Shown here: one piece after another, positions 1 through 64,000 of the stretch
How the letters are laid out: each line of letters begins with the position of its first letter
How positions within the stretch are numbered: the stretch's first letter is position 1
Source: Halococcus salsus
Lineage (GTDB): Archaea > Halobacteriota > Halobacteria > Halobacteriales > Halococcaceae
Reading direction: 5' to 3'
DNA length: 64,000 nt
Assembly (NCBI RefSeq): GCF_009900715.1
Contig: NZ_JAAAJC010000001.1
Coordinates: 124,001-188,000 of the forward strand
Translations under genes and position numbers: made by a program
Notes under the pieces: generated by a model
Seen by the model: only the letters and a program-made list of their open reading frames with translations
Told to the model about the DNA's origin: nothing
Database searches by the model: none

Positions 1-668
1 AGGAAGAGGCGGAGCGCGGCCAGGACGTCCGCCCGTCGGGCGGGTTCGAGCCGCTCCCATCCCGGCAGCCGTTCGTCGAGTGCGTCCGCGGCGGTCACGT
101 CGGCGAGCGCCGCGGTGTGGGACGGCCACTGTGCGATCAGGGTGGTCGCGGTGGTGGCGACGAAGGCGTCGTCGTCCGGCACGACACGGGTCTCGGAGTG
201 CTCGGGGATGCCGAGCGCGTTCGCGAGGTGGGTCCCCTCGATGGCCGTCGATCGCCGTGACCCGATGCGCTCGTGCCACGCGTCTCGGAACCCTTCGGTG
301 AGGCGGAGGTCGGAGCCGTCCGCGGTGGGTTCAAGCGCGTCGGCGGCGACGAGAAGCCGCTCGACGTCGACCCCGTCGCTGTCGTCCCTGGGGGCGGATG
401 CCGGGGTCGGTGCCTTGTCGAACCACCGAAGCACGCCGTCGGGGAGATACCGTTTCGTGAGCTCCGGCGTGCCCGGAACCAGGTAGCCACGGAAGTGGAT
501 CGCGGCGATCGAGGCCACGAGGACGCCCACCGGAACGACCACCCCGCCGGCGACGAGCAGCAATCCGGTCGAGAGCAGGAGGGCGATCCCGACGTTGACG
601 GTGGTGCAGGGAAAGCACCGGTTCTCGCCGACGTACGCCGGCTGGTACAGGCGGTCGAGCGCGCTCAT
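1..668 (-). CDS. Conserved membrane-anchored protein, 3' end outside window
   Basis: An open frame runs from the ATG at 668 to the window edge without a stop (222 codons seen). The N-terminus reads MSALDRLYQPAYVGENRCFP and has a CxxC pair (C18, C21), then one or two hydrophobic segments at about residues 25-60, then a soluble acidic domain. The two cysteines just before a membrane segment could bind a metal, but no catalytic motif is visible. I do not recognise the family; it resembles unassigned haloarchaeal membrane proteins. The gene is upstream of and co-oriented with porBA, separated from the porB stop by about 190 bp that shows no further gene. Confidence 0.6.
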   Translation of the reverse strand, partial: MSALDRLYQPAYVGENRCFPCTTVNVGIALLLSTGLLLVAGGVVVPVGVLVASIAAIHFRGYLVPGTPELTKRYLPDGVLRWFDKAPTPASAPRDDSDGVDVERLLVAADALEPTADGSDLRLTEGFRDAWHERIGSRRSTAIEGTHLANALGIPEHSETRVVPDDDAFVATTATTLIAQWPSHTAALADVTAADALDERLPGWERLEPARRADVLAALRLF

Positions 669-861
669 GGATACCGATCCGCGGCGTTCGGGATAACCCC
701 TCGGGAACGCGCCCTCACCGCTCCGCAGGAGTCGCGCACCCTCTCACCGACGCGACCGCCGCGCTCTCGACACGGTGCCTCCGCTCGCATCGTGATGCGC
801 TGACGGGACGAGTCGGTGCAGCTGGGTCGGAGCGAAAAATTCGGGGAGCCGGCGCGCGGTG

Positions 862-1806
862 TTACTTGTGGGCGTCGAGCAGGTCGTAGCTGCGCTCCCA
901 CTCGTAGTCGTCGTCGAAGTAGCGTTCGGCGAGCGGCTCCTCGGGCATCTCGCCCGTCGAGCGCTTCTCCTGGCCGTAGGAGTGGCGGTTCTCGTCGACG
1001 TAGAACCGGCCGGTGAGGACTTCGCCCTCGTGGAGTTTGTCCTCGGTCTCGTGCATCATCTCGGCCGCCTCGCGGCGGTCGGTGACGTCGAAGTCGTAGT
1101 CGTCGGACTGCTGGACGTCGGTGTAGGGCACGTACTGCTTCGCGTCCTTGTTCCAGGTCGGACACTGGGTCAGGAAGTCGATGTGGGCGAAGCCGTCGTG
1201 CTCGATGGCCTCGGTGATGATCTCGGTGGCCTGGCGGGGGTTGACCGCCGCGGTCCGGGCGACGTACGACGCCCCGGACGTCAACGACAACGAGAGCGGT
1301 CGGACTGGGTCCTTCGCCGAGCCGTGGGGCTGGGTCTTGGACTTGTGACCCTTCGGGCTCGTCGGCGAGGTCTGGCCCTTCGTGAGCCCGAAGATCTCGT
1401 TGTTGAACACGATGTAGGTCATGTCGTGGTTCTCGCGGGCGGTGTGCATGAAGTGGTTCCCGCCGATTCCGTAGCCGTCGCCGTCACCGCCTGCCGCGAT
1501 GACTTCGAGGTCGGGGTTCGCGAGTTTGGCCGCGCGCGCGATCGGGAGCGAACGGCCGTGGATCGTGTGCATCCCGTAGGAGTCGAAGTAGCTCGAGAGC
1601 TTCCCCGAGCAGCCGATCCCGGTGGCGAGCAGCGTCTCGTCCGGCGACCGGCCGACCTCGGGCATCGCGCCCTTGAGGGCCTTGAGGACACCGAAGTCAC
1701 CACAGCCCGGACACCACGTCGGCTGCGGCTCGATACCCGGCGTGAACGCGTCGCGGTCGATCTCCTCGTCCTGTTCCCCGCTGCCGATGGCGCTGAATGC
1801 ACTCAT
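862..1806 (-). CDS. porB: Pyruvate:ferredoxin oxidoreductase, beta subunit
   Basis: This is the thiamine-diphosphate subunit of the oxygen-sensitive 2-oxoacid:ferredoxin oxidoreductase, which oxidatively decarboxylates pyruvate to acetyl-CoA and reduces ferredoxin. The 314-aa protein carries PTWCPGCGDFG (Cys 32 and 35), TGIGCSGK and QCPTWN, giving the four cysteines of the single [4Fe-4S] cluster. The TPP signature is GDGDGYGIGG followed by FNNEIFGLTKGQTSPTSP. I chose the ATG at 1806, one base after the porA stop, over the upstream GTG at 1815 that would lie inside porA. The long N-terminus and overall sequence match haloarchaeal PorB better than the shorter KorB (2-oxoglutarate) type. It is co-transcribed with porA. 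Confidence 0.9.
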   Translation of the reverse strand: MSAFSAIGSGEQDEEIDRDAFTPGIEPQPTWCPGCGDFGVLKALKGAMPEVGRSPDETLLATGIGCSGKLSSYFDSYGMHTIHGRSLPIARAAKLANPDLEVIAAGGDGDGYGIGGNHFMHTARENHDMTYIVFNNEIFGLTKGQTSPTSPKGHKSKTQPHGSAKDPVRPLSLSLTSGASYVARTAAVNPRQATEIITEAIEHDGFAHIDFLTQCPTWNKDAKQYVPYTDVQQSDDYDFDVTDRREAAEMMHETEDKLHEGEVLTGRFYVDENRHSYGQEKRSTGEMPEEPLAERYFDDDYEWERSYDLLDAHK

Positions 1807-1807
1807 G

Positions 1808-3706
1808 TTAGTCACCTGCTGCGGGCTCGATGCGCACCTGTGCGTTGGGTGGCTCGTCCCCGCCGTTGATCTGGATCTCGAACCCTTCGACGACCTCGGC
1901 GGGTTCGAACGGATTGCCGTTGTACTTCAGGAGGCTCGACATCTTCTCGCCGAACCGCCCGAGTTCCTTCTGCGTGAGGCCGCGGAACTGCGCCGTGATG
2001 TTCATCTCGACGACGAGACACTCGTCGACGGATTCGAGGAACTCCGTGACCTCCTTTTTGGGGTACGGCATCATGTCGCTGACGCCGAGCGATTTCACCG
2101 ACTCACCCTGGTCATTGAGGCGGTCGACGGCTTCTTCCACCGTGCCCTGCTGGCTCCCCCAGACGAGAATACCGTGCTCGGCGTCCTCGGGTCCGTAGGG
2201 GGTCTGCTGGGACGTGTCCTTCCCGTCGAGGTCGTCGCGGATGGCTTCGAGCTTCCGGGTGCGGCGGTCGACCTGCGCCACGCGGTTGTCGGGGTCCTCC
2301 TCGATGTGACCCTGCGGGGTGTGTTCGTTGCCCGAGGCGAGGAAGCGGCCACCCGACTGGCCCGGGATCGTTCGCGGGCTGACGCCGTTCTCGGGGTCGT
2401 GCTGGAAGCGGTTGTACTTCCCCGACTCGTGGTGGGCCGCCTCGCTGATCTCCTCCTCGGTGAGGACGCTCCCCAGATCGGGGTTCGGTTCGCGGTCGAA
2501 GACGCTCGCGGGCATGCTCACGAGTTCGCCCGAGAGCTTCTGGTCGATGGCGATGATGGTCGGGATCTGGTACTCGTAGGCGATCCGGAAGGCCTCGCGC
2601 GACTGTTCGTAGCACTCCTCGACCGTGCCGGGCGCGAACACGACGCGATTCGAGTCGCCCTGACTCGTATAGAGGATGTGTTCGAGGTCGCCCTGTTCGG
2701 GTTTGGTCGGCATCCCGGTCGAGGGACCCGCCCGCATGGCCTCGACGAGCACCAGCGGGGTTTCGGTCATCTCCGCTAGCCCGAGCGGTTCGCTCATCAG
2801 GGCGAAGCCACCGCCCGAGGAGCCGCTCATCGCCTTCACGCCCGCGTGGGACGCGCCGATGGCGAGCGCCGCGGCGGCGATCTCGTCCTCGACCTGTTCG
2901 GCGATCCCGCCGAACTCGGGGAGGTGCTGGGTCATCGTGGTGAAGACGTCGGTCCACGGGGTCATCGGGTAGCCCGCGATGAACCGACAGCCCTCGTCGA
3001 GTGCGCCGTAGGCGACACCGTGGCTGCCGTTGACGAGGACCTGCTCTTCGTCGTGCTCGCCCGTCGGCACCTCGATGTCGTGCGAGAAGTCCTTCGATTC
3101 GACCTCCTCGTAGGCCTCTTCGAGGACGGTGATGTTGGTCTCGAGGATGTCGCCGCTCATCCGGTCGTTCATCAGCTCCTCGAACGGGTCGGTCTCCATC
3201 CCGATGAGGGCGGCGGTGGCGGCCACACCAGCCGTATTACGCATGATCTCGCGGCCGTGTTCGCGTGCCAGTCCCCGGAGGTCGAGCGGGTAGACGTGCC
3301 AGTCGTTCTCCTCGACGCGCTCGTCGAAGTCCTCGATCTCGCTGGCGTCGAGCAGCCCCTCGTCGTAGACGATCACACCGCCCTCACGGAGTTCGTCGAG
3401 GTTCTCCGCGAGCGGTTTGGCCTCCTCGTTCCCGTAGTAGGCCTCGCCACTGGCCTGCGGGTTGCGGGCGAAGCTGTCGCCCAGCGCGAGCAGGAAGTCG
3501 TAGCCATCACCCCGGGACTTCACCGGGTGGTCGGCGGCGCGTACCTCGACGTAGGTGTGCCCACCTCGAATCCGGGAGGGATAGTGTCTGTGTGTGAATA
3601 CATGCAGTCCGGCACGCATCAGCGCCTTCGTAAAGTTCTGGCTGGTCGAGTCGATCCCGTCGCCGGAACCGCCCGCGATCCGCCAGATGAGTTCTGATCC
3701 AGTCAT
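1808..3706 (-). CDS. porA: Pyruvate:ferredoxin oxidoreductase, fused gamma-alpha subunit
   Basis: The 632-aa protein joins the gamma domain (about residues 1-190, starting MTGSELIWRIAGGSGDGID) to the pyrimidine-binding alpha domain (from about residue 215, with CRFIAGYPMTPWTDVF and EDEIAAAALAIGASHAGVKA). This fusion is the usual haloarchaeal form. With PorB it makes the two-subunit enzyme feeding acetyl-CoA to the TCA cycle with ferredoxin as acceptor. It is the first gene of the porA-porB operon. The length (about 69 kDa) and sequence favour pyruvate over 2-oxoglutarate as substrate; that choice is inference from the family. Confidence 0.9.
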   Translation of the reverse strand: MTGSELIWRIAGGSGDGIDSTSQNFTKALMRAGLHVFTHRHYPSRIRGGHTYVEVRAADHPVKSRGDGYDFLLALGDSFARNPQASGEAYYGNEEAKPLAENLDELREGGVIVYDEGLLDASEIEDFDERVEENDWHVYPLDLRGLAREHGREIMRNTAGVAATAALIGMETDPFEELMNDRMSGDILETNITVLEEAYEEVESKDFSHDIEVPTGEHDEEQVLVNGSHGVAYGALDEGCRFIAGYPMTPWTDVFTTMTQHLPEFGGIAEQVEDEIAAAALAIGASHAGVKAMSGSSGGGFALMSEPLGLAEMTETPLVLVEAMRAGPSTGMPTKPEQGDLEHILYTSQGDSNRVVFAPGTVEECYEQSREAFRIAYEYQIPTIIAIDQKLSGELVSMPASVFDREPNPDLGSVLTEEEISEAAHHESGKYNRFQHDPENGVSPRTIPGQSGGRFLASGNEHTPQGHIEEDPDNRVAQVDRRTRKLEAIRDDLDGKDTSQQTPYGPEDAEHGILVWGSQQGTVEEAVDRLNDQGESVKSLGVSDMMPYPKKEVTEFLESVDECLVVEMNITAQFRGLTQKELGRFGEKMSSLLKYNGNPFEPAEVVEGFEIQINGGDEPPNAQVRIEPAAGD

Positions 3707-3764
3707 GGCTGTCCTCGATTCTACCGTGGAAATAGGGTTGTCTCGGGAGTGTAATATGGGTTCC

Positions 3765-3770
3765 GATAAA
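3765..3770 (-). promoter_or_regulatory. Possible TATA box for porAB
   Basis: On the minus strand TTTATC lies about 60 bp before the porA ATG, in an AT-rich gap (3707-3888) between porA and the sugar transferase. The placement would give a leader of about 35 nt. It is found by eye only. Confidence 0.35.
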
Positions 3771-3888
3771 TCAGTATTGGTCTATCATGTAAGTCTGATA
3801 TATATTGGCACTCTCACGGGGTGTCCGTCGCTCGGGTCCCTGATTCGTGTCGTTTCGAGTCGGAGGCGCTGTCGGACGATTCGAGGCT

Positions 3889-5307
3889 TCAGACCCGCGT
3901 GACCTGCACCAGGTCGGTGACGACCTGCCAGACCTGTCGAACCACGATCTGGAGGTCGAACCAGAACGACTGTTCGTTGATGTATTTGATGTCGTAGCGG
4001 AACTTCGCCTGGGGGTCGGTGCTCGAGACCCGGTTGATCTGAGCCAGTCCCGTGAGGCCGGGCTTGACGAACCAGCGCTTGCGCCAGGTTCGGATCTCGG
4101 CTTCGAGTTTCGGCTCCTCGTCGACCCAGACCGCCCGGGGTCCGACCACGCTCATGTCGCCGACGAGGATCGAGACCAGCTGTGGGATCTCGTCGAAGTG
4201 GGTGCGTCGGAGCAGCCGGCCGACGCGGGTGATCCGCGTGTTCTCGCGGTCGTCTATCGGGGTCGCGTCCTCGCTGTCCGGCACCATGCTCCGGAACTTG
4301 AGCACCTGGAACGTCTCGCCGAACTCCGCGGTCCGTTCCTGGGCGTAGAACAGCGGGCCGCCGTCGTCGAGTTTGATCCCGACCGCGATGACGAGGATGA
4401 TGGGGAGAAGTGCGACGAGCCCGGCGAACGCGAAGCAGACGTCGAAGGCGCGTTTGACCGCGCGGTCCTGTGGGTCCCAGGGTTCGAGGTTGGTGTCGAT
4501 GAGCGTCTCCCCGCTCGCCTCGCTCGTGAGGACGCTGTCGGCGTGCTTTCGGTGCACTTTCGCGACCACGCCGTGGGTGTAACACGTCGCGAGCGCACCG
4601 AAGAACTCGGTTCGATCGGAGCGTTCGAACGCCAGCACGGCGGTGTCGATGTCGTGCTCGACCAGCACGTCGTCGAGGTCCGAGAGTCCCCCCAGACACT
4701 CGATCCCGTCGAGACGCGTCCCGATCCGGGTGCCGCCGTCGGCGAGTTCGACCGTCGCCCGGTCGGGTCCGGTCTCGTAGCGCATCGCGGGCGCGATGTA
4801 GCCGACGACGGGGAGGTCGGCGGTTCGGAGCACCTCGTCCATCGCATCGGGGTCGTCGCCGATGAGCAACACGCGGTCGGTCGTCGTCTCCGGTCGGCGG
4901 CGGATGGCGACGAACCACGCCGGCAGACCGATACACAACAGCAGGGTCGAAAGGAGGAGGGTCGTTCGCGGCAATCGGTAGGTGTAGTTGAAGTAGCCGA
5001 TCGCCGCGAGCGCGAGCGCGGCGGTCAGCACCCGTCTGAGGGTTATTGAGATCGTATCCAGGATCCGGCGTGGCTGTGGTTTGAACAGCGGGACCATGGC
5101 GATGAGAACGATCGGGAGCGTCGTCGCAACGGCTAAGAGCAGACCCGACCCGACGAGCACCGTCGGGTCGAGCCGGTCGAACGGCGGGATCGCCGTTATC
5201 GCGGCCTGGGCGAGCGGGTGGTCCGCGACGACGACCGAGAGGACGACGAGGACGCACGTACCGACGCTACTCGCGATGCGATATCGCCATCCGGTGTTGT
5301 ATCCCAT
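3889..5307 (-). CDS. Polyprenyl-phosphate sugar-1-phosphate transferase (WbaP/ExoY type)
   Basis: This 472-aa membrane enzyme should move a sugar 1-phosphate from a nucleotide sugar to a dolichyl or polyprenyl phosphate, starting assembly of a lipid-linked surface glycan. It has four hydrophobic segments in the first 130 residues, a divergent Rossmann-like (CoA-binding-like) middle with VLLIGDDPDAMDEVL, then the bacterial sugar transferase domain from about residue 280: KRAFDVCFAF, KLDDGGPLFYAQERT, FKFRSM-like LKFRSMVPD, RRTHFDEIPQLVSILVGDMS, VGPRA and PGLTGLAQI. The ATG at 5307 begins MGYNTGWRYR just ahead of the first membrane helix; a longer reading to 5487 would run into the tRNA fragment. 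The nearest glycan genes are 29 kb away, so it may serve that locus or another pathway. Confidence 0.88.
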   Translation of the reverse strand: MGYNTGWRYRIASSVGTCVLVVLSVVVADHPLAQAAITAIPPFDRLDPTVLVGSGLLLAVATTLPIVLIAMVPLFKPQPRRILDTISITLRRVLTAALALAAIGYFNYTYRLPRTTLLLSTLLLCIGLPAWFVAIRRRPETTTDRVLLIGDDPDAMDEVLRTADLPVVGYIAPAMRYETGPDRATVELADGGTRIGTRLDGIECLGGLSDLDDVLVEHDIDTAVLAFERSDRTEFFGALATCYTHGVVAKVHRKHADSVLTSEASGETLIDTNLEPWDPQDRAVKRAFDVCFAFAGLVALLPIILVIAVGIKLDDGGPLFYAQERTAEFGETFQVLKFRSMVPDSEDATPIDDRENTRITRVGRLLRRTHFDEIPQLVSILVGDMSVVGPRAVWVDEEPKLEAEIRTWRKRWFVKPGLTGLAQINRVSSTDPQAKFRYDIKYINEQSFWFDLQIVVRQVWQVVTDLVQVTRV

Positions 5308-5450
5308 GCTGATCCTGACGAATCGAATGAACGAGGGACGGGCGTGGAGATAAGTTTTGTGAACTCCGTCATCGGGGGGAGAGAGGCTCGAAACGGCCGT
5401 ATATCCGGGTTTCGAGCGATCCGGAGAACCCCTCGCTTCCCGACGAACCA

Positions 5451-5475
5451 TGCGCCAGCCGGGAGTCGAACCCGG
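5451..5475 (-). repeat. Duplicated 3' end of tRNA-Gly (attachment-site-like)
   Basis: These 25 bases match the T-arm, acceptor 3' strand and discriminator base of the complete tRNA-Gly(UCC) at 5972-5996 with one difference (A at 5457 against G at 5978). The change would leave a G-U wobble in the acceptor stem. The similarity stops exactly at the start of the T-arm. No D-arm or anticodon arm precedes it, so it is not a tRNA gene. It lies in the same orientation as the tRNA and 521 bp downstream of its 3' end, as expected for the far attachment site of an element inserted at the 3' end of a tRNA gene. Confidence 0.85.
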
Positions 5476-5483
5476 ACCAGCGG

Positions 5484-5885
5484 TCACAGCTCGTACTCAT
5501 CGGCCCATCGAATATCGGGGTGATCGACCGATGATTCGAATCGGAGAACGACGTTCGCAGCGGGTGCGTCGTCGAAATCGATCCAGTACAATGTCTCCTT
5601 TTCAGGACAGAAAACGAGATATGCATCGACTTCGTTCGCCCCATAGTAGCTATCGTTCGTCTCGGTTGCGTTCGGATTCGAACGTTTCAACGAGCACCGG
5701 CGCATTCGCTCGTCGTCGCGGAGCGTCGCGTGTTTGACCTGTATCTTCAGCAGCTCGTCATCGGTATCGAGAACGAGGTCGTATGGACAGTGGCCGGATG
5801 TGGGAACCGAGACCCGATAACCCAGCTCCACCAGCTCTGCAATTGCTCGCGTTTCGGCGATGTCCCCTTTCTGCCCGGTGTTCAT
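5484..5885 (-). CDS. PD-(D/E)XK endonuclease, group I intron-associated type
   Basis: The 133-aa protein has the pattern of free-standing or intron-borne homing endonucleases of the PD-(D/E)XK fold (PDDEXK_5, relatives of I-Ssp6803I): MNTGQKGDIAE with Glu11, PYDLVLD with Asp36, and KIQVK with Gln49 and Lys51 (the QxK variant), then YYGANEVDAYLVF. These residues would bind the metal and cut DNA. The ATG at 5885 puts the conserved KGDIAE motif at the N-terminus; upstream codons add only low-complexity sequence. The stop lies 9 bp from the duplicated tRNA-Gly 3' end and the start about 87 bp from the intact tRNA, so the gene fills the interval. There is no integrase gene and no intron structure that I can see. 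Confidence 0.75.
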   Translation of the reverse strand: MNTGQKGDIAETRAIAELVELGYRVSVPTSGHCPYDLVLDTDDELLKIQVKHATLRDDERMRRCSLKRSNPNATETNDSYYGANEVDAYLVFCPEKETLYWIDFDDAPAANVVLRFESSVDHPDIRWADEYEL

Positions 5886-5971
5886 CGTCGTACCACTCAC
5901 TACCGTCGACTCACTGCGCGATCGCACTTAGTCCTCCGGAGACGACAACGGTCTCCGAAGTGGAACGGTAC

Positions 5972-6042
5972 TGCGCCGGCCGGGAGTCGAACCCGGGCTA
6001 ATGGCTTGGAAGGCCATTGTCCTACCGCTAGACCACCGGCGC
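5972..6042 (-). tRNA. tRNA-Gly(UCC)
   Basis: The 71-nt gene has a 7-bp acceptor stem (5' GCGCCGG with CCGGCGC), an anticodon stem ATGGC/GCCAT, loop CTTCCAA with anticodon TCC at 6008-6010, and T-arm CCGGGTTCGACTCCCGG. The discriminator A is at 5972 and CCA is not encoded. Its last 25 bases are copied at 5451-5475. Confidence 0.95.
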
Positions 6043-6122
6043 TTACCACGTTCGCACCGTTTCTCGACGGAGGGTATCCGCCGTACCACTGGCGCTCCCA
6101 ACGCCCTTTCCCACCGCGGTCA

Positions 6123-6785
6123 CTAAGTCGGTTTCCCTTCGGCGCGCCCCGCGACCACCCCATAGCAGTTCCCGCGCTCCTCGAACGTCCGCTCGACGTC
6201 GAGCCGGCTGCGCTCCAGGTCGGTCGCGAACTCCGCGGGGTCGTAGATGTGGTAGTAGCGGGCCACCGTCTCGCCGCCGGGCAGCGTCCAATCGACGGTG
6301 GTGTCGAACCCCGTCTCGCGAGCGAACCGGTCGTGGGTCGTACTCCACGCGCTGACGAGCGCGCGCCCACCCGGCGTGAGGACCCGCGCGAGCTCGTCGA
6401 GGCTCGCGAGGCGCGCGTCCCGACTCGGGAGGTGGTGGACCGCGGCGATGTAGACCGCGAGCCCGACGCTCCGTGGGGCGATCGGGAGGGCCGTCGCGTC
6501 GCCCTGGCAGAGGTCGACCGCGAACCCGCGCTCCCGGCGGCGTTCGCGTGCGGCGTCGAGCACGCTCCGGCTCAGATCGACCCCGACGACCCGTTCGACG
6601 CGCTCGGTCATCACCTCGGCGTGGCGCGCGTTGCCACAGCCGAGGTCGAGCCCGCGGTCGACACGGTCCGCAGCCTCGACGAACCGCTCGACCGCGGGCC
6701 ACGGATGCTCGCGCGTGCGCGAGAAGTGCCCACCGATGCGGTCGTAGGTCTCGCGCACGTCGCGCCGGCTCGGCTCGTCTCCCAT
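6123..6785 (-). CDS. Trm9-like tRNA wobble-uridine carboxyl methyltransferase
   Basis: The 220-aa class I SAM methyltransferase follows yeast Trm9 closely in layout: ETYDRIGGHFSRTREHPWP (residues 12-30), SAM motif I LDLGCGN (46-52), DATALPI, IAAVHH for the post-II region, GGRALVSAWS, and the C-terminal RYYHIYDPAEF and the NCYGVVAG end. Trm9 makes the methyl ester of 5-carboxymethyl-uridine at the wobble base of tRNAs such as Gly(UCC) and Arg(UCU). The neighbouring gene is a tRNA-Gly(UCC), a plausible substrate. I chose the ATG at 6785 because the Trm9-type domain starts there; a TTG at 6890 would add 35 residues and would sit only a few bases from a TATA-like element. Confidence 0.8.
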   Translation of the reverse strand: MGDEPSRRDVRETYDRIGGHFSRTREHPWPAVERFVEAADRVDRGLDLGCGNARHAEVMTERVERVVGVDLSRSVLDAARERRRERGFAVDLCQGDATALPIAPRSVGLAVYIAAVHHLPSRDARLASLDELARVLTPGGRALVSAWSTTHDRFARETGFDTTVDWTLPGGETVARYYHIYDPAEFATDLERSRLDVERTFEERGNCYGVVAGRAEGKPT

Positions 6786-6893
6786 CTCGCCGCCTGCTTC
6801 GGGGTCCTCGGGGTTAACCCATCGGAAACGAGCGGACACGGTCGGTGTATCCACCTCGCGGTCGTCGAACCCGCTACCACGCGTTACCAATTG

Positions 6894-6901
6894 CTATATA
6901 G
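6894..6901 (-). promoter_or_regulatory. TATA-like element upstream of the Trm9-like gene
   Basis: The sequence CTATATAG is self-complementary, so it could serve either direction. For the minus-strand gene it would start transcription near 6870, leaving a leader of roughly 85 nt before the ATG at 6785. The rest of the 6786-7150 gap holds no gene and carries the pst promoter. Confidence 0.4.
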
Positions 6902-7057
6902 ATATCTAGAGGAATACTTACTCGGCCCGGGGCCGACAGCGAAACGCTCGGTTCGCGAGATCGACGATACCGAGTGTCGGATAGAGCGGTCTGGACGGCG
7001 CTTTTTACGCCCGCTCGGTTCTGTATCGAACGATCCATATGGACGCGAACGGACCGA

Positions 7058-7072
7058 GGTATAGCGGTATAG
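7058..7072 (+). promoter_or_regulatory. Direct repeat upstream of pstS, possible phosphate-response site
   Basis: Two copies of GGTATAG (7058-7064 and 7066-7072) stand one base apart in the AT-rich pst upstream region, about 35 bp before the TATA-like element at 7099-7108. Haloarchaeal pst promoters are known to respond to phosphate, but I cannot tie this repeat to a known factor. Confidence 0.3.
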
Positions 7073-7098
7073 AGACGAATATACTGGTACAAGCTACA

Positions 7099-7108
7099 AT
7101 ATATATAG
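7099..7108 (+). promoter_or_regulatory. TATA box of the pst operon
   Basis: An ATATATAG-type TATA element in a strongly AT-rich stretch 43-52 bp before the pstS ATG; transcription would start near 7130. Confidence 0.5.
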
Positions 7109-7150
7109 AATTCGAAAATACTATATTGTTATCACGGTCATCATCTGGCG

Positions 7151-8383
7151 ATGACGCGAGAATTCACACGGCGGGATGCCATCGCCACGATCGGAGCCGG
7201 GGGAGCCGTCGCACTCGCGGGGTGTTCCGGGGGTTCGAACGGGAGCAACGGTAGCAACGGCAGCGGCGGGGGCAATCAGAGCGGGGGTAACTCGTCCGGT
7301 GGGAGCAACTCGTCCGGCGGGAGCAGCCAACAGGCGAGCCAGCCCCTGACCGCCGACGGGTCCTCGACGGTCTACCCGATCACCAGCAACGGCGCGTCGG
7401 TCTGGAACTCGAACCCACCGGCGGGCGACGAGGACTACTGGATGCCGAGCGACTACGGCATCGAGACCGACCTGCCGATGGCGAGCTACTTCGCGAGCGC
7501 GTACGGCCTCGACGGGGGCGACAACCAGGGCCAGCCACCGTACCTCGTCAACGTCGGTCTGAGCCACTCGGGCACCGGCATCGAGAAGCTGATGAACGGC
7601 CAGGTCGACATCGGCGACGCGAGCGCGACGGCCAAGGAGGAGCTCCCGGACGCCGACAAGTCGACCCTCGACAAGTTCGTCGACCACGTCGTCGGCGTCG
7701 ACGGCCAGCCGATCATGGTCAGCCAGGCGGTCTACGACGCTGGTGTCGATACGCTCACCGGCCAGGAACTCAAAGGGATCTACAAGGGCGACATCCAGGA
7801 GTGGAGCGAGGTGGAAGCCTACAGCGGTCCCGAGAAGGAGATCCAGGCGATCTGTCGCTCGGAGGGGTCGGGGACCGACACCTCGTTCCGCTCGAACCTC
7901 TACGGCAGCGCCGATGCTCCGATAGACGGTTGTGACGCCCGGATCGGCCAGAATCAGCAGGTTCGGACCACGGTCCTCAACTCCGACAACGCGATCGCCT
8001 ACGCCGCGCTCGCGTTCGTCGGCGGCCAGGCACCCGCGATCTCGCTCGAACTCGACGGGACGACCTACACGCCCGGCGAGAACCTCGGCGAGAGGGGCTA
8101 CCCGCTCGCCCGCGACCTGCACTGCTACACCTGGCAGGACACCTCGCAGAAGGAAGCCGCCTTCCTTCGGATGCTTCTCAGCCCGTACGGTCAGGAGAAC
8201 TTCGTCGAGGCGAACGACTACTTCATGCTGCCGGACTCCCGGATCCAGGAGGAACTGGGCAAGCTTCCGGAGCCGACCGGCGACTTCAACCTCGGTAGCG
8301 CACCCAACTCCAGCTCGAACGGTTCGAGCAGTTCGAGCAGTTCGACGGGTACGACCGGCATGCCCGGGACGACCAGCGGTTAA
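7151..8383 (+). CDS. pstS: Phosphate ABC transporter, substrate-binding lipoprotein PstS
   Basis: The 410-aa protein is exported by Tat and lipid-anchored: TRRDA with Arg7-Arg8, a hydrophobic stretch, and the lipobox LAGC with Cys25. A Gly/Ser/Asn-rich linker (about residues 26-60) leads into the PBP-like domain, which opens with DGSSTVYPITSNGA, a typical PstS phosphate-binding segment, and continues with GSGTDTSFR, the other anion-binding loop. It binds inorganic phosphate outside the membrane and passes it to PstCA. The C-terminus ends in a second Ser/Gly/Thr-rich tail, which is less usual. It is the first gene of the pst operon; pstC follows after 41 bp. Confidence 0.95.
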   Translation: MTREFTRRDAIATIGAGGAVALAGCSGGSNGSNGSNGSGGGNQSGGNSSGGSNSSGGSSQQASQPLTADGSSTVYPITSNGASVWNSNPPAGDEDYWMPSDYGIETDLPMASYFASAYGLDGGDNQGQPPYLVNVGLSHSGTGIEKLMNGQVDIGDASATAKEELPDADKSTLDKFVDHVVGVDGQPIMVSQAVYDAGVDTLTGQELKGIYKGDIQEWSEVEAYSGPEKEIQAICRSEGSGTDTSFRSNLYGSADAPIDGCDARIGQNQQVRTTVLNSDNAIAYAALAFVGGQAPAISLELDGTTYTPGENLGERGYPLARDLHCYTWQDTSQKEAAFLRMLLSPYGQENFVEANDYFMLPDSRIQEELGKLPEPTGDFNLGSAPNSSSNGSSSSSSSTGTTGMPGTTSG

Positions 8384-8424
8384 GCGGCTCATACCGACTC
8401 AATGTTTTTCATGAACGGAGCACA

Positions 8425-9507
8425 ATGTCGACGATAGACGAACTCAGACAGTCCCTCGGCGCGTCCGATACGGAGGAGTCGACCGACTGGAGCGCGCTCG
8501 TTGCCGGCGGTATCGGACTGGTCTGCCTGCTCGGGGCGTTCGGGAGCTTCCTCCTCAATACGGGCCTCACGGCGGTGTTCCTGCTCGGATTGGTGCTGGT
8601 GGTCGCCTACGGGTGGTACGCCCACCAGGCCGAGACCGCGAAGAGCCTCACGTTCGTCGCGACCGCGTCGACGATCGTGACGATGGGGCTGATCGTCGTG
8701 TTCATCTTCCGGGAGGCGCTGCCGATGATCCAGCAGGAGGGGTTGAGCCTCGTGATAGACACCTCCCCGCCGCTGTGGGACACCAGCGACGCGGTGTACT
8801 CGCTCACCCCGCTGATGTGGGGGACCTTCGTCACCACGGTCATCGCGATGGCGATCGCCGGTCCGCTCGGCGTCGCCGGCGCGCTCTTCATCTCGGAGAT
8901 CGCGCCGGGCTGGCTTCGGGAGGTCGTCAAGCCCGGCATCGAGATCCTCGCCGGGATCCCGTCGATCGTCTACGGGTTCCTCGGGCTCACGGTCATCAAC
9001 ACCTACTTCGCCGACAGCGATATCCTCGGGCTCGCGGGGCTCGGGAGCCTCTTCGCCGTCGGCTTGATGATCGGGCTGATGGCGCTTCCCACCGTGGTCT
9101 CGGTCGCCGAGGACGCGCTCGCGAGCGTCCCCGAATCGATGAAGAGCGGTTCGCTCGCGCTCGGCTCGACCGACTGGCAGACGATGACCGACATCACGAT
9201 CCCGGCGGCCTTCTCGGGCGTCTCGGCCGCGGTCCTGCTCGGCGTCGGGCGGGCGATCGGCGAGACGATGGCCGCGACGGTGATGCTCGGCAACATCGTC
9301 GAGTTCCCCGACCCGATCTACGACGTCTTCGGGAACTCGATCACGCTCACGAGCGCGATCGCGAGCCAGTACGGTGACGCCGGCGAAGTGCAGCTCACGG
9401 CGCTCTTCGCAGCCGGCGTCGTGCTGTTCGTGACCGTGCTCGCCATCTCGGTCGGCTCGCAGGTCATCGAGGCACGCATGGAACACAAACTCGGAGGCCA
9501 ACAATGA
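8425..9507 (+). CDS. pstC: Phosphate ABC transporter permease PstC
   Basis: This 360-aa integral membrane protein is one of the two channel subunits of the phosphate importer. It has hydrophobic segments at about residues 28-65 and 70-95, a loop with DTSPPLWDTSDAVYSL, then the binding-protein-dependent transport core, including the EAA-type loop ALGSTDWQTMTDITIPAA that contacts PstB. A glycine-rich GRAIGETMAATVMLGN segment is typical of PstC. The stop overlaps the start of pstA by 4 bp. Confidence 0.93.
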   Translation: MSTIDELRQSLGASDTEESTDWSALVAGGIGLVCLLGAFGSFLLNTGLTAVFLLGLVLVVAYGWYAHQAETAKSLTFVATASTIVTMGLIVVFIFREALPMIQQEGLSLVIDTSPPLWDTSDAVYSLTPLMWGTFVTTVIAMAIAGPLGVAGALFISEIAPGWLREVVKPGIEILAGIPSIVYGFLGLTVINTYFADSDILGLAGLGSLFAVGLMIGLMALPTVVSVAEDALASVPESMKSGSLALGSTDWQTMTDITIPAAFSGVSAAVLLGVGRAIGETMAATVMLGNIVEFPDPIYDVFGNSITLTSAIASQYGDAGEVQLTALFAAGVVLFVTVLAISVGSQVIEARMEHKLGGQQ

Positions 9508-11069
9508 GCGACGCCTACGACCGACAGCTCGTCAGCGAGGACACGACCACGTTCGAGCGGTTCTGCGGTGGTATCGTCGGCGTCAGCTTCCTGCTGTTCG
9601 TCTTCGGGCTGACCACCCTCTTTCAGGTCGCGAGCCTCGATACGCGGATCCTCGGGCTCGAACTGGTCCAGTTCTTCGGCCTCGGGCTGACGGTCGTCGG
9701 TGTCACCGTGCTCGCGGTCGGCGCTGCGTCCCGGACCGATACCGTCGACACCATGCCGGGCGATACGTCGGGCATCGGCGTCGCGGTCGGTTTCGGGTTG
9801 ATCGGGGTCGTCATCGGCGGTCTCACCGCCTCCCAGACCTTCGGGCTGGGGCTCGTCGGCTGGCTGCTCGCCGCCGCCGTCCTCGGCGGAGCGATGGCCG
9901 CGGTCGCGCTGTTCACCCGCGAGGACGTCGGCTCGACGGTGCTCCCCGGCGGCGTCGCCATCGCGATCGGGATCGTCCTCCTGTTCGAGGTCATCGGCCC
10001 GGAGTGGTCGTGGGCCCCCGGTGACTTCTCGGCGACGTTCAACGCCCTGGTCGTCGTCGCCGTTCTGGTCTCGTTCTCGAGCCTGCTCCTCACCTGGACC
10101 GGCGCGAAGGCGTACGCCGGCTTCGGGAGTCGTGGTCGGCAGAACGGGGCCTACCTCCTGATCGGGCTGAACGCGATCACGATGATCGCCATTCTCCTGT
10201 TGCTCGTGGTCTTCGTCTTCTCGAAAGGGTGGCCGGCGCTCACCCGGGGACTGCAGATCGGCCCCGGACTCAACCTCGACATCCCGTTCCTCATGAACGT
10301 CTCGCAGGGGATCTACGTCGACGTTCCCGGCGTGCTCCCGGCGATCATGGGGACCGTCTGGATCATCATCGGCGCATCGCTGTTCGCCATCCCGCTCGGG
10401 GTCGGCGCGGCGATCTTCCTCACCGAGTACGCCGAACAGGGCAAATTCACGCGGGTCGTCGAGATCACGACCAACGGCCTCTGGAGCACTCCGAGCGTCG
10501 TCTTCGGGCTGTTCGGCTACGCCTTCTTGGTGCCCCGCTTCGGCAACAACCAGTCCCTCCTCATCGCGATGCTGGTGCTCGGCTTCATGCTGTTGCCCCT
10601 GGTTGTCATCACGAGCCGCGAGGCGCTGAAGAGCGTCCCCAGCGACTACCGTGACGCGAGCGCGGCGCTCGGGGTGAGCCAGTGGCAGACGATCCGGAGC
10701 GTCGTGCTCCCGGCCGCGCTGCCGGGCGTCATCACCGGCGTGATCCTCGGCATCGGCCGGATCGCAGGCGAGACCGCCCCGCTCATCCTCGTGCTCGGGG
10801 GGACACCGTTCCCGAGCACGGTCCCGCGGGTGATCGAGGGCTTCGAGTTCACGGCGGCACCGCCGTTCATCTCGAACGACGTGTTGCTCCAATCGACGAG
10901 CGCGTTGCCCTACCAGATCTACGCGAGCATCACCGCCGGCGTCGGGACCCAGGACGCACAGGCCTTCGGCTGGGGGACGGCGCTCGTCCTCCTGCTGGTC
11001 GTGCTCTCCTTTTATCTGGTCGGGATCATCGCGCGAAAATACTTCAGCAGGAAACTACGGAGCGACTGA
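9504..11069 (+). CDS. pstA: Phosphate ABC transporter permease PstA
   Basis: At 521 aa it is far longer than bacterial PstA (about 300). The first 220 residues hold an additional set of about six hydrophobic segments, an extension seen in haloarchaeal PstA proteins. The transport core follows, with the EAA loop [18 protein letters not shown] and [15 protein letters not shown]. It pairs with PstC to form the phosphate channel. The start overlaps pstC and the stop is 2 bp before pstB. Confidence 0.93.
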
Positions 11070-11071
11070 CA

Positions 11072-12058
11072 ATGAGCAAGACAACCGAAGAACACGACGA
11101 GACGGCGGAACAAGCCGAACAACAACCCGATTCGACGTCGACATCGGGGTCGGGAACCCCACGCGGGTCGGCCACCGGGGGTCAGGGATCGACGTCCCGC
11201 ACGACGGTCTCGGGCGAGACCGCGGAGGAAACCAAGGAGGAGTGGGTCACCTACGAGTTCGACGGCGAGGCGAAGGTCACGACGACGGACCTCAACGTCC
11301 ACTACGGCAACGACCACGCCATCAAGAACATCTCGATGGAGATCCCCGAAAAGAGCGTGACGGCCTTCATCGGGCCGTCGGGCTGTGGGAAGTCCACGTT
11401 CCTCCGGTGTCTCAACAGGATGAACGACCGGATCCGGAGCGCGAGCGTCGACGGCTCCGTGACGCTCGACGGCAAGGAGATCTATCAGGACGGGGCCAAT
11501 CTCGTCGAACTCCGAAAGCGGGTGGGAATGGTCTTCCAGCAGCCGAACCCGTTCCCGAAGTCGATCCGCGACAACATCGCCTACGGGCCGCGAAAACACG
11601 GCGACATCAAGACCGGGCTGCTCGCCCGACTGCTCGACAACGACTCGAAGGAGAAGGAGGACGAACTGGTCGAGCGCTCGCTTCGGCAGGCGGCGATCTG
11701 GGACGAGGTGAAGGACCGACTCGACGACAACGCGCTCGGGCTCTCGGGCGGGCAACAACAGCGCCTCTGTATCGCTCGCTGTCTCGCGACCGACCCCGAA
11801 GTGATCCTGATGGACGAGCCGGCATCGGCGCTCGACCCGATCGCGACCTCGAAGATCGAGGACCTGATCGACGACCTCTCCGAGGAGTACACCGTGGTGA
11901 TCGTCACCCACAACATGCAGCAGGCGGCTCGGATCTCGGACCAGACGGCGGTCTTCCTCACCGGTGGGGAGCTCGTCGAGTACGGCGACACCGACGCGAT
12001 CTTCGAGAACCCCGAGAGCCAGCGCGTCGAGGACTACATCTCCGGAAAGTTCGGGTGA
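11072..12058 (+). CDS. pstB: Phosphate ABC transporter ATP-binding protein PstB
   Basis: The 328-aa ATPase drives phosphate import at the inner face of the membrane. It shows Walker [10 protein letters not shown], the PstB hallmark [10 protein letters not shown] just after it, signature [13 protein letters not shown], Walker [14 protein letters not shown] and the switch His in VIVTHNM. An acidic, Ser/Thr-rich N-terminal extension of about 65 residues precedes the ABC domain. The ATG at 11072 stands 2 bp after the pstA stop. The stop overlaps the ATG of phoU by one base. Confidence 0.95.
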
Positions 12059-12726
12059 TGGCGCGCGAACGCTATCGGGACCAGCTCGATACGCTCCGTG
12101 GCGACGTGCTGTCGATGGCGGCACTGGTCACCGACCGGCTCGAAACGGCGCTCGACACGCTCGAATCCGGCGACCACGACCGCGCTCGCGAGCTCGTCGA
12201 GAGCGACGACGCGGTCAACGAACGATACCTGGATATCGAACGCGAGTGCATCGACCTCTTCGCGCTCCAACAGCCCGTCGCCACCGACCTCCGGTTCGTC
12301 GCGGCCTCGTTCAAGATCTGCACCGACCTCGAACGCGTCGCCGACCTCGCGGTGAACCTCGCCGAGTACACGCTCGCGGCCGACGACGCCGAGTTCCCCG
12401 GGGTGGACCTCCGGGAGACCGGCGGGGTCGCGGCCGAACTCCTCGACGACGCGGTCACGGCGTACGCCGAGGAGAACGCCTGGGCGTGTCACGAGGTCGC
12501 CGACACCGACGACGAACTCGACGCGCTGTGCGAGCGGGCCGGGCGGGCGGTGCTCCGCGACCTCGTCGAGACCGAGGCCACGACGACGAGGGCGACCGAC
12601 CGGCTGGTCGAGACCGTCTTCAGCGTCGCGCTCGCGCTCCGCGACATCGAACGCATCGGCGACCACGCCGTCAACATCGCCGCACGAACGCTCTACATGC
12701 TCGAAAGCGACGAATCACTCATCTGA
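12058..12726 (+). CDS. phoU: Phosphate transport regulator PhoU
   Basis: The 222-aa protein has two PhoU three-helix repeats. The first contains QPVATDLRFVAASFKICTDLERVADLAVN and the second LRDIERIGDHAVNIAART; E/DxxRxxD motifs in these helices bind metals in PhoU. The family acts at the membrane as a brake on the Pst transporter and as a link to phosphate signalling. The TGATG junction with pstB suggests translational coupling. Confidence 0.92.
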   Translation: MARERYRDQLDTLRGDVLSMAALVTDRLETALDTLESGDHDRARELVESDDAVNERYLDIERECIDLFALQQPVATDLRFVAASFKICTDLERVADLAVNLAEYTLAADDAEFPGVDLRETGGVAAELLDDAVTAYAEENAWACHEVADTDDELDALCERAGRAVLRDLVETEATTTRATDRLVETVFSVALALRDIERIGDHAVNIAARTLYMLESDESLI

Positions 12727-12736
12727 ATCACCAACC

Positions 12737-13738
12737 ATGGAAACACGCAAAGTCCAACTCACGGGCGGTTCGACCTACACGATATCGCTCCCGAAGCGGT
12801 GGGCCGACGAACACGGGATCGAGGCGGGCCGGGAGCTCTCGCTCGAACCCAACGGCGACGCCTCGCTCGTCGTCCGGGCCACCGCCCCGCGGAACGACCG
12901 CCGGGCCACCGCCCGGATCGGGGTCGACGGCTACACCCACCCGAACCTCCAGCGGACCGTCGAGGCACTGTACACCGTCGGCTTCGACGAGTTCACCCTC
13001 AGCTCCTCGGGCGGGTTCTCGACCGCCGAACGCCGGGCGGTCACCGCCGCGACCGCGAAGCTCGTCGGGCTCGAAGTCCTCGAGGAGACCGACGCCCGGA
13101 TCGTCCTGACGAACATGCTCGGCAACGACGGCGAGTCGGTTCGCCAGTCGGTGCTCCAGCTCGAATACGTCACGGTCTGGATGCACCGCAACGCCGTGAC
13201 CGCGGTCGCGAACGCCGACGTCGACCGCGCCGCACAGGTCATCGAGCGCGACGACGAGGCGGACCGGCTGTTCGGGCTGGTGAACCGCCAGTTCCACCGC
13301 GCGCTCCGGAGCATGCAGGCCGTCGAACAGCTTGGTTTCGACCGCCCGACGCTGTTCGCCTACTACACCACCGCCCGCCAGCTCGAACGCGTCGCCGACC
13401 ACGCCGAACGAACCGCGAGCGTGGCTCGACGGCTCGACGACCCGACGACCGTCGATTCGCTCGACGACCTCGCGACGGCCGCCCACGAGTCCCGCGAGGT
13501 GGTGACCGACGCCGCGAGCGTGCTCTTGGGAGGTGGGTCGGTCGACCAAGCCTACGACGCCTTCACCGCCCGCGACCGCCTGCTCGACGACCTCGACCCG
13601 CTCGATCGGGCGCTCCACGACGGCTCGGCCCCCGACACCTACCTCCTCGGGCTCGTGCTCGACAGCGCTCGCCGGACCGCCGAGTACGGTGGGAACATCG
13701 CCGAGGCGATGGTCCAGCTCTCGGTTCAGAACGACTGA
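12737..13738 (+). CDS. AbrB-PhoU fusion, phosphate uptake regulator
   Basis: The 333-aa protein begins with a SpoVT/AbrB-like swapped-hairpin domain (METRKVQLTGGSTYTISLPK, residues 1-45) that usually binds DNA. PhoU-type helices follow, including the metal-site helices ARQLERVADHAERTASVA and SARRTAEYGGNIAEAM. This architecture is widespread in archaea beside pst genes. It starts 10 bp after phoU and is probably the last gene of the operon. It could carry the phosphate signal to DNA, which would suit archaea that lack a PhoB-type regulator; that role is inference. Confidence 0.85.
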   Translation: METRKVQLTGGSTYTISLPKRWADEHGIEAGRELSLEPNGDASLVVRATAPRNDRRATARIGVDGYTHPNLQRTVEALYTVGFDEFTLSSSGGFSTAERRAVTAATAKLVGLEVLEETDARIVLTNMLGNDGESVRQSVLQLEYVTVWMHRNAVTAVANADVDRAAQVIERDDEADRLFGLVNRQFHRALRSMQAVEQLGFDRPTLFAYYTTARQLERVADHAERTASVARRLDDPTTVDSLDDLATAAHESREVVTDAASVLLGGGSVDQAYDAFTARDRLLDDLDPLDRALHDGSAPDTYLLGLVLDSARRTAEYGGNIAEAMVQLSVQND

Positions 13739-13755
13739 TCTCACGACCTCGACGG

Positions 13756-14568
13756 CTACGTATCGCCGACGAGCGCCGCCACCGACTCCAGGTCGGCGAG
13801 GTCGGCGTGGTCCGTGAGTTCGGCGGCCTCCTCGCGATAGCTCGTGTAGACCGCCTCCGCCCACTCGCGAGCGGCGGGCGCGCCGGTGTCGACGTACGTC
13901 CGGAGGAGCCCCGTCTCGTCGCCGTAGACGCCGACCCCGACCCGGTCGTCACAGAGCGTCAGCCCGAACGGGAGGTCGTCGTGGACCCGAAGCGCGAGGT
14001 TCCCGCTCGCGAAGGCGTGCTCCGCCCGCTCGGGGTTGGTTCTGAGGAGTTCCTCGACCACTTCAGGTGGAAAGACGGCGTCCGTCCGCATCCCGTCGAC
14101 GATGCGCTCGTAGATCTCGTCGAGGTGGAGCGGGTTGATCGAGGCGGGATCGAGCCCGCGGAGCGTCTCGGTCTCGTTCACCAGCGACATGAATCGGCTC
14201 ACCGGGCGATAGGGGTTGCCGGGTTCGGCGGTCGTCACCGTCGCGTCGGCGAAGGCCGCGACGTCGAACTGGACGTCGTGGGCGGCGGCGGCCTCCAGCA
14301 CCGGCGCGACCGCCCACGCCGTCTCGATGGTCGTCTCGAACTCGGCGAGCGTCTCGGCGCTCACCTCACCAAGCGGGGTGAGTACGAACTCGCCCGCGGA
14401 CCGCTCGACAAGGTCCTCGTCGCGGAGCGCCCGGGTGAACCGGTGGACCGTGGACTTCGACACCCCGAGGTGTCGTTCCAGTTCCCGCCGGTCCATCCCG
14501 CCGGTCGACCGGAGGGCGTCGAGCACCGGCGCTCGCCTGACGAGGTCGATGAGCCGTTCGGTCTCCAT
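13756..14568 (-). CDS. Winged-helix transcriptional regulator (FilR1-like)
   Basis: The 270-aa protein has an N-terminal winged helix-turn-helix (about residues 1-75) with MDRRELERHLGVSKSTVHR as the recognition region, followed by an effector-type domain resembling the FilR1 middle domain (DUF1724), including a conserved stretch FASGNLALRVHDDLPFGLTL and ending in a long helix. The ATG at 14568 begins METERLIDLVRRAPVLDALR, the normal start of this group. The gene is convergent with the pst operon, 17 bp between stops, so it is not part of that operon. The ligand and target genes cannot be read from the sequence. Confidence 0.75.
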   Translation of the reverse strand: METERLIDLVRRAPVLDALRSTGGMDRRELERHLGVSKSTVHRFTRALRDEDLVERSAGEFVLTPLGEVSAETLAEFETTIETAWAVAPVLEAAAAHDVQFDVAAFADATVTTAEPGNPYRPVSRFMSLVNETETLRGLDPASINPLHLDEIYERIVDGMRTDAVFPPEVVEELLRTNPERAEHAFASGNLALRVHDDLPFGLTLCDDRVGVGVYGDETGLLRTYVDTGAPAAREWAEAVYTSYREEAAELTDHADLADLESVAALVGDT

Positions 14569-14752
14569 CCTCGATCGTGTGTCTCCCTCACAACGTCTTA
14601 ACTGTTGCTTCAACGTGCGTTCACCGTCGAGAGAAGACCGGTCGTGACCGACCGGTGCTCGCCGCTGGGTTCGACGGCCCGACGATGCCCGAACCCGGTG
14701 GCCGTTTCACGACCTGAGACCGTCCCGTCGACTGAAACCGTACCGATCGGAG

Positions 14753-14760
14753 CCTATAAC
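14753..14760 (+). promoter_or_regulatory. TATA-like element for the 14844-16748 operon
   Basis: The sequence CCTATAAC lies about 85-90 bp before the ATG at 14844, in the 275-bp gap between the divergent regulator and this operon. Nothing else is visible in the gap. Confidence 0.4.
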
Positions 14761-14843
14761 CAGGATCCACACTATTCTCCATCCGTCGGTGGTCGAGCGG
14801 CGGTCGTGCGTACGGCCGGAACGACCGCCGCCGGAGCAGACCA

Positions 14844-15287
14844 ATGGCAAGCAGCACCACAGAGTTCGACGGAGAGACCGAGACGACGACCACCACGGCG
14901 GTCGAGAACGAATCCGGGTTGGACAGCAACGTCGCCGGGGCGCTCTCGTACGTCTTCGGCTTCGTCTCGGGGCTGATATTCTACCTCATCGAGAAGGAAG
15001 ACGAGTTCGTTCGGTGGCACGCCGCCCAGAGCATCGCACTGTCGGCCGTCGTCGCGGTGGTCTCCATCGCACTCAGCTTCGTCGGCACGGCCATCTCCGT
15101 GGCGACGTTCAGCGGGAGTTCCGGACTCTTCCTCGTCGGGAGCCTCTTCTCGCTCGTCCTCGGGCTGGTCTGGCTCGTAGTCACCGTCGGAGCCGTCGCC
15201 GTGTGGCTCTACCTCATCGTCAGGGCCTACCAGGGAAAGACGGTCCGCCTCCCCGTCGTGGCGACCCTCGCCGACCGGTTGGTGTGA
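14844..15287 (+). CDS. DUF4870 (Tic20-like) membrane protein
   Basis: The 147-aa protein has an acidic Thr-rich N-terminus and three hydrophobic segments (about residues 35-50, 65-88 and 98-128). Between the first two is FYLIEKEDEFVRWHAAQSI, the conserved core of DUF4870, ending with RAYQGKTVRLPVVATLADRL. The family is small and of unknown role, distantly related to Tic20. It is the first of three genes with tight spacing (7 bp, then a 4-bp overlap). Confidence 0.8.
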   Translation: MASSTTEFDGETETTTTTAVENESGLDSNVAGALSYVFGFVSGLIFYLIEKEDEFVRWHAAQSIALSAVVAVVSIALSFVGTAISVATFSGSSGLFLVGSLFSLVLGLVWLVVTVGAVAVWLYLIVRAYQGKTVRLPVVATLADRLV

Positions 15288-15294
15288 ACGGGCG

Positions 15295-15876
15295 ATGAAA
15301 GCGACCGCGCTCGACCCGTTCCTCCCGGTGACGCTCACCCCGGCCGGGACGACCGCGGACGAGCCATACCGAACACCCGCTTCCGTCGAGACCGACGGCG
15401 GATCGAACGACGAGCCCGAGTTCGCCATCTACACCGACGACCGGTACGGCTACCGGCTCGCGTACCCGGCCGACTGGTCGGTCGAACCCGACCCGTCGGG
15501 TGTCGTCCTCGAGAGCCGCCGGAGCGGTGCCGGGGCGGCGGTGTTCGTCGAGACGAGTCCGTTCGACCCCGCGGCGTGTGCCGCGACGTTCCTGGCCGAG
15601 CTCGCCAACGACGACCACGTCCACTCGCTCGAACTCCGCGGTCACCGCGAACGGGAGCCGGGGGACGACCACCAGGGTGTCGTCGTCGACTGTACCTACG
15701 TCGGGGACTCCGGCGACCGATGGTGGCTCTCGTACCTCTTCGCCAGGGACGACCGCACCGGCTACACCCTCGGGGTGGACTGGAACGATACGACCGGGTT
15801 CGAGGCGACCGCCGAGCGGATCGTCGCCTCGTTCGCGCTCGAACCGCTCGACCGATCACGGAAACCAAAGCAATGA
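15295..15876 (+). CDS. Small PsbP-like domain protein
   Basis: The 193-aa protein has a middle segment IYTDDRYGYRLAYPADWSVE followed by a beta-rich fold and a C-terminal YTLGVDWNDTTGFEATAERIVASF. This pattern resembles the PsbP/MOG1-like fold often found in lipoproteins and secreted proteins. No signal peptide is clear: the start is MKATALDPFLPVTLTPAG. The stop overlaps the start of the next gene (ATGA), which encodes a lipoprotein, so the two may work together at the cell surface. The precise function is unknown. Confidence 0.6.
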   Translation: MKATALDPFLPVTLTPAGTTADEPYRTPASVETDGGSNDEPEFAIYTDDRYGYRLAYPADWSVEPDPSGVVLESRRSGAGAAVFVETSPFDPAACAATFLAELANDDHVHSLELRGHREREPGDDHQGVVVDCTYVGDSGDRWWLSYLFARDDRTGYTLGVDWNDTTGFEATAERIVASFALEPLDRSRKPKQ

Positions 15877-16748
15877 GACGACACGCAGCTTCGACGATAC
15901 TCGTCTGCCTCGTCGTCGTCCTCGCGGGCTGTACCGGCCTCGGTGGCCTCGGCGGCTCGGGGGGCGATGAAACATCGACGGCCTCGAACGCCGGGTCCGG
16001 TGGCGACGGTGGTTCCGAACCCGCTGCGAACGGGGGCGGAAACGCCACGGCCGCCGACGCGGGTTCGTCGGGCGGCTCGGCGAGCGGTTCGTCCGGCGAT
16101 GCCGACACCGCTGCGGCCAGTGGTAGTAGTGATGGTAGTGATAGTAGCGGTTCGAGCGCTGGCGGCGAGAGCGACTCGTCCGGTGGTGCCGAGAGCGGCT
16201 CGTCGAACGACGGTGCGCTGGACGCCGAGGAGGAGTGGTTCAACCTCTCGAAGCCCGGTCGGTACGTCTTCGAGATCGAATCGGCCGAGGAGGGCACCGG
16301 ACGGATGGCCTTCGAGGTCACGAACGTCGAGGACGGCCAGTCGACGGTGAGGACCAACTACGAGATCGGCGGGGACTCGGCCGAATCGACCGTCACGGGA
16401 CCGGTCGGCGAGGTCGAGTCCCAGCTCGTGATGTCGCCGATCTACGGCTACCTCATCGCGATCCAGCTCGGCGGCATCGGGGCCGGTGCCGTCGGCGGGG
16501 GTCAGGACCTCGCGGTCGGCGACCAGTTCTCCCAACAGTCCGCCGAGGGCTCGACGAAGATCGAAGTCACCGGCACCGACTCGTACGCCGGGATCGACTG
16601 CTACGTGGTCGAGACCCGGATCAACGGCACGCTCAACCAGGAGGTCTGCACCCAGCAGGCCTTCTCCAGTGCGCCCTACGTCGCCATCTACGACGAGAAC
16701 GGGACGCTCAGTCAGCGGGTCGAACTCGTGGAGTACGAGCGGAACTGA
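15873..16748 (+). CDS. Secreted lipoprotein with long Ser/Gly/Asp linker
   Basis: The 291-aa protein has a lipoprotein signal MRRHAASTILVCLVVVLAGC with the lipobox cysteine at residue 20. A low-complexity linker rich in Gly, Ser, Ala and Asp (about residues 21-120) carries it away from the membrane. The globular part begins EEWFNLSKPGRYVFEIES and is beta-rich, with two cysteines near the C-terminus (DCYVVETRI and EVCTQQAF) that could form a disulphide. I do not recognise the domain. It is the last gene of the three-gene operon. Confidence 0.75.
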   Translation: MRRHAASTILVCLVVVLAGCTGLGGLGGSGGDETSTASNAGSGGDGGSEPAANGGGNATAADAGSSGGSASGSSGDADTAAASGSSDGSDSSGSSAGGESDSSGGAESGSSNDGALDAEEEWFNLSKPGRYVFEIESAEEGTGRMAFEVTNVEDGQSTVRTNYEIGGDSAESTVTGPVGEVESQLVMSPIYGYLIAIQLGGIGAGAVGGGQDLAVGDQFSQQSAEGSTKIEVTGTDSYAGIDCYVVETRINGTLNQEVCTQQAFSSAPYVAIYDENGTLSQRVELVEYERN

Positions 16749-16857
16749 CCGCCCCTTCCCACCGGCTTCGGAACCTTCCCGCTGGTTTCGGAACGGGTGG
16801 TCGACCGTCCGAGTAAGGAGGACATTGGTGCTCCGTGACGACGAAAACGAGTACGAG

Positions 16858-16950
16858 ATGAGTGTCCACGAGGCGACCGCCACGAGCAAGGGGCAGAGAA
16901 CCATCCCGAAGGCGGTCCGCGACCGGTTGGACCTCGAACGGGGCCGGGGC
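16858..16950 (+). pseudogene. Truncated AbrB-type antitoxin fragment
   Basis: The frame starting at 16858 reads MSVHEATATSKGQRTIPKAV followed by RDRLDLERG, which is the first half of a SpoVT/AbrB (VapB/MazE-like) domain. It breaks off after about 29 residues into GRGP and a stop at 16954-16956. A full domain needs about 15-20 more residues. The break meets the end of the truncated PIN gene on the other strand, so the two remnants appear to be joined here by a deletion or rearrangement. Confidence 0.6.
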
Positions 16951-17055
16951 CCATAGCTCCTCGCGATGATCGTCGTACAGTGTCACGGCCCGCTCTCCAA
17001 GCCAGTCGTCCTCTTTGATAAGTGCGAGCAGGAAATCCACCTCGACGTAGATCAC
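16940..17055 (-). pseudogene. Truncated PIN-domain (VapC-like) toxin
   Basis: The frame from the ATG at 17055 begins MIYVEVDFLLALIKEDDWLG, the usual start of a VapC PIN ribonuclease with the first acidic active-site residue (Asp7). It is recognisable only to about residue 38 (ELWAP). After that the frame runs antisense through the AbrB fragment until a stop at 16708, giving no PIN motifs. The later acidic residues of the active site are missing, so the toxin should be inactive. It overlaps the antitoxin stop by 4 bp. Confidence 0.65.
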
Positions 17056-17276
17056 GGGCCGGCCTCGTTGAGCGCTTCGTCCAGTGCCCCCCGCTTCAGT
17101 TCCTCGACCGAAGCGTCTACGTCGCGGAACTCCTCACGGAGCGCGGCCAGTGGGTCCTCGTCGACGGGGATCAGTACGAGCCGGTCACCGCGGTCGACGA
17201 GTTCGAACCGGTCGCCGAACTTCTCTCGGAGGTGTTTCGGGAGATAGACACGGCCGTCCTCTGCGTCCGCGTCCAT
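17052..17276 (-). CDS. AbrB-type antitoxin (VapB-like), toxin partner broken
   Basis: This 74-aa protein has an AbrB-type DNA-binding hairpin (GRVYLPKHLREKFGDRFELV and DRLVLIPVDEDP) and a C-terminal helix DVDASVEELKRGALDEAL that would wrap the toxin. I chose the ATG at 17276, which follows a good operator-like repeat; a longer frame to 17423 lacks any domain. The gene is intact although its toxin, starting in the 4-bp overlap, is truncated. It may now be an orphan antitoxin or self-regulator. Confidence 0.75.
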   Translation of the reverse strand: MDADAEDGRVYLPKHLREKFGDRFELVDRGDRLVLIPVDEDPLAALREEFRDVDASVEELKRGALDEALNEAGP

Positions 17277-17301
17277 AGGTAAGGTAGTGGCTAAACCTAT
17301 G
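17274..17301. promoter_or_regulatory. Inverted repeat over the antitoxin start, likely operator
   Basis: CATAGGT (17274-17280) and ACCTATG (17295-17301) form a perfect 7-bp inverted repeat with a 14-bp spacer. The left arm includes the antitoxin start codon. Autorepression by AbrB-type antitoxins through such repeats is common; here it is inference. The remaining gap to 17476 shows nothing else clear. Confidence 0.5.
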
Positions 17302-17476
17302 TAAACGCTCCGCGGATAGGGTCGTTTTCCCACGATGCGGGTCGAATTGGAAACGTCCTGGACGGTCCCATTCGTCGTCACTCGTGGATCCGATAATGTA
17401 TGGTGACTACAGTCCCCCGTCACAGTACTGCCGTCGCCATCACGAAGCGACTGCTCGCGGGTTACGTCGAGAGAAG

Positions 17477-17547
17477 TGCGCTGGCCGAGATTTGAACTCG
17501 GGTTGTGACCATGGCAAGGTCACGTGATACCACTACACTACCAGCGC
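17477..17547 (-). tRNA. tRNA-Gly(GCC)
   Basis: The gene has a 7-bp acceptor stem (5' GCGCTGG with CCAGCGC), anticodon stem TGACC/GGTCA, loop TTGCCAT with anticodon GCC (17513-17515), and T-loop GTTCAAATC. Discriminator A is at 17477 and no CCA is encoded. It differs from the UCC isoacceptor mainly in the arms' stems. Confidence 0.95.
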
Positions 17548-17573
17548 CCTGCACTCTCAGTATCCCGCTGGAA

Positions 17574-17581
17574 GGTAAAAG
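17574..17581 (-). promoter_or_regulatory. TATA box of tRNA-Gly(GCC)
   Basis: On the minus strand CTTTTACC lies 27-34 bp before the tRNA 5' end, the expected distance for an archaeal TATA box. Confidence 0.55.
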
Positions 17582-17677
17582 CGTTCCGAATCGAATCCGA
17601 ACCACCGGACGGAGACCCGCTCTACGGGGCTCGTCGCGCCCTGTGAACGCGGCGCACGCGTCCAGCGAAGCGCTATC

Positions 17678-17685
17678 CTTTTACG
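17678..17685 (+). promoter_or_regulatory. TATA box of the RNA methyltransferase / ribosomal operon
   Basis: CTTTTACG would place the transcription start near 17705-17710, giving a leader of about 30 nt before the ATG at 17739. The same heptamer CTTTTAC is mirrored by GTAAAAG at 17696-17702 as a perfect inverted repeat with an 11-bp spacer. Confidence 0.45.
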
Positions 17686-17703
17686 AGCCAATACGGTAAA
17701 AGC

Positions 17704-17736
17704 GCCACAGTCTAGTGGCACGGCGCGAAAGCGCCG
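17704..17736 (+). promoter_or_regulatory. Leader hairpins before the ribosomal-protein operon, one with GAAA tetraloop
   Basis: Two stem-loops fit in the 35 bases before the start codon. GCCAC (17704-17708) pairs with GTGGC (17715-17719). CGGCGC (17721-17726) pairs with GCGCCG (17731-17736) around a GAAA loop, a GNRA tetraloop. The second stem ends 2 nt before the ATG at 17739, leaving no room for a Shine-Dalgarno site. Such a structure could be a translational switch or protein-binding site for the operon. Confidence 0.5.
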
Positions 17737-17738
17737 GC

Positions 17739-18563
17739 ATGACACGCAGCGTACTCGTGCCGTCATCCCTCTGTCGGGAGGCGAGCGACAAACGCGAGGC
17801 GACCCACAAGGTCGGCCTCGTGGCTCGTGCGGCCACCGTCTTCCGGGTCGACCGCGTCACGGTCTTCCCGGACGACGGTGGGAACCGACGATGGGGTGGC
17901 GGATTCGTCGCCACGGTACTCGCGTACGCCGCGACGGCCCCCTACCTCCGAAAGGAGGCCTGGGGCACGCGCGAGGAATTGGAGTACGTCGGTGTCCTGC
18001 CGCCGCTTCGCCCCGTCCCACGGACCGGCTCCGGACCACAGAGTTCGGGGTCGTTAAGACAGGGAATCGTGACCGAGGTCGGCCCTGATGGGCGCGTTCG
18101 GGTCAATTGCGGACTGCAACACCCGGTCTCGCTCGTCGTGCCTCCCGCGATGGAGGTCGGCGAGGGGGAACGCGTGACCGTCAGGATATCTTCGCGAGAA
18201 CCGGTCCGCGCACGGATCGTCGACGAACCCGCACCCGGGTTCACCGTCGACCGCGCGGACCTCCCGGCGGCGCTCGGCCGTGAGGACGCCGGGCTCCGGG
18301 TCGCCACGTCACGCCACGGTGAGGCGCTGACGACGGACGGACTCGGAGCACTGGCCGGAGGGCCCGGCGACCTGACAGTCGCCTTCGGGGCCCCCGAACG
18401 AGGGCTGCCGGAAATGCTCGACATCGACGTCGCGTCGGTGACGAGCGCCGAACCGGACGGCGGGTTCGACCGCTGGCTCAACACGGTTCCGAACCAGGGC
18501 AGCGAGGTCATCCGCACGGAAGAAGCCGTGTTCGCGACCCTCGCCTGCCTGACCCTGCCGTAA
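17739..18563 (+). CDS. Putative SPOUT-class RNA methyltransferase (DUF171)
   Basis: The 274-aa protein belongs to the archaeal/eukaryotic SPOUT family placed before rpl3 (putative RNA uridine N3-methyltransferase). It starts MTRSVLVPSSLCREASDKR, has KVGLVARAATVFRVDRVTVF, an inserted OB-like domain (about residues 110-165, LRQGIVTEVGPDGRVRVNCG), then the knot end with VAFGAPERGLPEML and VPNQGSEVIRTEEAVFATLA, the SAM-binding loop. It probably modifies ribosomal RNA. It stands 17 bp before rpl3 and so is likely the first gene of the ribosomal operon. The ATG at 17739 follows the leader hairpins; a GTG at 17715 would lie within them. Confidence 0.8.
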   Translation: MTRSVLVPSSLCREASDKREATHKVGLVARAATVFRVDRVTVFPDDGGNRRWGGGFVATVLAYAATAPYLRKEAWGTREELEYVGVLPPLRPVPRTGSGPQSSGSLRQGIVTEVGPDGRVRVNCGLQHPVSLVVPPAMEVGEGERVTVRISSREPVRARIVDEPAPGFTVDRADLPAALGREDAGLRVATSRHGEALTTDGLGALAGGPGDLTVAFGAPERGLPEMLDIDVASVTSAEPDGGFDRWLNTVPNQGSEVIRTEEAVFATLACLTLP

Positions 18564-18580
18564 CAGAGGGAACACACAAG

Positions 18581-19591
18581 ATGGTACAACCAAACAGACC
18601 ACGAAAAGGCTCGATGGGCTACAGCCCGCGCAAGCGTGCGACCAGCGAGGTCGCGCGCTTCGGGTCGTGGCCCGACGACGACGGACAGCCCGGGCTGCAG
18701 GGCTTTGCCGGCTACAAGGCCGGCATGAGCCACGTCGTGATGATCGACGACGCGGCGAACTCGCCACGCGAGGGGATGGAACAGACGGTTCCTGTCACCG
18801 TCGTGGAGACGCCCCCGATGCGCGCGGTCGCCCTGCGTGCCTACGAACAGACCCCCTACGGACTCCGCCCGCTCACCGAGACGTGGACCGACGAGTTCCA
18901 CGCGGACCTCGACAGAGCGCTCGACGTCCCCGACGGCGAATCCGACCCCGACGCGTTCGAGGAGGCCGTCTCCGAGGGCGACGTTTCGGAGATCCGCGCC
19001 ATCACCCACACCGTTCCGGGTGGGATGGCGAACATCCCGAAGAAGAAACCCGACGTGATGGAGACCCGGATCGGCGGCGGCGACGTCGACGACCGCCTCG
19101 AGTTCGGTCTCGACCTCATCGCCGGCGGCGGCGAACACAACATGACCGAAGTGTTCCGCCCCGGCGAGTACATGGACGTCGCCGGCGTCACGAAGGGCAA
19201 GGGCACCCAGGGCCCCGTCAAGCGCTGGGGCGTCCAGAAACGCAAGGGCAAACACGCCCGTCAGGGGTGGCGGCGCCGCATCGGTAACCTCGGCCCGTGG
19301 AACCCCTCGCGCGTGCGCTCGACCGTCCCCCAGCAGGGCCAGATGGGCTACCACCAGCGGACGGAGCTCAACAAGCGCCTCGTGAGCGTGGGCGACGGCG
19401 ACGACGCCAGCGCCGAGGGCGGCTTCGTCGGCTACGGCGAGGTCGACGGCCCCTACGCGCTCGTGAAGGGATCGCTTCCCGGTCCGGACCAGCGACTCGT
19501 TCGCTTCCGACCGGCGATCCGACCCGGAGACCAGCCGCGCCTCGACCCCGAGGTCCGGTACGTCTCGACCGCCTCCAACCAAGGACAATGA
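18581..19591 (+). CDS. rpl3: Ribosomal protein uL3
   Basis: The 336-aa large-subunit protein binds 23S rRNA near the peptidyl-transferase centre and sarcin-ricin region. It has the archaeal start MVQPNRPRKGSMGYSPRKRA and the core segments VTKGKGTQGPVKRWGVQKRK and PQQGQMGYHQRTELNKR. Length is normal for archaea. It opens the S10/spc run and overlaps rpl4 by 4 bp. Confidence 0.97.
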   Translation: MVQPNRPRKGSMGYSPRKRATSEVARFGSWPDDDGQPGLQGFAGYKAGMSHVVMIDDAANSPREGMEQTVPVTVVETPPMRAVALRAYEQTPYGLRPLTETWTDEFHADLDRALDVPDGESDPDAFEEAVSEGDVSEIRAITHTVPGGMANIPKKKPDVMETRIGGGDVDDRLEFGLDLIAGGGEHNMTEVFRPGEYMDVAGVTKGKGTQGPVKRWGVQKRKGKHARQGWRRRIGNLGPWNPSRVRSTVPQQGQMGYHQRTELNKRLVSVGDGDDASAEGGFVGYGEVDGPYALVKGSLPGPDQRLVRFRPAIRPGDQPRLDPEVRYVSTASNQGQ

Positions 19592-20325
19592 GTGTAACCA
19601 AATTCGACACCGACGGCGAGGACGCGGGCGAGGTCGACCTCCCCGAGGTCTTCGAGACGCCGTACCGCCCCGACCTCATCGCGCGGTCGGTGCGCGCCGC
19701 CCAGGCCAACCGGTCGCAGGCCCACGGGGCCGACGACTACGCCGGGATGCGTACCCCCGCCGAATCGATGGGGAGCGGCCGCGGGATGGCCCACGTCCCC
19801 CAGTCGAACGGGCAGGCGCGGCGTGTCCCCCAGGCCGTCAGCGGCCGTGCGGCACACCCGCCGAAGGAAGAACAGGACCGTTCGCAGAAGGTCAACACGA
19901 AGGAACGAAAGCTCGCGACCCGGAGCGCCATCGCGGCCACGGCCGACCCCGAACTGGTCGAAGAGCGCGGGCACGTCTTCGAGGGCGACCTCCCGCTCGT
20001 CGTGAGCGACGAGTTCGAGGACCTGGAGAAGACCCGCGAGGTCGCCGACCTCCTCGACTCGCTCGGGGTCGCCGGCGACATCGAGCGCGCCGAGGACCGG
20101 ACGGTCCGCGCGGGCCGCGGGACGACCCGTGGCCGGAAGTACAAACGAGCCAAATCGATCCTGTTCGTCACGAGCGGCGAGCCCTCGCGCGCGGCGCGTA
20201 ACCTCGCCGGGGCCGACGTCGCCACCGCACAGGTGGTCAACGCGGAGGACCTCGCGCCCGGCACGCAGGCGGGCCGGCTGACGATCTGGACCGAGAGCGC
20301 CATCGAGGAGGTAGCCAGCCGATGA
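19588..20325 (+). CDS. rpl4: Ribosomal protein uL4
   Basis: At 245 aa it is the archaeal form of L4, whose extended loop lines the exit tunnel. Seen are TPYRPDLIARSVRAAQANR, the loop DYAGMRTPAESMGSGRGMAH, and AGRGTTRGRKYKRAKSILFV. The ATG at 19588 overlaps the rpl3 stop by 4 bp. Confidence 0.97.
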   Translation: MSVTKFDTDGEDAGEVDLPEVFETPYRPDLIARSVRAAQANRSQAHGADDYAGMRTPAESMGSGRGMAHVPQSNGQARRVPQAVSGRAAHPPKEEQDRSQKVNTKERKLATRSAIAATADPELVEERGHVFEGDLPLVVSDEFEDLEKTREVADLLDSLGVAGDIERAEDRTVRAGRGTTRGRKYKRAKSILFVTSGEPSRAARNLAGADVATAQVVNAEDLAPGTQAGRLTIWTESAIEEVASR

Positions 20326-20573
20326 GCGTAATGAAATACCCCTACGTCACCGAGAAGGCGATGAACGAGATGGACTACCGGAACAAGCTCCAGTTCGTGG
20401 TGGCGACCGACGCCACCAAGGCCGACGTCAAGTCGGACCTCGAGGAGCAGTTCGACGTCGCCATCACGAAGGTGACCACCCAGGTCACCCCGCGGGGGCA
20501 GAAGAAGGCGACCGTCACGCTCAGCGAGGACGACGACGCACAGGACGTCGCCTCGCGGCTGGGGGTGTTCTGA
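20322..20573 (+). CDS. rpl23: Ribosomal protein uL23
   Basis: This 83-aa protein sits at the tunnel exit, where it docks SRP and the translocon. It has KYPYVTEKAMNEMDYRNKLQ and a beta-hairpin end VTLSEDDDAQDVASRLGVF. It overlaps rpl4 by 4 bp. Confidence 0.96.
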   Translation: MSVMKYPYVTEKAMNEMDYRNKLQFVVATDATKADVKSDLEEQFDVAITKVTTQVTPRGQKKATVTLSEDDDAQDVASRLGVF

Positions 20574-20574
20574 G

Positions 20575-21288
20575 ATGGGACGACGGATCCAGGGTCAGCG
20601 ACGTGGTCGCGGGACGCCGACGTTCCGTGCGCCCTCGCACCGCTACAAGGCCGAACTCTCCCACCCGACCGTCGAGGGCGATGACGTGGTCTCGGGCACG
20701 GTGGTCGACATCGAACACGACCCCGCCCGAAGCGCACCGGTCGCTGCAGTCGAGTTCGACGACGGCGACCGCCGACTCGTGCTCGCACCGGAGGGCATCG
20801 GCGTCGGCGAACAGCTCCAGGTCGGCGTCACCGCCGAGATCAAACCAGGCAACACGCTCCCGCTCGCCGAGATCCCCGAGGGGATCCCGGTCTGCAACGT
20901 CGAGAGCCACCCGGGCGACGGCGGGAAGTTCGCCCGGTCGTCGGGCGTGAACGCCCAGCTGATCACCCACGACCGCCACGCCGCGGTGGTCGAACTGCCC
21001 AGCGGCGAGATCAAACGCCTCAGCCCGCAGTGTCGCGCCACGATCGGCGTGGTCGCGGGCGGTGGCCGAACGGAGAAGCCGTTCGTGAAGGCGGGGAACA
21101 AACACCACAAGATGCGCTCGCGCGGGACGAAGTACCCCCGCGTGAGCGGTGTGGCGATGAACGCCGCCGACCACCCGTTCGGTGGCGGTGGCCGTCAGCA
21201 CCCCGGCCAGCCGAAGAGCATCTCGCGGGACGCACCGCCCGGCCGGAAGGTCGGTGACATCGCCTCGCGGCGAACCGGGAGGAAGTAA
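20575..21288 (+). CDS. rpl2: Ribosomal protein uL2
   Basis: The 237-aa protein is essential for subunit joining and peptide-bond formation. It starts [20 protein letters not shown] and holds the conserved C-terminal loop [20 protein letters not shown], with the His of the peptidyl-transferase region. One base separates it from rpl23. Confidence 0.97.
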
Positions 21289-21290
21289 AC

Positions 21291-21713
21291 ATGAGTTCGG
21301 ACTACAGAACCGGCCGTGAGGGCGAGTTCACCTACCGCGGCCACACGATGGAGGAACTGAACGCGATGGAGATCGACGAGGTCGCCGAGCTGCTGCCGGC
21401 CCGCAAGCGCCGCAGCATCGAGCGCGGGCTCTCGATCGAGAAGGAGAAACTCCTCGAGAAGGCCCGCGAGGCCGACGAGGAGGACACCGCGAACGACCCG
21501 ATCCGGACGCACCTGCGCGACATGCCGGTGCTCCCGGCGTTCGTCGGCAAGACCTTCGCGATCCACAACGGCCAGGAGTTCGAGCGAGTACGCATCGAAC
21601 CCGAGATGCTCGGCCACTACCTGGGCGAGTTCCAGCTCACCCGGACGTCGGTCGAACACGGCCAGGCGGGCATCGGGGCGACGCGGTCCTCGAAGTTCGT
21701 ACCGCTCAAATGA
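21291..21713 (+). CDS. rps19: Ribosomal protein uS19
   Basis: The 140-aa small-subunit head protein has the archaeal N-terminal extension ([20 protein letters not shown]) before the core [20 protein letters not shown] and [20 protein letters not shown]. It begins 2 bp after rpl2. Confidence 0.96.
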
Positions 21714-21728
21714 TGGGGAACTAACACA

Positions 21729-22196
21729 ATGGGAATCAGCTACAGCGTGGACGCGGACCCGGAGAAAACGGCGAAAGCCATGCTCCGAGAGCGCCACATG
21801 AGCCACAAGCACAGCAAGGAGATCGCCCGTGAGATCAAGGGGATGACGATCGCGGACGCCCGCGAGTACCTCGAAGCCGTCATCGACGGGACTCGATCCG
21901 TGCCGTTCCGGTCGCACAACACCGGTGTCGGTCACCGGAGCGACGTCGACGGCTGGGACGCGGGTCGCTACCCCGAGAAGGCCTCGGGCGCGTTCCTCGA
22001 CCTGCTCGAAAACGTCGGCGCGAACGCCGAACACGGTGGCTTCGAGCCGGACGGTATGGTCATCAGCCACGTCGCCGCCCACAAGGTCGGCGAGTCCCAG
22101 GGTCGCAAACCCCGCGCGATGGGGCGGGCGACCGCCTGGAACACCCCCGAGGTCGACGTCGAGATGATCGTCGAAGACCAGGAGGTCGAGAACTGA
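21729..22196 (+). CDS. rpl22: Ribosomal protein uL22
   Basis: The 155-aa protein lines the exit tunnel. It starts MGISYSVDADPEKTAKAML, has the core HSKEIAREIKGMTIADAREY, and the tunnel loop RKPRAMGRATAWNTPEVDVE. The stop and the rps3 start share one base (TGATG). Confidence 0.96.
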   Translation: MGISYSVDADPEKTAKAMLRERHMSHKHSKEIAREIKGMTIADAREYLEAVIDGTRSVPFRSHNTGVGHRSDVDGWDAGRYPEKASGAFLDLLENVGANAEHGGFEPDGMVISHVAAHKVGESQGRKPRAMGRATAWNTPEVDVEMIVEDQEVEN

Positions 22197-23296
22197 TGGC
22201 GACCGAACAGCAGTTCATCGAGGACGGGATGCAGCGCACCCAGATCGACGAGTTCTTCGCCGAGGAGCTGGGTCGAGCCGGCTACGGCGGGATGGAACTC
22301 GCCAAGACCCCGATGGGCACCCAGATCGTCCTCCGAGCCGAGAAACCCGGCATGGTGATCGGCAAGGGCGGCAAGAACATCCGGAAGGTCACGGCGGAAC
22401 TCGAGGACCGTTTCAATCTCGACGACCCCCAGATCGACGTCCAGGAGGTCGACGAACCCGACCTCAACGCCCAGATCGTCGCCGACCGCCTCGCGAACGC
22501 CCTCGAACGTGGCTGGTACTTCCGGAAGGCCGGCCACACCACGATCGACCGGATCATGGACGCGGGCGCACGCGGTGCGGAGATCACCCTCAACGGGAAG
22601 GTGACGGGCGCGCGCTCGCGCGACGAGAAGTTCAACCGGGGCTACATCAAGCATAACGGCGAGCCCTCGAAGGACATCGTCGACCGCGGCAACGGCGTCG
22701 CGGTGATGAAGCTCGGGACGATCGGCGTCACGGTGCGGATCATCCCGCCGAACGCCGAGCTCCCCGACGACTTCCGCATCCGGGAGGACGTCGACGTCTC
22801 CGACCTCGTGCCCGAGGACATCGAGTCCGGCGACGAGGTCGACGCCCTGCTCGACGAGGGCGAGGGCGAACCCGTCGCGGGCCCCGAGGAGTCCGACTCC
22901 GAGGAGGAGTTCGAGCTCACCGACGAGGAGGCCCCCGAGACCGACGACCTCGCCGAGGAGGAGATCCTCGAAGAGGCCGTCGAGAGCGAGGAGGGTGCGT
23001 CCGAGACGTCGCCGCCGGATTCGGCGGCCGAACCCGACGTCGACGAGGACCTCTCCGAGGAGACCGAGGCCGACGCCGAGGCGCTCCTCGACGAGATGGA
23101 GTCGGTCGAAGGCCTGACCGCCATCGACGGTGTCGGCGACGCGAAGGCCGACGCGCTTCGCGAGGCCGGCTTCGAGTCGGTCGAGGACGTCCAGGCCGCG
23201 AGCGAGGACGACCTCGCCGAGGCCGAGGGCATCGGCGCGGCGTTCGCCGAACGCATCAAACAGGGTGCCGACGACCTCGTGGAGGCGGAGAACTGA
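22196..23296 (+). CDS. rps3: Ribosomal protein uS3 with C-terminal helix-hairpin-helix module
   Basis: The first 210 residues are a standard archaeal S3 with an N-terminal KH domain ([19 protein letters not shown] at 56-59) at the mRNA entry channel. After it comes a Glu/Asp-rich linker of about 90 residues and then, at about residues 304-366, a helix-hairpin-helix unit: [20 protein letters not shown], then [14 protein letters not shown]. The protein is therefore 366 aa, longer than the roughly 300 aa usual in haloarchaea. The added unit closely resembles those in the L32e of this operon. Confidence 0.95.
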
Positions 23297-23526
23297 TGGC
23301 CATCCTCTACGCCGCGGAGATCCGCGACATGACGCCGGCCGAGCGCGAGGCCGAACTCGAGGAGCTCGAAACCGAGCTGCTCAACTCGCGTGCGGTGCAG
23401 GCGGCGGGTGGCGCGCCCGAGGACCCCGGCCGTATCGGGGAGCTCCGGCGCACCATCGCGCGGCTCAAGACCATCCGGAACGAGGAAGGCGACCTCGACG
23501 AGAACGAGGACGAGGAGGCCTCCTGA
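23296..23526 (+). CDS. rpl29: Ribosomal protein uL29
   Basis: The 76-aa helical-hairpin protein near the tunnel exit has [20 protein letters not shown] and [19 protein letters not shown], with an acidic tail typical of halophiles. It shares one base with the genes on both sides. Confidence 0.95.
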
Positions 23527-23834
23527 TGGCGGTGACGCCGGAGACGGTCGCACGACACGAACTCTGCGGGCTCCCCGCGCGAGTGGCGGCGGCGGACGAC
23601 CCGTCGCTCGTCGGGACCGCCGGTCGTGTCGTGAGCGAAACGCGATCCACCCTCCGGGTCGAGACCGACTCGACGCGGACGAAACAGGTGCCGAAGGCCG
23701 GTGCGACCTTCGAGTTCGACCTCGGGGACGGGGCCGAGTCGACCGACTCGGCGTTCGTCACCGTCGAGGGCGAACGGCTGGTCGCCCCGCCGGCACGGCG
23801 GACCGAACGGAGCAGTGATTCGAAATGGCGTTAG
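23526..23834 (+). CDS. rnp1: RNase P protein component 1 (Rpp29/Pop4)
   Basis: The 102-aa protein is a subunit of archaeal RNase P, which trims tRNA 5' ends. It shows HELCGLPARVAAADDPSLVG followed by GTAGRVVSETRSTLRVETD and PKAGATFEFDL, the Sm-like barrel of the family. The location between rpl29 and rps17 is the standard archaeal one. The ATG at 23526 overlaps the rpl29 stop; its end overlaps rps17 by 10 bp. Confidence 0.92.
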   Translation: MAVTPETVARHELCGLPARVAAADDPSLVGTAGRVVSETRSTLRVETDSTRTKQVPKAGATFEFDLGDGAESTDSAFVTVEGERLVAPPARRTERSSDSKWR

Positions 23835-24256
23835 GACTCAACGTAGACGAACCCGAGGCGACCTGCGACGACCCGAACTGTCCGTTCCACGGCACGCTGT
23901 CCGTGCGCGGCGGGACGGTCGACGGCGTGGTCGTCTCGACGGACATGGACAGATCGGCCGTCGTCGAACGCGAATACGACGTGGCGGTCCCGAAGTACGA
24001 CCGGGCGATGAAACGGCGCTCGCGGACGCCCGCGCACGCGCCCGACTGCCTCGAGATCGAGGTGGGCGAGCCGGTGCGGATCGCCGAGACCCGCCCGCTC
24101 TCGAAGACCAAATCCCACGTCGTGGTCGGTCGGATCGACACCGACCGCGACCTCGGCGCGACCAGCCTCTCGGGGCCCTCGGACGCCGAGAGCGAGGCCG
24201 CGATGAGCGACATCGAGGAGAGCGTCGCCGAGGCCGAGGACGGAGGTGAGGCCTGA
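23825..24256 (+). CDS. rps17: Ribosomal protein uS17
   Basis: The 143-aa protein has the OB-fold core [20 protein letters not shown] and [20 protein letters not shown] and an N-terminal [10 protein letters not shown] typical of archaea. Its acidic tail ends AEDGGEA because the codons contain GGAGGTGA, the ribosome-binding site of rpl14. Confidence 0.95.
24242..24249 (+). promoter_or_regulatory. Shine-Dalgarno site of rpl14 inside rps17
   Basis: GGAGGTGA, a full-strength site, ends 6 nt before the rpl14 ATG and is read as coding sequence at the end of rps17. Confidence 0.75.
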
Positions 24257-24654
24257 TGGAAGCCCTCTCGGCCGACGTCAGTCAGGGCCTCGAGAAGGGC
24301 TCGCTGGTGACGTGTGCCGACAACACCGGCGCACGCCAGCTCCGCGTGATCAGCGTCTCGGGCTACCACGGCACCAAGAACCGCCACCCGAAGGCCGGGA
24401 TCGGCGACAAGATCACGGTGTCGGTGACGAAGGGGACGCCCGAGATGCGTCGCCAGGTGCTCGAAGCCGTCGTGATCCGCCAGCGAAAGCCGATCCGACG
24501 ACCCGACGGCACTCGATTGAAGTTCGAGGACAACGCCGCGGTCATCGTCGACGAGAACGAGGACCCTCGGGGGACCGAACTCCGTGGGCCGATCGCGCGC
24601 GAGGTCGCCGAACGGTTCGGCTCGATCGCGAGCGCGGCAACGATGATCGTCTGA
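24256..24654 (+). CDS. rpl14: Ribosomal protein uL14
   Basis: The 132-aa subunit-interface protein reads [20 protein letters not shown] and ends with [19 protein letters not shown], the conserved L14 ends. It shares one base with rps17. Confidence 0.97.
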
Positions 24655-24661
24655 GACAACC

Positions 24662-25021
24662 ATGAGCAAGCAACCACACAAACAACGCACACGAACGGAG
24701 CGTGCGCCGCTCCACGAGAAGCACCGACAGGTCCGTGCGACGCTCTCGGGCGACCTCCGTGACGAGTACGGCAAACGGAGCGCCCGCGTCAACGCGGGCG
24801 ACACCGTGGAGGTCATGCGCGGGGACTTCGCCGGCGAGGAGGGCGAAGTCGTGAGCGTCGACCTTCGGAACACGACCGTCGACGTCGAGGACGTCACCGT
24901 CGAGACCGCCGACGGCGAGGACGTCCCGCGTTCGCTCGACGCGAGCAACCTCCGGATCACCGACCTCAACCTCGACGACTCGCGTCGCGAGGACCGACTG
25001 GAGGCCGACGACGATGAGTAA
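24662..25021 (+). CDS. rpl24: Ribosomal protein uL24
   Basis: The 119-aa protein has the KOW motif [20 protein letters not shown] after a basic start [20 protein letters not shown]. It binds 23S rRNA near the tunnel exit. Its end overlaps rps4e by 8 bp. Confidence 0.96.
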
Positions 25022-25796
25022 GCACCAAAAGCGACTCTCGGTGCCGAACTCCTGGCCGGTCGAGCGAAAGACCGCCACCTTCACCGTGAAGGCCACCGCC
25101 GGCCCGCACGGCGAGGACGGGGTGCCGCTCCTCATCCTGCTCCGGGACGTCCTCGGCTACGTCGACTCCCGGAAGGAGGCGCGCTACGCGCTGAACCAGG
25201 GCTCCGTGCTGGTCAACAACGAGCCCCTCAGCGACGAACAGCGGCCGATCGGGATGTTCGACATCGTCGAGTTCGCCGAGCGCGACGAGCACTATCGGGT
25301 GTTCCCCGACGAGGGCGGCCGGCTGGCGCTCACCCCGATCGACGCCGCGGACGCCGACTCGAAGCTCGGCAAGATCGAGGGCAAGCGACAGGTGCCGGGC
25401 GGCAACACGCAGCTCTCGCTCCACGACGGTCGCACCCTCGAGATCGAGGAGGGCGACTACGCCGGCAACGACTCGATCGTCGTCGACACCGACAACGAGA
25501 TCCTCGCGCACTTCCCCTACGAGGAGGGCGCGCTGGTCACGGCGGTTCGCGGCCAGCACGCTGGCGAGATCGGCGAGATCGACGAGATCCAGGTCACCCC
25601 CGGGAGCTCGCCGAACAACGTCCTGGTGAGCCAGGACGACGGCGAGGGCTTCGAGACGATCGCCGACTACGTGGTCGTCATCGACGAGAACTTCGTCGAG
25701 GAGGACGACGAGGAGACCGTCACCACAACCGGCGAGGACCAGCCGGAACCCGAATCCGACGCCGACGAGGCCACCGACGGAGGTGAGGACGAATGA
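25014..25796 (+). CDS. rps4e: Ribosomal protein eS4
   Basis: The 260-aa small-subunit protein, absent from bacteria, has the S4-like RNA-binding segment [20 protein letters not shown], a central domain with [20 protein letters not shown], and a KOW-like end [16 protein letters not shown]. An acidic tail of about 35 residues makes it longer than usual and ends with DGGEDE, set by the rpl5 Shine-Dalgarno site. Confidence 0.95.
25779..25786 (+). promoter_or_regulatory. Shine-Dalgarno site of rpl5 inside rps4e
   Basis: GGAGGTGA, ending 6 nt before the rpl5 ATG, is the same octamer at the same distance as the rpl14 site. It encodes part of the acidic tail of eS4. Confidence 0.75.
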
Positions 25797-26311
25797 GCGA
25801 GGCAGCGGAGTTCCACGAGATGCGCGAACCCGTCGTCGAGAAGGTCGTCGTCCACATGGGCGTCGGCCAGGGCGGGCGCGAGCTCGCGAACGCCGAGGAC
25901 ATCCTCGAAGCCATCACGGGCCAGGAGGGTGTCCGGACGCGCGCGAACGCCACCGAGCCCGAGTTCGGCATCCGGCAAGGCGACCCGATCGGCGCAAAGG
26001 TCACCCTCCGTGGTGAGCCCGCCGAGACGTTCCTCGACACCGCGCTGGGGCTGGCATCGGTCTCGCGTTCGCAGTTCGACCAGACCGGCAACTTCAGCTT
26101 CGGCATCGAGGAGCACACCGAGTTCCCGAGCCAGGAGTACGACCCGAACATCGGGATCTACGGTCTCGACGTGACCGTCAACCTCACACGACCGGGCTCG
26201 CGCGTCGCGAAACGAACCAAGGTCACGCGGAAGCTGCCGAGCCGTCACCGGCTCGACACCGAGGACGCGGTGGCGTTCCTCGAAGCCGAGTACGACATGG
26301 AGGTACAATGA
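25793..26311 (+). CDS. rpl5: Ribosomal protein uL5
   Basis: The 172-aa 5S rRNA-binding protein reads [20 protein letters not shown] and has [20 protein letters not shown], the archaeal L5 core. It overlaps rps4e and rps14 by 4 bp each. Confidence 0.97.
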
Positions 26312-26499
26312 GCGAAAGCGAAACCGACAGCGGGAACGACGTCGAAACGGGCGAGCACACGGGGAAACGAACGGGCCAGCTCGAGGCCTGCCAGCGGTGC
26401 GGCCGCAAGCAGGGCCTCGTCGGGAAGTACAACATCTGGCTCTGCCGGCAGTGTTTCCGCGAGATCGCCCGCGGCATGGGGTTCGAGAAATACCAATGA
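26308..26499 (+). CDS. rps14: Ribosomal protein uS14, zinc-binding form
   Basis: This 63-aa protein carries four zinc-ligand cysteines, C28-x2-C31 and C46-x2-C49, around [14 protein letters not shown]. The N-terminal 25 residues are acidic and Gly/Thr-rich, an addition to the minimal form. It overlaps its neighbours by 4 bp. Confidence 0.96.
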
Positions 26500-26888
26500 C
26501 CGACAACGACCCACTCGCCGACGCCCTCAGCGGTCTCGACAACGCCGAGAGCGTCGGGAAGCTCGATCTGACCGTCCGACCCGCCTCGAACACCATCGGC
26601 TCGGTGCTCGAAGTCATCTACGACCGGGGCTACATCTCCGGCTTCGAGTTCGTCGACGACGGCAAGGCCGGGACGTTCGAGGTCGAACTCAACGGTGCCA
26701 TCAACCAGTGCGGCGTCGTCAAGCCCCGGTACTCCACCGGGGCCGACGGCTACGAGAAGTGGGAGAAGCGGTTCCTCCCGGCACGGGACTACGGCACCCT
26801 GATCGTCACGACGAGCCACGGCGTGATGAGCCACTACGAGGCCCGCGAAGCGGGACTCGGCGGGCAGGTGCTCGCCTACGTCTACTAG
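26496..26888 (+). CDS. rps8: Ribosomal protein uS8
   Basis: The 130-aa 16S rRNA-binding protein starts [19 protein letters not shown], and ends with [20 protein letters not shown] followed by [13 protein letters not shown], the conserved C-terminus. The ATG at 26496 overlaps the rps14 stop. Confidence 0.97.
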
Positions 26889-26892
26889 ACCA

Positions 26893-27441
26893 ATGACAGA
26901 AGAACGATTCACGATACCGGAGGGGGCAAGCGCCGAGACGGAGCGCTTCGACCTCACCATCTCCGGCGAGAACGGTTCCGTCACGCGGCGACTCTGGTAC
27001 CCGAACGTCACCGTCGACGTCGACGGCGACGAAGTGGTCATCGAGACCGCCGCCGAGGACGCGAAGACCAACGCCATCGTCGGCACGTTCACCAGCCACA
27101 TCCGGAACGCCTTCCACGGTGTCAGCGAGGGCTGGACCTACGAGATGGAAGTGTTCTACTCGCACTTCCCGATGCAGGTGCGTGTCGAGGACGATGAGGT
27201 TGTGATCCAGAACTTCCTCGGCGAGCGCGCACCGCGCCGGACGAAGATCCACGGCGACACGACTGTGGACGTCGACGACGAGCGGCTCACGCTCTCGGGT
27301 CCCAGCAAGGACGACGTCGGCCAGACCGCCGCGGACATCGAACAGCTCACCCGCGTCAGCGGCAAGGACGTCCGGGTGTTCCAGGATGGCGTCTACATCA
27401 CCGAGAAACCCCAGCGGGAGGTGACCGCCGGTGGCAGCTGA
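26893..27441 (+). CDS. rpl6: Ribosomal protein uL6
   Basis: The 182-aa protein near the sarcin-ricin loop has [20 protein letters not shown] and [20 protein letters not shown] followed by [12 protein letters not shown]. Its end overlaps rpl32e by 11 bp. Confidence 0.97.
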
Positions 27442-28363
27442 GGAGCTCACCGAGGTCGACGGCGTCGGCGAGGAGAAAGCCGAAGCGCTCGTCGACGCGG
27501 GCTACGAGACGGTCGCGGACCTCGAGGACGCCGACCAGGACGACCTCGCCGCGGTCGAGGGCATCGGCGACGCGCTCGCCGCGCGGATCAAGGCCGACGT
27601 CGACGACCTCGACGTCGACGAGGACGCGGACGACGAGTCCGAAGAGGCCGAGGACGAGGCGTCCGAGGAGACCCCCGACGACCTCGCCGACGTCAGCGGT
27701 GTCGGCGAGGAGAAGGCCGACGCCCTGCGCGCGGCGGGCTTCGAGACGGTCGCGGACCTCCGCGAGGCCGAGCAGTCGGACCTCACCGCGGTCGAGGGCG
27801 TGGGCAACGCGCTCGCGGCCCGGATCAAGGCCGACGTCGGCGGGCTCGAAGTCGAGGAGGAGACCGAGGCGGACGTCGAGGACGAGACCGACACCACGGA
27901 GGACGAAGCGGTCGAGACCGAACTCGAACCGCGCGGGCTCGTGGACAAGACGCCCGACCTCGACGACGAGACCGGGCGGCTGCTGACGCGGCGTCGCCGG
28001 AAGTCGAAGCCGCAGTTCAACCGCCAGGACCACCACAAGAAGAAACGAGTGGGGACCTCGTGGCGGCGACCCCGCGGAACGCTCTCGAAACAGCGCCGCG
28101 GTATCAAGGGCAAGGGCGCGAAGGTCTCGGCTGGTTACCGAACCACCGAGGCCGTTCGCGGTCTCCACCCCAGCGGGTTCGAGGAGGTTCGCGTCGAGAA
28201 CACCGACGACCTGGAGGGTGTCGACGGCGACACCCAGGCCGTGCGGATCGGGTCGTCGGTCGGCGGTCGGAAGCGCGAACGCATCGAGGAGCAGGCCGAG
28301 AGCGACGGGATCCGGGTGCTGAACCCGACCTACGTCGAAGTCGAGGTGGAAACAGATGAGTGA
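27431..28363 (+). CDS. rpl32e: Ribosomal protein eL32 with two N-terminal helix-hairpin-helix modules
   Basis: The 310-aa protein ends in a normal L32e core (from about residue 165: [40 protein letters not shown]). Before it lie two helix-hairpin-helix units at about residues 4-60 ([35 protein letters not shown]) and 84-140 ([35 protein letters not shown]), divided by an acidic linker. Haloarchaeal L32e often has one such unit; two in tandem are more than usual and suggest an internal duplication. The GTG at 27431 lies inside the end of rpl6. Confidence 0.94.
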
Positions 28364-28823
28364 CCTCAGCGCACAGCGCCGACTCGCCGCCGACGTCCTC
28401 GACGTCGGGGAGAACCGCGTCTGGTTCGACCCCGAGAGCCAGGGCGAGATCGCGGAAGCGATCACCCGCGAGGACGTCCGCGAGCTGGTCGCCGACGGCA
28501 CGATAGAATCGAAGGACGCGAAGACGAACTCCCGCGGGCGAGCGCGCGAGCGCAACGCACAGCGTGCCGCCGGCCACCGCAGCGGCCCCGGTACGCGACG
28601 CGGGACCGCGGGCGCACGCCAGAACAAGAAGGACGCGTGGGTCTCGCGGATCCGCGCCCAGCGCCGCCGGCTGAAGGAGCTTCGAGCGGACGGCACGCTC
28701 GACCGAACCCAGTACCGCGCGCTCTACGACAAGGCGGGCGGGGGCGAGTTCGACAGCGTGGCACGGCTCGAAGCCTTCGCCGAGAACAGCTACGACATCG
28801 ACATCGAGACGGAGGACGACTAA
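28356..28823 (+). CDS. rpl19e: Ribosomal protein eL19
   Basis: The 155-aa helical protein reads [20 protein letters not shown], then the basic segment [20 protein letters not shown], both standard for L19e, which forms an inter-subunit bridge. It overlaps rpl32e by 8 bp. Confidence 0.97.
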
Positions 28824-29404
28824 TGGCCACAGGACCACGATACAACGTACCGATGCGCCGCCGGCGCGAGGTCCGGACGGACTACCATCAGCGGTTGCGC
28901 CTGTTGAAATCAGGCAAACCCCGACTGGTTGCGCGCAAGAGCAACCGCCACGTCAGGGCGCAGCTGGTGAGCCCCAGTCCCGACGGTGACGAAACGCACG
29001 CGGGCGCGAGCTCGGCGGACCTCGCCGAGTACGGCTGGGAGGCCCCCACGGGGAACCTCCCGAGCGCGTACCTCACGGGGTTGCTCGCCGGGCTGCGCGC
29101 GCGAGAGAACGACGTGAGCGAGGCGGTGCTCGACATCGGCCTCAACACCGCGACGCCCGGCAACAAGCTGTTCGCGATGCAGGAGGGCGCGATCGACGCC
29201 GGCCTCGACGTGCCGCACAACGAATCGGTGTTCGCCGACTGGGAGCGCACCAGCGGTGAGCACATCGCCGACTACGCCGAATCGCGTGACGAGCCGCTCT
29301 ACTCGGGCGAGTTCGACGCGACCGACCTCCCCGAGCACTTCGAGGAGATACGACAGACCATCATGGACGAATTCGACCACGAACTCGGAGGCGACGATGA
29401 GTAG
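28823..29404 (+). CDS. rpl18: Ribosomal protein uL18
   Basis: The 193-aa 5S rRNA-binding protein starts [20 protein letters not shown] followed by [20 protein letters not shown]. The archaeal C-terminal region is present. One base is shared with rpl19e; its end overlaps rps5 by 8 bp. Confidence 0.96.
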
Positions 29405-30032
29405 ACGCGGCTGGGAGCCGCGCACACGGCTCGGCAAACTGGTCGCCGAGGAGGAGATCACCACGATGGAGGACGCCCTCAACTCGGGGCTCCCCCTGAA
29501 GGAACCGGAGATCACGGACCAGCTGCTCTCGCTCGAGGACGAGGTCCTCGACATCAACATGGTCCAGCGGATGACCGACTCCGGTCGGCGGGTGAAGTTC
29601 CGGTGTGTGGTCGTGATCGGCGACCGGAACGGCTACGTGGGCTACGCCGAGGGCCGCGACGACCAGGTCGGCTCGGCGATCCAGAAGGCCATCGAGGTCG
29701 CGAAGCTCAACATCATCAGCGTCGACCGCGGCTCGGGCTCCTGGGAGGACCGCGCGGGCGGGGTGAACTCCCTGACCCGCCGCACCAAGGGCAAGGCCGG
29801 CTCGGTCACCGTCGAGGTCATCCCCGCTCCGCAGGGGCTCGGTCTCGCGGCCGCCGAAACGGTTCGGCACATCCTCGAACTCGCCGGCGTCCAGGACGCC
29901 TGGACGAAGTCGAACGGCAACACCCGGACGACGGTCAACCTCGCGAAGGCGACGTACAACGCGCTCCGGAACGGGTCGCAGTCACGGATGCCACAGCGTG
30001 CCCGTGAGAAGCGACGCGAGGTGGTCGAGTGA
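29397..30032 (+). CDS. rps5: Ribosomal protein uS5
   Basis: The 211-aa decoding-fidelity protein has the S5 N-terminal RNA-binding domain ([40 protein letters not shown]) and the C-terminal domain with [20 protein letters not shown]. The ATG at 29397 lies inside the end of rpl18. Confidence 0.96.
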
Positions 30033-30496
30033 TGCAAGCGCTCGTGCAGGTCCGCGGCGAGGTCAACATGGAACAGGGCGTTCGGGACACCCTCTCGATG
30101 CTCAACATCCACAGCACCAACCACTGTACGTTCGTCCCCGAGACGGACACCTACCGCGGCATGATCACGAAGGTCAACGACTACGTGGCCTACGGCGAAC
30201 CCAGCCCGGGCGTGCTCGCGACGGTGCTCGAAACCCGTGGCGAACCCGCCGAGGGCGACGGGGACGTCGACGACGAGTGGGTCGGCGAGAACACCGACTA
30301 CGACGACCTCTCGGCGCTCGCGGAGGCGCTGCTCGCCGAGGAGACCACGCTCCAGGACGCCGGGCTCTCGCCCTCGCTCCGGCTCCACCCGCCGCGCGGC
30401 GGGCACAACGGCGTGAAACACCCGACCGCCGAGGGCGGCGAGCTCGGCAAGCACAGTTCGGACGAGATCGACGCGCTGTTGAGCGCGATGCGGTGA
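30032..30496 (+). CDS. rpl30: Ribosomal protein uL30
   Basis: The 154-aa archaeal form includes the bacterial-type core (ALVQVRGEVNMEQGVRDTLS, MLNIHSTNHC) plus the extended C-terminal part ending in HPPRGGHNGVKHPTAEGGEL. The ATG at 30032 shares one base with the rps5 stop; a GTG directly before it is a less likely start. Confidence 0.95.
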   Translation: MQALVQVRGEVNMEQGVRDTLSMLNIHSTNHCTFVPETDTYRGMITKVNDYVAYGEPSPGVLATVLETRGEPAEGDGDVDDEWVGENTDYDDLSALAEALLAEETTLQDAGLSPSLRLHPPRGGHNGVKHPTAEGGELGKHSSDEIDALLSAMR

Positions 30497-30506
30497 CCAC
30501 ACGACG

Positions 30507-31016
30507 ATGACTTCCAAAAAACGACGCCAGCGCGGCTCGCGCACCCACAGCGGCGGCACCCACAAGAACCGACGTGGGGCCGGCCACCGTGGCGGGCGCG
30601 GTCGTGCGGGACGCGACAAGCACGAAAAGCACAACTACGGGCCGCTCGGCAAACACGGTTTCAGCCGGCCCGAGAAGACCACCGAGGACGTCCGGACGGT
30701 CGACGTCCGCGAGCTCGACGAGGACGCGGCGCTCTACGCCGCCGACGGCCTCGCCGAGGAGACGGGCGACGGGTTCGCGCTCGACGCCCGCGACATCGTC
30801 GAGGACGGCCACGACGCCGACGTGGTGAAGGTGCTCGGCGGCGGGCAGGTCCGCCAGTCGCTCGACGTGACCGCCGACGCGTTCTCCGAGAGCGCGCGCG
30901 ACCTGCTCGCCGACGCGGGCGGGGAAGCGACCCTGAGCGAGCGCGGCGAGGAACGCAACGCGGAAGCGGACGACGAGGACTCGGACGAAGAAGCTACAAA
31001 CGCGGAGTCCGAGTAA
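30507..31016 (+). CDS. rpl15: Ribosomal protein uL15
   Basis: The 169-aa protein opens with the basic segment SKKRRQRGSRTHSGGTHKNR and GAGHRGGRGRAGRDKHEKHN typical of L15, and ends with a long acidic tail. It lies 7 bp before secY, coupling ribosome and translocon synthesis as in most prokaryotes. Confidence 0.96.
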   Translation: MTSKKRRQRGSRTHSGGTHKNRRGAGHRGGRGRAGRDKHEKHNYGPLGKHGFSRPEKTTEDVRTVDVRELDEDAALYAADGLAEETGDGFALDARDIVEDGHDADVVKVLGGGQVRQSLDVTADAFSESARDLLADAGGEATLSERGEERNAEADDEDSDEEATNAESE

Positions 31017-31023
31017 TCGCTAA

Positions 31024-32460
31024 ATGGGTTGGAAGGAGACCGCCGAACCGGTTCTGACGCGGATGCCCTCGGTCACACAGCCCGAGGGTCACATCCCGTT
31101 CAGACGCAAGCTCGCGTGGACCGCGGGCGTGCTCGTACTGTATTTCTTCCTGACGAACGTCACGCTGTACGGGCTCCAGGGTACCGGGAGCAACCCGTTC
31201 GGCCAGTTCGGGTCGATCCTCGCACTGAGTCAGGGGACGGTCCTCCAGCTCGGGATCGGGCCGATCGTGACCGCGAGCATCGTGCTCCAGCTCCTCGGCG
31301 GTGCCAACCTGCTCGGTCTCGACACCAACGACCCACGCGACCAGGTGCTCTATCAGGGGCTTCAGAAGTTCCTCGTGGTGGTGATGATCTGTATCACCGG
31401 CCTCCCGATCGTCTTCTCGGGCTTTCTGCCCCCGAGTGGCGACGTCGCCGCCTCGCTCGGTATCGGTACGTTCGGCGTTCAACTCCTGTTGTTCGCCCAG
31501 ATCTTCGTCGGCGGCGTCCTGATCCTGTTCATGGACGAGGTCGTCTCGAAGTGGGGTGTCGGCTCGGGGATCGGGCTGTTCATCATCGCGGGCATCAGCG
31601 AGCAGCTGATGCTCGGGATCTTCGGCCAGGGACAGCTCCTCGCCGGCTGGTTCGGGATCCTCACCGGGTCGATCGAGGCCTCGCCGCTGACGGCCGACGG
31701 GCTCCAGACGATCCTCTTCGGTCAGGGACAGATCGTCGCGCTCCTCACCACGGTGTTGATCTTCGTAGTGGTCGTCTACGCCGAGAGCGTCCGGGTGGAG
31801 ATCCCGCTCTCGCACGCCCGCGTCAAGGGCGCGCGGGGGCGCTTCCCGGTGAAGCTGATCTACGCGAGCGTCCTGCCGATGATCCTCGTGCGGGCGCTCC
31901 AGGCCAACATCCAGTTCATCGGGCGCATCCTCAACTCCCAGGTCGGTCTGCCACCGTGGCTCGGTGTCTACGGCAGCCAGGGTCAGCCCACGGGCGGGCT
32001 GTTCTACTACCTCGCGCCGATCTACCAGCCACAGGACTGGCAGTGGTGGGCCGGCAGCGTGAGCGCCGAGGTCTGGCAGGTGCTCATTCGCGTCGGCGTC
32101 GACCTCACGTTCATGGTGGTCGGCGGCGCGATCTTCGCGGTCTTCTGGGTCGAAACCGCGGACATGGGTCCGGAATCCACCGCGAAGCAGATCCAGAACT
32201 CCGGGATGCAGATCCCCGGCTTCCGTCAGAACCCCGGCGTGATCGAGAAGGTCCTTGAACGCTACATCCCGCAGGTCACGGTGATCGGCGGGGCGCTCGT
32301 GGGCGTGCTCGCGGTCGGCGCGAACATGCTCGGCACCATCGGGCTGGTCTCGGGAACGGGGCTCCTGCTCACGGTGTCTATCACCTACAAGCTCTACGAG
32401 GAGATCGCCGAAGAGCAGTTGATGGAGATGCACCCCGTGATGCGCCAGATGTTTGGGTAG
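31024..32460 (+). CDS. secY: Protein translocase subunit SecY
   Basis: The 478-aa protein forms the channel through which proteins cross or enter the membrane. Ten hydrophobic segments can be counted. Conserved parts are IPFRRKLAWTAGVLVLYFFL, GIGPIVTASIVLQLLGGANL (plug and TM2 region), SKWGVGSGIGLFIIAGI, VEIPLSHARVKGARGRFPVK (cytoplasmic loop) and the C-terminal MEMHPVMRQMFG. The coding end lies inside a 13-bp stem-loop. Confidence 0.97.
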   Translation: MGWKETAEPVLTRMPSVTQPEGHIPFRRKLAWTAGVLVLYFFLTNVTLYGLQGTGSNPFGQFGSILALSQGTVLQLGIGPIVTASIVLQLLGGANLLGLDTNDPRDQVLYQGLQKFLVVVMICITGLPIVFSGFLPPSGDVAASLGIGTFGVQLLLFAQIFVGGVLILFMDEVVSKWGVGSGIGLFIIAGISEQLMLGIFGQGQLLAGWFGILTGSIEASPLTADGLQTILFGQGQIVALLTTVLIFVVVVYAESVRVEIPLSHARVKGARGRFPVKLIYASVLPMILVRALQANIQFIGRILNSQVGLPPWLGVYGSQGQPTGGLFYYLAPIYQPQDWQWWAGSVSAEVWQVLIRVGVDLTFMVVGGAIFAVFWVETADMGPESTAKQIQNSGMQIPGFRQNPGVIEKVLERYIPQVTVIGGALVGVLAVGANMLGTIGLVSGTGLLLTVSITYKLYEEIAEEQLMEMHPVMRQMFG

Positions 32461-32476
32461 CAGACCCGAACATCTG
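32446..32476 (+). terminator. Stem-loop straddling the secY stop codon
   Basis: CAGATGTTTGGGT (32446-32458) pairs with ACCCGAACATCTG (32464-32476) across a 5-nt loop, with a single U-G wobble. The left arm encodes the last SecY codons and the TAG lies at its edge. It could end or stabilise the long operon transcript. A run of A rather than T follows on this strand, so it is not a classic intrinsic terminator. Confidence 0.55.
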
Positions 32477-32538
32477 AAAAGAAGTCAATAAACAGACGTT
32501 CTTTCTGACCATGCTGACCTCCTTCAGGAGGGGTCGAC

Positions 32539-32862
32539 GTGACCGACGGCAACGCGCCGAGATGTACACTTCCGTCGTGTGACGAGCCAGCAGTCGTCGA
32601 CTACGACGACACTCGTGACCCCGAGAGCGGGCAATCCACCCAACTGTTCGGGAGCATATCGAACGCGCCGGAAGTTACGCCGATGTATCGACCTCCGGCA
32701 CTGGCATCCATATCCTCGCTCGCGGCGAGCTCCCTGAAGGCGTGAAGTCCATCGACGCTTCACTACCGGATGATCGCGCTGGAGAGCTCTCGAACGCCGA
32801 AATCGAGGTCTACAACTCCGTTAGAGCCGGTTGCCGTTTGCGTCTGTATAGTTGAGCGGAAA
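32539..32862 (+). pseudogene. Broken primase/polymerase-like gene of a plasmid or virus
   Basis: Two frames must be joined to read it. The first gives VVDYDDTRDPESG up to about 32630. After a frameshift the second gives IHPTVREHIERAGSYADVST, then SGTGIHILARGELPEGVKSI and LPDDRAGELSNAEIEVYNS before degrading and stopping at about 32862. The phrases YADVSTSGTGIHIL and AEIEVY match primase-polymerase or replication proteins common in haloarchaeal plasmids and proviruses. Only about 100 of several hundred residues remain and there is no usable start. The rest of the 32461-33040 gap shows only short imperfect hairpins. Confidence 0.6.
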
Positions 32863-33010
32863 CGGCTGTGGCCGGGTGCTCTAACACCCGTCCGCACTTC
32901 CTGCTGCACCGCGGGGAAGCCCGGAGTGCCACGTCCGTTTCTACCCCACCTATTGACTCGTTGAGTACAAAGATTAGCCTATACGATGACTACATTGCGA
33001 ACAGGGCAAT

Positions 33011-33018
33011 GTTTAACC
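33011..33018 (+). promoter_or_regulatory. TATA box of the 33041-34343 operon
   Basis: GTTTAACC lies 23-30 bp before the ATG at 33041, so the transcript would be leaderless or nearly so, as is common in haloarchaea. Confidence 0.5.
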
Positions 33019-33040
33019 GAACCAGTCGCTTACGACGGGT

Positions 33041-33457
33041 ATGGGACGAACACGCGCGCTCCTCACGGATACCGACCGGAAGCAGATAACCGGTGAGGAG
33101 GGGGCCGACCGCCGTTACCAGTCCGCCACGCGCATCCGGCGGCGGGTTGAGGAACTGGAGCGGGATGCCGAAATCCTCTCTGAGCACCATCCGGACCTAC
33201 TCGAAGAGCTTCGGGAAGCCTTCGGTGCGACGGAGGATGGTCGTCTCAAGCGCCTAAGCAAGGATATCGGGGAACCCATCACGGTCGGTGACCGCGTATA
33301 CGAGGACGGAGACGTTCACGAGCTCGCCACCGATGGAGGCGAGGATAGTGAGGACGAGGAGGAGAACACGGCCGCCAGCCCCGATGCCGACGAGGGCGGC
33401 CCGGCGGGAGCTCGTGACGAGGAGCAGACCGAGGACAAAGAGGACGACTCCGAATGA
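33041..33457 (+). CDS. Small acidic protein of plasmid/provirus type
   Basis: The 138-aa protein begins MGRTRALLTDTDRKQITGEE and continues with a basic-acidic helical segment RYQSATRIRRRVEELERDAE, followed by HHPDLLEELREAF. Similar short proteins with this start occur in haloarchaeal mobile regions. The helical middle might dimerise; the last 50 residues are nearly all acidic and probably unstructured. It overlaps the next gene by 4 bp, so it may be part of the toxin-antitoxin operon. Function unknown. Confidence 0.65.
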   Translation: MGRTRALLTDTDRKQITGEEGADRRYQSATRIRRRVEELERDAEILSEHHPDLLEELREAFGATEDGRLKRLSKDIGEPITVGDRVYEDGDVHELATDGGEDSEDEEENTAASPDADEGGPAGARDEEQTEDKEDDSE

Positions 33458-33759
33458 GCACGCACGTGAAAATCGTCAAGACGCCCGACGTACTGCACGG
33501 TAAGCCACGGTTCGACGGCACCCGTATCGGCGTCTACATGATAGCCGAGGGGATTCGAGAAGGCGGCTGGACGGTCGAGGAGACCGTAGCGGAGTACCCC
33601 GACCTCTCGCGTGAGCAGGTCGATGCGGCGCTCGACTACTACGACGACCACCCGGAAGCGATGGACGTCATCCGCCAAGGGAAAGAGGCCAATCGTCGTC
33701 TTATCCAAGAGCGGAGCCGTGCTCCGACCGGTGACTCCGAGGGCGAGATAGAAGGGTGA
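33454..33759 (+). CDS. DUF433 antitoxin
   Basis: The 101-aa protein has the DUF433 signature: VLHGKPRFDGTRIGVYMIAE, then GGWTVEETVAEYPDLSREQV and AALDYYDDHPE. DUF433 proteins are helix-turn-helix antitoxins (VapB45-like) paired with DUF5615 toxins. The stop overlaps the GTG start of the next gene by 4 bp, the usual pair layout. Confidence 0.85.
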   Translation: MSTHVKIVKTPDVLHGKPRFDGTRIGVYMIAEGIREGGWTVEETVAEYPDLSREQVDAALDYYDDHPEAMDVIRQGKEANRRLIQERSRAPTGDSEGEIEG

Positions 33760-34106
33760 ATCGGCTCCAAGACAGGGAGGTACGAATCCTCTGCGACCAG
33801 AACGTCGCCGCCAAGTATACTAACGCCTTCGAGGAGGCGGACTGGATAATCGTCAGTACAGTCCGTGAGGAGCTCTCGATGGATACTGACGACGTAAATA
33901 TCAGTAAGTTCGCCGAAAGCAATAGGTTGATTATCCTCTCCGGGGATAACGACTTCCGCAAATTAGACCACGACCGCGGGTTCCTCTTCTATTCACACAC
34001 CGAGCGCCCCCCGCCGGGCGACGTGCTTGAGGCCGTTCGCGCTATCACCGACGCCTATACCGACCATCGGGCTATCGACGAAAACGTCCCCGATGGCTGG
34101 GTCTAA
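33756..34106 (+). CDS. DUF5615 PIN-like toxin
   Basis: The 116-aa protein has the PIN-like (Mut7-C type) pattern: ILCDQNVAAKYTNAFEEADW with Asp14, a middle acidic stretch MDTDDVNISKFAESNRLIIL and the end motif SGDNDFRKL. These acidic residues should coordinate the metal of a ribonuclease. It starts with GTG inside the antitoxin stop. Codon use is richer in A/T-ending codons than in the flanking glycan and ribosomal genes, suggesting transfer. Confidence 0.82.
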   Translation: MNRLQDREVRILCDQNVAAKYTNAFEEADWIIVSTVREELSMDTDDVNISKFAESNRLIILSGDNDFRKLDHDRGFLFYSHTERPPPGDVLEAVRAITDAYTDHRAIDENVPDGWV

Positions 34107-34112
34107 CGCTGG

Positions 34113-34343
34113 ATGGTCGACTCGCTCCCGGCAAGCGTGGCAGAATACGTAAGCGAGCACCGCGAGGTAACGCCGGACGAGGTACTTCGGGAGTGCGAGA
34201 TAGACGAGTCTTGGCGGCCGCAGGTCGAGCACTACCTCGCTATTACGCGCTACTCGCTCTACAAAGACAACCCGGAGAACGACGCTGACGGGCTCCGGTG
34301 GGACCGCGTAGAGTGGGATGATGTGAGACACTGGAAGATATAG
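34113..34343 (+). CDS. Small hypothetical protein linked to the toxin-antitoxin pair
   Basis: The 76-aa protein (MVDSLPASVAEYVSEHREVT, then a segment with LRECEIDESWRPQVEHYLAI) may contain a short helical domain resembling a helix-turn-helix. It starts 6 bp after the toxin, so probably shares its transcript. I do not recognise the family; other domains are not visible. Confidence 0.5.
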   Translation: MVDSLPASVAEYVSEHREVTPDEVLRECEIDESWRPQVEHYLAITRYSLYKDNPENDADGLRWDRVEWDDVRHWKI

Positions 34344-34359
34344 ACAGGCGCTCCGACCA

Positions 34360-34382
34360 ACACTGACTGCAGTGTCTTTCTA
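34360..34382 (+). terminator. Hairpin with pyrimidine tail after the islet operon
   Basis: ACACTG (34360-34365) and CAGTGT (34370-34375) pair around a 4-nt loop, followed by CTTTCTA. The hairpin is 17 bp after the last islet gene and before the convergent gene ending at 34479. Nothing else is seen in the 34383-34478 gap. Confidence 0.45.
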
Positions 34383-34478
34383 TTACCAATTCCGAACTAT
34401 CCCGGTTTGCAGGTTGAGGACGATGCGAACGACGACGATTCGTAGCGCTATCGAGGATTTAGCCCACCAGCGACCGCG

Positions 34479-35483
34479 TTACTGCAGCCGGGTGTACGCC
34501 TCGCGCACCAGCGCCATCGCGGGGCCCGCGCGCTCGGCTTCGTGGTAGGTCCGGAGTTCGGGGTCGAACTTCGCTTTGTACCGATTGAGTCGGCGTTCGT
34601 CGGCCCCCACGAGGTCGTAGGAATCGATCCCCCGATCCATCGCGTCGCGCATGATGTGCCAGTCGACGAGGTCGTTCACCGGGACCCCCGCGTCGTGTTT
34701 CGCGCCGCCCTGCCACCGGTAGATCGTGTCGTCGTCTTCGAGGGTGATCATCCCGCCCGCGAACCGACCGTCGACCCGGCAGACGTAGGGCCGGAGGCGA
34801 CCCTCGTCGAGTCCATCCTGGAGGGCGAGCACGAGCCCCGGCGTGACGCCGTAGGACTTGCCCTGGGACTCGTAGCGCCGGTAGACCTGGGTGACGATTC
34901 GCCGGACCGCGCGCTCGCCGCCCTCTTCGACCACGCAGTTCTCGGGCGGGCCGTCGCGGACGTTGCTCCGCGCGTCGGAGCTGAAGCGCTTCAACAGCGC
35001 GTCTTCACCGACGGAGAGGTCCACCGTGTAGGTGTGCCCGAGCGAGACCCGCATGTCGTTCCATTCGAGCGGCCGGAGGTCGGTGTAGCGATAGTCGCTC
35101 CGGACGTGGGTGTAGCGCGGCTCGATCACCTCGTCGATCCACTCGAAACAGCCGTCGACGAAGCGCTCGTGGCGGCGCTCGCGCTTGCGTTGCTTGAGCT
35201 TCCCCATGTTGAGGAGGGCGGGACCGAGATAGGGAACGAGGAGGCCCGGTGGGGGCGAGAAGGCGGTCGAAACCCCGAACCGTGTCACCTCGAAGACGGG
35301 GAAGATCCCTACGACCTCCTGGCCCTTGTAGCCGATCAGGTGGTGACAGTCGGCGTTCGCGTACTCCGCGAGCGCCGCGAGGCTCCCCCGGTAGTGGAAG
35401 GGGTTGGTCCCCGGCGACCGGTCCACGTACGAATCCCACTGTTCCAGCTCGTCGTCCGTCGCGTTTCTGATGGTGATGCTCAT
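34479..35483 (-). CDS. FemAB/BioF2-like GNAT acyltransferase
   Basis: The 334-aa protein starts MSITIRNATDDELEQWDSYV and contains the GNAT-type fold in the FemAB arrangement. Recognisable parts are NPFHYRGSLAALAEYANADC, the strand IGYKGQEVVGIFPVF, and the acyl-CoA site near VCRVDGRFAGGMITLEDDDT and YDLVGADERRLNRYKAKF. Such proteins add amino-acid or acyl groups to cell-surface sugars or peptides. A paralogue lies at 44607-45632. Its ATG overlaps the upstream phosphatase gene by 4 bp, so the two are co-expressed. Confidence 0.75.
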   Translation of the reverse strand: MSITIRNATDDELEQWDSYVDRSPGTNPFHYRGSLAALAEYANADCHHLIGYKGQEVVGIFPVFEVTRFGVSTAFSPPPGLLVPYLGPALLNMGKLKQRKRERRHERFVDGCFEWIDEVIEPRYTHVRSDYRYTDLRPLEWNDMRVSLGHTYTVDLSVGEDALLKRFSSDARSNVRDGPPENCVVEEGGERAVRRIVTQVYRRYESQGKSYGVTPGLVLALQDGLDEGRLRPYVCRVDGRFAGGMITLEDDDTIYRWQGGAKHDAGVPVNDLVDWHIMRDAMDRGIDSYDLVGADERRLNRYKAKFDPELRTYHEAERAGPAMALVREAYTRLQ

Positions 35484-37093
35484 TCGAGGTATCCTAAGTC
35501 CGAGAGTCGTGCTTCGACGGCCTGTTCGTCGGTCGATTCGCGCGTCCGCGGTTCGGCTTCCGGGTACGTCCGCTCCCCGACGGGGTCGACCACGGGAAGC
35601 ACTTCGCCGTCCATGTGCTCGCCGCGCGGGTGGTCGAGCGCCGCGAGCACCGTCGGGGCGACGTCGAAGAGGTGGGCCCCGTCGAGCGACGCGTCGGGAT
35701 CGACACCCGCCCCCGAGATGGCGACGAAGCCGTCGCGTTTGTGGTTGTAGGGTTCGGTCGGCGGCCCGAACGCCGACTCGCGGAGCCCCGTCGAGAGGAA
35801 GTTGTCGAACCCGTGAGGGACGAGCACGATGTCGACCGCGTGCTCGACGTGCGGCCCCTCGAAGTACGCCTCGCGCGGCGCGACGTCGTCGAAGGCGGGC
35901 TCCCCATCCGGGGTTTCGACCCCCGACAGCAACTCGATCAGCCGCTCCCGAACCGCGTCGTACTCCTCGGGAGCCACCACGCCCTCGGGGTCGCGTCCGG
36001 CGACGTTGAGTCGGACGCCGCACTCGATGTGTGAGCGGGCGTAAGCGGTCGAACGCGGGAAGTCGACCCCTTCGGTCCCGGCGCGGACCATCGACTTCGG
36101 GACGTGCCGCACGACGAACTCCGCGATGCCGAGCCGCGAGAGCACGCTATCGACTCGCTGGCTGGTGACCCCCGCACGGGTCGCCAGCCCCATCGCGCGT
36201 TCGAGGAGCGCGTTCCCGTCGGCGCTCTCGCCGCGGTCGTCGAGGAACTCCTCGTTCCGGATGACGTCCCACGACGGCATCCCGCCGCCGCGCGTCGTCT
36301 CGACGAATCCCTCCTCACGGAGGAGGGTGTTCACCCGTACGTCGTAGCCCTCGTACCGGCCGATGCCGTGGTCGCTCGCCAGCACCACGACATCGGGGTC
36401 GCAGGATTCGAGGGTCGCGGCGATCTGGTCGTCGACCGCCTCGTAGACCGCCCGGAGCGCGTCGCGGTCGCCCGGACACTCGTGGAAGACGGTGTCCGTA
36501 TTTTGAAACTGGAGGAAGCCGAACTCGGGGTCGAACCGGTCCGCGAGGTACCGGAACGCCTCGCCGCGCATTCGAACCGTCTCGCGGTACTCCGCGACCT
36601 TCTCGTCGGTGGTGGTCTCCCCGCCGCCGGTGTGGCGCGGGTAGACCCGATAGCCGCCGATCTCGTCTCGAACCTCGTCGAGGAGCCCCTCGGGCTGGCA
36701 CGTCGGCGAGTCGGGGGCGGTGTAGCCGGGGATCAACGCCCCGTCGAACGCCCGCGGGGGATGCGTCACGGGCACGTTGACGACCACGCTGCTCGTCCCC
36801 TCCGTATCGAGGAGCTCCCAGAGCGCGCGCTCGCGGACGTGGGTCGCGTTGACGACGTCCCAGTCGTAGCCCTCGAAGTCGAGAAAGCCGTAGACACCGT
36901 GTTTGCCCGGGTTCACACCGGTGTAGAGCGACGGCCACGCGCTCGGGGTCCACGGCGGGATCTGGGATTCGAGCGGCCCGCTCGCGCCGTCGGCGCGGAT
37001 CCCGTCGATCGCGGGGAGGTCGGCACCGCTCGCCGCGAGCGTCTCGAACACCGGCTCGCACGCCGCGTCCAGCCCGACGAGCAGCGTCTTCAT
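35480..37093 (-). CDS. Type I phosphodiesterase / alkaline-phosphatase-superfamily protein
   Basis: The 537-aa protein has metal site 1 at LLVGLDAACEP (Asp9), the likely nucleophile Thr49 in PPWTPSAWPSLYTG, and the second metal site VVVLASDHGIG. It should cleave or transfer a phosphodiester or phosphate ester. No signal peptide is visible, so it seems to act in the cytoplasm, perhaps on nucleotide sugars or lipid-linked sugars. It is similar in layout to the protein at 59946-61529. It is the first gene of a two-gene minus-strand operon. Confidence 0.8.
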   Translation of the reverse strand: MKTLLVGLDAACEPVFETLAASGADLPAIDGIRADGASGPLESQIPPWTPSAWPSLYTGVNPGKHGVYGFLDFEGYDWDVVNATHVRERALWELLDTEGTSSVVVNVPVTHPPRAFDGALIPGYTAPDSPTCQPEGLLDEVRDEIGGYRVYPRHTGGGETTTDEKVAEYRETVRMRGEAFRYLADRFDPEFGFLQFQNTDTVFHECPGDRDALRAVYEAVDDQIAATLESCDPDVVVLASDHGIGRYEGYDVRVNTLLREEGFVETTRGGGMPSWDVIRNEEFLDDRGESADGNALLERAMGLATRAGVTSQRVDSVLSRLGIAEFVVRHVPKSMVRAGTEGVDFPRSTAYARSHIECGVRLNVAGRDPEGVVAPEEYDAVRERLIELLSGVETPDGEPAFDDVAPREAYFEGPHVEHAVDIVLVPHGFDNFLSTGLRESAFGPPTEPYNHKRDGFVAISGAGVDPDASLDGAHLFDVAPTVLAALDHPRGEHMDGEVLPVVDPVGERTYPEAEPRTRESTDEQAVEARLSDLGYLE

Positions 37094-37290
37094 CCGTCGG
37101 TCCGTCCGCCGGCGGGGTCGGTCGGGGTGTGGTCCGTGGCCATGCGTCGGTTGTGCGCCCTAATCCGGTCGCCGGCCGTGAATCTACCGATCCGACGGGA
37201 ACGACCCGTCGAAGCGAACCGCCGCTCCCCGGCGGGTCCGCGCCCTCTCGGTGCCCCAAACCGGTCGGTGCCGGCTATCGGATGGGAAAA

Positions 37291-37300
37291 CACATATGTG
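37291..37300. promoter_or_regulatory. Palindrome in the divergent intergenic region
   Basis: CACATATGTG, a perfect 10-bp palindrome, lies in the 390-bp gap between the divergent phosphatase gene and the diacetamido-sugar operon. It could be an operator or a part of a promoter. Nothing else in 37094-37483 looks like a gene. Confidence 0.3.
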
Positions 37301-37483
37301 AGAACGGACTCTACCCGGATGAGACCACACGCAGTGATAGTCATCCGATCGTCCTGACCGAATCCGCCCACCGATGACCGACCACTCACCCCCTCCAACG
37401 ACGGTACTCGTCCCGGTGGAGCCACGTGTCCCCGCACGGATCGCCGACCCGGTTCGCACGGCCTCCGACCGAGGTGTACGGCC

Positions 37484-38074
37484 GTGACAGGCGAGACACG
37501 CGCGCACACCGGGAGGAACGCGACCATCGACGACGGCGCGACCGTCGGCTACTCACACGACCCCGACGCCCCGCCGGCCCGACTCGGCGACGACGCGACC
37601 GTTCGCGCCGGCACCATCGTCTACGCCGACGTCGAAGTCGGCGACGGCTTCTCTACGGGTCACAACGCCCTCGTCCGCGAGGCCACCCGTATCGGCGACG
37701 ACGTCCTCGTTGGCACCGACGCCGTGGTCGACGGCACCACCACGATCGGCTCGCACGTCAGCCTCCAGACCGGCGTCTACCTCCCGACGAACACCACGAT
37801 AGGGTCTCAGGTGTTCGTCGGCCCGCGAGCCGTCCTCACGAACGACCCCCATCCCGTGCGCCGCGAGGCCGACCTCGCCGGCCCGACGCTCGAAGACGGC
37901 GTCTCGGTCGGTGCGAACGCCACCATCCTCCCCGGCGTCTCGATCGGTGAGGGGTCGTTCGTCGCTGCCGGCGCGGTCGTCACCCGCGACGTCCCGCCCG
38001 AGACCCTCGCACTCGGCGTCCCCGCACGCCACGAACCGCTCCCCGACTCCCTTTCCGGTGAGAACTCCATATGA
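37484..38074 (+). CDS. Sugar N-acetyltransferase, left-handed beta-helix (WbpD-like)
   Basis: The 196-aa protein has hexapeptide repeats throughout (ATIDDGATVGYS, GTIVYADVEVGDGFSTGHNA, LVGTDAVVDGTTTIGSHVSL, ATILPGVSIGEGSFVAAGAV), giving an LbH acetyl-CoA acyltransferase. Its length matches WbpD, which acetylates the 3-amino group of UDP-2-acetamido-3-amino-glucuronate. It starts with GTG and overlaps the aminotransferase by 4 bp. The assignment rests on the neighbouring pathway genes; other sugar acetyltransferases share the fold. Confidence 0.8.
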   Translation: MTGETRAHTGRNATIDDGATVGYSHDPDAPPARLGDDATVRAGTIVYADVEVGDGFSTGHNALVREATRIGDDVLVGTDAVVDGTTTIGSHVSLQTGVYLPTNTTIGSQVFVGPRAVLTNDPHPVRREADLAGPTLEDGVSVGANATILPGVSIGEGSFVAAGAVVTRDVPPETLALGVPARHEPLPDSLSGENSI

Positions 38075-39156
38075 TTCCGATAGCCAACCCACAGCTCGGC
38101 GACCGCGAGAAAGCACGTATCGGCGAGGTGATCGATTCCGGTCAGCTCGCCGACGGTCCAGAGGTCCGCGCGTTCGAAGACGAGTTTGCGGACTTCTGCG
38201 GCGCGACACACGGTATCGCAACCACCAACGGCACGACCGCCCTCCACACCGCGGTCGAGGCGCTCGGCCTCGGCCCCGGCGACCGCGTGGTCACGACCCC
38301 GTTCTCGATGATCGCGAGCGCCAACTCGATACGGCTCGCGGGTGCCGAACCCGTCTTCGCCGACATCGACCCCGAGACGTTCAACCTCGACCCCGACGCC
38401 GTCGAGCGGATCGTCCGCGAACAGGACGTGGACGCGATCCTCCCGGTCCACCTGTTCGGCCTCCCCGCCGACATGCCTCGTCTGCGGGCGATCGCCGACG
38501 AGCACGACCTCCTCGTGATCGAGGACGCCGCACAGGCCCACGGGGCCGCGATCGACGACGAGCGCGTCGGCACCTTCGGCGACGTCGCGTGTTTCTCCTT
38601 CTACCCGACGAAGAACATGACCACCGGCGAGGGCGGCATGGTGCTCACCGACGACCCCGACGTGGCCGCACGCGCACGGAGTTTCATCAACCACGGTCGG
38701 ACCGCCGATGGCGCGGCCTACGAACACACGAGGCTCGGCCAGAACTACCGGATGACGAGTCTGCTGGCCGCCATCGGTCGGGTCCAGGTCGGCGACCTCC
38801 CCGAGCACAACGAGGCGCGGCGCGCGAACGCCGCCCGGCTCACCGCGGAGCTCCCCGAGTGGGTCGACACCCCGGTCGAACCCGCGGGACGGCGGCACGT
38901 CTATCACCAGTACACGATCCGTACCGACGACCGCGACGCGCTCGCCGACCACCTCGAAGCCAGGGGGGTCGGTACCGGGGTCTACTACCCCGTTCCGATA
39001 CACGAACAGCCCGTCTACGACGACGTCGACCCCGACGTGCCGGTCGCCGAACGAGCGGCGCGGGAGGTGCTCTCGCTGCCGGTCCACCCCGCCCTCTCGT
39101 CGGCCGACGTCGACGAGATCGTCGCCGCGGTCGCCGCGGCGGGGGTCGAGGCGTGA
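38071..39156 (+). CDS. DegT/DnrJ/EryC1 aminotransferase (WbpE-like)
   Basis: The 361-aa PLP enzyme shows TNGTTALHTAVEALGLGPGD, VIEDAAQAHGA with the Asp/Gln near PLP, and the catalytic lysine in FSFYPTKNMTTGEGGM. It would transfer an amino group from glutamate to the C3 ketone of a UDP-sugar acid. It is the second gene of the operon, between the acetyltransferase and the C3-oxidising enzyme, as expected for WbpE. Confidence 0.85.
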   Translation: MIPIANPQLGDREKARIGEVIDSGQLADGPEVRAFEDEFADFCGATHGIATTNGTTALHTAVEALGLGPGDRVVTTPFSMIASANSIRLAGAEPVFADIDPETFNLDPDAVERIVREQDVDAILPVHLFGLPADMPRLRAIADEHDLLVIEDAAQAHGAAIDDERVGTFGDVACFSFYPTKNMTTGEGGMVLTDDPDVAARARSFINHGRTADGAAYEHTRLGQNYRMTSLLAAIGRVQVGDLPEHNEARRANAARLTAELPEWVDTPVEPAGRRHVYHQYTIRTDDRDALADHLEARGVGTGVYYPVPIHEQPVYDDVDPDVPVAERAAREVLSLPVHPALSSADVDEIVAAVAAAGVEA

Positions 39157-40157
39157 GCGCCACGGCGACCACACGGGCCGGCGTCATCGGCGTCGGGAGC
39201 ATGGGGCAGAACCACGCGCGGGTCTACGCCGAACTCCCCGACGTCGAACTCGTCGGCGTCGCGGACACCGACGAGCAGCGGGCGAACGAGGTCGCCACGC
39301 GACACGATACGGTCGCGAGGGCGCGCGCCGACCTCCTCACGGCGGTCGACGTGGTCTCGATCGCGGTGCCGACCGCCTACCACTACGACCTGGCGCGCGA
39401 GTGCATCGAGGCGGACGTCGCCGTTCTCGTCGAGAAGCCGTTCGTGGCCGACCCCGAGGACGGCCGCGAGCTCTGCGACCTCGCCGACGAACGTGACGTG
39501 ACGCTTCAGGTGGGCCACATCGAGCGGTTCAACCCCGCCGTCGAGGCGGTCGCAAGCGTGCTCGCCGACGAGGAGATCCTCGCGTTCGACGCCCGTCGAC
39601 TCGGCGCGCCACGCGAGCGCGACATCAAGGACGGCGCGGTGATGGACCTCATGATCCACGACATCGACGTGGTCTGCTCGCTCGTCGACGACGAGATCGA
39701 CCGCGTCAACGCGGTCAGCACCGAGGGCGGGCGGTACGTCGACGCCCAGCTCGGCTTCGCCGAGGGGGCCGTCGGGAGCCTGACGGCGAGCCGGGTGACC
39801 CAACGCAAGATCCGCGAACTCACGATCACCGCCCGGGACTGCTGGATAGTCGTGGACTACATCCACCGATCGATCGACGTCCACCGACAGTCCCCGCCGG
39901 AACCCGACGACGCGCCGTACACGGAGTTCCGGTCGGGGGTGTGGCGGCGCGGGATCGACAGCAACGAGGGGATCATCGAACAGCCGGTGGTCGGCGACGG
40001 CGAACCGCTCAAAAAGGAGATCGCCTCGTTCGTCGAGTGCGCCCGGACCGGGCGCGAGCCGGTGGTCTCCGCTGCGGACGGGCTCCGCGCCCTCCGGATC
40101 GCAAAACGGATCGACCGCCTCGCCGAGCCGAACCCGGTAGAGGCCGACCCCCGATGA
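39153..40157 (+). CDS. Gfo/Idh/MocA oxidoreductase (WbpB-like UDP-sugar 3-dehydrogenase)
   Basis: The 334-aa protein has the NAD-binding start GVIGVGSMGQNHARVYAEL, the family's EKPF motif at VLVEKPFV, and VGHIERFNPAV. WbpB-type enzymes oxidise C3 of UDP-GlcNAc uronic acid, giving the ketone for the aminotransferase. The GTG start at 39153 overlaps the previous stop (GTGA), and its own stop overlaps the next ATG. Confidence 0.83.
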   Translation: MSATATTRAGVIGVGSMGQNHARVYAELPDVELVGVADTDEQRANEVATRHDTVARARADLLTAVDVVSIAVPTAYHYDLARECIEADVAVLVEKPFVADPEDGRELCDLADERDVTLQVGHIERFNPAVEAVASVLADEEILAFDARRLGAPRERDIKDGAVMDLMIHDIDVVCSLVDDEIDRVNAVSTEGGRYVDAQLGFAEGAVGSLTASRVTQRKIRELTITARDCWIVVDYIHRSIDVHRQSPPEPDDAPYTEFRSGVWRRGIDSNEGIIEQPVVGDGEPLKKEIASFVECARTGREPVVSAADGLRALRIAKRIDRLAEPNPVEADPR

Positions 40158-41518
40158 GCTCGTCCGGCTCGCCCGCCGCCTACGGCGACGATGCGTCCGT
40201 CGAGCGCCGCCGGACGGCGTTCGAGAACGGCGACCTCCCGGTCGCGGTCTACGGGCTGGGGAAGATGGGGCTGCCGCTCGCGGCGGTCTACGCCGAGACC
40301 TCCGGGGCCGTCGTCGGGGCGGACGTCGACGAGGCCGTGGTCGAGTCGGTGAACCGCGGCGAGTGTCACGTCACGGGCGAACCCGGTCTTCCCGACCTCG
40401 TCGCGGATCTCGTCGCCGACGGCGCGCTCCGGGCGACCAGCAATCAGGAGGCCGCGGCGATGGCGGACGTCCACGTCCTCATCGTGCCGACGAAGCTCGA
40501 CGCCGGGAACGCGCCCGACCTCTCGATCCTCGAATCGGTCGTCGAGGACGTCGCGACCGGTCTCGCGGCGGGCGACCTCGTGGTCGTCGAGTGTACGGTG
40601 CCGCCGAAGACCTGCCGCGAGGTGGTTGGCCCCCTGCTCGAACGCGAGACGGGCCTCTCGATGGGCGAGTTCGGTCTCGCGTTCTGTCCCGAACGGACGT
40701 CGAGCGGGCGCGCCCTCGAGGACATCCGTGGGGCTTACCCGAAGGTCGTCGGCGGGGTCGACGAGGCGAGCACGCGTGCCGCGACCGCGATATACGAGGC
40801 GATCAACGCCAAGGGCGTGCTCGCGGTCTCCGACGCGGCGACGGCCGAAGCAGTCAAATTATTCGAGGGTGTCTATCGCGACGTGAACATCGCGCTGGCG
40901 AACGAACTCGCGCGGTTCACCGACGACCTCGGGATCGACGTGGCCGAGGCCATCGCGACCGCGAACACACAGCCCTTCTGTGAGATCCACGACCCCGGCC
41001 CGGGCGTCGGGGGCCACTGCATCCCCTACTACCCGTACTTCCTCGCCCACGGCCGGACCGAGGACGCGCCGCTCCTGCGGACCGCCCGCGCCGTCAACGA
41101 CTCGATGCCGGGGTTCGTGGTCGGGAAACTCGACGAGGAGTTCGAGGCCGAGGGCCGGAGCCTCGACGGCGCACGCGTCGCCGTGCTCGGGCTGACCTAC
41201 CGACCCGGGGTGAACGAACTCGCGAAGACGCCGGCCGAACCGATCATCGACGGCCTCGGCGAGGCCGGTGCCGAGGTGTTCTGCGTCGACCCGCTGCTCG
41301 ACGACTTCTCGCGTTTCGACGCCACCCCGATCGGGATCGACGACCTCCCCACCCAGGACCTCGATGCGGCGGTGATGGTGACCCCGCACGAGGCGTTCGA
41401 CGCGGTCGACTGGCAGGGCTTCGAGTCGGGGATCGTCGTCATCGACGGTCGCGGAACGCTTGATTTATCCCGGACACCCCACAGGGTGTATACGATAGGG
41501 AGCGGACTCGATGTATAA
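40154..41518 (+). CDS. Nucleotide-sugar 6-dehydrogenase (WbpA/WecC type), copy 1
   Basis: The 454-aa enzyme has the NAD-binding site VAVYGLGKMGLPLAAVYAET, VVECTVPPKTCREVVGP, FGLAFCPER, the active-site region GVYRDVNIALANELARFTDD and the catalytic cysteine in PGPGVGGHCIPYYPYFL. It oxidises the C6 hydroxyl of a UDP-HexNAc to the acid in two steps. In this operon the expected product is UDP-GlcNAcA. A second copy lies at 52740-54014. The stop overlaps the next gene by 8 bp. Confidence 0.88.
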   Translation: MSSSGSPAAYGDDASVERRRTAFENGDLPVAVYGLGKMGLPLAAVYAETSGAVVGADVDEAVVESVNRGECHVTGEPGLPDLVADLVADGALRATSNQEAAAMADVHVLIVPTKLDAGNAPDLSILESVVEDVATGLAAGDLVVVECTVPPKTCREVVGPLLERETGLSMGEFGLAFCPERTSSGRALEDIRGAYPKVVGGVDEASTRAATAIYEAINAKGVLAVSDAATAEAVKLFEGVYRDVNIALANELARFTDDLGIDVAEAIATANTQPFCEIHDPGPGVGGHCIPYYPYFLAHGRTEDAPLLRTARAVNDSMPGFVVGKLDEEFEAEGRSLDGARVAVLGLTYRPGVNELAKTPAEPIIDGLGEAGAEVFCVDPLLDDFSRFDATPIGIDDLPTQDLDAAVMVTPHEAFDAVDWQGFESGIVVIDGRGTLDLSRTPHRVYTIGSGLDV

Positions 41519-42560
41519 CGGGAAAACAGTCGGCGTCGTGGTACCCGCCCACAACGAGGAGGCGTTCGTGGGTCGCGTCATCGAGACGATGCCCGCGTTC
41601 GTCGACCGGGTCTACGCCGTCGACGACCGTTCGAGCGACGGAACCTGGGCGGAGATCCAACGCCACGCCGAGCGCGCCAACCGCGAACGCGCCGGCGGGA
41701 TGCCGCTCACCGACGGCGGCGCGTACGCCGACACCGTCGTCGAGGCGATCCGCCACGACACCAACCGGGGCCGCGGCGGCGCGGTCAAGACGGGCTATCG
41801 CCACGCCCTCGAGGACGGCCTCGACATCATCGCGGTGATGGACGCCGACGGCCAGATGAACCCCGACATGCTGAGCCGGATCATCGAACCCGTCGCCGAC
41901 GGCCGGGCCGACTACGCGAAGGGAACCCGGCTCCTCCACCGCGACCGCTCGGAGATGTCGAACTGGCGCTTCTTCGGCAACTCGCTGCTGACGTACCTCA
42001 CCAAGATATCCAGCGGCTACTGGCGGATGAGTGACCCCCAGAACGGCTTCACCGCCGTCTCCTACGAGGCGCTCTCGCGGATCGATCTCGATTCGCTCTA
42101 CGACGATTACGGGTTCCTCAACGACATGCTCACGACCCTCAACGTACACGACTTCCGGGTCGCGGACGTCTCTCACCCCGCGGTCTACGGTGACGAACAG
42201 AGCGGTATCCGCTACTCGACCTTCATCCCGAAGCTCTCGACGCTGCTCGCCCGCAACTTCGTCCGGCGGCTGGTGTTGCAGTACGTCATCTACAGCTTCC
42301 ACCCGCTGGTCCTGCTCTACTTCTTCGGCATCGTGAGCGGGCTCACCGGGCTGCTCGGCGTCCTCGTGACGCTCGCGAGCGCGTTCGGTCCCGGGGAGGT
42401 CTTCCTCCGGGGCGGGCTCTCGATGCTCCTGCTCGTCGTCGGCGGCATCGCCATCTCGGTGGCGATGGCCTACGACCTCCAGGCCAACGCGGGGCTCGAA
42501 GTGATGCACGAGGACCGGTTCGCCGACGACGATCCGCGACGAACCGAGGTCGAACGATGA
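41511..42560 (+). CDS. Family 2 glycosyltransferase with two C-terminal membrane segments
   Basis: The 349-aa protein has the GT2 start VGVVVPAHNEEAFVGRVIET, the loop DTNRGRGGAVKTGYRHALED and the DxD metal motif in VMDADGQMNPD. Two hydrophobic segments near residues 260-325 anchor it. The layout is like dolichyl-phosphate glycosyltransferases (DPM/AglJ type), so it may load a sugar on the lipid carrier. It is flanked by the dehydrogenase and epimerase genes in overlapping frames. Confidence 0.82.
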   Translation: MYNGKTVGVVVPAHNEEAFVGRVIETMPAFVDRVYAVDDRSSDGTWAEIQRHAERANRERAGGMPLTDGGAYADTVVEAIRHDTNRGRGGAVKTGYRHALEDGLDIIAVMDADGQMNPDMLSRIIEPVADGRADYAKGTRLLHRDRSEMSNWRFFGNSLLTYLTKISSGYWRMSDPQNGFTAVSYEALSRIDLDSLYDDYGFLNDMLTTLNVHDFRVADVSHPAVYGDEQSGIRYSTFIPKLSTLLARNFVRRLVLQYVIYSFHPLVLLYFFGIVSGLTGLLGVLVTLASAFGPGEVFLRGGLSMLLLVVGGIAISVAMAYDLQANAGLEVMHEDRFADDDPRRTEVER

Positions 42561-43642
42561 AGGTCGTCTCGGTGGTGGGCGCGCGCCCGCAGTTCGTGAA
42601 GGCCTTCCCGGTCTCGCGCGTGCTCCGCGAACGCCACGAGGAGGTGTTGGTCCACACCGGCCAGCACTACTCCGAGTCGATGTCGGACGTCTTCTTCCAG
42701 GAGCTCGACATCCCCACCCCGGAGTACAACCTCGGGGTCGGCTCGGGCACCCAGGGCGAGCAGACCGGCCGGATCGTGACCCGGTTCGGCGAGCTCGTCG
42801 AGCGCGAGGACCCCGACACGGTCGTGGTCTACGGCGACACCAACTCCACGCTCGCGAGCGCGGTCGTGACCGCCAAGACCGACGCCCGGCTGGCCCACGT
42901 CGAGGCGGGCCTGCGGAGCTACAACCGCGAGATGCCAGAGGAGGTCAACCGCGAGCTCACCGACCACGTCTCCGACCTGCTGTTCGCGCCGACCCGCCGC
43001 GGCGTCGAGAACCTCCGGAAGGAGGGCGTCGGGAACGTCCACCTCACGGGCGACGTGATGTACGACGCCATCCGCTGGGCGCGGTCGCGCGCCGCCGAAC
43101 ACTCCGCGGTGCTCGCGGCGAACGACCTCGCGGACGACGAGTACGTCCTCGCGACCGTCCACCGCGCGGGCAACACCGACGACCCGGACCGATTGGGGGC
43201 GATCATGGGCGCGCTCTGTGAGCTCGACCGAGAGGTCGTCTTCCCGATCCACCCGCGGACGATGGAGTATCTCGACGAGTACGGCCTGCGCGAACGGGTC
43301 GAGTCGTCGATAACCCTGATCGACCCCGTGGGCTATCTCGACTTCGTCCGGCTGCTCGACGGGGCCGAGCGCGTCGCCACCGACTCCGGTGGCGTCCAGA
43401 AGGAGGCGTTCTTCCTCGACACCCACTGTGTGACCCTCCGCGAGGAGACCGAGTGGGTCGAGACCATCGACGCGGGTTGGAACGTCCTCGTCGGGGCCGA
43501 CCGCGAGGCCATCACCCGCGAGCTCACCGCGCCGGTGTCGTTGCCCGAAAAGCCCGAGCTCTACGGCGACGGCGACGCCGCCGAACGGATGGTCGAGCTG
43601 ATCGAGCGCGACGCGGGGTCGACGGACGGCGCGGATGGCTGA
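42557..43642 (+). CDS. UDP-GlcNAc 2-epimerase (WbpI/WecB type), copy 1
   Basis: The 361-aa enzyme reads VVSVVGARPQFVKAFPVSRV, VHTGQHYSESMSDVFFQEL, VEAGLRSYNREMPEEVNREL and TDSGGVQKEAFFLDTHCVTL, all hallmarks of non-hydrolysing UDP-GlcNAc 2-epimerases. As the last step of the Wbp-like pathway it would convert the gluco- to the manno-configured diacetamido uronic acid, as WbpI does; ordinary WecB activity is the alternative. Confidence 0.88.
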   Translation: MKVVSVVGARPQFVKAFPVSRVLRERHEEVLVHTGQHYSESMSDVFFQELDIPTPEYNLGVGSGTQGEQTGRIVTRFGELVEREDPDTVVVYGDTNSTLASAVVTAKTDARLAHVEAGLRSYNREMPEEVNRELTDHVSDLLFAPTRRGVENLRKEGVGNVHLTGDVMYDAIRWARSRAAEHSAVLAANDLADDEYVLATVHRAGNTDDPDRLGAIMGALCELDREVVFPIHPRTMEYLDEYGLRERVESSITLIDPVGYLDFVRLLDGAERVATDSGGVQKEAFFLDTHCVTLREETEWVETIDAGWNVLVGADREAITRELTAPVSLPEKPELYGDGDAAERMVELIERDAGSTDGADG

Positions 43643-44525
43643 GTTCGCGCTCTGTCTCACCCACGACGTCGACCGACCGTACAAGACCTATCAGGCCGTC
43701 TACGACGCGATCCGCGAACGCGACCCGAGCCGTCTCGGCGCGCTCCGGCCCGGCAACGACCCCTACTGGCAGTTCGAGACGCTGATGGGGATCGAGGAGG
43801 ACTTCGATGTGCGCTCCGCGTTCTACTTCCTCTCGGAACCCGGTCTCGGAGCGCACGCCCCCTCGAAACGGCTCCGACCCCGCTACTGGCTCGAACACCT
43901 CGGCCGGTACGACGTCGAAGCCCCACGGATGGCGAACGTCATCAACGCGCTCGACGAGGGCGGGTGGGAGGTCGGCCTCCACGGCTCCTACGACACCGCC
44001 GACGACCGCGAGCGATTGCGAGTGGAAAAGGAGCGTATCGAGGGCGTCGTCGGCCATCCGGTGCGGGGCGGCCGACAGCACTTCCTGCGCCACGGCCCCG
44101 ACACCTGGGCCCACTACCGTGCGCTCGGGCTGGAGTACGACAGCTCGCTCGGGTCGAGCACCACCTACGGCTTCGACCACGGCTACGACCTCCGCCACCC
44201 GTTCGACGACGAGTTCGCCGTCTTCCCGCTGACGGTCATGGAGGTCGCGCTCGTCGAGGGGACCGCGGACTTCGATGCGGCGTGGCGGGAGTGCGAGCGG
44301 CTGCTGGAGGAGGCGGCCGCGAACGACGCCGTGATGACGGTGCTCTGGCATCCGCGCTACGTCGGCCCCGACTTCCCGGGTTACCGTGAGCTCTACGAGC
44401 GCCTCATCGAGCGCGCCCTGGAGATGGACGCCTGGGTCGGCTCGCCGGGTGCGTATCTCGATCGTGTGAACGGAGCTTCCGACGACACGACACCGGATGA
44501 CACCGCACCGGAACTCACCGACTGA
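43635..44525 (+). CDS. Polysaccharide deacetylase-like protein
   Basis: The 296-aa protein begins AEFALCLTHDVDRPYKTYQA with the HDxD start of CE4-type (NodB-like) deacetylases. WEVGLHGSYDT provides the metal-binding His, and VMTVLWHPRYVGPDFPGY the C-terminal His motif. It may remove acetyl groups from a GlcNAc-type residue of the surface glycan or act on a sugar lipid. It overlaps the epimerase by 8 bp and closes the 37484-44525 operon. Confidence 0.75.
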   Translation: MAEFALCLTHDVDRPYKTYQAVYDAIRERDPSRLGALRPGNDPYWQFETLMGIEEDFDVRSAFYFLSEPGLGAHAPSKRLRPRYWLEHLGRYDVEAPRMANVINALDEGGWEVGLHGSYDTADDRERLRVEKERIEGVVGHPVRGGRQHFLRHGPDTWAHYRALGLEYDSSLGSSTTYGFDHGYDLRHPFDDEFAVFPLTVMEVALVEGTADFDAAWRECERLLEEAAANDAVMTVLWHPRYVGPDFPGYRELYERLIERALEMDAWVGSPGAYLDRVNGASDDTTPDDTAPELTD

Positions 44526-44543
44526 GCGGCGAAAGGGAAACCC

Positions 44544-44549
44544 TTTATC
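44544..44549 (+). promoter_or_regulatory. TATA box upstream of the second FemAB-like gene
   Basis: TTTATC, preceded by CC, would place the transcript start near 44573-44575, next to the ATG of a short leader reading frame. Confidence 0.45.
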
Positions 44550-44574
44550 GGGCCGCCGGAGTGAAAATTCCACG

Positions 44575-44610
44575 ATGAACAGTAGCTCCCTCGCTCCGAT
44601 CCGGCCATGA
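44575..44610 (+). other. Possible 11-codon leader peptide
   Basis: The frame ATG...TGA encodes MNSSSLAPIRP. Its ATG stands about where the transcript should start, so it could be translated leaderless. Its TGA overlaps the ATG of the gene at 44607 (ATGA), the layout of translational coupling. Chance is not excluded for so short a frame. Confidence 0.3.
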
Positions 44611-45632
44611 GATTCGAGCGGCTCGACCTCGACAGCTGGGAATCGGGACTCCCCGCCTCGGGCTTCGAGGTCTTTCACACCCCCGACGCCCTCGACGTCC
44701 TCGACCGCCACGCCGCGGGCGACCGACTCCTCGTCGGCGGCTACCGCGGCGAACAGCTCGTGGGGATGATCCCCCTGTTCGTTCGCCGCGTCGCGGGACT
44801 CCGGGTGGTCTCCTCGCCGCCGCCGGGGATGGCGATCCCGGGTCTCGGCCCGCTGGTGATGCCGACGAGCCCGAAACGACGCAAGCGGGAGAAGGTCAAC
44901 CGCGAGTTCACCGCCGGTCTGCTCGACGCGATCGAGGCCGACGACCCCCGAACGCTGGTTCGGTTCATCGGCCATCCCGCCTACCCCGACCCACGACCCT
45001 ACCGCTGGGAGGGGCTCTCGGTCGACCCGAGCTTCACCTACCGGCTCCCGCTCGACGAGCGCTCGTCCGACGAGGTTCTGCAGTCGTTCAGCCGGAGCCT
45101 CCGGCGCGAGATCGGGTCGGCGGAGGAGTCGGCCGTCGAAGTCGAGACGGCCGAGCACACCGTCGAGGCGGCACACGAGGTCTACGACGACGTCGCGGCT
45201 CGCTACGCCGAACAGGACGAACACTTCGGGCCGAGCTGGGCGTACGTCGAGGACCTCGTGCGGAGCCTCGACGAGCGGTGTCGGGTCTACGTCGCGCGCG
45301 AGGACGGTGTCTACGAGGGCGGTATCATCGCGCTCTACTCGAACGACGCGGCCTACTACTGGCTCGGCGGCGCGCGCTCGGGCGGCAACTCCGGGGTCAA
45401 CAGCCTGCTCCACTGGCGGCTGATCGAGGACATCGTCGCCGACCCGCCCCTGGGGTCGGTCCACGAGTACGACCTGGTGGGGGCGAACACCGAACACCTC
45501 TGTCGGTACAAGGCGAAGTTCGGGGCGGACCTCGCGCCGTACTACACCATCGAGTCCGGCGGGGCCGCGATGGCGGCCGCGAAGGAGGGCTATCAGCTGG
45601 TGAACGGCGTCGCCGACCGACTGCTCGGCTGA
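44607..45632 (+). CDS. FemAB/BioF2-like GNAT acyltransferase, paralogue
   Basis: The 341-aa protein is related to the one at 34479-35483: both share a LVGGYRGEQLVGMIPLF-type strand, a proline-rich PPPGMAIPGLGPLVMP segment, and the C-terminal EYDLVGANTEHLCRYKAKFG. Family members transfer acyl or aminoacyl groups to surface polymers. It has its own promoter-like site and no close downstream gene on the same strand. The gap 45633-45716 before the convergent gene is empty. Confidence 0.75.
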   Translation: MRFERLDLDSWESGLPASGFEVFHTPDALDVLDRHAAGDRLLVGGYRGEQLVGMIPLFVRRVAGLRVVSSPPPGMAIPGLGPLVMPTSPKRRKREKVNREFTAGLLDAIEADDPRTLVRFIGHPAYPDPRPYRWEGLSVDPSFTYRLPLDERSSDEVLQSFSRSLRREIGSAEESAVEVETAEHTVEAAHEVYDDVAARYAEQDEHFGPSWAYVEDLVRSLDERCRVYVAREDGVYEGGIIALYSNDAAYYWLGGARSGGNSGVNSLLHWRLIEDIVADPPLGSVHEYDLVGANTEHLCRYKAKFGADLAPYYTIESGGAAMAAAKEGYQLVNGVADRLLG

Positions 45633-45716
45633 GCACTCCCGACGCTCTTTCTTCCCGGCGGAACGTGGCCGAGTCCCGATGTCCGCCACCCGATCGTCTT
45701 CCCCGAGTTTCGGCGG

Positions 45717-46826
45717 TCAGTGTTCGATCGGACGCGTCTCGCGCCGGTAGGCCGGCGCGTCGTCGCGCGAGAGCCCCTCGACCGCTGAGGGCCCGTCGGG
45801 GTTGGTGGCGAGGTCGACGATGACGTCGGTGAGGTTCACCATGTCGGCCATGTAGGCGTCGCGCTTCTCCGCCCACCGCCCCGCGACCGAGTCGTCGTCG
45901 AGCAGCGAGCACGCCCGGTCGAGCGCGGCGTCGAACGAGGCGATGTTGTAGATCAGCCCCTCGCGTTCGAGTTCGATGAAGTTGCCCATGTCCGACTCGC
46001 CGACGAAGGAGTTCGAGCGGATCGCGGGGGTCCCGAGCAGGGCGGCCTCGGTCACCATCGTCTGGGTGTCGGCGACGAGGAGCGAGGCCTCGGCGAGGGC
46101 GTCGTGGAGCAGCCCCGGGTGGAGGTCGAACGGGCGCGCGTCGACGTCGTCGAAGCACATCTTGCCGCCCTCGTCCGAGACGAACACCGTCGCGTGGGGC
46201 GCGAGGCGTTCGACCAGCTGGCGACGTTTCTTCGGTCCGATCCCCGACTGGCTCACGTCGTGGTGGGAGCCGAAGGCGTTGAGCCGGCAGATCACGTAGC
46301 GCTCGTCCGGCCCGACGCCGAGCTTCTCGCGGATGTCCTCGCGCGGCGTGAAGACGTCCGGGTGGAGGTAGGCCGACTCCTTGAACCCGCGAAAGCGGTA
46401 GTGGTTCGGCCCGAGGTCCTTCCCGAAGGCATAGGGGGTGAGGATGGTGTCGGCGAAGGGCCGCGAGACGGCGTGGTCGAGCGAGGTGGGTTCGGAGTCC
46501 AAGATCAGCGTCACGGGCGTCCGCGAGAGCGCGCCGGCGTGGGCGGCGTAGGCTCCCATCCCGAAGACCGTGTCCGGGTCGTACTGGCGGGTTTGCCGGA
46601 CGATCGACCAGTAGTGGGCGGGAAGGTGGCGCACCAGCGACCACTTCGTGGTCGCCAGCCGGCCGTAGAGCCGGTAGGGCAGGTCGTAGTAATCGAGGAG
46701 GGGTTTCGTGACGCCGTAATCACGGCCGAGCACCAGGACGTCGTGACCGCGCGATTCGAGGGCGTTGATGGCGTGCTTGTAGAGATGGACGTGAGCGGGG
46801 GTGTTCGTAAAAAAGAGGTGGTTCAT
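45717..46826 (-). CDS. DUF354 family glycosyltransferase-like protein
   Basis: The 369-aa protein starts MNHLFFTNTPAHVHLYKHAI, typical of the DUF354 branch of GT-B-like proteins. It includes VTLILDSEPTSLDHAVSRPF, FRGFKESAYLHPDVFTPRED and ASLLVADTQTMVTEAALLGT, the place where GT-B enzymes bind the nucleotide. The family is found in glycan loci of archaea but its reaction is unproven. A second member lies at 54011-55108. Confidence 0.75.
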   Translation of the reverse strand: MNHLFFTNTPAHVHLYKHAINALESRGHDVLVLGRDYGVTKPLLDYYDLPYRLYGRLATTKWSLVRHLPAHYWSIVRQTRQYDPDTVFGMGAYAAHAGALSRTPVTLILDSEPTSLDHAVSRPFADTILTPYAFGKDLGPNHYRFRGFKESAYLHPDVFTPREDIREKLGVGPDERYVICRLNAFGSHHDVSQSGIGPKKRRQLVERLAPHATVFVSDEGGKMCFDDVDARPFDLHPGLLHDALAEASLLVADTQTMVTEAALLGTPAIRSNSFVGESDMGNFIELEREGLIYNIASFDAALDRACSLLDDDSVAGRWAEKRDAYMADMVNLTDVIVDLATNPDGPSAVEGLSRDDAPAYRRETRPIEH

Positions 46827-47090
46827 GTACCGTTGGCTGGAGGGATGACCCCGACGCTTCTAAACACGTCGGTCGAACCTCGTGAAAAGATCGTCGCTGG
46901 TTCGTCCCCGACCTGGCGACGAAACCCGGGTCGGGGCGGTACTGCCCGCAGACGATGGGATCGAAGGCTGTGTACGAAAATTACTTTTTGGGATGGGGTG
47001 AACACAGGTCGACTCCGAGCCGTCAGTGCTATACCACAGGCCTACGGGGTATCATTCGATACGCCCGACGAACTGGCGGATTCAACACAG

Positions 47091-48563
47091 ATGACAGGAA
47101 CCAAACGCAGTCTAACGGTAGCGGTGGTGGTAGTGCTTTCGGCGGTAGTCGGGACGGTCGGCTTCGCCGGGTCGGCGGCCGCGCTCGATGCGGGTGCGTC
47201 CGCGACGTATCCACGGACGCCGGGGTCGGACACGCTCGGCACGTTCGTCTACGTCGCTCGACCGAACGACACCGTGGCTGACAACGGCATCGACACGGTC
47301 ACCCTCCGGACCGAGTCCGGGAGCTTCCAGAACGTGACCGACGACGACATCTTCATGGTGATCCGGGGCGGTGAACGCATCGAGATCGCCAACCGGCAGA
47401 GCTCGATCGTCGACGTGGCGGGTATTAACACCTCCACGAGCGCCAACGGAAAGGAACTCACGATCCAGCTCCCGCGGCCGGTCCAGCCGAAGTTCGCCTC
47501 CGACAGCCCCGGAACGGGTGCCGAGGTGGCGTTCAAGGTCGACAACTTCACCACGCCGAGCCAGCCCGGTGACTACGCGGTCAACGCCACCTTCACCGAC
47601 CCCTCGGGGGCGAGCGATGGCCCGACCGCGACCGACAGCTACCCGCTGAGCCAGCCCGCGATCTCGCTCTCCAACCAGAGCGTCTCGCAGTTCGACGACG
47701 ACCAGAGCCTCAACGTCTCGGCGGCGGTGCCGGGCAGCGGCTACGTCGGGCTGTTCACCACGGGTCCGAACGGAGCGCCCGACCAGCTGGTGGGCTCGAC
47801 CAACGTCTCCGACAACACGACACCGCAGTCGTACACGATAGACGTCGGCAACAACATCTCCGAGAGCCAGGAGATCGTCGCTGTCGCGTACACCGAGTCC
47901 CAAGGTCGCTCACAGACCCTCCGTGACGAGGAGACCTTCGACCCGACCCAGGACGACCGGCTCGTCGTCAACGGCAACCTCGTGAACGCGACGGCACAGG
48001 TCTCGACGCTCGACGTCGACGCCCAGGTGGCGGCGGGTGACGAGTACGACCAGGGTGCACGTCTCCTGTTCTCCCAGGGCGAACCCTCGACGAGCTACCA
48101 GGTCAGCACGGTCGACAACGGGAGCCTCGGGTCGAGCGTGACCAACTTCGAGACCGCGGCCAACGGCACCGCGGTGATCGACACCGCGGACCTCGAACAG
48201 GGTCAGTACGCGATCTCGCGGGTCGACGACGGTTCGATCGTGGGCCTCGACAACGACAGCACCACCGGCCCGGGCGACGACAGCTTCGTGATCACCGGCC
48301 AGCAGCTCGCCACGACCAGCGACGCGAGCACGGCGGCGACGGCCGGCGGGTCGACGGCCGCCACCAGCGGCGAGTCGACGCAGGCCGGTGCGTCGACCAG
48401 CGGGTCGGCCGGCGGTGAAGCGACACAGGCCGGCGGTGACGGCAACGCGAGCAGCGGCAACGAGAGCGGTGGCGGCAGCGGTGCAGGCGGACCCGGCTTC
48501 GGCGTCGTGGTTGCAGTGGTCGCGCTCCTCGGCGCGGCCCTCATCGCGACCCGGCGACGCTGA
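47091..48563 (+). CDS. Secreted surface protein with PGF-CTERM anchor, copy A
   Basis: The 490-aa protein has a Sec signal peptide (KRSLTVAVVVVLSAVVGTVG, cleavage near residue 32), a beta-rich ectodomain with many N-x-S/T sites (for example NVTDDD, NQSVSQF, NVSAAV), a Ser/Thr/Gly-rich spacer, and the C-terminal GGPGFGVVVAVVALLGAALI followed by arginines. PGF-CTERM proteins are cut and lipid-attached through archaeosortase A. The ectodomain resembles parts of haloarchaeal surface glycoproteins. A tandem paralogue follows. The preceding 264-bp gap carries a likely promoter (TTACTTTTTGG near 46980). Confidence 0.85.
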   Translation: MTGTKRSLTVAVVVVLSAVVGTVGFAGSAAALDAGASATYPRTPGSDTLGTFVYVARPNDTVADNGIDTVTLRTESGSFQNVTDDDIFMVIRGGERIEIANRQSSIVDVAGINTSTSANGKELTIQLPRPVQPKFASDSPGTGAEVAFKVDNFTTPSQPGDYAVNATFTDPSGASDGPTATDSYPLSQPAISLSNQSVSQFDDDQSLNVSAAVPGSGYVGLFTTGPNGAPDQLVGSTNVSDNTTPQSYTIDVGNNISESQEIVAVAYTESQGRSQTLRDEETFDPTQDDRLVVNGNLVNATAQVSTLDVDAQVAAGDEYDQGARLLFSQGEPSTSYQVSTVDNGSLGSSVTNFETAANGTAVIDTADLEQGQYAISRVDDGSIVGLDNDSTTGPGDDSFVITGQQLATTSDASTAATAGGSTAATSGESTQAGASTSGSAGGEATQAGGDGNASSGNESGGGSGAGGPGFGVVVAVVALLGAALIATRRR

Positions 48564-48743
48564 ACCGGTCGCTTCGATTTCTTCGCTTCGTTTCGGTCTC
48601 GACCCCGCCTTCGGCGGCAGGTATGATGAGGATAACAAAGCCCTTCTGGAGTGAGATCCGGATCGACGACCATCGCGCGGGGTCCATCGGGACCACGCGC
48701 GGGTCCCGAACCGTACGACAATGAGGCAGACAAGCGAATATCC

Positions 48744-50162
48744 ATGACGACGCGACGTACCGTACTCATCATCGCAGTGGCGCTGCTCACCGGGCTGGCC
48801 GGCGCGGCGACCGTCAGCGGCCCGGCGGCCGCGCTCAACGCGAGCTCCTCCGCTCCGTTCCCGCACTCGCCGGGCACCACCGTCGACTCCTTCCCGGTGT
48901 CGGTCACCGTCCAGCAGGGCGACGCCATCGCCCAGAGCGGGATGGGGTCGATGACGCTGAACTACGCGGCGAGCGACGGGTTCGACGGCAACCTCGCCAA
49001 CGTGAGCCCGAGCGACGTTTCGGTCTACGTCTCGAACGGCACGGGCGTCGAGCCGGTGACCGCGTATCAGGTCTCGAAACAGGGTAACGGGCGGCTGGCG
49101 CTCGACTTCCAGCAGCCGGTGGGGGTCCAGCCCGGCGACCGGATCATCGCCGACGTCGGCAACGTGACGACGCCCTCCTCGTCGGATAGCTACGCCATCG
49201 GCGTCTCGACGACCGGGGCCGACGGCGGGACCGACGGTCCGGTGCCGGTCGGCTACGAGGTGGTCGCCGCCAACATCTCCTTCCCGAACCAGAGCGCCTC
49301 GCAGTTCGCCGCGAACCAGTCGGTGAACATCACCGGCGTAGTGCCGAACGCGGGCTACGTCGCCGTCTTCAAGCAGAACGACGACGGCTCGCGCGGGGAG
49401 CTGGTCGGCAACACCCGCCCGATCCTCGCGACGTACAACGAACGCAACTACTCGGTGAACCTCGGTGGTCGGGTCACGCAGAGCCAGCCGCTCGAAGCGG
49501 TGGTCTACTACGAGACGAGCGGCACCACCCAGACCGAGCGGCTCAACGGGAGCTTCGACCCGGACCAGGACGCCGTGGTCACGAACAACGGCGTGCCGGC
49601 CAACGCCACCGGCTACGTCACGACGCTCGTCGCGAGCGGCCGGCTCACGGCCGGCGAGGAGTACCGCCAGGGTGAGCGGCTCCTGTTCGCCGGGGAGCCC
49701 GGCGCGAGCTACCGTGTCAACGCGATCGACAACGGGAGCGTCGGCGGTATCCAGAGCCAGTTCCAGACCGCGGCCAACGGCTCCACGACGATCGACACCG
49801 CCGACCTCGGCGAGGGCCAGTACGTCGTCACCCGGATCGACAACGGCTCGGTCGTCGGCCTCGACAACGACAGCACCACCAGCCTCCAGGACGACAGCTT
49901 CTTCGTGACGGGCGAGACCGTCTCGACGGCCACCAGCCTCGACGCGAACACGAACGCCAGCGGCGAGGGTAACGCGAGCGACGGCACGGCGGGCGGCGCG
50001 TCGACGGAGGCCGCCGGCGGGAACGCCAGCGGCGAGGGTGACGCGAGCAACGGCAACGAGAGCGGTGGCGGCAGCGGTGCGGGCGGACCCGGCTTCGGCG
50101 TCGTGGTCGCGGTGGTCGCGCTCCTCGGTGCGGCCCTCATCGCGACCCGGCGCACGCGCTGA
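48744..50162 (+). CDS. Secreted surface protein with PGF-CTERM anchor, copy B
   Basis: The 472-aa paralogue has a signal peptide (TVLIIAVALLTGLAGAATVS), the same order of domains with N-x-S/T sites, and a spacer ending in the same PGFG anchor. The last 102 bp (50051-50152) match copy A (48455-48556) with only four differences, all at third codon positions, while the ectodomains are far more diverged. It stands in the middle of the glycan genes and might be a carrier of the glycan. The 180-bp gap before it holds GATAACAAA near 48629 as a promoter candidate. Confidence 0.85.
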   Translation: MTTRRTVLIIAVALLTGLAGAATVSGPAAALNASSSAPFPHSPGTTVDSFPVSVTVQQGDAIAQSGMGSMTLNYAASDGFDGNLANVSPSDVSVYVSNGTGVEPVTAYQVSKQGNGRLALDFQQPVGVQPGDRIIADVGNVTTPSSSDSYAIGVSTTGADGGTDGPVPVGYEVVAANISFPNQSASQFAANQSVNITGVVPNAGYVAVFKQNDDGSRGELVGNTRPILATYNERNYSVNLGGRVTQSQPLEAVVYYETSGTTQTERLNGSFDPDQDAVVTNNGVPANATGYVTTLVASGRLTAGEEYRQGERLLFAGEPGASYRVNAIDNGSVGGIQSQFQTAANGSTTIDTADLGEGQYVVTRIDNGSVVGLDNDSTTSLQDDSFFVTGETVSTATSLDANTNASGEGNASDGTAGGASTEAAGGNASGEGDASNGNESGGGSGAGGPGFGVVVAVVALLGAALIATRRTR

Positions 50163-50255
50163 CCGACCTCTCCCACCCCGGCCGCTTCGCCGACCGAGAT
50201 CGACCGATCCGGATCCGATGGATGGATTTACCGCGAGCGTGTTCGCCGGAACGAC

Positions 50256-51473
50256 ATGAGTGATACGAGCGAGCCCCGAGCCGGTGTCGCGGGGCGAGTG
50301 CTCGGCGAAACGCTTCGGTACGCGCGCGAGCGCGACTACACCGGCTGGGACTACGGCGACGGCATGAGCAGCCGGCTGCTCCAGGCCGTCCCGGTCGAGA
50401 ACAAGTGGCTCAACATCGCGGTCCAGGAGACCATCAAACGCGCGCCGGTCAACGTTCGACCCCTCTTTCTGGTCGAACAGCGCCGGAACTACAAGGGGAC
50501 GGCCCTCTTCACGATGGCGAACCTCACCGCCGGACGGGTCCTCGGCGAGGGGTCGACGACCGACTACGAGCGCGAAGCCCGCGACCTCGCGGAGTGGCTC
50601 GTCGAGCACCGCACGCCGGGCTACGCGGGCTTTTGCGGGGCGCACCGTCACGAGATCCAGCACCTCGACATCCTGGGTCTACCCGAGTACCCCGACATGG
50701 TCTCGACCTCCTACGCGGTGCGGGCGCTGCTCGCCGCCCACGACGCCGGCCTCGACGACGGCGAGACGGACTACGCGGCGGTCGTCCGTTCCGTCGCGGA
50801 CTTCATCGACCAGGACCTCGAATACGAGGAGATCGAGGAAGGGGCCCGGATGAAGTACGTCCCGGCGTGGTCGTCGGACCACGTCACCCTCAACGCGGTC
50901 GCGCTCGGCGGGGCCACCCTGCTCGAACTCGACGACCGATTCCCCGAGGAGGGCCACCGCGAGCGGGGCGAGAAGCTCCTCGATTACGTCGTCTCGCGCC
51001 AGCGCCCCGAGGGCGGCTGGATGTACCGCGACCCGCCCTCGGCCTCCCACCTCTCGATGGACAGCCACCACAACGGCTTCATCATCGAATCCCTCCTCCG
51101 CCACGCCGAACTCACCGGTTCGGACCGATATTCGAAAGCGCTCGACGACGCACTCGCGTTCTATCGCGAGGAGCTCTTCGAGCCGAACGGCGCGCCGAAC
51201 TGGGACGAGTCGAGCGCCTACCCGCGGGACATCCACGCCGCGGCCCAGGGGATCATCGTCTTCAGCCTCGCGGGCGAGTTCGAGCTGGCCGAGCGCGTCA
51301 TCGGCTGGGTGCTCGGGGCGCTCTACGTCGGCGACGGCCGCTTCTTCTACCGGCGGGAGCGCTGGTACACGAAGCGGGTCACGCTGATGCGGTGGTGTGA
51401 GGCGTGGATGTCGTACGCGGTCGCCACCTACCTCGACCGGCGCGACACCGTCGACCGGTTTCGACAGGTTTGA
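50256..51473 (+). CDS. Uncharacterised alpha/alpha-toroid protein A
   Basis: The 405-aa protein consists of repeated helix pairs with aromatic and Asp/His-rich loops, such as DYTGWDYGDGMSSRLLQAVP, NYKGTALFTMANLTAGRVLG, QRPEGGWMYRDPPSASHLSM and ESSAYPRDIHAAAQGIIVFS. This resembles (alpha/alpha)6 toroids of glycoside hydrolases, lyases and uronyl C5-epimerases. No signal peptide is present. A paralogue lies at 55105-56280, and the genes between them make and transfer an amino uronic acid, so a role on such a sugar chain is likely. The reaction is unknown. Confidence 0.7.
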   Translation: MSDTSEPRAGVAGRVLGETLRYARERDYTGWDYGDGMSSRLLQAVPVENKWLNIAVQETIKRAPVNVRPLFLVEQRRNYKGTALFTMANLTAGRVLGEGSTTDYEREARDLAEWLVEHRTPGYAGFCGAHRHEIQHLDILGLPEYPDMVSTSYAVRALLAAHDAGLDDGETDYAAVVRSVADFIDQDLEYEEIEEGARMKYVPAWSSDHVTLNAVALGGATLLELDDRFPEEGHRERGEKLLDYVVSRQRPEGGWMYRDPPSASHLSMDSHHNGFIIESLLRHAELTGSDRYSKALDDALAFYREELFEPNGAPNWDESSAYPRDIHAAAQGIIVFSLAGEFELAERVIGWVLGALYVGDGRFFYRRERWYTKRVTLMRWCEAWMSYAVATYLDRRDTVDRFRQV

Positions 51474-51627
51474 TAAGCGGGCCGGTGAATGGACCGCATG
51501 ATGCCCTTGATGCCGGGTTCTACGGTTCGCGGCGAGGTCTGTTGCGGCGGTGCGTCCCCGACACGATACCTATGACTCAGTTCACACACCATCGACCGTC
51601 GACGGCGGGGAGGGAGGACGTTCGGCG

Positions 51628-52743
51628 ATGAGCGGGACCGCCGTGACGATAGTTCTCGGTACCCGTCCGGAGATCATCAAGCTCGCACCCGTGATCGACG
51701 CCTGCGAGGAGCGCGGGGTCGGCTACTCCGTGGTCCACACCGGCCAGCACTACTCCGAGGAGCTCGACGCGGTGTTCTTCGACCAGCTCGAACTCCCCAC
51801 GCCGGACCACAACCTCGCGGTCGGCTCCGGTTCGCACAGCGCCCAGACCGGCGCGATGATCCGCGAGATCGAATCGGTGTTCCTCGACGAGGAACCCGAG
51901 GTCGTGCTGGTCCAGGGCGACACCAACACCGTGCTCGCGGGTTCGATCGCCGCGAGCAAGCTCGACTGCGAACTCGGTCACGTCGAGGCCGGCCTCCGGA
52001 GCTTCGACCGCGAGATGCCAGAGGAGGTCAACCGGGTGCTCGCCGACCACGCCGCCGACTACCTCTTCTGTCCGACCGACCAGGCCGCGCGCTACCTCCG
52101 CGAGGAGGGCGTCCCCGTCGACCGGATCGAGGTCACCGGCAACACCATCGTGGACTCGGTCATCGGCTACCGCGACCTCGCGGCCGAGAAGAGCGCGGTG
52201 CTCGCCGAGAACGACCTCACGGCCGGCGAGTTCTGTCTCCTGACCGCCCACCGCGCCGAGAACGTCGACGACCGGGCTCGGTTTTCGAGCCTCCTCGACG
52301 GCGTGGCGGGCTTCGCCAGCGAATCGGATTTCGACGTCGTCTACCCGATCCACCCACGGGCGCGCGAGCGCCTCGACGAGTTCGACATCGACCTCCCGTC
52401 GGCGATCACGACGATCGAACCCCAGGACTTCCTGGATTTCCTCCGGCTCGAAAGCACCGCCCGGCTCGTCTTCACGGACTCGGGCGGGGTGCAGGAGGAG
52501 GCGTGTATCCTCGGGACGCCGTGTGTCACCCTGCGCGACAACACCGAACGCCCCGAGACGGTCGACGTCGGTGCGAACCGCGTCGTCGGGGTCGGCCCCG
52601 ACGCCATCGCGGCGGGCGCGCGTGAGGCGCTCGACGCCGGCACCGACTGGGAGAACCCCTTCGGCGACGGCCGCGCCGCCGACCGGATCCTCGACCTCGT
52701 GGGGGTCGGACCGGCGGCGTCGGTCGGGGAGGTCTCGGGATGA
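51628..52743 (+). CDS. wecB: UDP-GlcNAc 2-epimerase (WecB), copy 2
   Basis: The 371-aa enzyme has VTIVLGTRPEIIKLAPVIDA, VHTGQHYSEELDAVFFDQLE, VEAGLRSFDREMPEEVNRVL and TDSGGVQEEACILGTPCVTL. It converts UDP-GlcNAc to UDP-ManNAc and is followed, with 4-bp overlap, by a matching dehydrogenase. It is more WecB-like than copy 1. I chose the ATG at 51628; upstream codons to 51550 add no conserved residues. The 51474-51627 gap shows no gene. Confidence 0.9.
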   Translation: MSGTAVTIVLGTRPEIIKLAPVIDACEERGVGYSVVHTGQHYSEELDAVFFDQLELPTPDHNLAVGSGSHSAQTGAMIREIESVFLDEEPEVVLVQGDTNTVLAGSIAASKLDCELGHVEAGLRSFDREMPEEVNRVLADHAADYLFCPTDQAARYLREEGVPVDRIEVTGNTIVDSVIGYRDLAAEKSAVLAENDLTAGEFCLLTAHRAENVDDRARFSSLLDGVAGFASESDFDVVYPIHPRARERLDEFDIDLPSAITTIEPQDFLDFLRLESTARLVFTDSGGVQEEACILGTPCVTLRDNTERPETVDVGANRVVGVGPDAIAAGAREALDAGTDWENPFGDGRAADRILDLVGVGPAASVGEVSG

Positions 52744-54014
52744 ACTCGGTCTGTGTACACGGCCTCGGCTACATCGGGCTGCCGACCGCCGCGATGCTCG
52801 CGGACGCGGGTCACGACGTCACCGGCTACGACGTGAACGCCGAACTGCTCGATCGACTCGCCGCCGGCGACGTACCCGTCGACGAACCCGGTCTCGATAC
52901 GTTCATCGAGGAGGCGCTCGACGGCTCGCTTTCGGTCTCCGCGGAGGCGGTCGCCGCCGACTACCACCTGATCTGCGTTCCGACCCCGCTCGACGGGGCG
53001 CGCGCGGACCTCTCGTACGTCGAGGCGGCCGCCGAAACCGTCGCGGGCGTCCTCCGAGCGGACGACACCGTGGTGCTCGAATCCACCGTGCCGCCGGGCA
53101 CCACGACCGAGGTCGTCGGCCCGATCCTCGAGAATTCGGGGCTCGACGTGGGCGAGTTCTCGCTCGCGTACTCGCCCGAGACCATGCTGCCGGGCAACGT
53201 GGTCGCCGAACTCCGCGGGAACGACCGTGCGGTCGGCGGCGTCGACGAGCGGGCGGTCGAGCGCACGACCGAACTCTACGGCTCGTTCGTGGAGGGCGAA
53301 CTCCGAACCACGACCAACCCGACCCTCTGTGAGTTCGTCAAGCTGATCCAGAACACGTACCGGGACGTGAACATCGCGCTCGCCAACGAGATCGCGATGG
53401 TGGCGGCGGACTACGGGCTCGACTCGCGCGAGGCGATCGCGCTCGCGAACCACCACCCGCGGGTGGACCTCCACCAGCCGGGGCCCGGCGTCGGCGGGCA
53501 CTGCATCCCGATCGACCCGCTGTTCCTCGGCCAGCACTCCGAGCGCCTCGACCTGATCGAGCGCGCCCGGGCGATCAACGACGGGATGGCCGACTACGTC
53601 ACCGACCTCGTGGCGGCGGGCGTGGGTTCGCTCGCGGGCTCGACGGTCGCGGTGCTCGGGGTGGCCTACAAGGGCAACGTCGCGGACGCCCGCGAGAGCC
53701 CCGGCCTTCGCCTCGCGGAGGTGCTTCAGACGCGGGCACGGGCGGCGACCGCACCCGGGGGCGACGACGAGCCCTCGGTCGACGTCAGACTCACCGACCC
53801 ACACGTCACCGACCAGCGCTTCGCGCTCTCGCCGCTCGACGACGCGCTGGACGGGGCCGACGCCGTCGTCATCGCCACCGACCACGACGAGTACGCAGCG
53901 CTCGACCCGACCGACGTCGCCAGCCGGCTCGCCGGCGACGTCGTCGTGGACACGAAGGGCCTCCTCGACGCCGACGAATGGGAGGCGGCCGGATTGAGGG
54001 TCGTCGAACTATGA
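52740..54014 (+). CDS. wecC: UDP-ManNAc 6-dehydrogenase type enzyme, copy 2
   Basis: The 424-aa enzyme has VCVHGLGYIGLPTAAMLADA for NAD binding, VLESTVPPGTTTEVVGPILE, FSLAYSPETMLPGN, FVKLIQNTYRDVNIALANEI and the catalytic cysteine in PGPGVGGHCIPIDPLFL. With the WecB copy before it, it should make UDP-ManNAcA. It overlaps both neighbours by 4 bp. Confidence 0.88.
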   Translation: MNSVCVHGLGYIGLPTAAMLADAGHDVTGYDVNAELLDRLAAGDVPVDEPGLDTFIEEALDGSLSVSAEAVAADYHLICVPTPLDGARADLSYVEAAAETVAGVLRADDTVVLESTVPPGTTTEVVGPILENSGLDVGEFSLAYSPETMLPGNVVAELRGNDRAVGGVDERAVERTTELYGSFVEGELRTTTNPTLCEFVKLIQNTYRDVNIALANEIAMVAADYGLDSREAIALANHHPRVDLHQPGPGVGGHCIPIDPLFLGQHSERLDLIERARAINDGMADYVTDLVAAGVGSLAGSTVAVLGVAYKGNVADARESPGLRLAEVLQTRARAATAPGGDDEPSVDVRLTDPHVTDQRFALSPLDDALDGADAVVIATDHDEYAALDPTDVASRLAGDVVVDTKGLLDADEWEAAGLRVVEL

Positions 54015-55108
54015 GCGGACGGACCCGAACCGAGGCCGGAGCCACCGCCCGAACCGAACTCGTTCGGGCGTGGATCGACCTCGTGAGTCCCTCGCACCCG
54101 TTCTTCTTCGACGCGCTCGTCGGCGGGCTCGACGGGATCTCGGTGACGACGACCGTCCGCGAGAAGACCGAGACCGTCTCGCTCGCGAAGGAGGTCGGCT
54201 TCGACCACCGGGTCGTCGGTCGGGACTTCGACAACGCCCTCGTGCGGAAGTTCGGCATCCCGCTCCGGACCGCCCAGCTCGCGCTGCAAGCCCCCGACTG
54301 CGACGTCTCGCTTTCCTCCCGCAACGCGATGTGCATCCTCGCCTCGAAGGCGCGGGGTACCCCTTCGATACACTTCACCGACAACGACATCACCGCGCAC
54401 ATCGACGGGCTCTGGGTCGAGGAGCTCTACAACCGCTTCGAGGCCGCCGCGACCCACAACGTGGTACCGCAAGCGTTCGCCACCGAAGAACTCACCCGAT
54501 GGGGGGCCGACGCCGACTCCGTGCACACCTACGACGGCTACAAGGAGGACGTCTACGTCGCGGGCTTCGAGCCCGACCCCGACTTCCCCGACCGGCTGCC
54601 GTTCGCGCCGGGCGAGTACATCGTGCTCCGCCCGGAGGCGTTGACGGCGGCCTACGTCGACGCCGACTCGATCGTCCCCCAGCTCCTCGCGGCCGCCGTC
54701 GACCACGACATCGGCGTGGTCTACCTCCCGCGGGGCCGCGGCGACGAGGGTCACGCCGGCGCGTACCCCGACGACGAGGTGTTCGTCCCGCAGGGCGCGG
54801 TCAACGGGCTCCAGCTCGCCTGGCACGCCCGGTGTGTCCTCACCGGCTCGGGCACCATGTCGCGCGAGGCCGCCTGTATGGAGAAACCCGCCGTCTCCTT
54901 CTTCCCGAACACGCTGCTCTCGGTCGACCAGGAGCTCGTCGCCGACGGCCGGATCTTCCACTCGCGCGACCCCGAGGCGATCATCGACCACGTCGCGTCG
55001 CTCGACGAGTCGGACATCGACCCCGACCGCGAGCGCGCCCACGCGGTGCGCGAGGAGGTCATCGACCTCACGAACGACCTGATAGACTCGTGTTGTGGTC
55101 GCCGATGA
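54011..55108 (+). CDS. DUF354 family glycosyltransferase-like protein
   Basis: The 365-aa protein has the DUF354 pattern: RAWIDLVSPSHPFFFDALVG, VTTTVREKTETVSLAKEVGF, STPSIHFTDND-like TPSIHFTDNDITAHIDGLWV, YDGYKEDVYVAGFEPD, and CVLTGSGTMSREAACMEKPA. It is probably a transferase using the uronate nucleotide sugar made by the two genes before it; that is inference. It overlaps both neighbours by 4 bp. Confidence 0.78.
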   Translation: MSGRTRTEAGATARTELVRAWIDLVSPSHPFFFDALVGGLDGISVTTTVREKTETVSLAKEVGFDHRVVGRDFDNALVRKFGIPLRTAQLALQAPDCDVSLSSRNAMCILASKARGTPSIHFTDNDITAHIDGLWVEELYNRFEAAATHNVVPQAFATEELTRWGADADSVHTYDGYKEDVYVAGFEPDPDFPDRLPFAPGEYIVLRPEALTAAYVDADSIVPQLLAAAVDHDIGVVYLPRGRGDEGHAGAYPDDEVFVPQGAVNGLQLAWHARCVLTGSGTMSREAACMEKPAVSFFPNTLLSVDQELVADGRIFHSRDPEAIIDHVASLDESDIDPDRERAHAVREEVIDLTNDLIDSCCGRR

Positions 55109-56280
55109 ACCGGACCGACCTCGACGTGGCGGCGGTCGCCGACCGCGCGCTCGACTGGGCGCACGACCGCGAGTACGCCGGCTGGGACCCCTACGACGGG
55201 CTCAACAGTCCGTACTCCGACACGCTCGTCGACAACTGGTTCACACGACTGGTCTGGACGCACAGCGTGAACCTCTCGCCGGTCAACCTCCGACCGGCGC
55301 TGTCGATCCCGAAGGAACGAAACCCGAAGGGGATGGCGCTGTTCGCGCTCGCCAACCTCCACCGCTACGAGGCCACCGACGACGAGTCGTACCTCGACCG
55401 CGCGGAGTGGCTGCTCGACTGGCTCGCCGAGTACCAGTCGACCCGGTTCGACCTCCCGTGCTGGGGTTACAACTTCCCCTGGCAGAACGCCCGGAAGTTC
55501 CACCTCCCGGCCTACTGGCCCTCGGTGGTCGTGACGGTGTTCGCCGCCCAGGCGTTCGTGCGACACCACCGGATCACGGGCGACGACCGCTCGTTGACGG
55601 TCGCGGAGGGGGCCTGTGAATTCATCCGCACCGAGATCAACACCGTCGAGATCGACGGCTTCGACGCCTACACCTACTCCACCGACGACGAGTTCGTGGT
55701 GATAAACGTCAACGCGCTCGCGGCCCGGCTGTTCGCGATGGTGGCGGCCGAGAACGGCTCCGAGGACCTCATGGCGCGTGCCGACGCCCTCGTGACGTTC
55801 GTCGAGTCGGCCCAGGAGGACAGCGGCGCGTGGCACTACTCGATGCCGGCCGCCGACTCCCACATCAGCCACGACAACTTCCACACCGGCTTCGTGCTCG
55901 AATCCCTCCGACACTACCTCGACTCGGGCGGCGACGTCGCGGGTGCGGAGGCGAGCTACGAGCGCGGGCTCGAGTTCTACCGCGAGCACCTCTTCGAACC
56001 CGACGGCGCGCCGAAGTTCGAACACGAGACCTCGAAACCCTACGACGCCCACGCCGCCGCCCAGGCGGTCGTGACCTTCGTCACCGACGGTCGGCCCGAG
56101 AGCCGCGAGACGGCTCGCTCGGTCATCGAGTGGTCGATCGAGAACCTCTACGACGAGGACGGCTACTTCTATCGCCGCCGTGGGCGCGTGCTCGACGACG
56201 AGACGCCCTACATCCGCTGGAGTCAGGCGTGGATGTGCTTCGCGCTCGCCGCCACGGCAAATCTCGACCCCGAATCGTAG
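55105..56280 (+). CDS. Uncharacterised alpha/alpha-toroid protein B
   Basis: The 391-aa protein is a diverged paralogue of the protein at 50256-51473; both share DREYAGWDPYDGLNS-type starts, a SPVNLRPALSIPKERNPKGM segment with a counterpart in A, the HDNFHTGFVLESLRHYLDSG helix, and the end IRWSQAWMCFALAATANL. No signal peptide is seen. It closes the 51628-56280 operon and is 6 bp from the convergent sulfatase-like gene. Confidence 0.7.
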   Translation: MNRTDLDVAAVADRALDWAHDREYAGWDPYDGLNSPYSDTLVDNWFTRLVWTHSVNLSPVNLRPALSIPKERNPKGMALFALANLHRYEATDDESYLDRAEWLLDWLAEYQSTRFDLPCWGYNFPWQNARKFHLPAYWPSVVVTVFAAQAFVRHHRITGDDRSLTVAEGACEFIRTEINTVEIDGFDAYTYSTDDEFVVINVNALAARLFAMVAAENGSEDLMARADALVTFVESAQEDSGAWHYSMPAADSHISHDNFHTGFVLESLRHYLDSGGDVAGAEASYERGLEFYREHLFEPDGAPKFEHETSKPYDAHAAAQAVVTFVTDGRPESRETARSVIEWSIENLYDEDGYFYRRRGRVLDDETPYIRWSQAWMCFALAATANLDPES

Positions 56281-56286
56281 GCGGAG

Positions 56287-57690
56287 TCAGTCCACGAGGT
56301 AGCCGAGGTCCGCGAGCTGGTCGCGCATCGCGTCGCTGAACTTCCCCTCGCGTTCGCCGCTGTAGGCCGGCTGGCCGTCCGTTTCGAGGATCGCATCGAG
56401 TTCGTCGTCGAGGTCCGCTGCCACCTCGGGGTGGTCGTCGTCGACGTCCTCGCACTCGTCGGGGAGGGCGAAGAGCTCGGTCCGGTCGTCGCTCTTCTGG
56501 TACTTGAACTCGTCCGTGCGGAGCGCGCTCAGGGTCGAAGTGTGGTAGGGCGTGGGGTCGAAGTCGGGGTTGAGCTCCGCGAACCTATCGAGGTTCTTCC
56601 GGGTGCGCTTCGCGCCGCGCTGGGTGAGGGTGTGCTCGCGGGTCTCCTCGCGGAGGTCGATCCCGTGGAGGCCCTCGGTCCCGGCGTCCGCGACTTCACA
56701 GAGGGTTCGCATCACGTCGGCGTGCTGGACGCTTTCGCCCTCGTGGTCGACGAGTTCGTCGAACCCGTGGGTCACCAGCGGGACGTGGGTCACGGCGTCG
56801 TCGGTGACGACGAGGTGGGCCAGCATGCCCTGCTCGCCGAAGAGCTCGCCGTGGTCGGCCGTCACCACGAAGACGGTGTTGTCGAGCCGCGTCACGTGCT
56901 CGAAGAGGTCGCCGACGAGTTCGTCGGTGTGGGCGATCTCGGCGTCGTAGAGCGCGTGGAGCGCGTTCCACTCGTCGTCGTCGAGCGGGCAGCCGTCGGC
57001 GATCAGCTGGTGGAAGTTGGCGTGGTGGTACTGGCCGAGTTCGAGCGCCTCGTCCACGCTCATCTCGAAGTCGTCGGCGTAGGGTTCGAGGTAGCGCCGC
57101 GGCGGCTGGTAGGGGTGGTGGGGGTCGCCGTAGTGGGCGTAGAGGAAGAACGGGTCGTCGTCCTCGGCGGCGGCGTCGACCCGCCGCTTCGCCATCTCGT
57201 TCATGATGAAACCGGTGCCGTGCTTTCTGGTGTCGGTGGTGAGACCGGGGCCGTGTCGCCGGCAGTTCCGGAGGTACTTGAACAGGATCCGGGGGCCGGC
57301 GGCTTCGAGGAGGGTGTCGGCGCTGAGCCAGACGAACTCGTCGAAGCCGCGGTCGAGCTCCGTCGCCGAGCTCAGGTGGGAGTTCGGCGAGAGACACGCG
57401 GTGTGATAGCCAGCCGCCGAGAGGCGTTCGGGCACCGTCTCGACCTCGTCGGGGATCGCGTCGTTCGCCATCCCCGCGCCGTGGTGAGTCGGGACGGTAC
57501 CGGTGAGTATCGACGCGCTGGAGGCGAGCGTCCAGATCCCGTGGGTGTGACAGTTGTCGAACGCACGCCCGCGCTTCCCGCGGGCGATCCGGTCGATGTT
57601 CGGGGTCGTATCGCGCGAGTACCCCCCCATCGTGGTGTGGTCGGCCCGAGTGCTTTCGAGGGTTATCCAGACGACGTTCGGGCGCTGCAT
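56287..57690 (-). CDS. Sulfatase-family protein with threonine nucleophile
   Basis: The 467-aa protein starts PNVVWITLESTRADHTTMGG, as in arylsulfatases, and has VVTADHGELFGEQGML for the second metal site. Where true sulfatases have the Cys/Ser that becomes formylglycine (C-x-P-S-R), it has T54-L-A-S-S in WTLASSASILTG, so formylglycine cannot form. It more likely acts as a phosphodiesterase or as a phosphoalcohol transferase, like LtaS-type enzymes that use Thr. There is no signal peptide or membrane segment. Confidence 0.75.
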   Translation of the reverse strand: MQRPNVVWITLESTRADHTTMGGYSRDTTPNIDRIARGKRGRAFDNCHTHGIWTLASSASILTGTVPTHHGAGMANDAIPDEVETVPERLSAAGYHTACLSPNSHLSSATELDRGFDEFVWLSADTLLEAAGPRILFKYLRNCRRHGPGLTTDTRKHGTGFIMNEMAKRRVDAAAEDDDPFFLYAHYGDPHHPYQPPRRYLEPYADDFEMSVDEALELGQYHHANFHQLIADGCPLDDDEWNALHALYDAEIAHTDELVGDLFEHVTRLDNTVFVVTADHGELFGEQGMLAHLVVTDDAVTHVPLVTHGFDELVDHEGESVQHADVMRTLCEVADAGTEGLHGIDLREETREHTLTQRGAKRTRKNLDRFAELNPDFDPTPYHTSTLSALRTDEFKYQKSDDRTELFALPDECEDVDDDHPEVAADLDDELDAILETDGQPAYSGEREGKFSDAMRDQLADLGYLVD

Positions 57691-57781
57691 ACTGAGGTCC
57701 CTTCACGATTCCGTGGCTTAGGCATCACGGTCCGTCGAGCCTCGTGCGAACACCTCCCACGACGTTCCCGAACGGAAACCG

Positions 57782-57788
57782 TTTATAA
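57782..57788 (+). promoter_or_regulatory. TATA box of the 57849-63925 gene run
   Basis: TTTATAA lies 61-67 bp before the ATG at 57849, in the 158-bp gap between divergent genes; transcription would start near 57812. Confidence 0.5.
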
Positions 57789-57848
57789 CGACCGCCCGAG
57801 AGACCGTGTATCCCACACGCCGCGGCACGGCGTGACCTCCACACACAG

Positions 57849-59885
57849 ATGAGTACGCTCACGAAAGCCGTCCCACGGAATCGCGGCCGGAAGCTCGCGC
57901 TCGTGGTCGGCTACCTCGCGCTCGCGGGCGGCGTGCTGTTCGCCTACGACGAGCCCACCACCGGCTACGAGGTTTCGATCTACGGTGCGACACCCTGGGG
58001 CTTCTGGCTCGGCGTCGGTATCGCGCTCCTCATCGGCGTGGTCGTCACCCTCTACGTCTCGGAGGGCTACGTCAACCTCGCGGGGCTCTTCCTCGCGGGC
58101 GGCTCGATGGTCTCGATCGCGGCGCTCCCGCTGATACGGAGTTACTACTACTACGGCTCCGCCGACGGCATGACCCACCTCGGGTGGACGAAGGACCTCT
58201 ACAACGGCTCGATGAGCATCTTCGGCGACTTCTACCCCGGCGTCCACACCATCGGATTGTTCGTCAGCGGCGTCCTCGGCACCCCGGTCACCCGGTCACT
58301 GCTGATCGGGGTGTTGCTGTTCGTCGTCGCCTACGTCGTGTTCATCCCGCTGTGTATTCGCTCGATGACCTCCCATCGGGGTGCGATGGTGCTCGGCGGC
58401 CTCACGGGACTCCTCATCCTGCCGATCAACCACTTCGGGACGAACTACATGACCCCGCACCCGATCAGCGACACCATCCTTCTGACGCCGGTCGTGCTCT
58501 ATCTCCTGATCAACTACCTCACGAGCCCGACCGACGTCTTCGAGACCCGGCTGCCGGTTTCGGCCGCCGGCGGGGCGTTCGCGCTGATACTCAGTGCGCT
58601 CGTGCTCTATCATCCCCAGCAGGCCGCGAACCTCATCATCCTCTTCATCACCATCTCGGGGGTCCAGTTCGTCTATCGAACCCTCCGACCGAACAGCCGG
58701 ATCGCCGAGCACAAACCGCTCTACGCACCGACGGCCTACCTGATCGGGGCGTCGATGCTGTGGTCACTGGGCCGGAGCCGATTCGAGGGTTCGGTGAACG
58801 CGGTGCTCAGAGAGCTGTTCAGCTTCCTCTCCGGTGGAGCGACGAACCTCGGCTCGACGACCGCGAGCCAGGGAAGCTCGCTCACCCAGGCCGGCGGCAG
58901 CATCCCCGAACTCTTCCTCAAGCTCTTCGGGGTGAGCATGGTCTTCGCGGCGCTCGCGGGCCTCCTGATGCTCACGAGCCTCTTCGGACGGCTCCGCGAC
59001 GCCCCCGACACCTCGGCGCTCGTGAAGTACTTCACCATCGGACTGGTGGTCCTCATCCCCTACTCGCTGGTCTTCTACATCGGGAGCGTCTCCGAGCTCT
59101 TCTTCCGGAACGTGGGGCTGATCATGGTGATCTCGACGATCCTCGGGACCATCGCCCTCTATCGGTACATCACCGGTCTCTCGGAGGTGGTCCCCGGCGG
59201 CGGTGTCCGTGTGGTGACGGTCGTGGTCATCGTGGTCATGCTCGTGCTCTCGATCGCGGTGATATTCCCCTCCCCCTACCTCTTCATTCCGAACGACCAG
59301 GTCACCGAGGGTCGGATAGACGGGTACGAGTACACGTTCTCCCACGCCGGACCCAACGCCTCAGTCTATGGGGTGCGAGAGGGTCCCTGGCGCGTGAGCC
59401 ACGGCCTCTACGGTGTCGAGGGGAACGACGAGGCCGACGACATCCGCTACAGCGGTTCGACGATCAACATCAGCAACGCCAGCACCGTCACCACCCCGAG
59501 TTCGGACGTCAGATACCTCGCGGTGACGGGTGCCGCCCGCGAACGCGAGGTCGAGGTGTACAACGGGATCCGCTACAACGAGACGGCCTTCGACCGGCTC
59601 GAAGGCACACCTGGCGTCAGCCTCGTCATGAGCAACGGCGAGCTCGACCTCTACCGGCTCGCCAACAGCACGGACTCCCCCGCCGTGACCAACGCGACGG
59701 GGCCCACGAACACCACCGCAGGACCCGCAGCCGGGGCCAACGGAACGACATCGGGCGCGAACGCGACGAACGGCTCGGTGTTCGGCAACGCGTCCGCCTC
59801 GGTCGCCCCGTCGACGAGCCCCGCCGTTCGGTCGGTCGGCTCCGGCACCGACCCGGGGGGCTTCCCCGCGGGTCGGGGTTCGTGA
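57849..59885 (+). CDS. Large polytopic membrane protein with Thr/Asn-rich tail
   Basis: The 678-aa protein has about 12 hydrophobic segments, with YYYYGSADGMTHLGWTKDLY in an early loop (an acidic motif like those in GT-C glycosyltransferases) and FGDFYPGVHTIGL next. After the last membrane segment (about residue 470) comes an outside-facing domain of about 200 residues with many N-x-S/T sites (such as NISNAS, NATGPTNTT), ending without an anchor. It may be a GT-C-type transferase or a polymerase/export factor for the glycan. The family is not certain. Confidence 0.65.
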   Translation: MSTLTKAVPRNRGRKLALVVGYLALAGGVLFAYDEPTTGYEVSIYGATPWGFWLGVGIALLIGVVVTLYVSEGYVNLAGLFLAGGSMVSIAALPLIRSYYYYGSADGMTHLGWTKDLYNGSMSIFGDFYPGVHTIGLFVSGVLGTPVTRSLLIGVLLFVVAYVVFIPLCIRSMTSHRGAMVLGGLTGLLILPINHFGTNYMTPHPISDTILLTPVVLYLLINYLTSPTDVFETRLPVSAAGGAFALILSALVLYHPQQAANLIILFITISGVQFVYRTLRPNSRIAEHKPLYAPTAYLIGASMLWSLGRSRFEGSVNAVLRELFSFLSGGATNLGSTTASQGSSLTQAGGSIPELFLKLFGVSMVFAALAGLLMLTSLFGRLRDAPDTSALVKYFTIGLVVLIPYSLVFYIGSVSELFFRNVGLIMVISTILGTIALYRYITGLSEVVPGGGVRVVTVVVIVVMLVLSIAVIFPSPYLFIPNDQVTEGRIDGYEYTFSHAGPNASVYGVREGPWRVSHGLYGVEGNDEADDIRYSGSTINISNASTVTTPSSDVRYLAVTGAAREREVEVYNGIRYNETAFDRLEGTPGVSLVMSNGELDLYRLANSTDSPAVTNATGPTNTTAGPAAGANGTTSGANATNGSVFGNASASVAPSTSPAVRSVGSGTDPGGFPAGRGS

Positions 59886-59945
59886 GCGGGCGAATGAAAA
59901 CGGTAATGAGCGTCACGACAGGAGTGAGTGCATCGTGATCCAGCC

Positions 59946-61529
59946 ATGACCGACGGCACCACACCCGACCGCGCGCTCGTTCTCGGGCTCGATGGCGTGC
60001 CGTTCGAACGTCTCCGCGGATGGGCTGAGGCGGGCGAGCTACCGAACGTCGCGGCGCTGTTCGAGGCGGGCGCGGCCGGCCCGCTCGCGAGCACCAAACC
60101 CGCGAACACCGCGCTCGCGTGGCCCTCTATCGCCACCGGCACCTGGCCCGACAAACACGGCGTCTACGCCTTCTACAAGCTCGGCACCAACTACCGCCAC
60201 CGGGTCAACACCGGGGCCGACGTCTCCCGGCCCGCGCTCTGGGAGATGGTCTCCCCGTCCACGGCGGTCAACGTCCCGATGACCTACCCCGCGAGCGAGA
60301 TCGACGGCCGGATGGTGACCGGGATGATGACCCCCTCGCGCGACGAGGGGTTCACCTATCCGCCGGAGCTCGCCGACGAGATCGACCGGGTCTCGCCCGA
60401 CTACGAGATCGGGCTCGACTGGAACGAGTACAAGGACCGACCCGACGAGTTCCCCGCGGCGCTCGAAGCGCTGGTGAACGCCCGCCGCACGTACATGAAC
60501 CACGCGCTCGACGAGGACTGGCGGTTGTTCTTCTTCGTCTACACCGCCCCCGACCGCCTCCAGCACCTCCTCTGGGAGGAGGACGTCCTGCTCGCTCACT
60601 ACAAACTCCTCGACGAGGTCATCGGCGACGCCCGCGAGTACGCCCGCGAAAACGACCTCACGCTGTTCGTGGTCTCGGACCACGGCTTCGGCCCCATCGA
60701 CAAGAACGTCCACGTCAACCGGTTGCTGGCGAACGAGGGCTACCTCACCCCGAAGGACGAGACCGCGAGCCGGAGCACCCTCTCGCGGGTCGGGCTCACC
60801 AAGGAGCGCGTCCTCGGCACCCTCGACGACCTCGGCATCGACACCAACCGCCTCGCGAAGCGGCTCCCGCAGCCGCTCGTCGACCGGCTTGCGGCCGGCA
60901 TCCCGGGCGACAACGTCCGCTACGACGTCGACTACACCCGAACCAAAGCCTTCGTCCACGCCCAGGGGACCCTCTACATCAACGACACCGAGCGCTTCGA
61001 CCAGGGGGTCGTCGAACCCAGCGAGGTCGACGCGCTCAAAGCCGAACTGGTCGACGTGCTCACGAGTTTCCGTGGCGACGACGGCGAGCAGGTGCTCGAC
61101 GTCCACGACGGCGACGACCTCTTCCCGACCGACCCGAAATCGCCCGACCTCGTGGTCGAACCCCGCGAGGGCTACTACGTCAAGCCCTCGCTCGCGCCCG
61201 AGGTCTTCTCGGACCCCGGTGCTCACGCCGCCGACCACCGCCCCGACGGTATCTTCTTCGCCGACGGGCCGGACGTCGAACCCGGTAGCACACCCGAGAA
61301 CGCCAGCGTGGTCGACGTCGCGCCGACGGTGCTCCACGCGATGGGCGAGTCGGTGCCCGCCGACACCGACGGGCGGGTGCTCGACGAGCTGTTCGCGTCG
61401 GGCTCGCCGACCGCCGAACGGGCCGTCACGACGACGAACTACGCGGGGTCGGGTGGACAGCGGGGCACCGACGACGACGACTTCAGCGACGTCGAGGAGC
61501 GACTCCGCGGGCTCGGCTACGTGGAATGA
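59946..61529 (+). CDS. Alkaline-phosphatase-superfamily phosphodiesterase
   Basis: The 527-aa protein has the metal motif RALVLGLDGVPFERL (Asp16), the probable nucleophile Thr55 in KPANTALAWPSIATG, and LFVVSDHGFGP at the second metal site. It resembles the gene at 35480-37093 in order of motifs, and both end with a D-LxxLGY(V/L)E tail. The ATG at 59946 is preferred over an upstream start at 59928. It lies 60 bp after the membrane protein and overlaps the next gene by 4 bp. Confidence 0.8.
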   Translation: MTDGTTPDRALVLGLDGVPFERLRGWAEAGELPNVAALFEAGAAGPLASTKPANTALAWPSIATGTWPDKHGVYAFYKLGTNYRHRVNTGADVSRPALWEMVSPSTAVNVPMTYPASEIDGRMVTGMMTPSRDEGFTYPPELADEIDRVSPDYEIGLDWNEYKDRPDEFPAALEALVNARRTYMNHALDEDWRLFFFVYTAPDRLQHLLWEEDVLLAHYKLLDEVIGDAREYARENDLTLFVVSDHGFGPIDKNVHVNRLLANEGYLTPKDETASRSTLSRVGLTKERVLGTLDDLGIDTNRLAKRLPQPLVDRLAAGIPGDNVRYDVDYTRTKAFVHAQGTLYINDTERFDQGVVEPSEVDALKAELVDVLTSFRGDDGEQVLDVHDGDDLFPTDPKSPDLVVEPREGYYVKPSLAPEVFSDPGAHAADHRPDGIFFADGPDVEPGSTPENASVVDVAPTVLHAMGESVPADTDGRVLDELFASGSPTAERAVTTTNYAGSGGQRGTDDDDFSDVEERLRGLGYVE

Positions 61530-62629
61530 GGGGCCGCGAAACCCGGCTCCTCGTCGTCGGTCGCCACGGTCCCGGCGGGATCGGCCAGTACATCAAGGAG
61601 CAGCGTCGCCACCTCGCGGGCGAGGTCCGGATCTCCTCGCACCGGAGCGGCGCGTTCGACACGGCGGGGGTGCTGGCGTTCATCCGCTCGCTCCTCCGGA
61701 TCGTCTGGAACGCGGTGAGCTACACCGCCCGATCGCCACCCGACGTCGTCCACGTCCACTCCTCGCACCGGTTCTCGTTCTACCGGGCGGGCTTCTACGT
61801 GCTGTTCTCGAAACACGTCTGGGGCTGTCCGGTGGTGCTCCACATCCACGGTTCGTCGTTCGACACCTTCGTCGCCACCGAGAACCCGCTCGTCCGGTGG
61901 TATCAGTCGATAGTCTACGACGCCGCCGACGAGATAATCGTGCTGTCGGCGTACTGGCGCGAGACCCTCGCGGCCCACACCGACCCCACCAAACTCGTGG
62001 TGCTGGCGAACGCCGTCGACTCCGAGAACTACGTCCCGGCGTTCGACGGCGGCAGCCCACACATCGTCGCGATATCGAACCAGCTCCGCCGGAAGGGCAT
62101 CGCCGAACTCGCCAACGCGATCGACCAGCTCACCGACCGCGACCTCGACTTTCGGGTGTCGCTGGCGGGGAAGGGTGCCCTCTCGAACCACTCCGAACGC
62201 CTCGCGGCGGCCAACCCGAACGTCGAGTACTTCGGGTTCGTCTCGGAGGAACGAAAGCACGAGCTCCTCGGGTCGGGGTCGATCTTCGTGCTGCCCTCCC
62301 ACGCCGAGGGACTGCCGATCGCGATCCTCGAAGCCATGGCGGCGGGCAACGCCATCGTCTCGACCACCGTGGGCGCGATCCCGGAGGTGATCGGGGAGGA
62401 GAACGGCGTTCTGGTCGCCCCACGCGACGCAGACGCGCTCGCCGAGGCGCTCGCCGAGCTCATCGCCGACCCCGAACGGACCGCCGCGATGGGACGGACG
62501 AACCGCGCCACCGTCGAGGAGCGCTACGAGTGGGCGACCGTCACCGAGGACCTCCTCGGGATCTACGACCGGCTGCTCGCCGACCCCGCCGACCACAAGA
62601 GCGAAGCCGAGCGGGTGCGTGAGGACTGA
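61526..62629 (+). CDS. Family 4 glycosyltransferase
   Basis: The 367-aa GT-B enzyme has the N-terminal acceptor site LLVVGRHGPGGIGQYIKEQR, a DVVHVHSSHRFSFYRAGFYV strand, and the nucleotide-sugar site EGLPIAILEAMAAGNAIVST followed by VGAIPEVIGEENG. It should add one sugar to the growing chain. It overlaps the previous gene (ATGA). Confidence 0.88.
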   Translation: MRGRETRLLVVGRHGPGGIGQYIKEQRRHLAGEVRISSHRSGAFDTAGVLAFIRSLLRIVWNAVSYTARSPPDVVHVHSSHRFSFYRAGFYVLFSKHVWGCPVVLHIHGSSFDTFVATENPLVRWYQSIVYDAADEIIVLSAYWRETLAAHTDPTKLVVLANAVDSENYVPAFDGGSPHIVAISNQLRRKGIAELANAIDQLTDRDLDFRVSLAGKGALSNHSERLAAANPNVEYFGFVSEERKHELLGSGSIFVLPSHAEGLPIAILEAMAAGNAIVSTTVGAIPEVIGEENGVLVAPRDADALAEALAELIADPERTAAMGRTNRATVEERYEWATVTEDLLGIYDRLLADPADHKSEAERVRED

Positions 62630-62665
62630 CATTAACACCGTCCGCACGCGGGGAGGTCTGTAGCG

Positions 62666-63925
62666 ATGCACGTCTGTCTGCTCACGGCGGGTCGCTACCC
62701 GCCGAACGGTCGGGTCCGACGCCACACCGAGGCGCTCCACCGGGCGGGCCACGCCGTGACGGTCTGTGCCCGTGGCGTGGACGAACCGGACCACGAACTC
62801 CGCGGCGGGATCGACATCGAGCGGGTCGCCGACGACTCGCTCTACACCGGCGCTCGTGGGGTGCTCGACGGCGTGCGCTACGCGCTCCAGTTCGTCCACC
62901 CCGCGTGGATTCGTGCCGCGAGCGCGGTGGACGACGAGGAGGAGATCGACGTCGTCTGTGTCTTCGACCTCTCGCTCGTGAAGACCGGGCTGGCGCTCGG
63001 CGAGCGGTTCGACGTCCCCGCCGTCTGTGACCTCCCCGGCCCGACGGCCGCGGTCGCCAGCGACCCGTCCCGCGGCGGGCGGCTTCGCGGGGTCGCGCGC
63101 CGTGTCTTCCAGCCGCGGTGGCGACGCGGTCGGCTCGTGAAGCGCCTCACCGACGCCGACTGGCTCGTCACGACCTGCGAGGAGGCCCGTGCGGCGTACG
63201 TTCGCGAGCGGGACGTCGACCCTCGGAAGCTATCGGTGGCCCGGGACACCGTCGCGCCGAGCGAGGCCGACCCCGCGACCGTATCCGAAGTCCGGGAGGA
63301 GCTGGGATTCGAGGAAGACGCGTTCGTCGTCGCCGCGCTCGCGGAGGGCTCGTCACGGGACTCCCTCGAAACCCTCGTCGAGGCCGCGGCGCGCGCCGCG
63401 GACGAGGCGGTCTCGCTTCGCGTGGTGGTCGTCGGCGATCCTGGAGAAGAGACGCTCGACGACCTCGAAACCCTCGCCCGGCGACGCCTCGCCGGGGGTC
63501 GGATCCGATTCCGGACGGAGGGTGACCTGACCGACTACGTCGCCGCGAGCGACGCGTGTGTGTTCCCGTCGGCACCGATCGGGCCCGAGACCGCGGTTCC
63601 GGCGGCGCTCTACGAGGCGATGGCGGCCGGCGTGCCGGTCGTCGCGCCCGACACGCCGCCGATCCGACGCGTGCTCGCCGAGACCGAGGCCGGCCGCGTC
63701 GTCGACGACGGAACGGGCCCGCTCGCCGATGCGCTCGTCGCGCTCGCCGACACCGAAACCCGGGCCGAAATCGGGGCGAACGGTCGGCACGCGGCCGGGA
63801 CCGCCTACGACCCGGCGATCGATGCGGCGCGGCTCCAGCGGGGTTACGAGTGGGTTCGGGCGCGACCCGAGAGCGACCCCGCGAGCAGGTTCGTGAGCGC
63901 CATCACGTACGAGCCGACCTCGTAG
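62666..63925 (+). CDS. Family 4 glycosyltransferase
   Basis: The 419-aa GT-B protein starts MHVCLLTAGRYPPNGRVRRH and has the donor site APIGPETAVPAALYEAMAAG, followed by VPVVAPDTPPIRRVLAETEA. It lies 36 bp after the preceding transferase. The last 82 bp overlap the end of an opposite-strand reading frame. Confidence 0.85.
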   Translation: MHVCLLTAGRYPPNGRVRRHTEALHRAGHAVTVCARGVDEPDHELRGGIDIERVADDSLYTGARGVLDGVRYALQFVHPAWIRAASAVDDEEEIDVVCVFDLSLVKTGLALGERFDVPAVCDLPGPTAAVASDPSRGGRLRGVARRVFQPRWRRGRLVKRLTDADWLVTTCEEARAAYVRERDVDPRKLSVARDTVAPSEADPATVSEVREELGFEEDAFVVAALAEGSSRDSLETLVEAAARAADEAVSLRVVVVGDPGEETLDDLETLARRRLAGGRIRFRTEGDLTDYVAASDACVFPSAPIGPETAVPAALYEAMAAGVPVVAPDTPPIRRVLAETEAGRVVDDGTGPLADALVALADTETRAEIGANGRHAAGTAYDPAIDAARLQRGYEWVRARPESDPASRFVSAITYEPTS

Positions 63926-64000
63926 GAGCCCTTGTAGTTCTGGTCGGGGACGTCGAGCCGGCCGTCGGTCGTGAGGAACCGAAGGGGAACCCCGATACCG
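63844..64000 (-). CDS. C-terminal end of an unidentified protein, 5' part outside window
   Basis: The minus strand is open from the window edge to a TAA at 63844-63846, reading GIGVPLRFLTTDGRLDVPDQ then NYKGSYEVGSYVMALTNLLA and a short basic end. The amino-acid content looks like real protein rather than an antisense shadow. It overlaps the convergent glycosyltransferase by 82 bp. No family is recognised from 52 residues. Confidence 0.4.
   Translation of the reverse strand, partial: GIGVPLRFLTTDGRLDVPDQNYKGSYEVGSYVMALTNLLAGSLSGRARTHS

Follow-up and report, generated by a model that had tools for sequence, protein, structure and literature searches.

We propose that the endonuclease gene lying behind tRNA-Gly(UCC) in a 64,000-nucleotide stretch of Halococcus salsus DNA (the whole of which we call the window) encodes an I-Ssp6803I-family homing endonuclease that stands free, outside any intron, and parasitises tRNA genes, and we consider the complete homing cycle set out below to be likely. 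As judged by comparison between genomes, the elements on which this cycle is built are the family of the protein, its association with tRNA genes, the empty sites, the joint transfer of tRNA and ORF in one relative (genome G236) and the co-occurrence of ORF and intron at tRNA-Lys. The tRNA-Gly of the window is probably at once the target, the left homology arm and the cargo of the element, and our survey suggests that nearly all family members examined may spread by cutting tRNA genes and substituting their own accompanying copy.

A single endonuclease gene between tRNA-Gly and a copy of its 3′ end

The first-pass annotation had described a complete tRNA-Gly(UCC), one PD-(D/E)XK endonuclease gene and a near-perfect copy of the tRNA end, and ARAGORN, the ORF and a repeat score confirmed this layout. 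All of it lies on the minus strand: tRNA-Gly (anticodon UCC/TCC) at 5972-6042, a spacer of 86 nt (5886-5971) between the tRNA 3′ end and the ATG of the ORF, the ORF of 133 aa (ATG at 5885, stop at 5484; 147 aa if read from an alternative GTG at 5927), and, at 5451-5475, a 25-nt direct repeat of tRNA-Gly positions 47-71, identical at 24/25 positions. The element, taken as running from the 3′ end of the tRNA through the copy, measures about 521 nt. Its neighbours, also on the minus strand and named by eye, are a sugar-transferase-like gene downstream (3889..5307, its start set from the start conserved in relatives) and a methyltransferase-like gene upstream (6123..6890); both served as anchors in the search for empty sites.

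The PD-(D/E)XK ORF alone fills the interval between tRNA-Gly and the copy, which holds no integrase or other notable ORF, as had been claimed. The view of the element as a unit without intron or intein likewise held: none was found around the ORF, ARAGORN reported no intron in the window tRNA-Gly, and Rfam no group I intron at the locus, the tRNA being uninterrupted. The spacer RNA folds to a stable hairpin, with its stem-loop at about 5934-5960 (-35.6 kcal/mol, z -2.36), and by eye no A/T-rich promoter box was seen in these 86 nt. The endonuclease ORF is single-copy in the window genome.

The protein belongs to the I-Ssp6803I family

The window protein is a member of the I-Ssp6803I (PF11645) homing endonuclease family, and the first-pass assignment to the homing-endonuclease type is borne out. 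PF11645 (PDDEXK_5) is its sole significant Pfam family (E 4.3e-33, 114.7 bits against a cut-off of 26.1), with the GIY-YIG nuclease domain absent; it matches the sequence of I-Ssp6803I itself (PDB 2OST) with E 5e-8; and a search with its AlphaFold model (pLDDT 90.6) returned four 2OST chains as the only PDB matches below E 0.001, with a best TM of 0.81. Residues E11, D36, Q49 and K51, which we take to be the active-site positions of I-Ssp6803I, are invariant across 83 homologues. The gene appears to be maintained, since comparison with the ORF of G255 gave dN 0.013 and dS 0.067, as expected under purifying selection. Many members found at tRNA-Pro (L092, L104, L107, L110, L254-L267) have open frames of ~265-400 aa, a length which suggests that an extra domain may be fused to the nuclease.

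Empty sites and exchange of the tRNA body

The chromosomal tRNA-Gly site is empty, that is without the ORF, in the congeners G209, G157 and G252, with the geometry predicted from the filled site: 139-159 nt separate the tRNA end from the downstream gene. The corresponding stretch in the window is about 660 nt long, and there the 25-bp copy stands about 140 nt from that gene, at the distance of the tRNA end in the empty sites. The ORF-less tRNA-Gly allele begins GCGCCAGTGG; the tRNA-Gly of the window genome (G000) is 71/71 identical to those of the ORF-bearing species G255 and G236 and 59/71 identical to those of the ORF-less congeners.

The comparison of G236, whose ORF is 70% identical to that of the window, with its close relative G157, which has no ORF, carries most of our argument. 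These two genomes are 93% identical, without gaps, over the 120 nt before the tRNA, 94% over the 190 nt preceding the downstream gene and 97% within that gene. Their tRNA-Gly genes, in contrast, differ at 12/71 positions. Instead, G236 shares its tRNA-Gly sequence with G000 and G255, genomes in which the flanks are just 64-78% alike. Its ORF is followed by CGCTGGCGCA, the end of the ORF-less tRNA-Gly type, and then by resident flank. A divergent tRNA within conserved flanks, together with a remnant of the resident gene, argues that the tRNA body and the ORF arrived together. Placed by this alignment, the junctions are at the tRNA 5′ end and inside the tRNA 3′ end, which suggests intronless homing with tRNA replacement. 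The earlier idea was that the element restores the tRNA end as it inserts; in G236 more than that end was restored, the whole tRNA body having been exchanged along with the ORF.

Similarly, at tRNA-Pro, G073 (with the ORF) and G044 (without) have flanks 92-97% and 94.6% identical, and G073 has a 492-nt insert immediately behind the tRNA; the changes between the two tRNAs lie in the anticodon stem and T-arm, and a far-side copy of the tRNA is absent from this pair. Both cases show the same co-conversion pattern, with identities of 59/71 for tRNA-Gly and 64/73 for tRNA-Pro within flanks that are 92-97% identical. The window type of tRNA-Gly also occurs without the ORF in a sister genus (99%), and therefore the tRNA of the window lineage could be ancestral rather than imported.

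Copies of the tRNA 3′ end

The copy at 5451-5475 covers most of the T-arm, the acceptor strand and the discriminator base, and is not a chance repeat, as it scores 22, where flanking and shuffled sequence reaches 7-10. Its single mismatch, CTGGCGCA for CCGGCGCA, is the acceptor of tRNA-Gly in the ORF-less congeners. The copy is most likely a remnant of the 3′ end of the former resident tRNA, serving as the right homology arm; we favour this reading because the empty sites have no downstream copy and because G236 has a resident remnant at the same place. Only in G236 is the remnant unambiguous, the window case resting on one diagnostic base and on position.

The main competing explanation is that the copy is unrelated to the endonuclease, being one of the copies of tRNA 3′ ends that are common in haloarchaea, and that the ORF landed between tRNA and copy. 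Such copies, under a criterion of at least 20/25 matches within 700 nt downstream, follow 17/25 ORF-less tRNA-Lys loci (with 0/25 upstream), and only four of 131 loci with the ORF behind a tRNA have a partial copy beyond the ORF (the window, G255, L141 and L202). Against this explanation, G209, G157 and G252 have no such copy at their empty tRNA-Gly sites, that of the window lies where the resident tRNA would be expected to end and has the acceptor base of the ORF-less type, and the remnant in G236 is unmistakable. For the window we therefore regard an unrelated copy as unlikely.

Across the loci counted, copies are common without the ORF and rare with it, and so the layout cannot define the element; we rejected the 25-bp copy as its hallmark, and copies of tRNA ends are a haloarchaeal phenomenon separate from the endonuclease. 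Since relatives such as the tRNA-Pro member in G073 carry the gene without the repeat, which the first-pass annotation had named as contrary to its reading, the repeat falls as the defining feature and as a general layout. A copy running from the T-loop to the 3′ end stands ~75-210 nt behind many haloarchaeal tRNAs (L222-L251, L045, L051, L056, L057, L018 and others). Within some of these inserts the T-arm is copied in inverted form (GGATTTGAACC ... GGTTCAAATCC); they need no ORF and look like small MITE-like elements that target the T-arm of the tRNA.

Relatives of the endonuclease and their tRNA neighbours

Relatives of the window ORF are present in 184/391 Halobacteria genomes. We examined 160 haloarchaeal loci, picked among the higher-scoring matches and with one locus counted twice, and found a tRNA gene within 1 kb in 155, on the same strand as the ORF in all 155; at one additional locus, L125, the tRNA gene itself contains the ORF (see below). 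The median distance from ORF to tRNA in the first set of haloarchaeal loci was 168 nt, and we estimate that chance would place one gene at that distance and on that strand in about 1.5% of cases. Of the prediction that homologues would lie beside tRNA genes with duplicated 3′ ends, the first half was thus upheld and the second was not, given the rarity of far-side copies.

The partner is tRNA-Asp(GUC) in about 100 haloarchaeal loci, followed by Pro(UGG), Met/Asn, Lys(UUU), Gly(UCC), Gln, Arg(UCU), Ser, Tyr and Leu; tRNA-Arg(UCU) was read by eye, because its intron led ARAGORN to miscall it. On the ORF tree the type of tRNA is strongly clustered (16 changes against 37.5 in shuffles), and ORF clades with one tRNA type cross host families. 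A class-wide table of tRNA-Asp allele against ORF presence is not used as evidence here, because alleles are confounded with families. The ORF stands between two complete tRNA-Asp genes at L006, L018, L021, L030, L064, L069, L073, L101-L103, L108 and L109, and the paired genes are identical wherever both were compared, which resembles the segmental amplification of tRNA genes driven by SegB (see below).

The loci with no tRNA near are a divergent chromosomal clade (L134, L135, L137), L265 and two plasmid loci; the plasmid members, L146 and L147, come from Halosegnis and Halorubrum and possibly have a different target. In each of the 12 distinct phage and halovirus records examined, a tRNA lies no more than ~0.5 kb from the ORF. 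All five bacterial loci adjoin a tRNA (four Ktedonobacteraceae, one Actinomycetota; L360, L361, L363, L366, L367), with the ORF running opposite to it; in four of them, arranged convergently, the ORF end is near, abuts or overlaps the tRNA 3′ end. Outside Halobacteria, but in the same phylum, PF11645 gave sub-threshold matches only. Scans of contigs gave no matches with the window protein alone, and a 27-row alignment proved too diverse; an alignment of the tRNA-Asp clade gave 77 named loci, and the viral contig scan one partial match.

This family-wide context bears on three further explanations. The strict same-strand linkage to tRNAs and the strongly conserved active site could befit a housekeeping or regulatory gene cotranscribed with tRNAs (acting, for example, in tRNA processing or repair) and not selfish at all; however, the gene is patchily distributed, copies in G323, G273 and L289 are broken, its partners are many unrelated tRNA species, phages carry members, and the nearest characterised relative is a DNA homing endonuclease, all of which makes such a role very improbable. 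There is equally little to be said for the ORF as the nuclease half of a defence or addiction system, with the adjacent tRNA as a protected or decoy tRNA: tRNA-Asp is often duplicated beside the ORF, and phage SegB loci link tRNA-linked nucleases to anti-defence (PMC13096335), but the fold is that of a DNA endonuclease and filled and empty sites with tRNA replacement would be left unexplained. Lastly, we rejected a relic of an integrase-type provirus or plasmid cut down to one cargo gene, which we hold to be highly improbable although a direct repeat of a tRNA 3′ end is the classic att pattern and archaeal elements often use tRNA 3′ ends, given the missing integrase at the window locus, an ORF under purifying selection, and relatives at no fewer than seven tRNA species across many families, most of them lacking a second att copy.

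Interrupted tRNA-Lys genes

A pattern search found an interrupted tRNA-Lys(UUU), with introns of about 34-41 nt, in 20/391 Halobacteria genomes (L271-L290). The ORF lies within 1.5 kb of nine of these 20 (one ORF being broken) and of none of 30 uninterrupted tRNA-Lys genes (L222-L251), a difference with P 7e-5 in a test that ignores shared ancestry; every ORF found at tRNA-Lys comes with an intron. Among congeners with alignable tRNA-Lys sites, G040 and G152 have intron and ORF, G190 the intron alone and G112 neither. At L125 (G021, about 1050-2000) the ORF, read by eye, lies within the intron of tRNA-Lys(UUU), with exon halves on both sides, and to our knowledge no endonuclease gene has been described within the intron of an archaeal tRNA. 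The tie between ORF and intron at tRNA-Lys suggests that collaborative homing may operate there.

A proposed homing cycle

We propose that the enzyme would make a break within the tRNA gene of an ORF-less tRNA-Gly allele, and that repair would use a donor carrying tRNA and ORF. Homology would be supplied on the left by the body of the tRNA and on the right by its 3′ end, or by what remains of that end past the ORF. The donor tRNA would thereby overwrite the resident one, and part of the resident 3′ end would be left on the far side of the ORF; this is the outcome that genome comparison shows in G236. The occupied allele is probably not recut, because the donor tRNA differs from the resident; at tRNA-Lys it may be the intron that protects it. 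The ORF is probably transcribed from the tRNA promoter, because it lies downstream of the tRNA and strictly on the same strand. The sporadic presence of the gene, its broken copies and the clustering of tRNA type by ORF clade fit this cycle.

tRNA genes are usually treated as vertically inherited; in the present case they appear to be exchanged between species by a selfish endonuclease as part of its own movement. With the tRNA as both target and homology arms, such movement would be possible without shared flanking DNA. The tie to tRNA-Lys introns would, if true, be a concrete route by which archaeal tRNA introns are gained. For many proteins whose sole annotation is ‘group I intron-associated PD-(D/E)XK endonuclease’, the association with tRNA genes also points to a likely target. 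More broadly, we lean towards regarding the whole I-Ssp6803I family as a guild homing to tRNA genes in archaea, bacteria and phages, which may drive tRNA replacement in haloarchaea and spread tRNA introns by collaborative homing, the association of I-Ssp6803I itself with a group I intron being secondary.

Comparison with known systems

I-Ssp6803I of Synechocystis (PDB 2OST; PF11645) and the window enzyme have in common their family, fold, active-site positions and tie to a tRNA gene. I-Ssp6803I is reportedly encoded inside a self-splicing group I intron of tRNA-fMet, whereas the window ORF stands free behind its tRNA with no intron. Mobile ORF elements of fungal mitochondria carry a duplicated gene 3′ end; there too, an endonuclease ORF brings a new 3′ portion for the host gene and the old end is displaced downstream, but these elements concern protein genes, mitochondria and other endonuclease families.

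In the open-access literature searched we found no published description of an archaeal tRNA-linked system, and did find SegB and reviews. SegB of T-even phages is reported to be a free-standing GIY-YIG homing endonuclease adjoining tRNA genes of many isotypes, which cuts within tRNA genes and drives inheritance and amplification of the tRNA region (PMC13096335 and a 2008 NAR paper that it cites). In its behaviour the window ORF resembles free-standing homing endonucleases, and SegB offers the best comparison, since both are free-standing beside tRNA genes; SegB has a different nuclease fold and is carried by phage genomes, the window ORF by a cellular chromosome.

One review covers both the intronless and the collaborative pathway of homing (PMC3984707). 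In collaborative (trans) homing, a free-standing endonuclease adjoins a gene whose intron destroys its site (PMC3984707). The window tRNA-Gly is without an intron, and that of tRNA-Lys is of the archaeal splicing-endonuclease type and not group I as in collaborative homing, but the tRNA-Lys loci match that pathway in having ORF and tRNA intron together.
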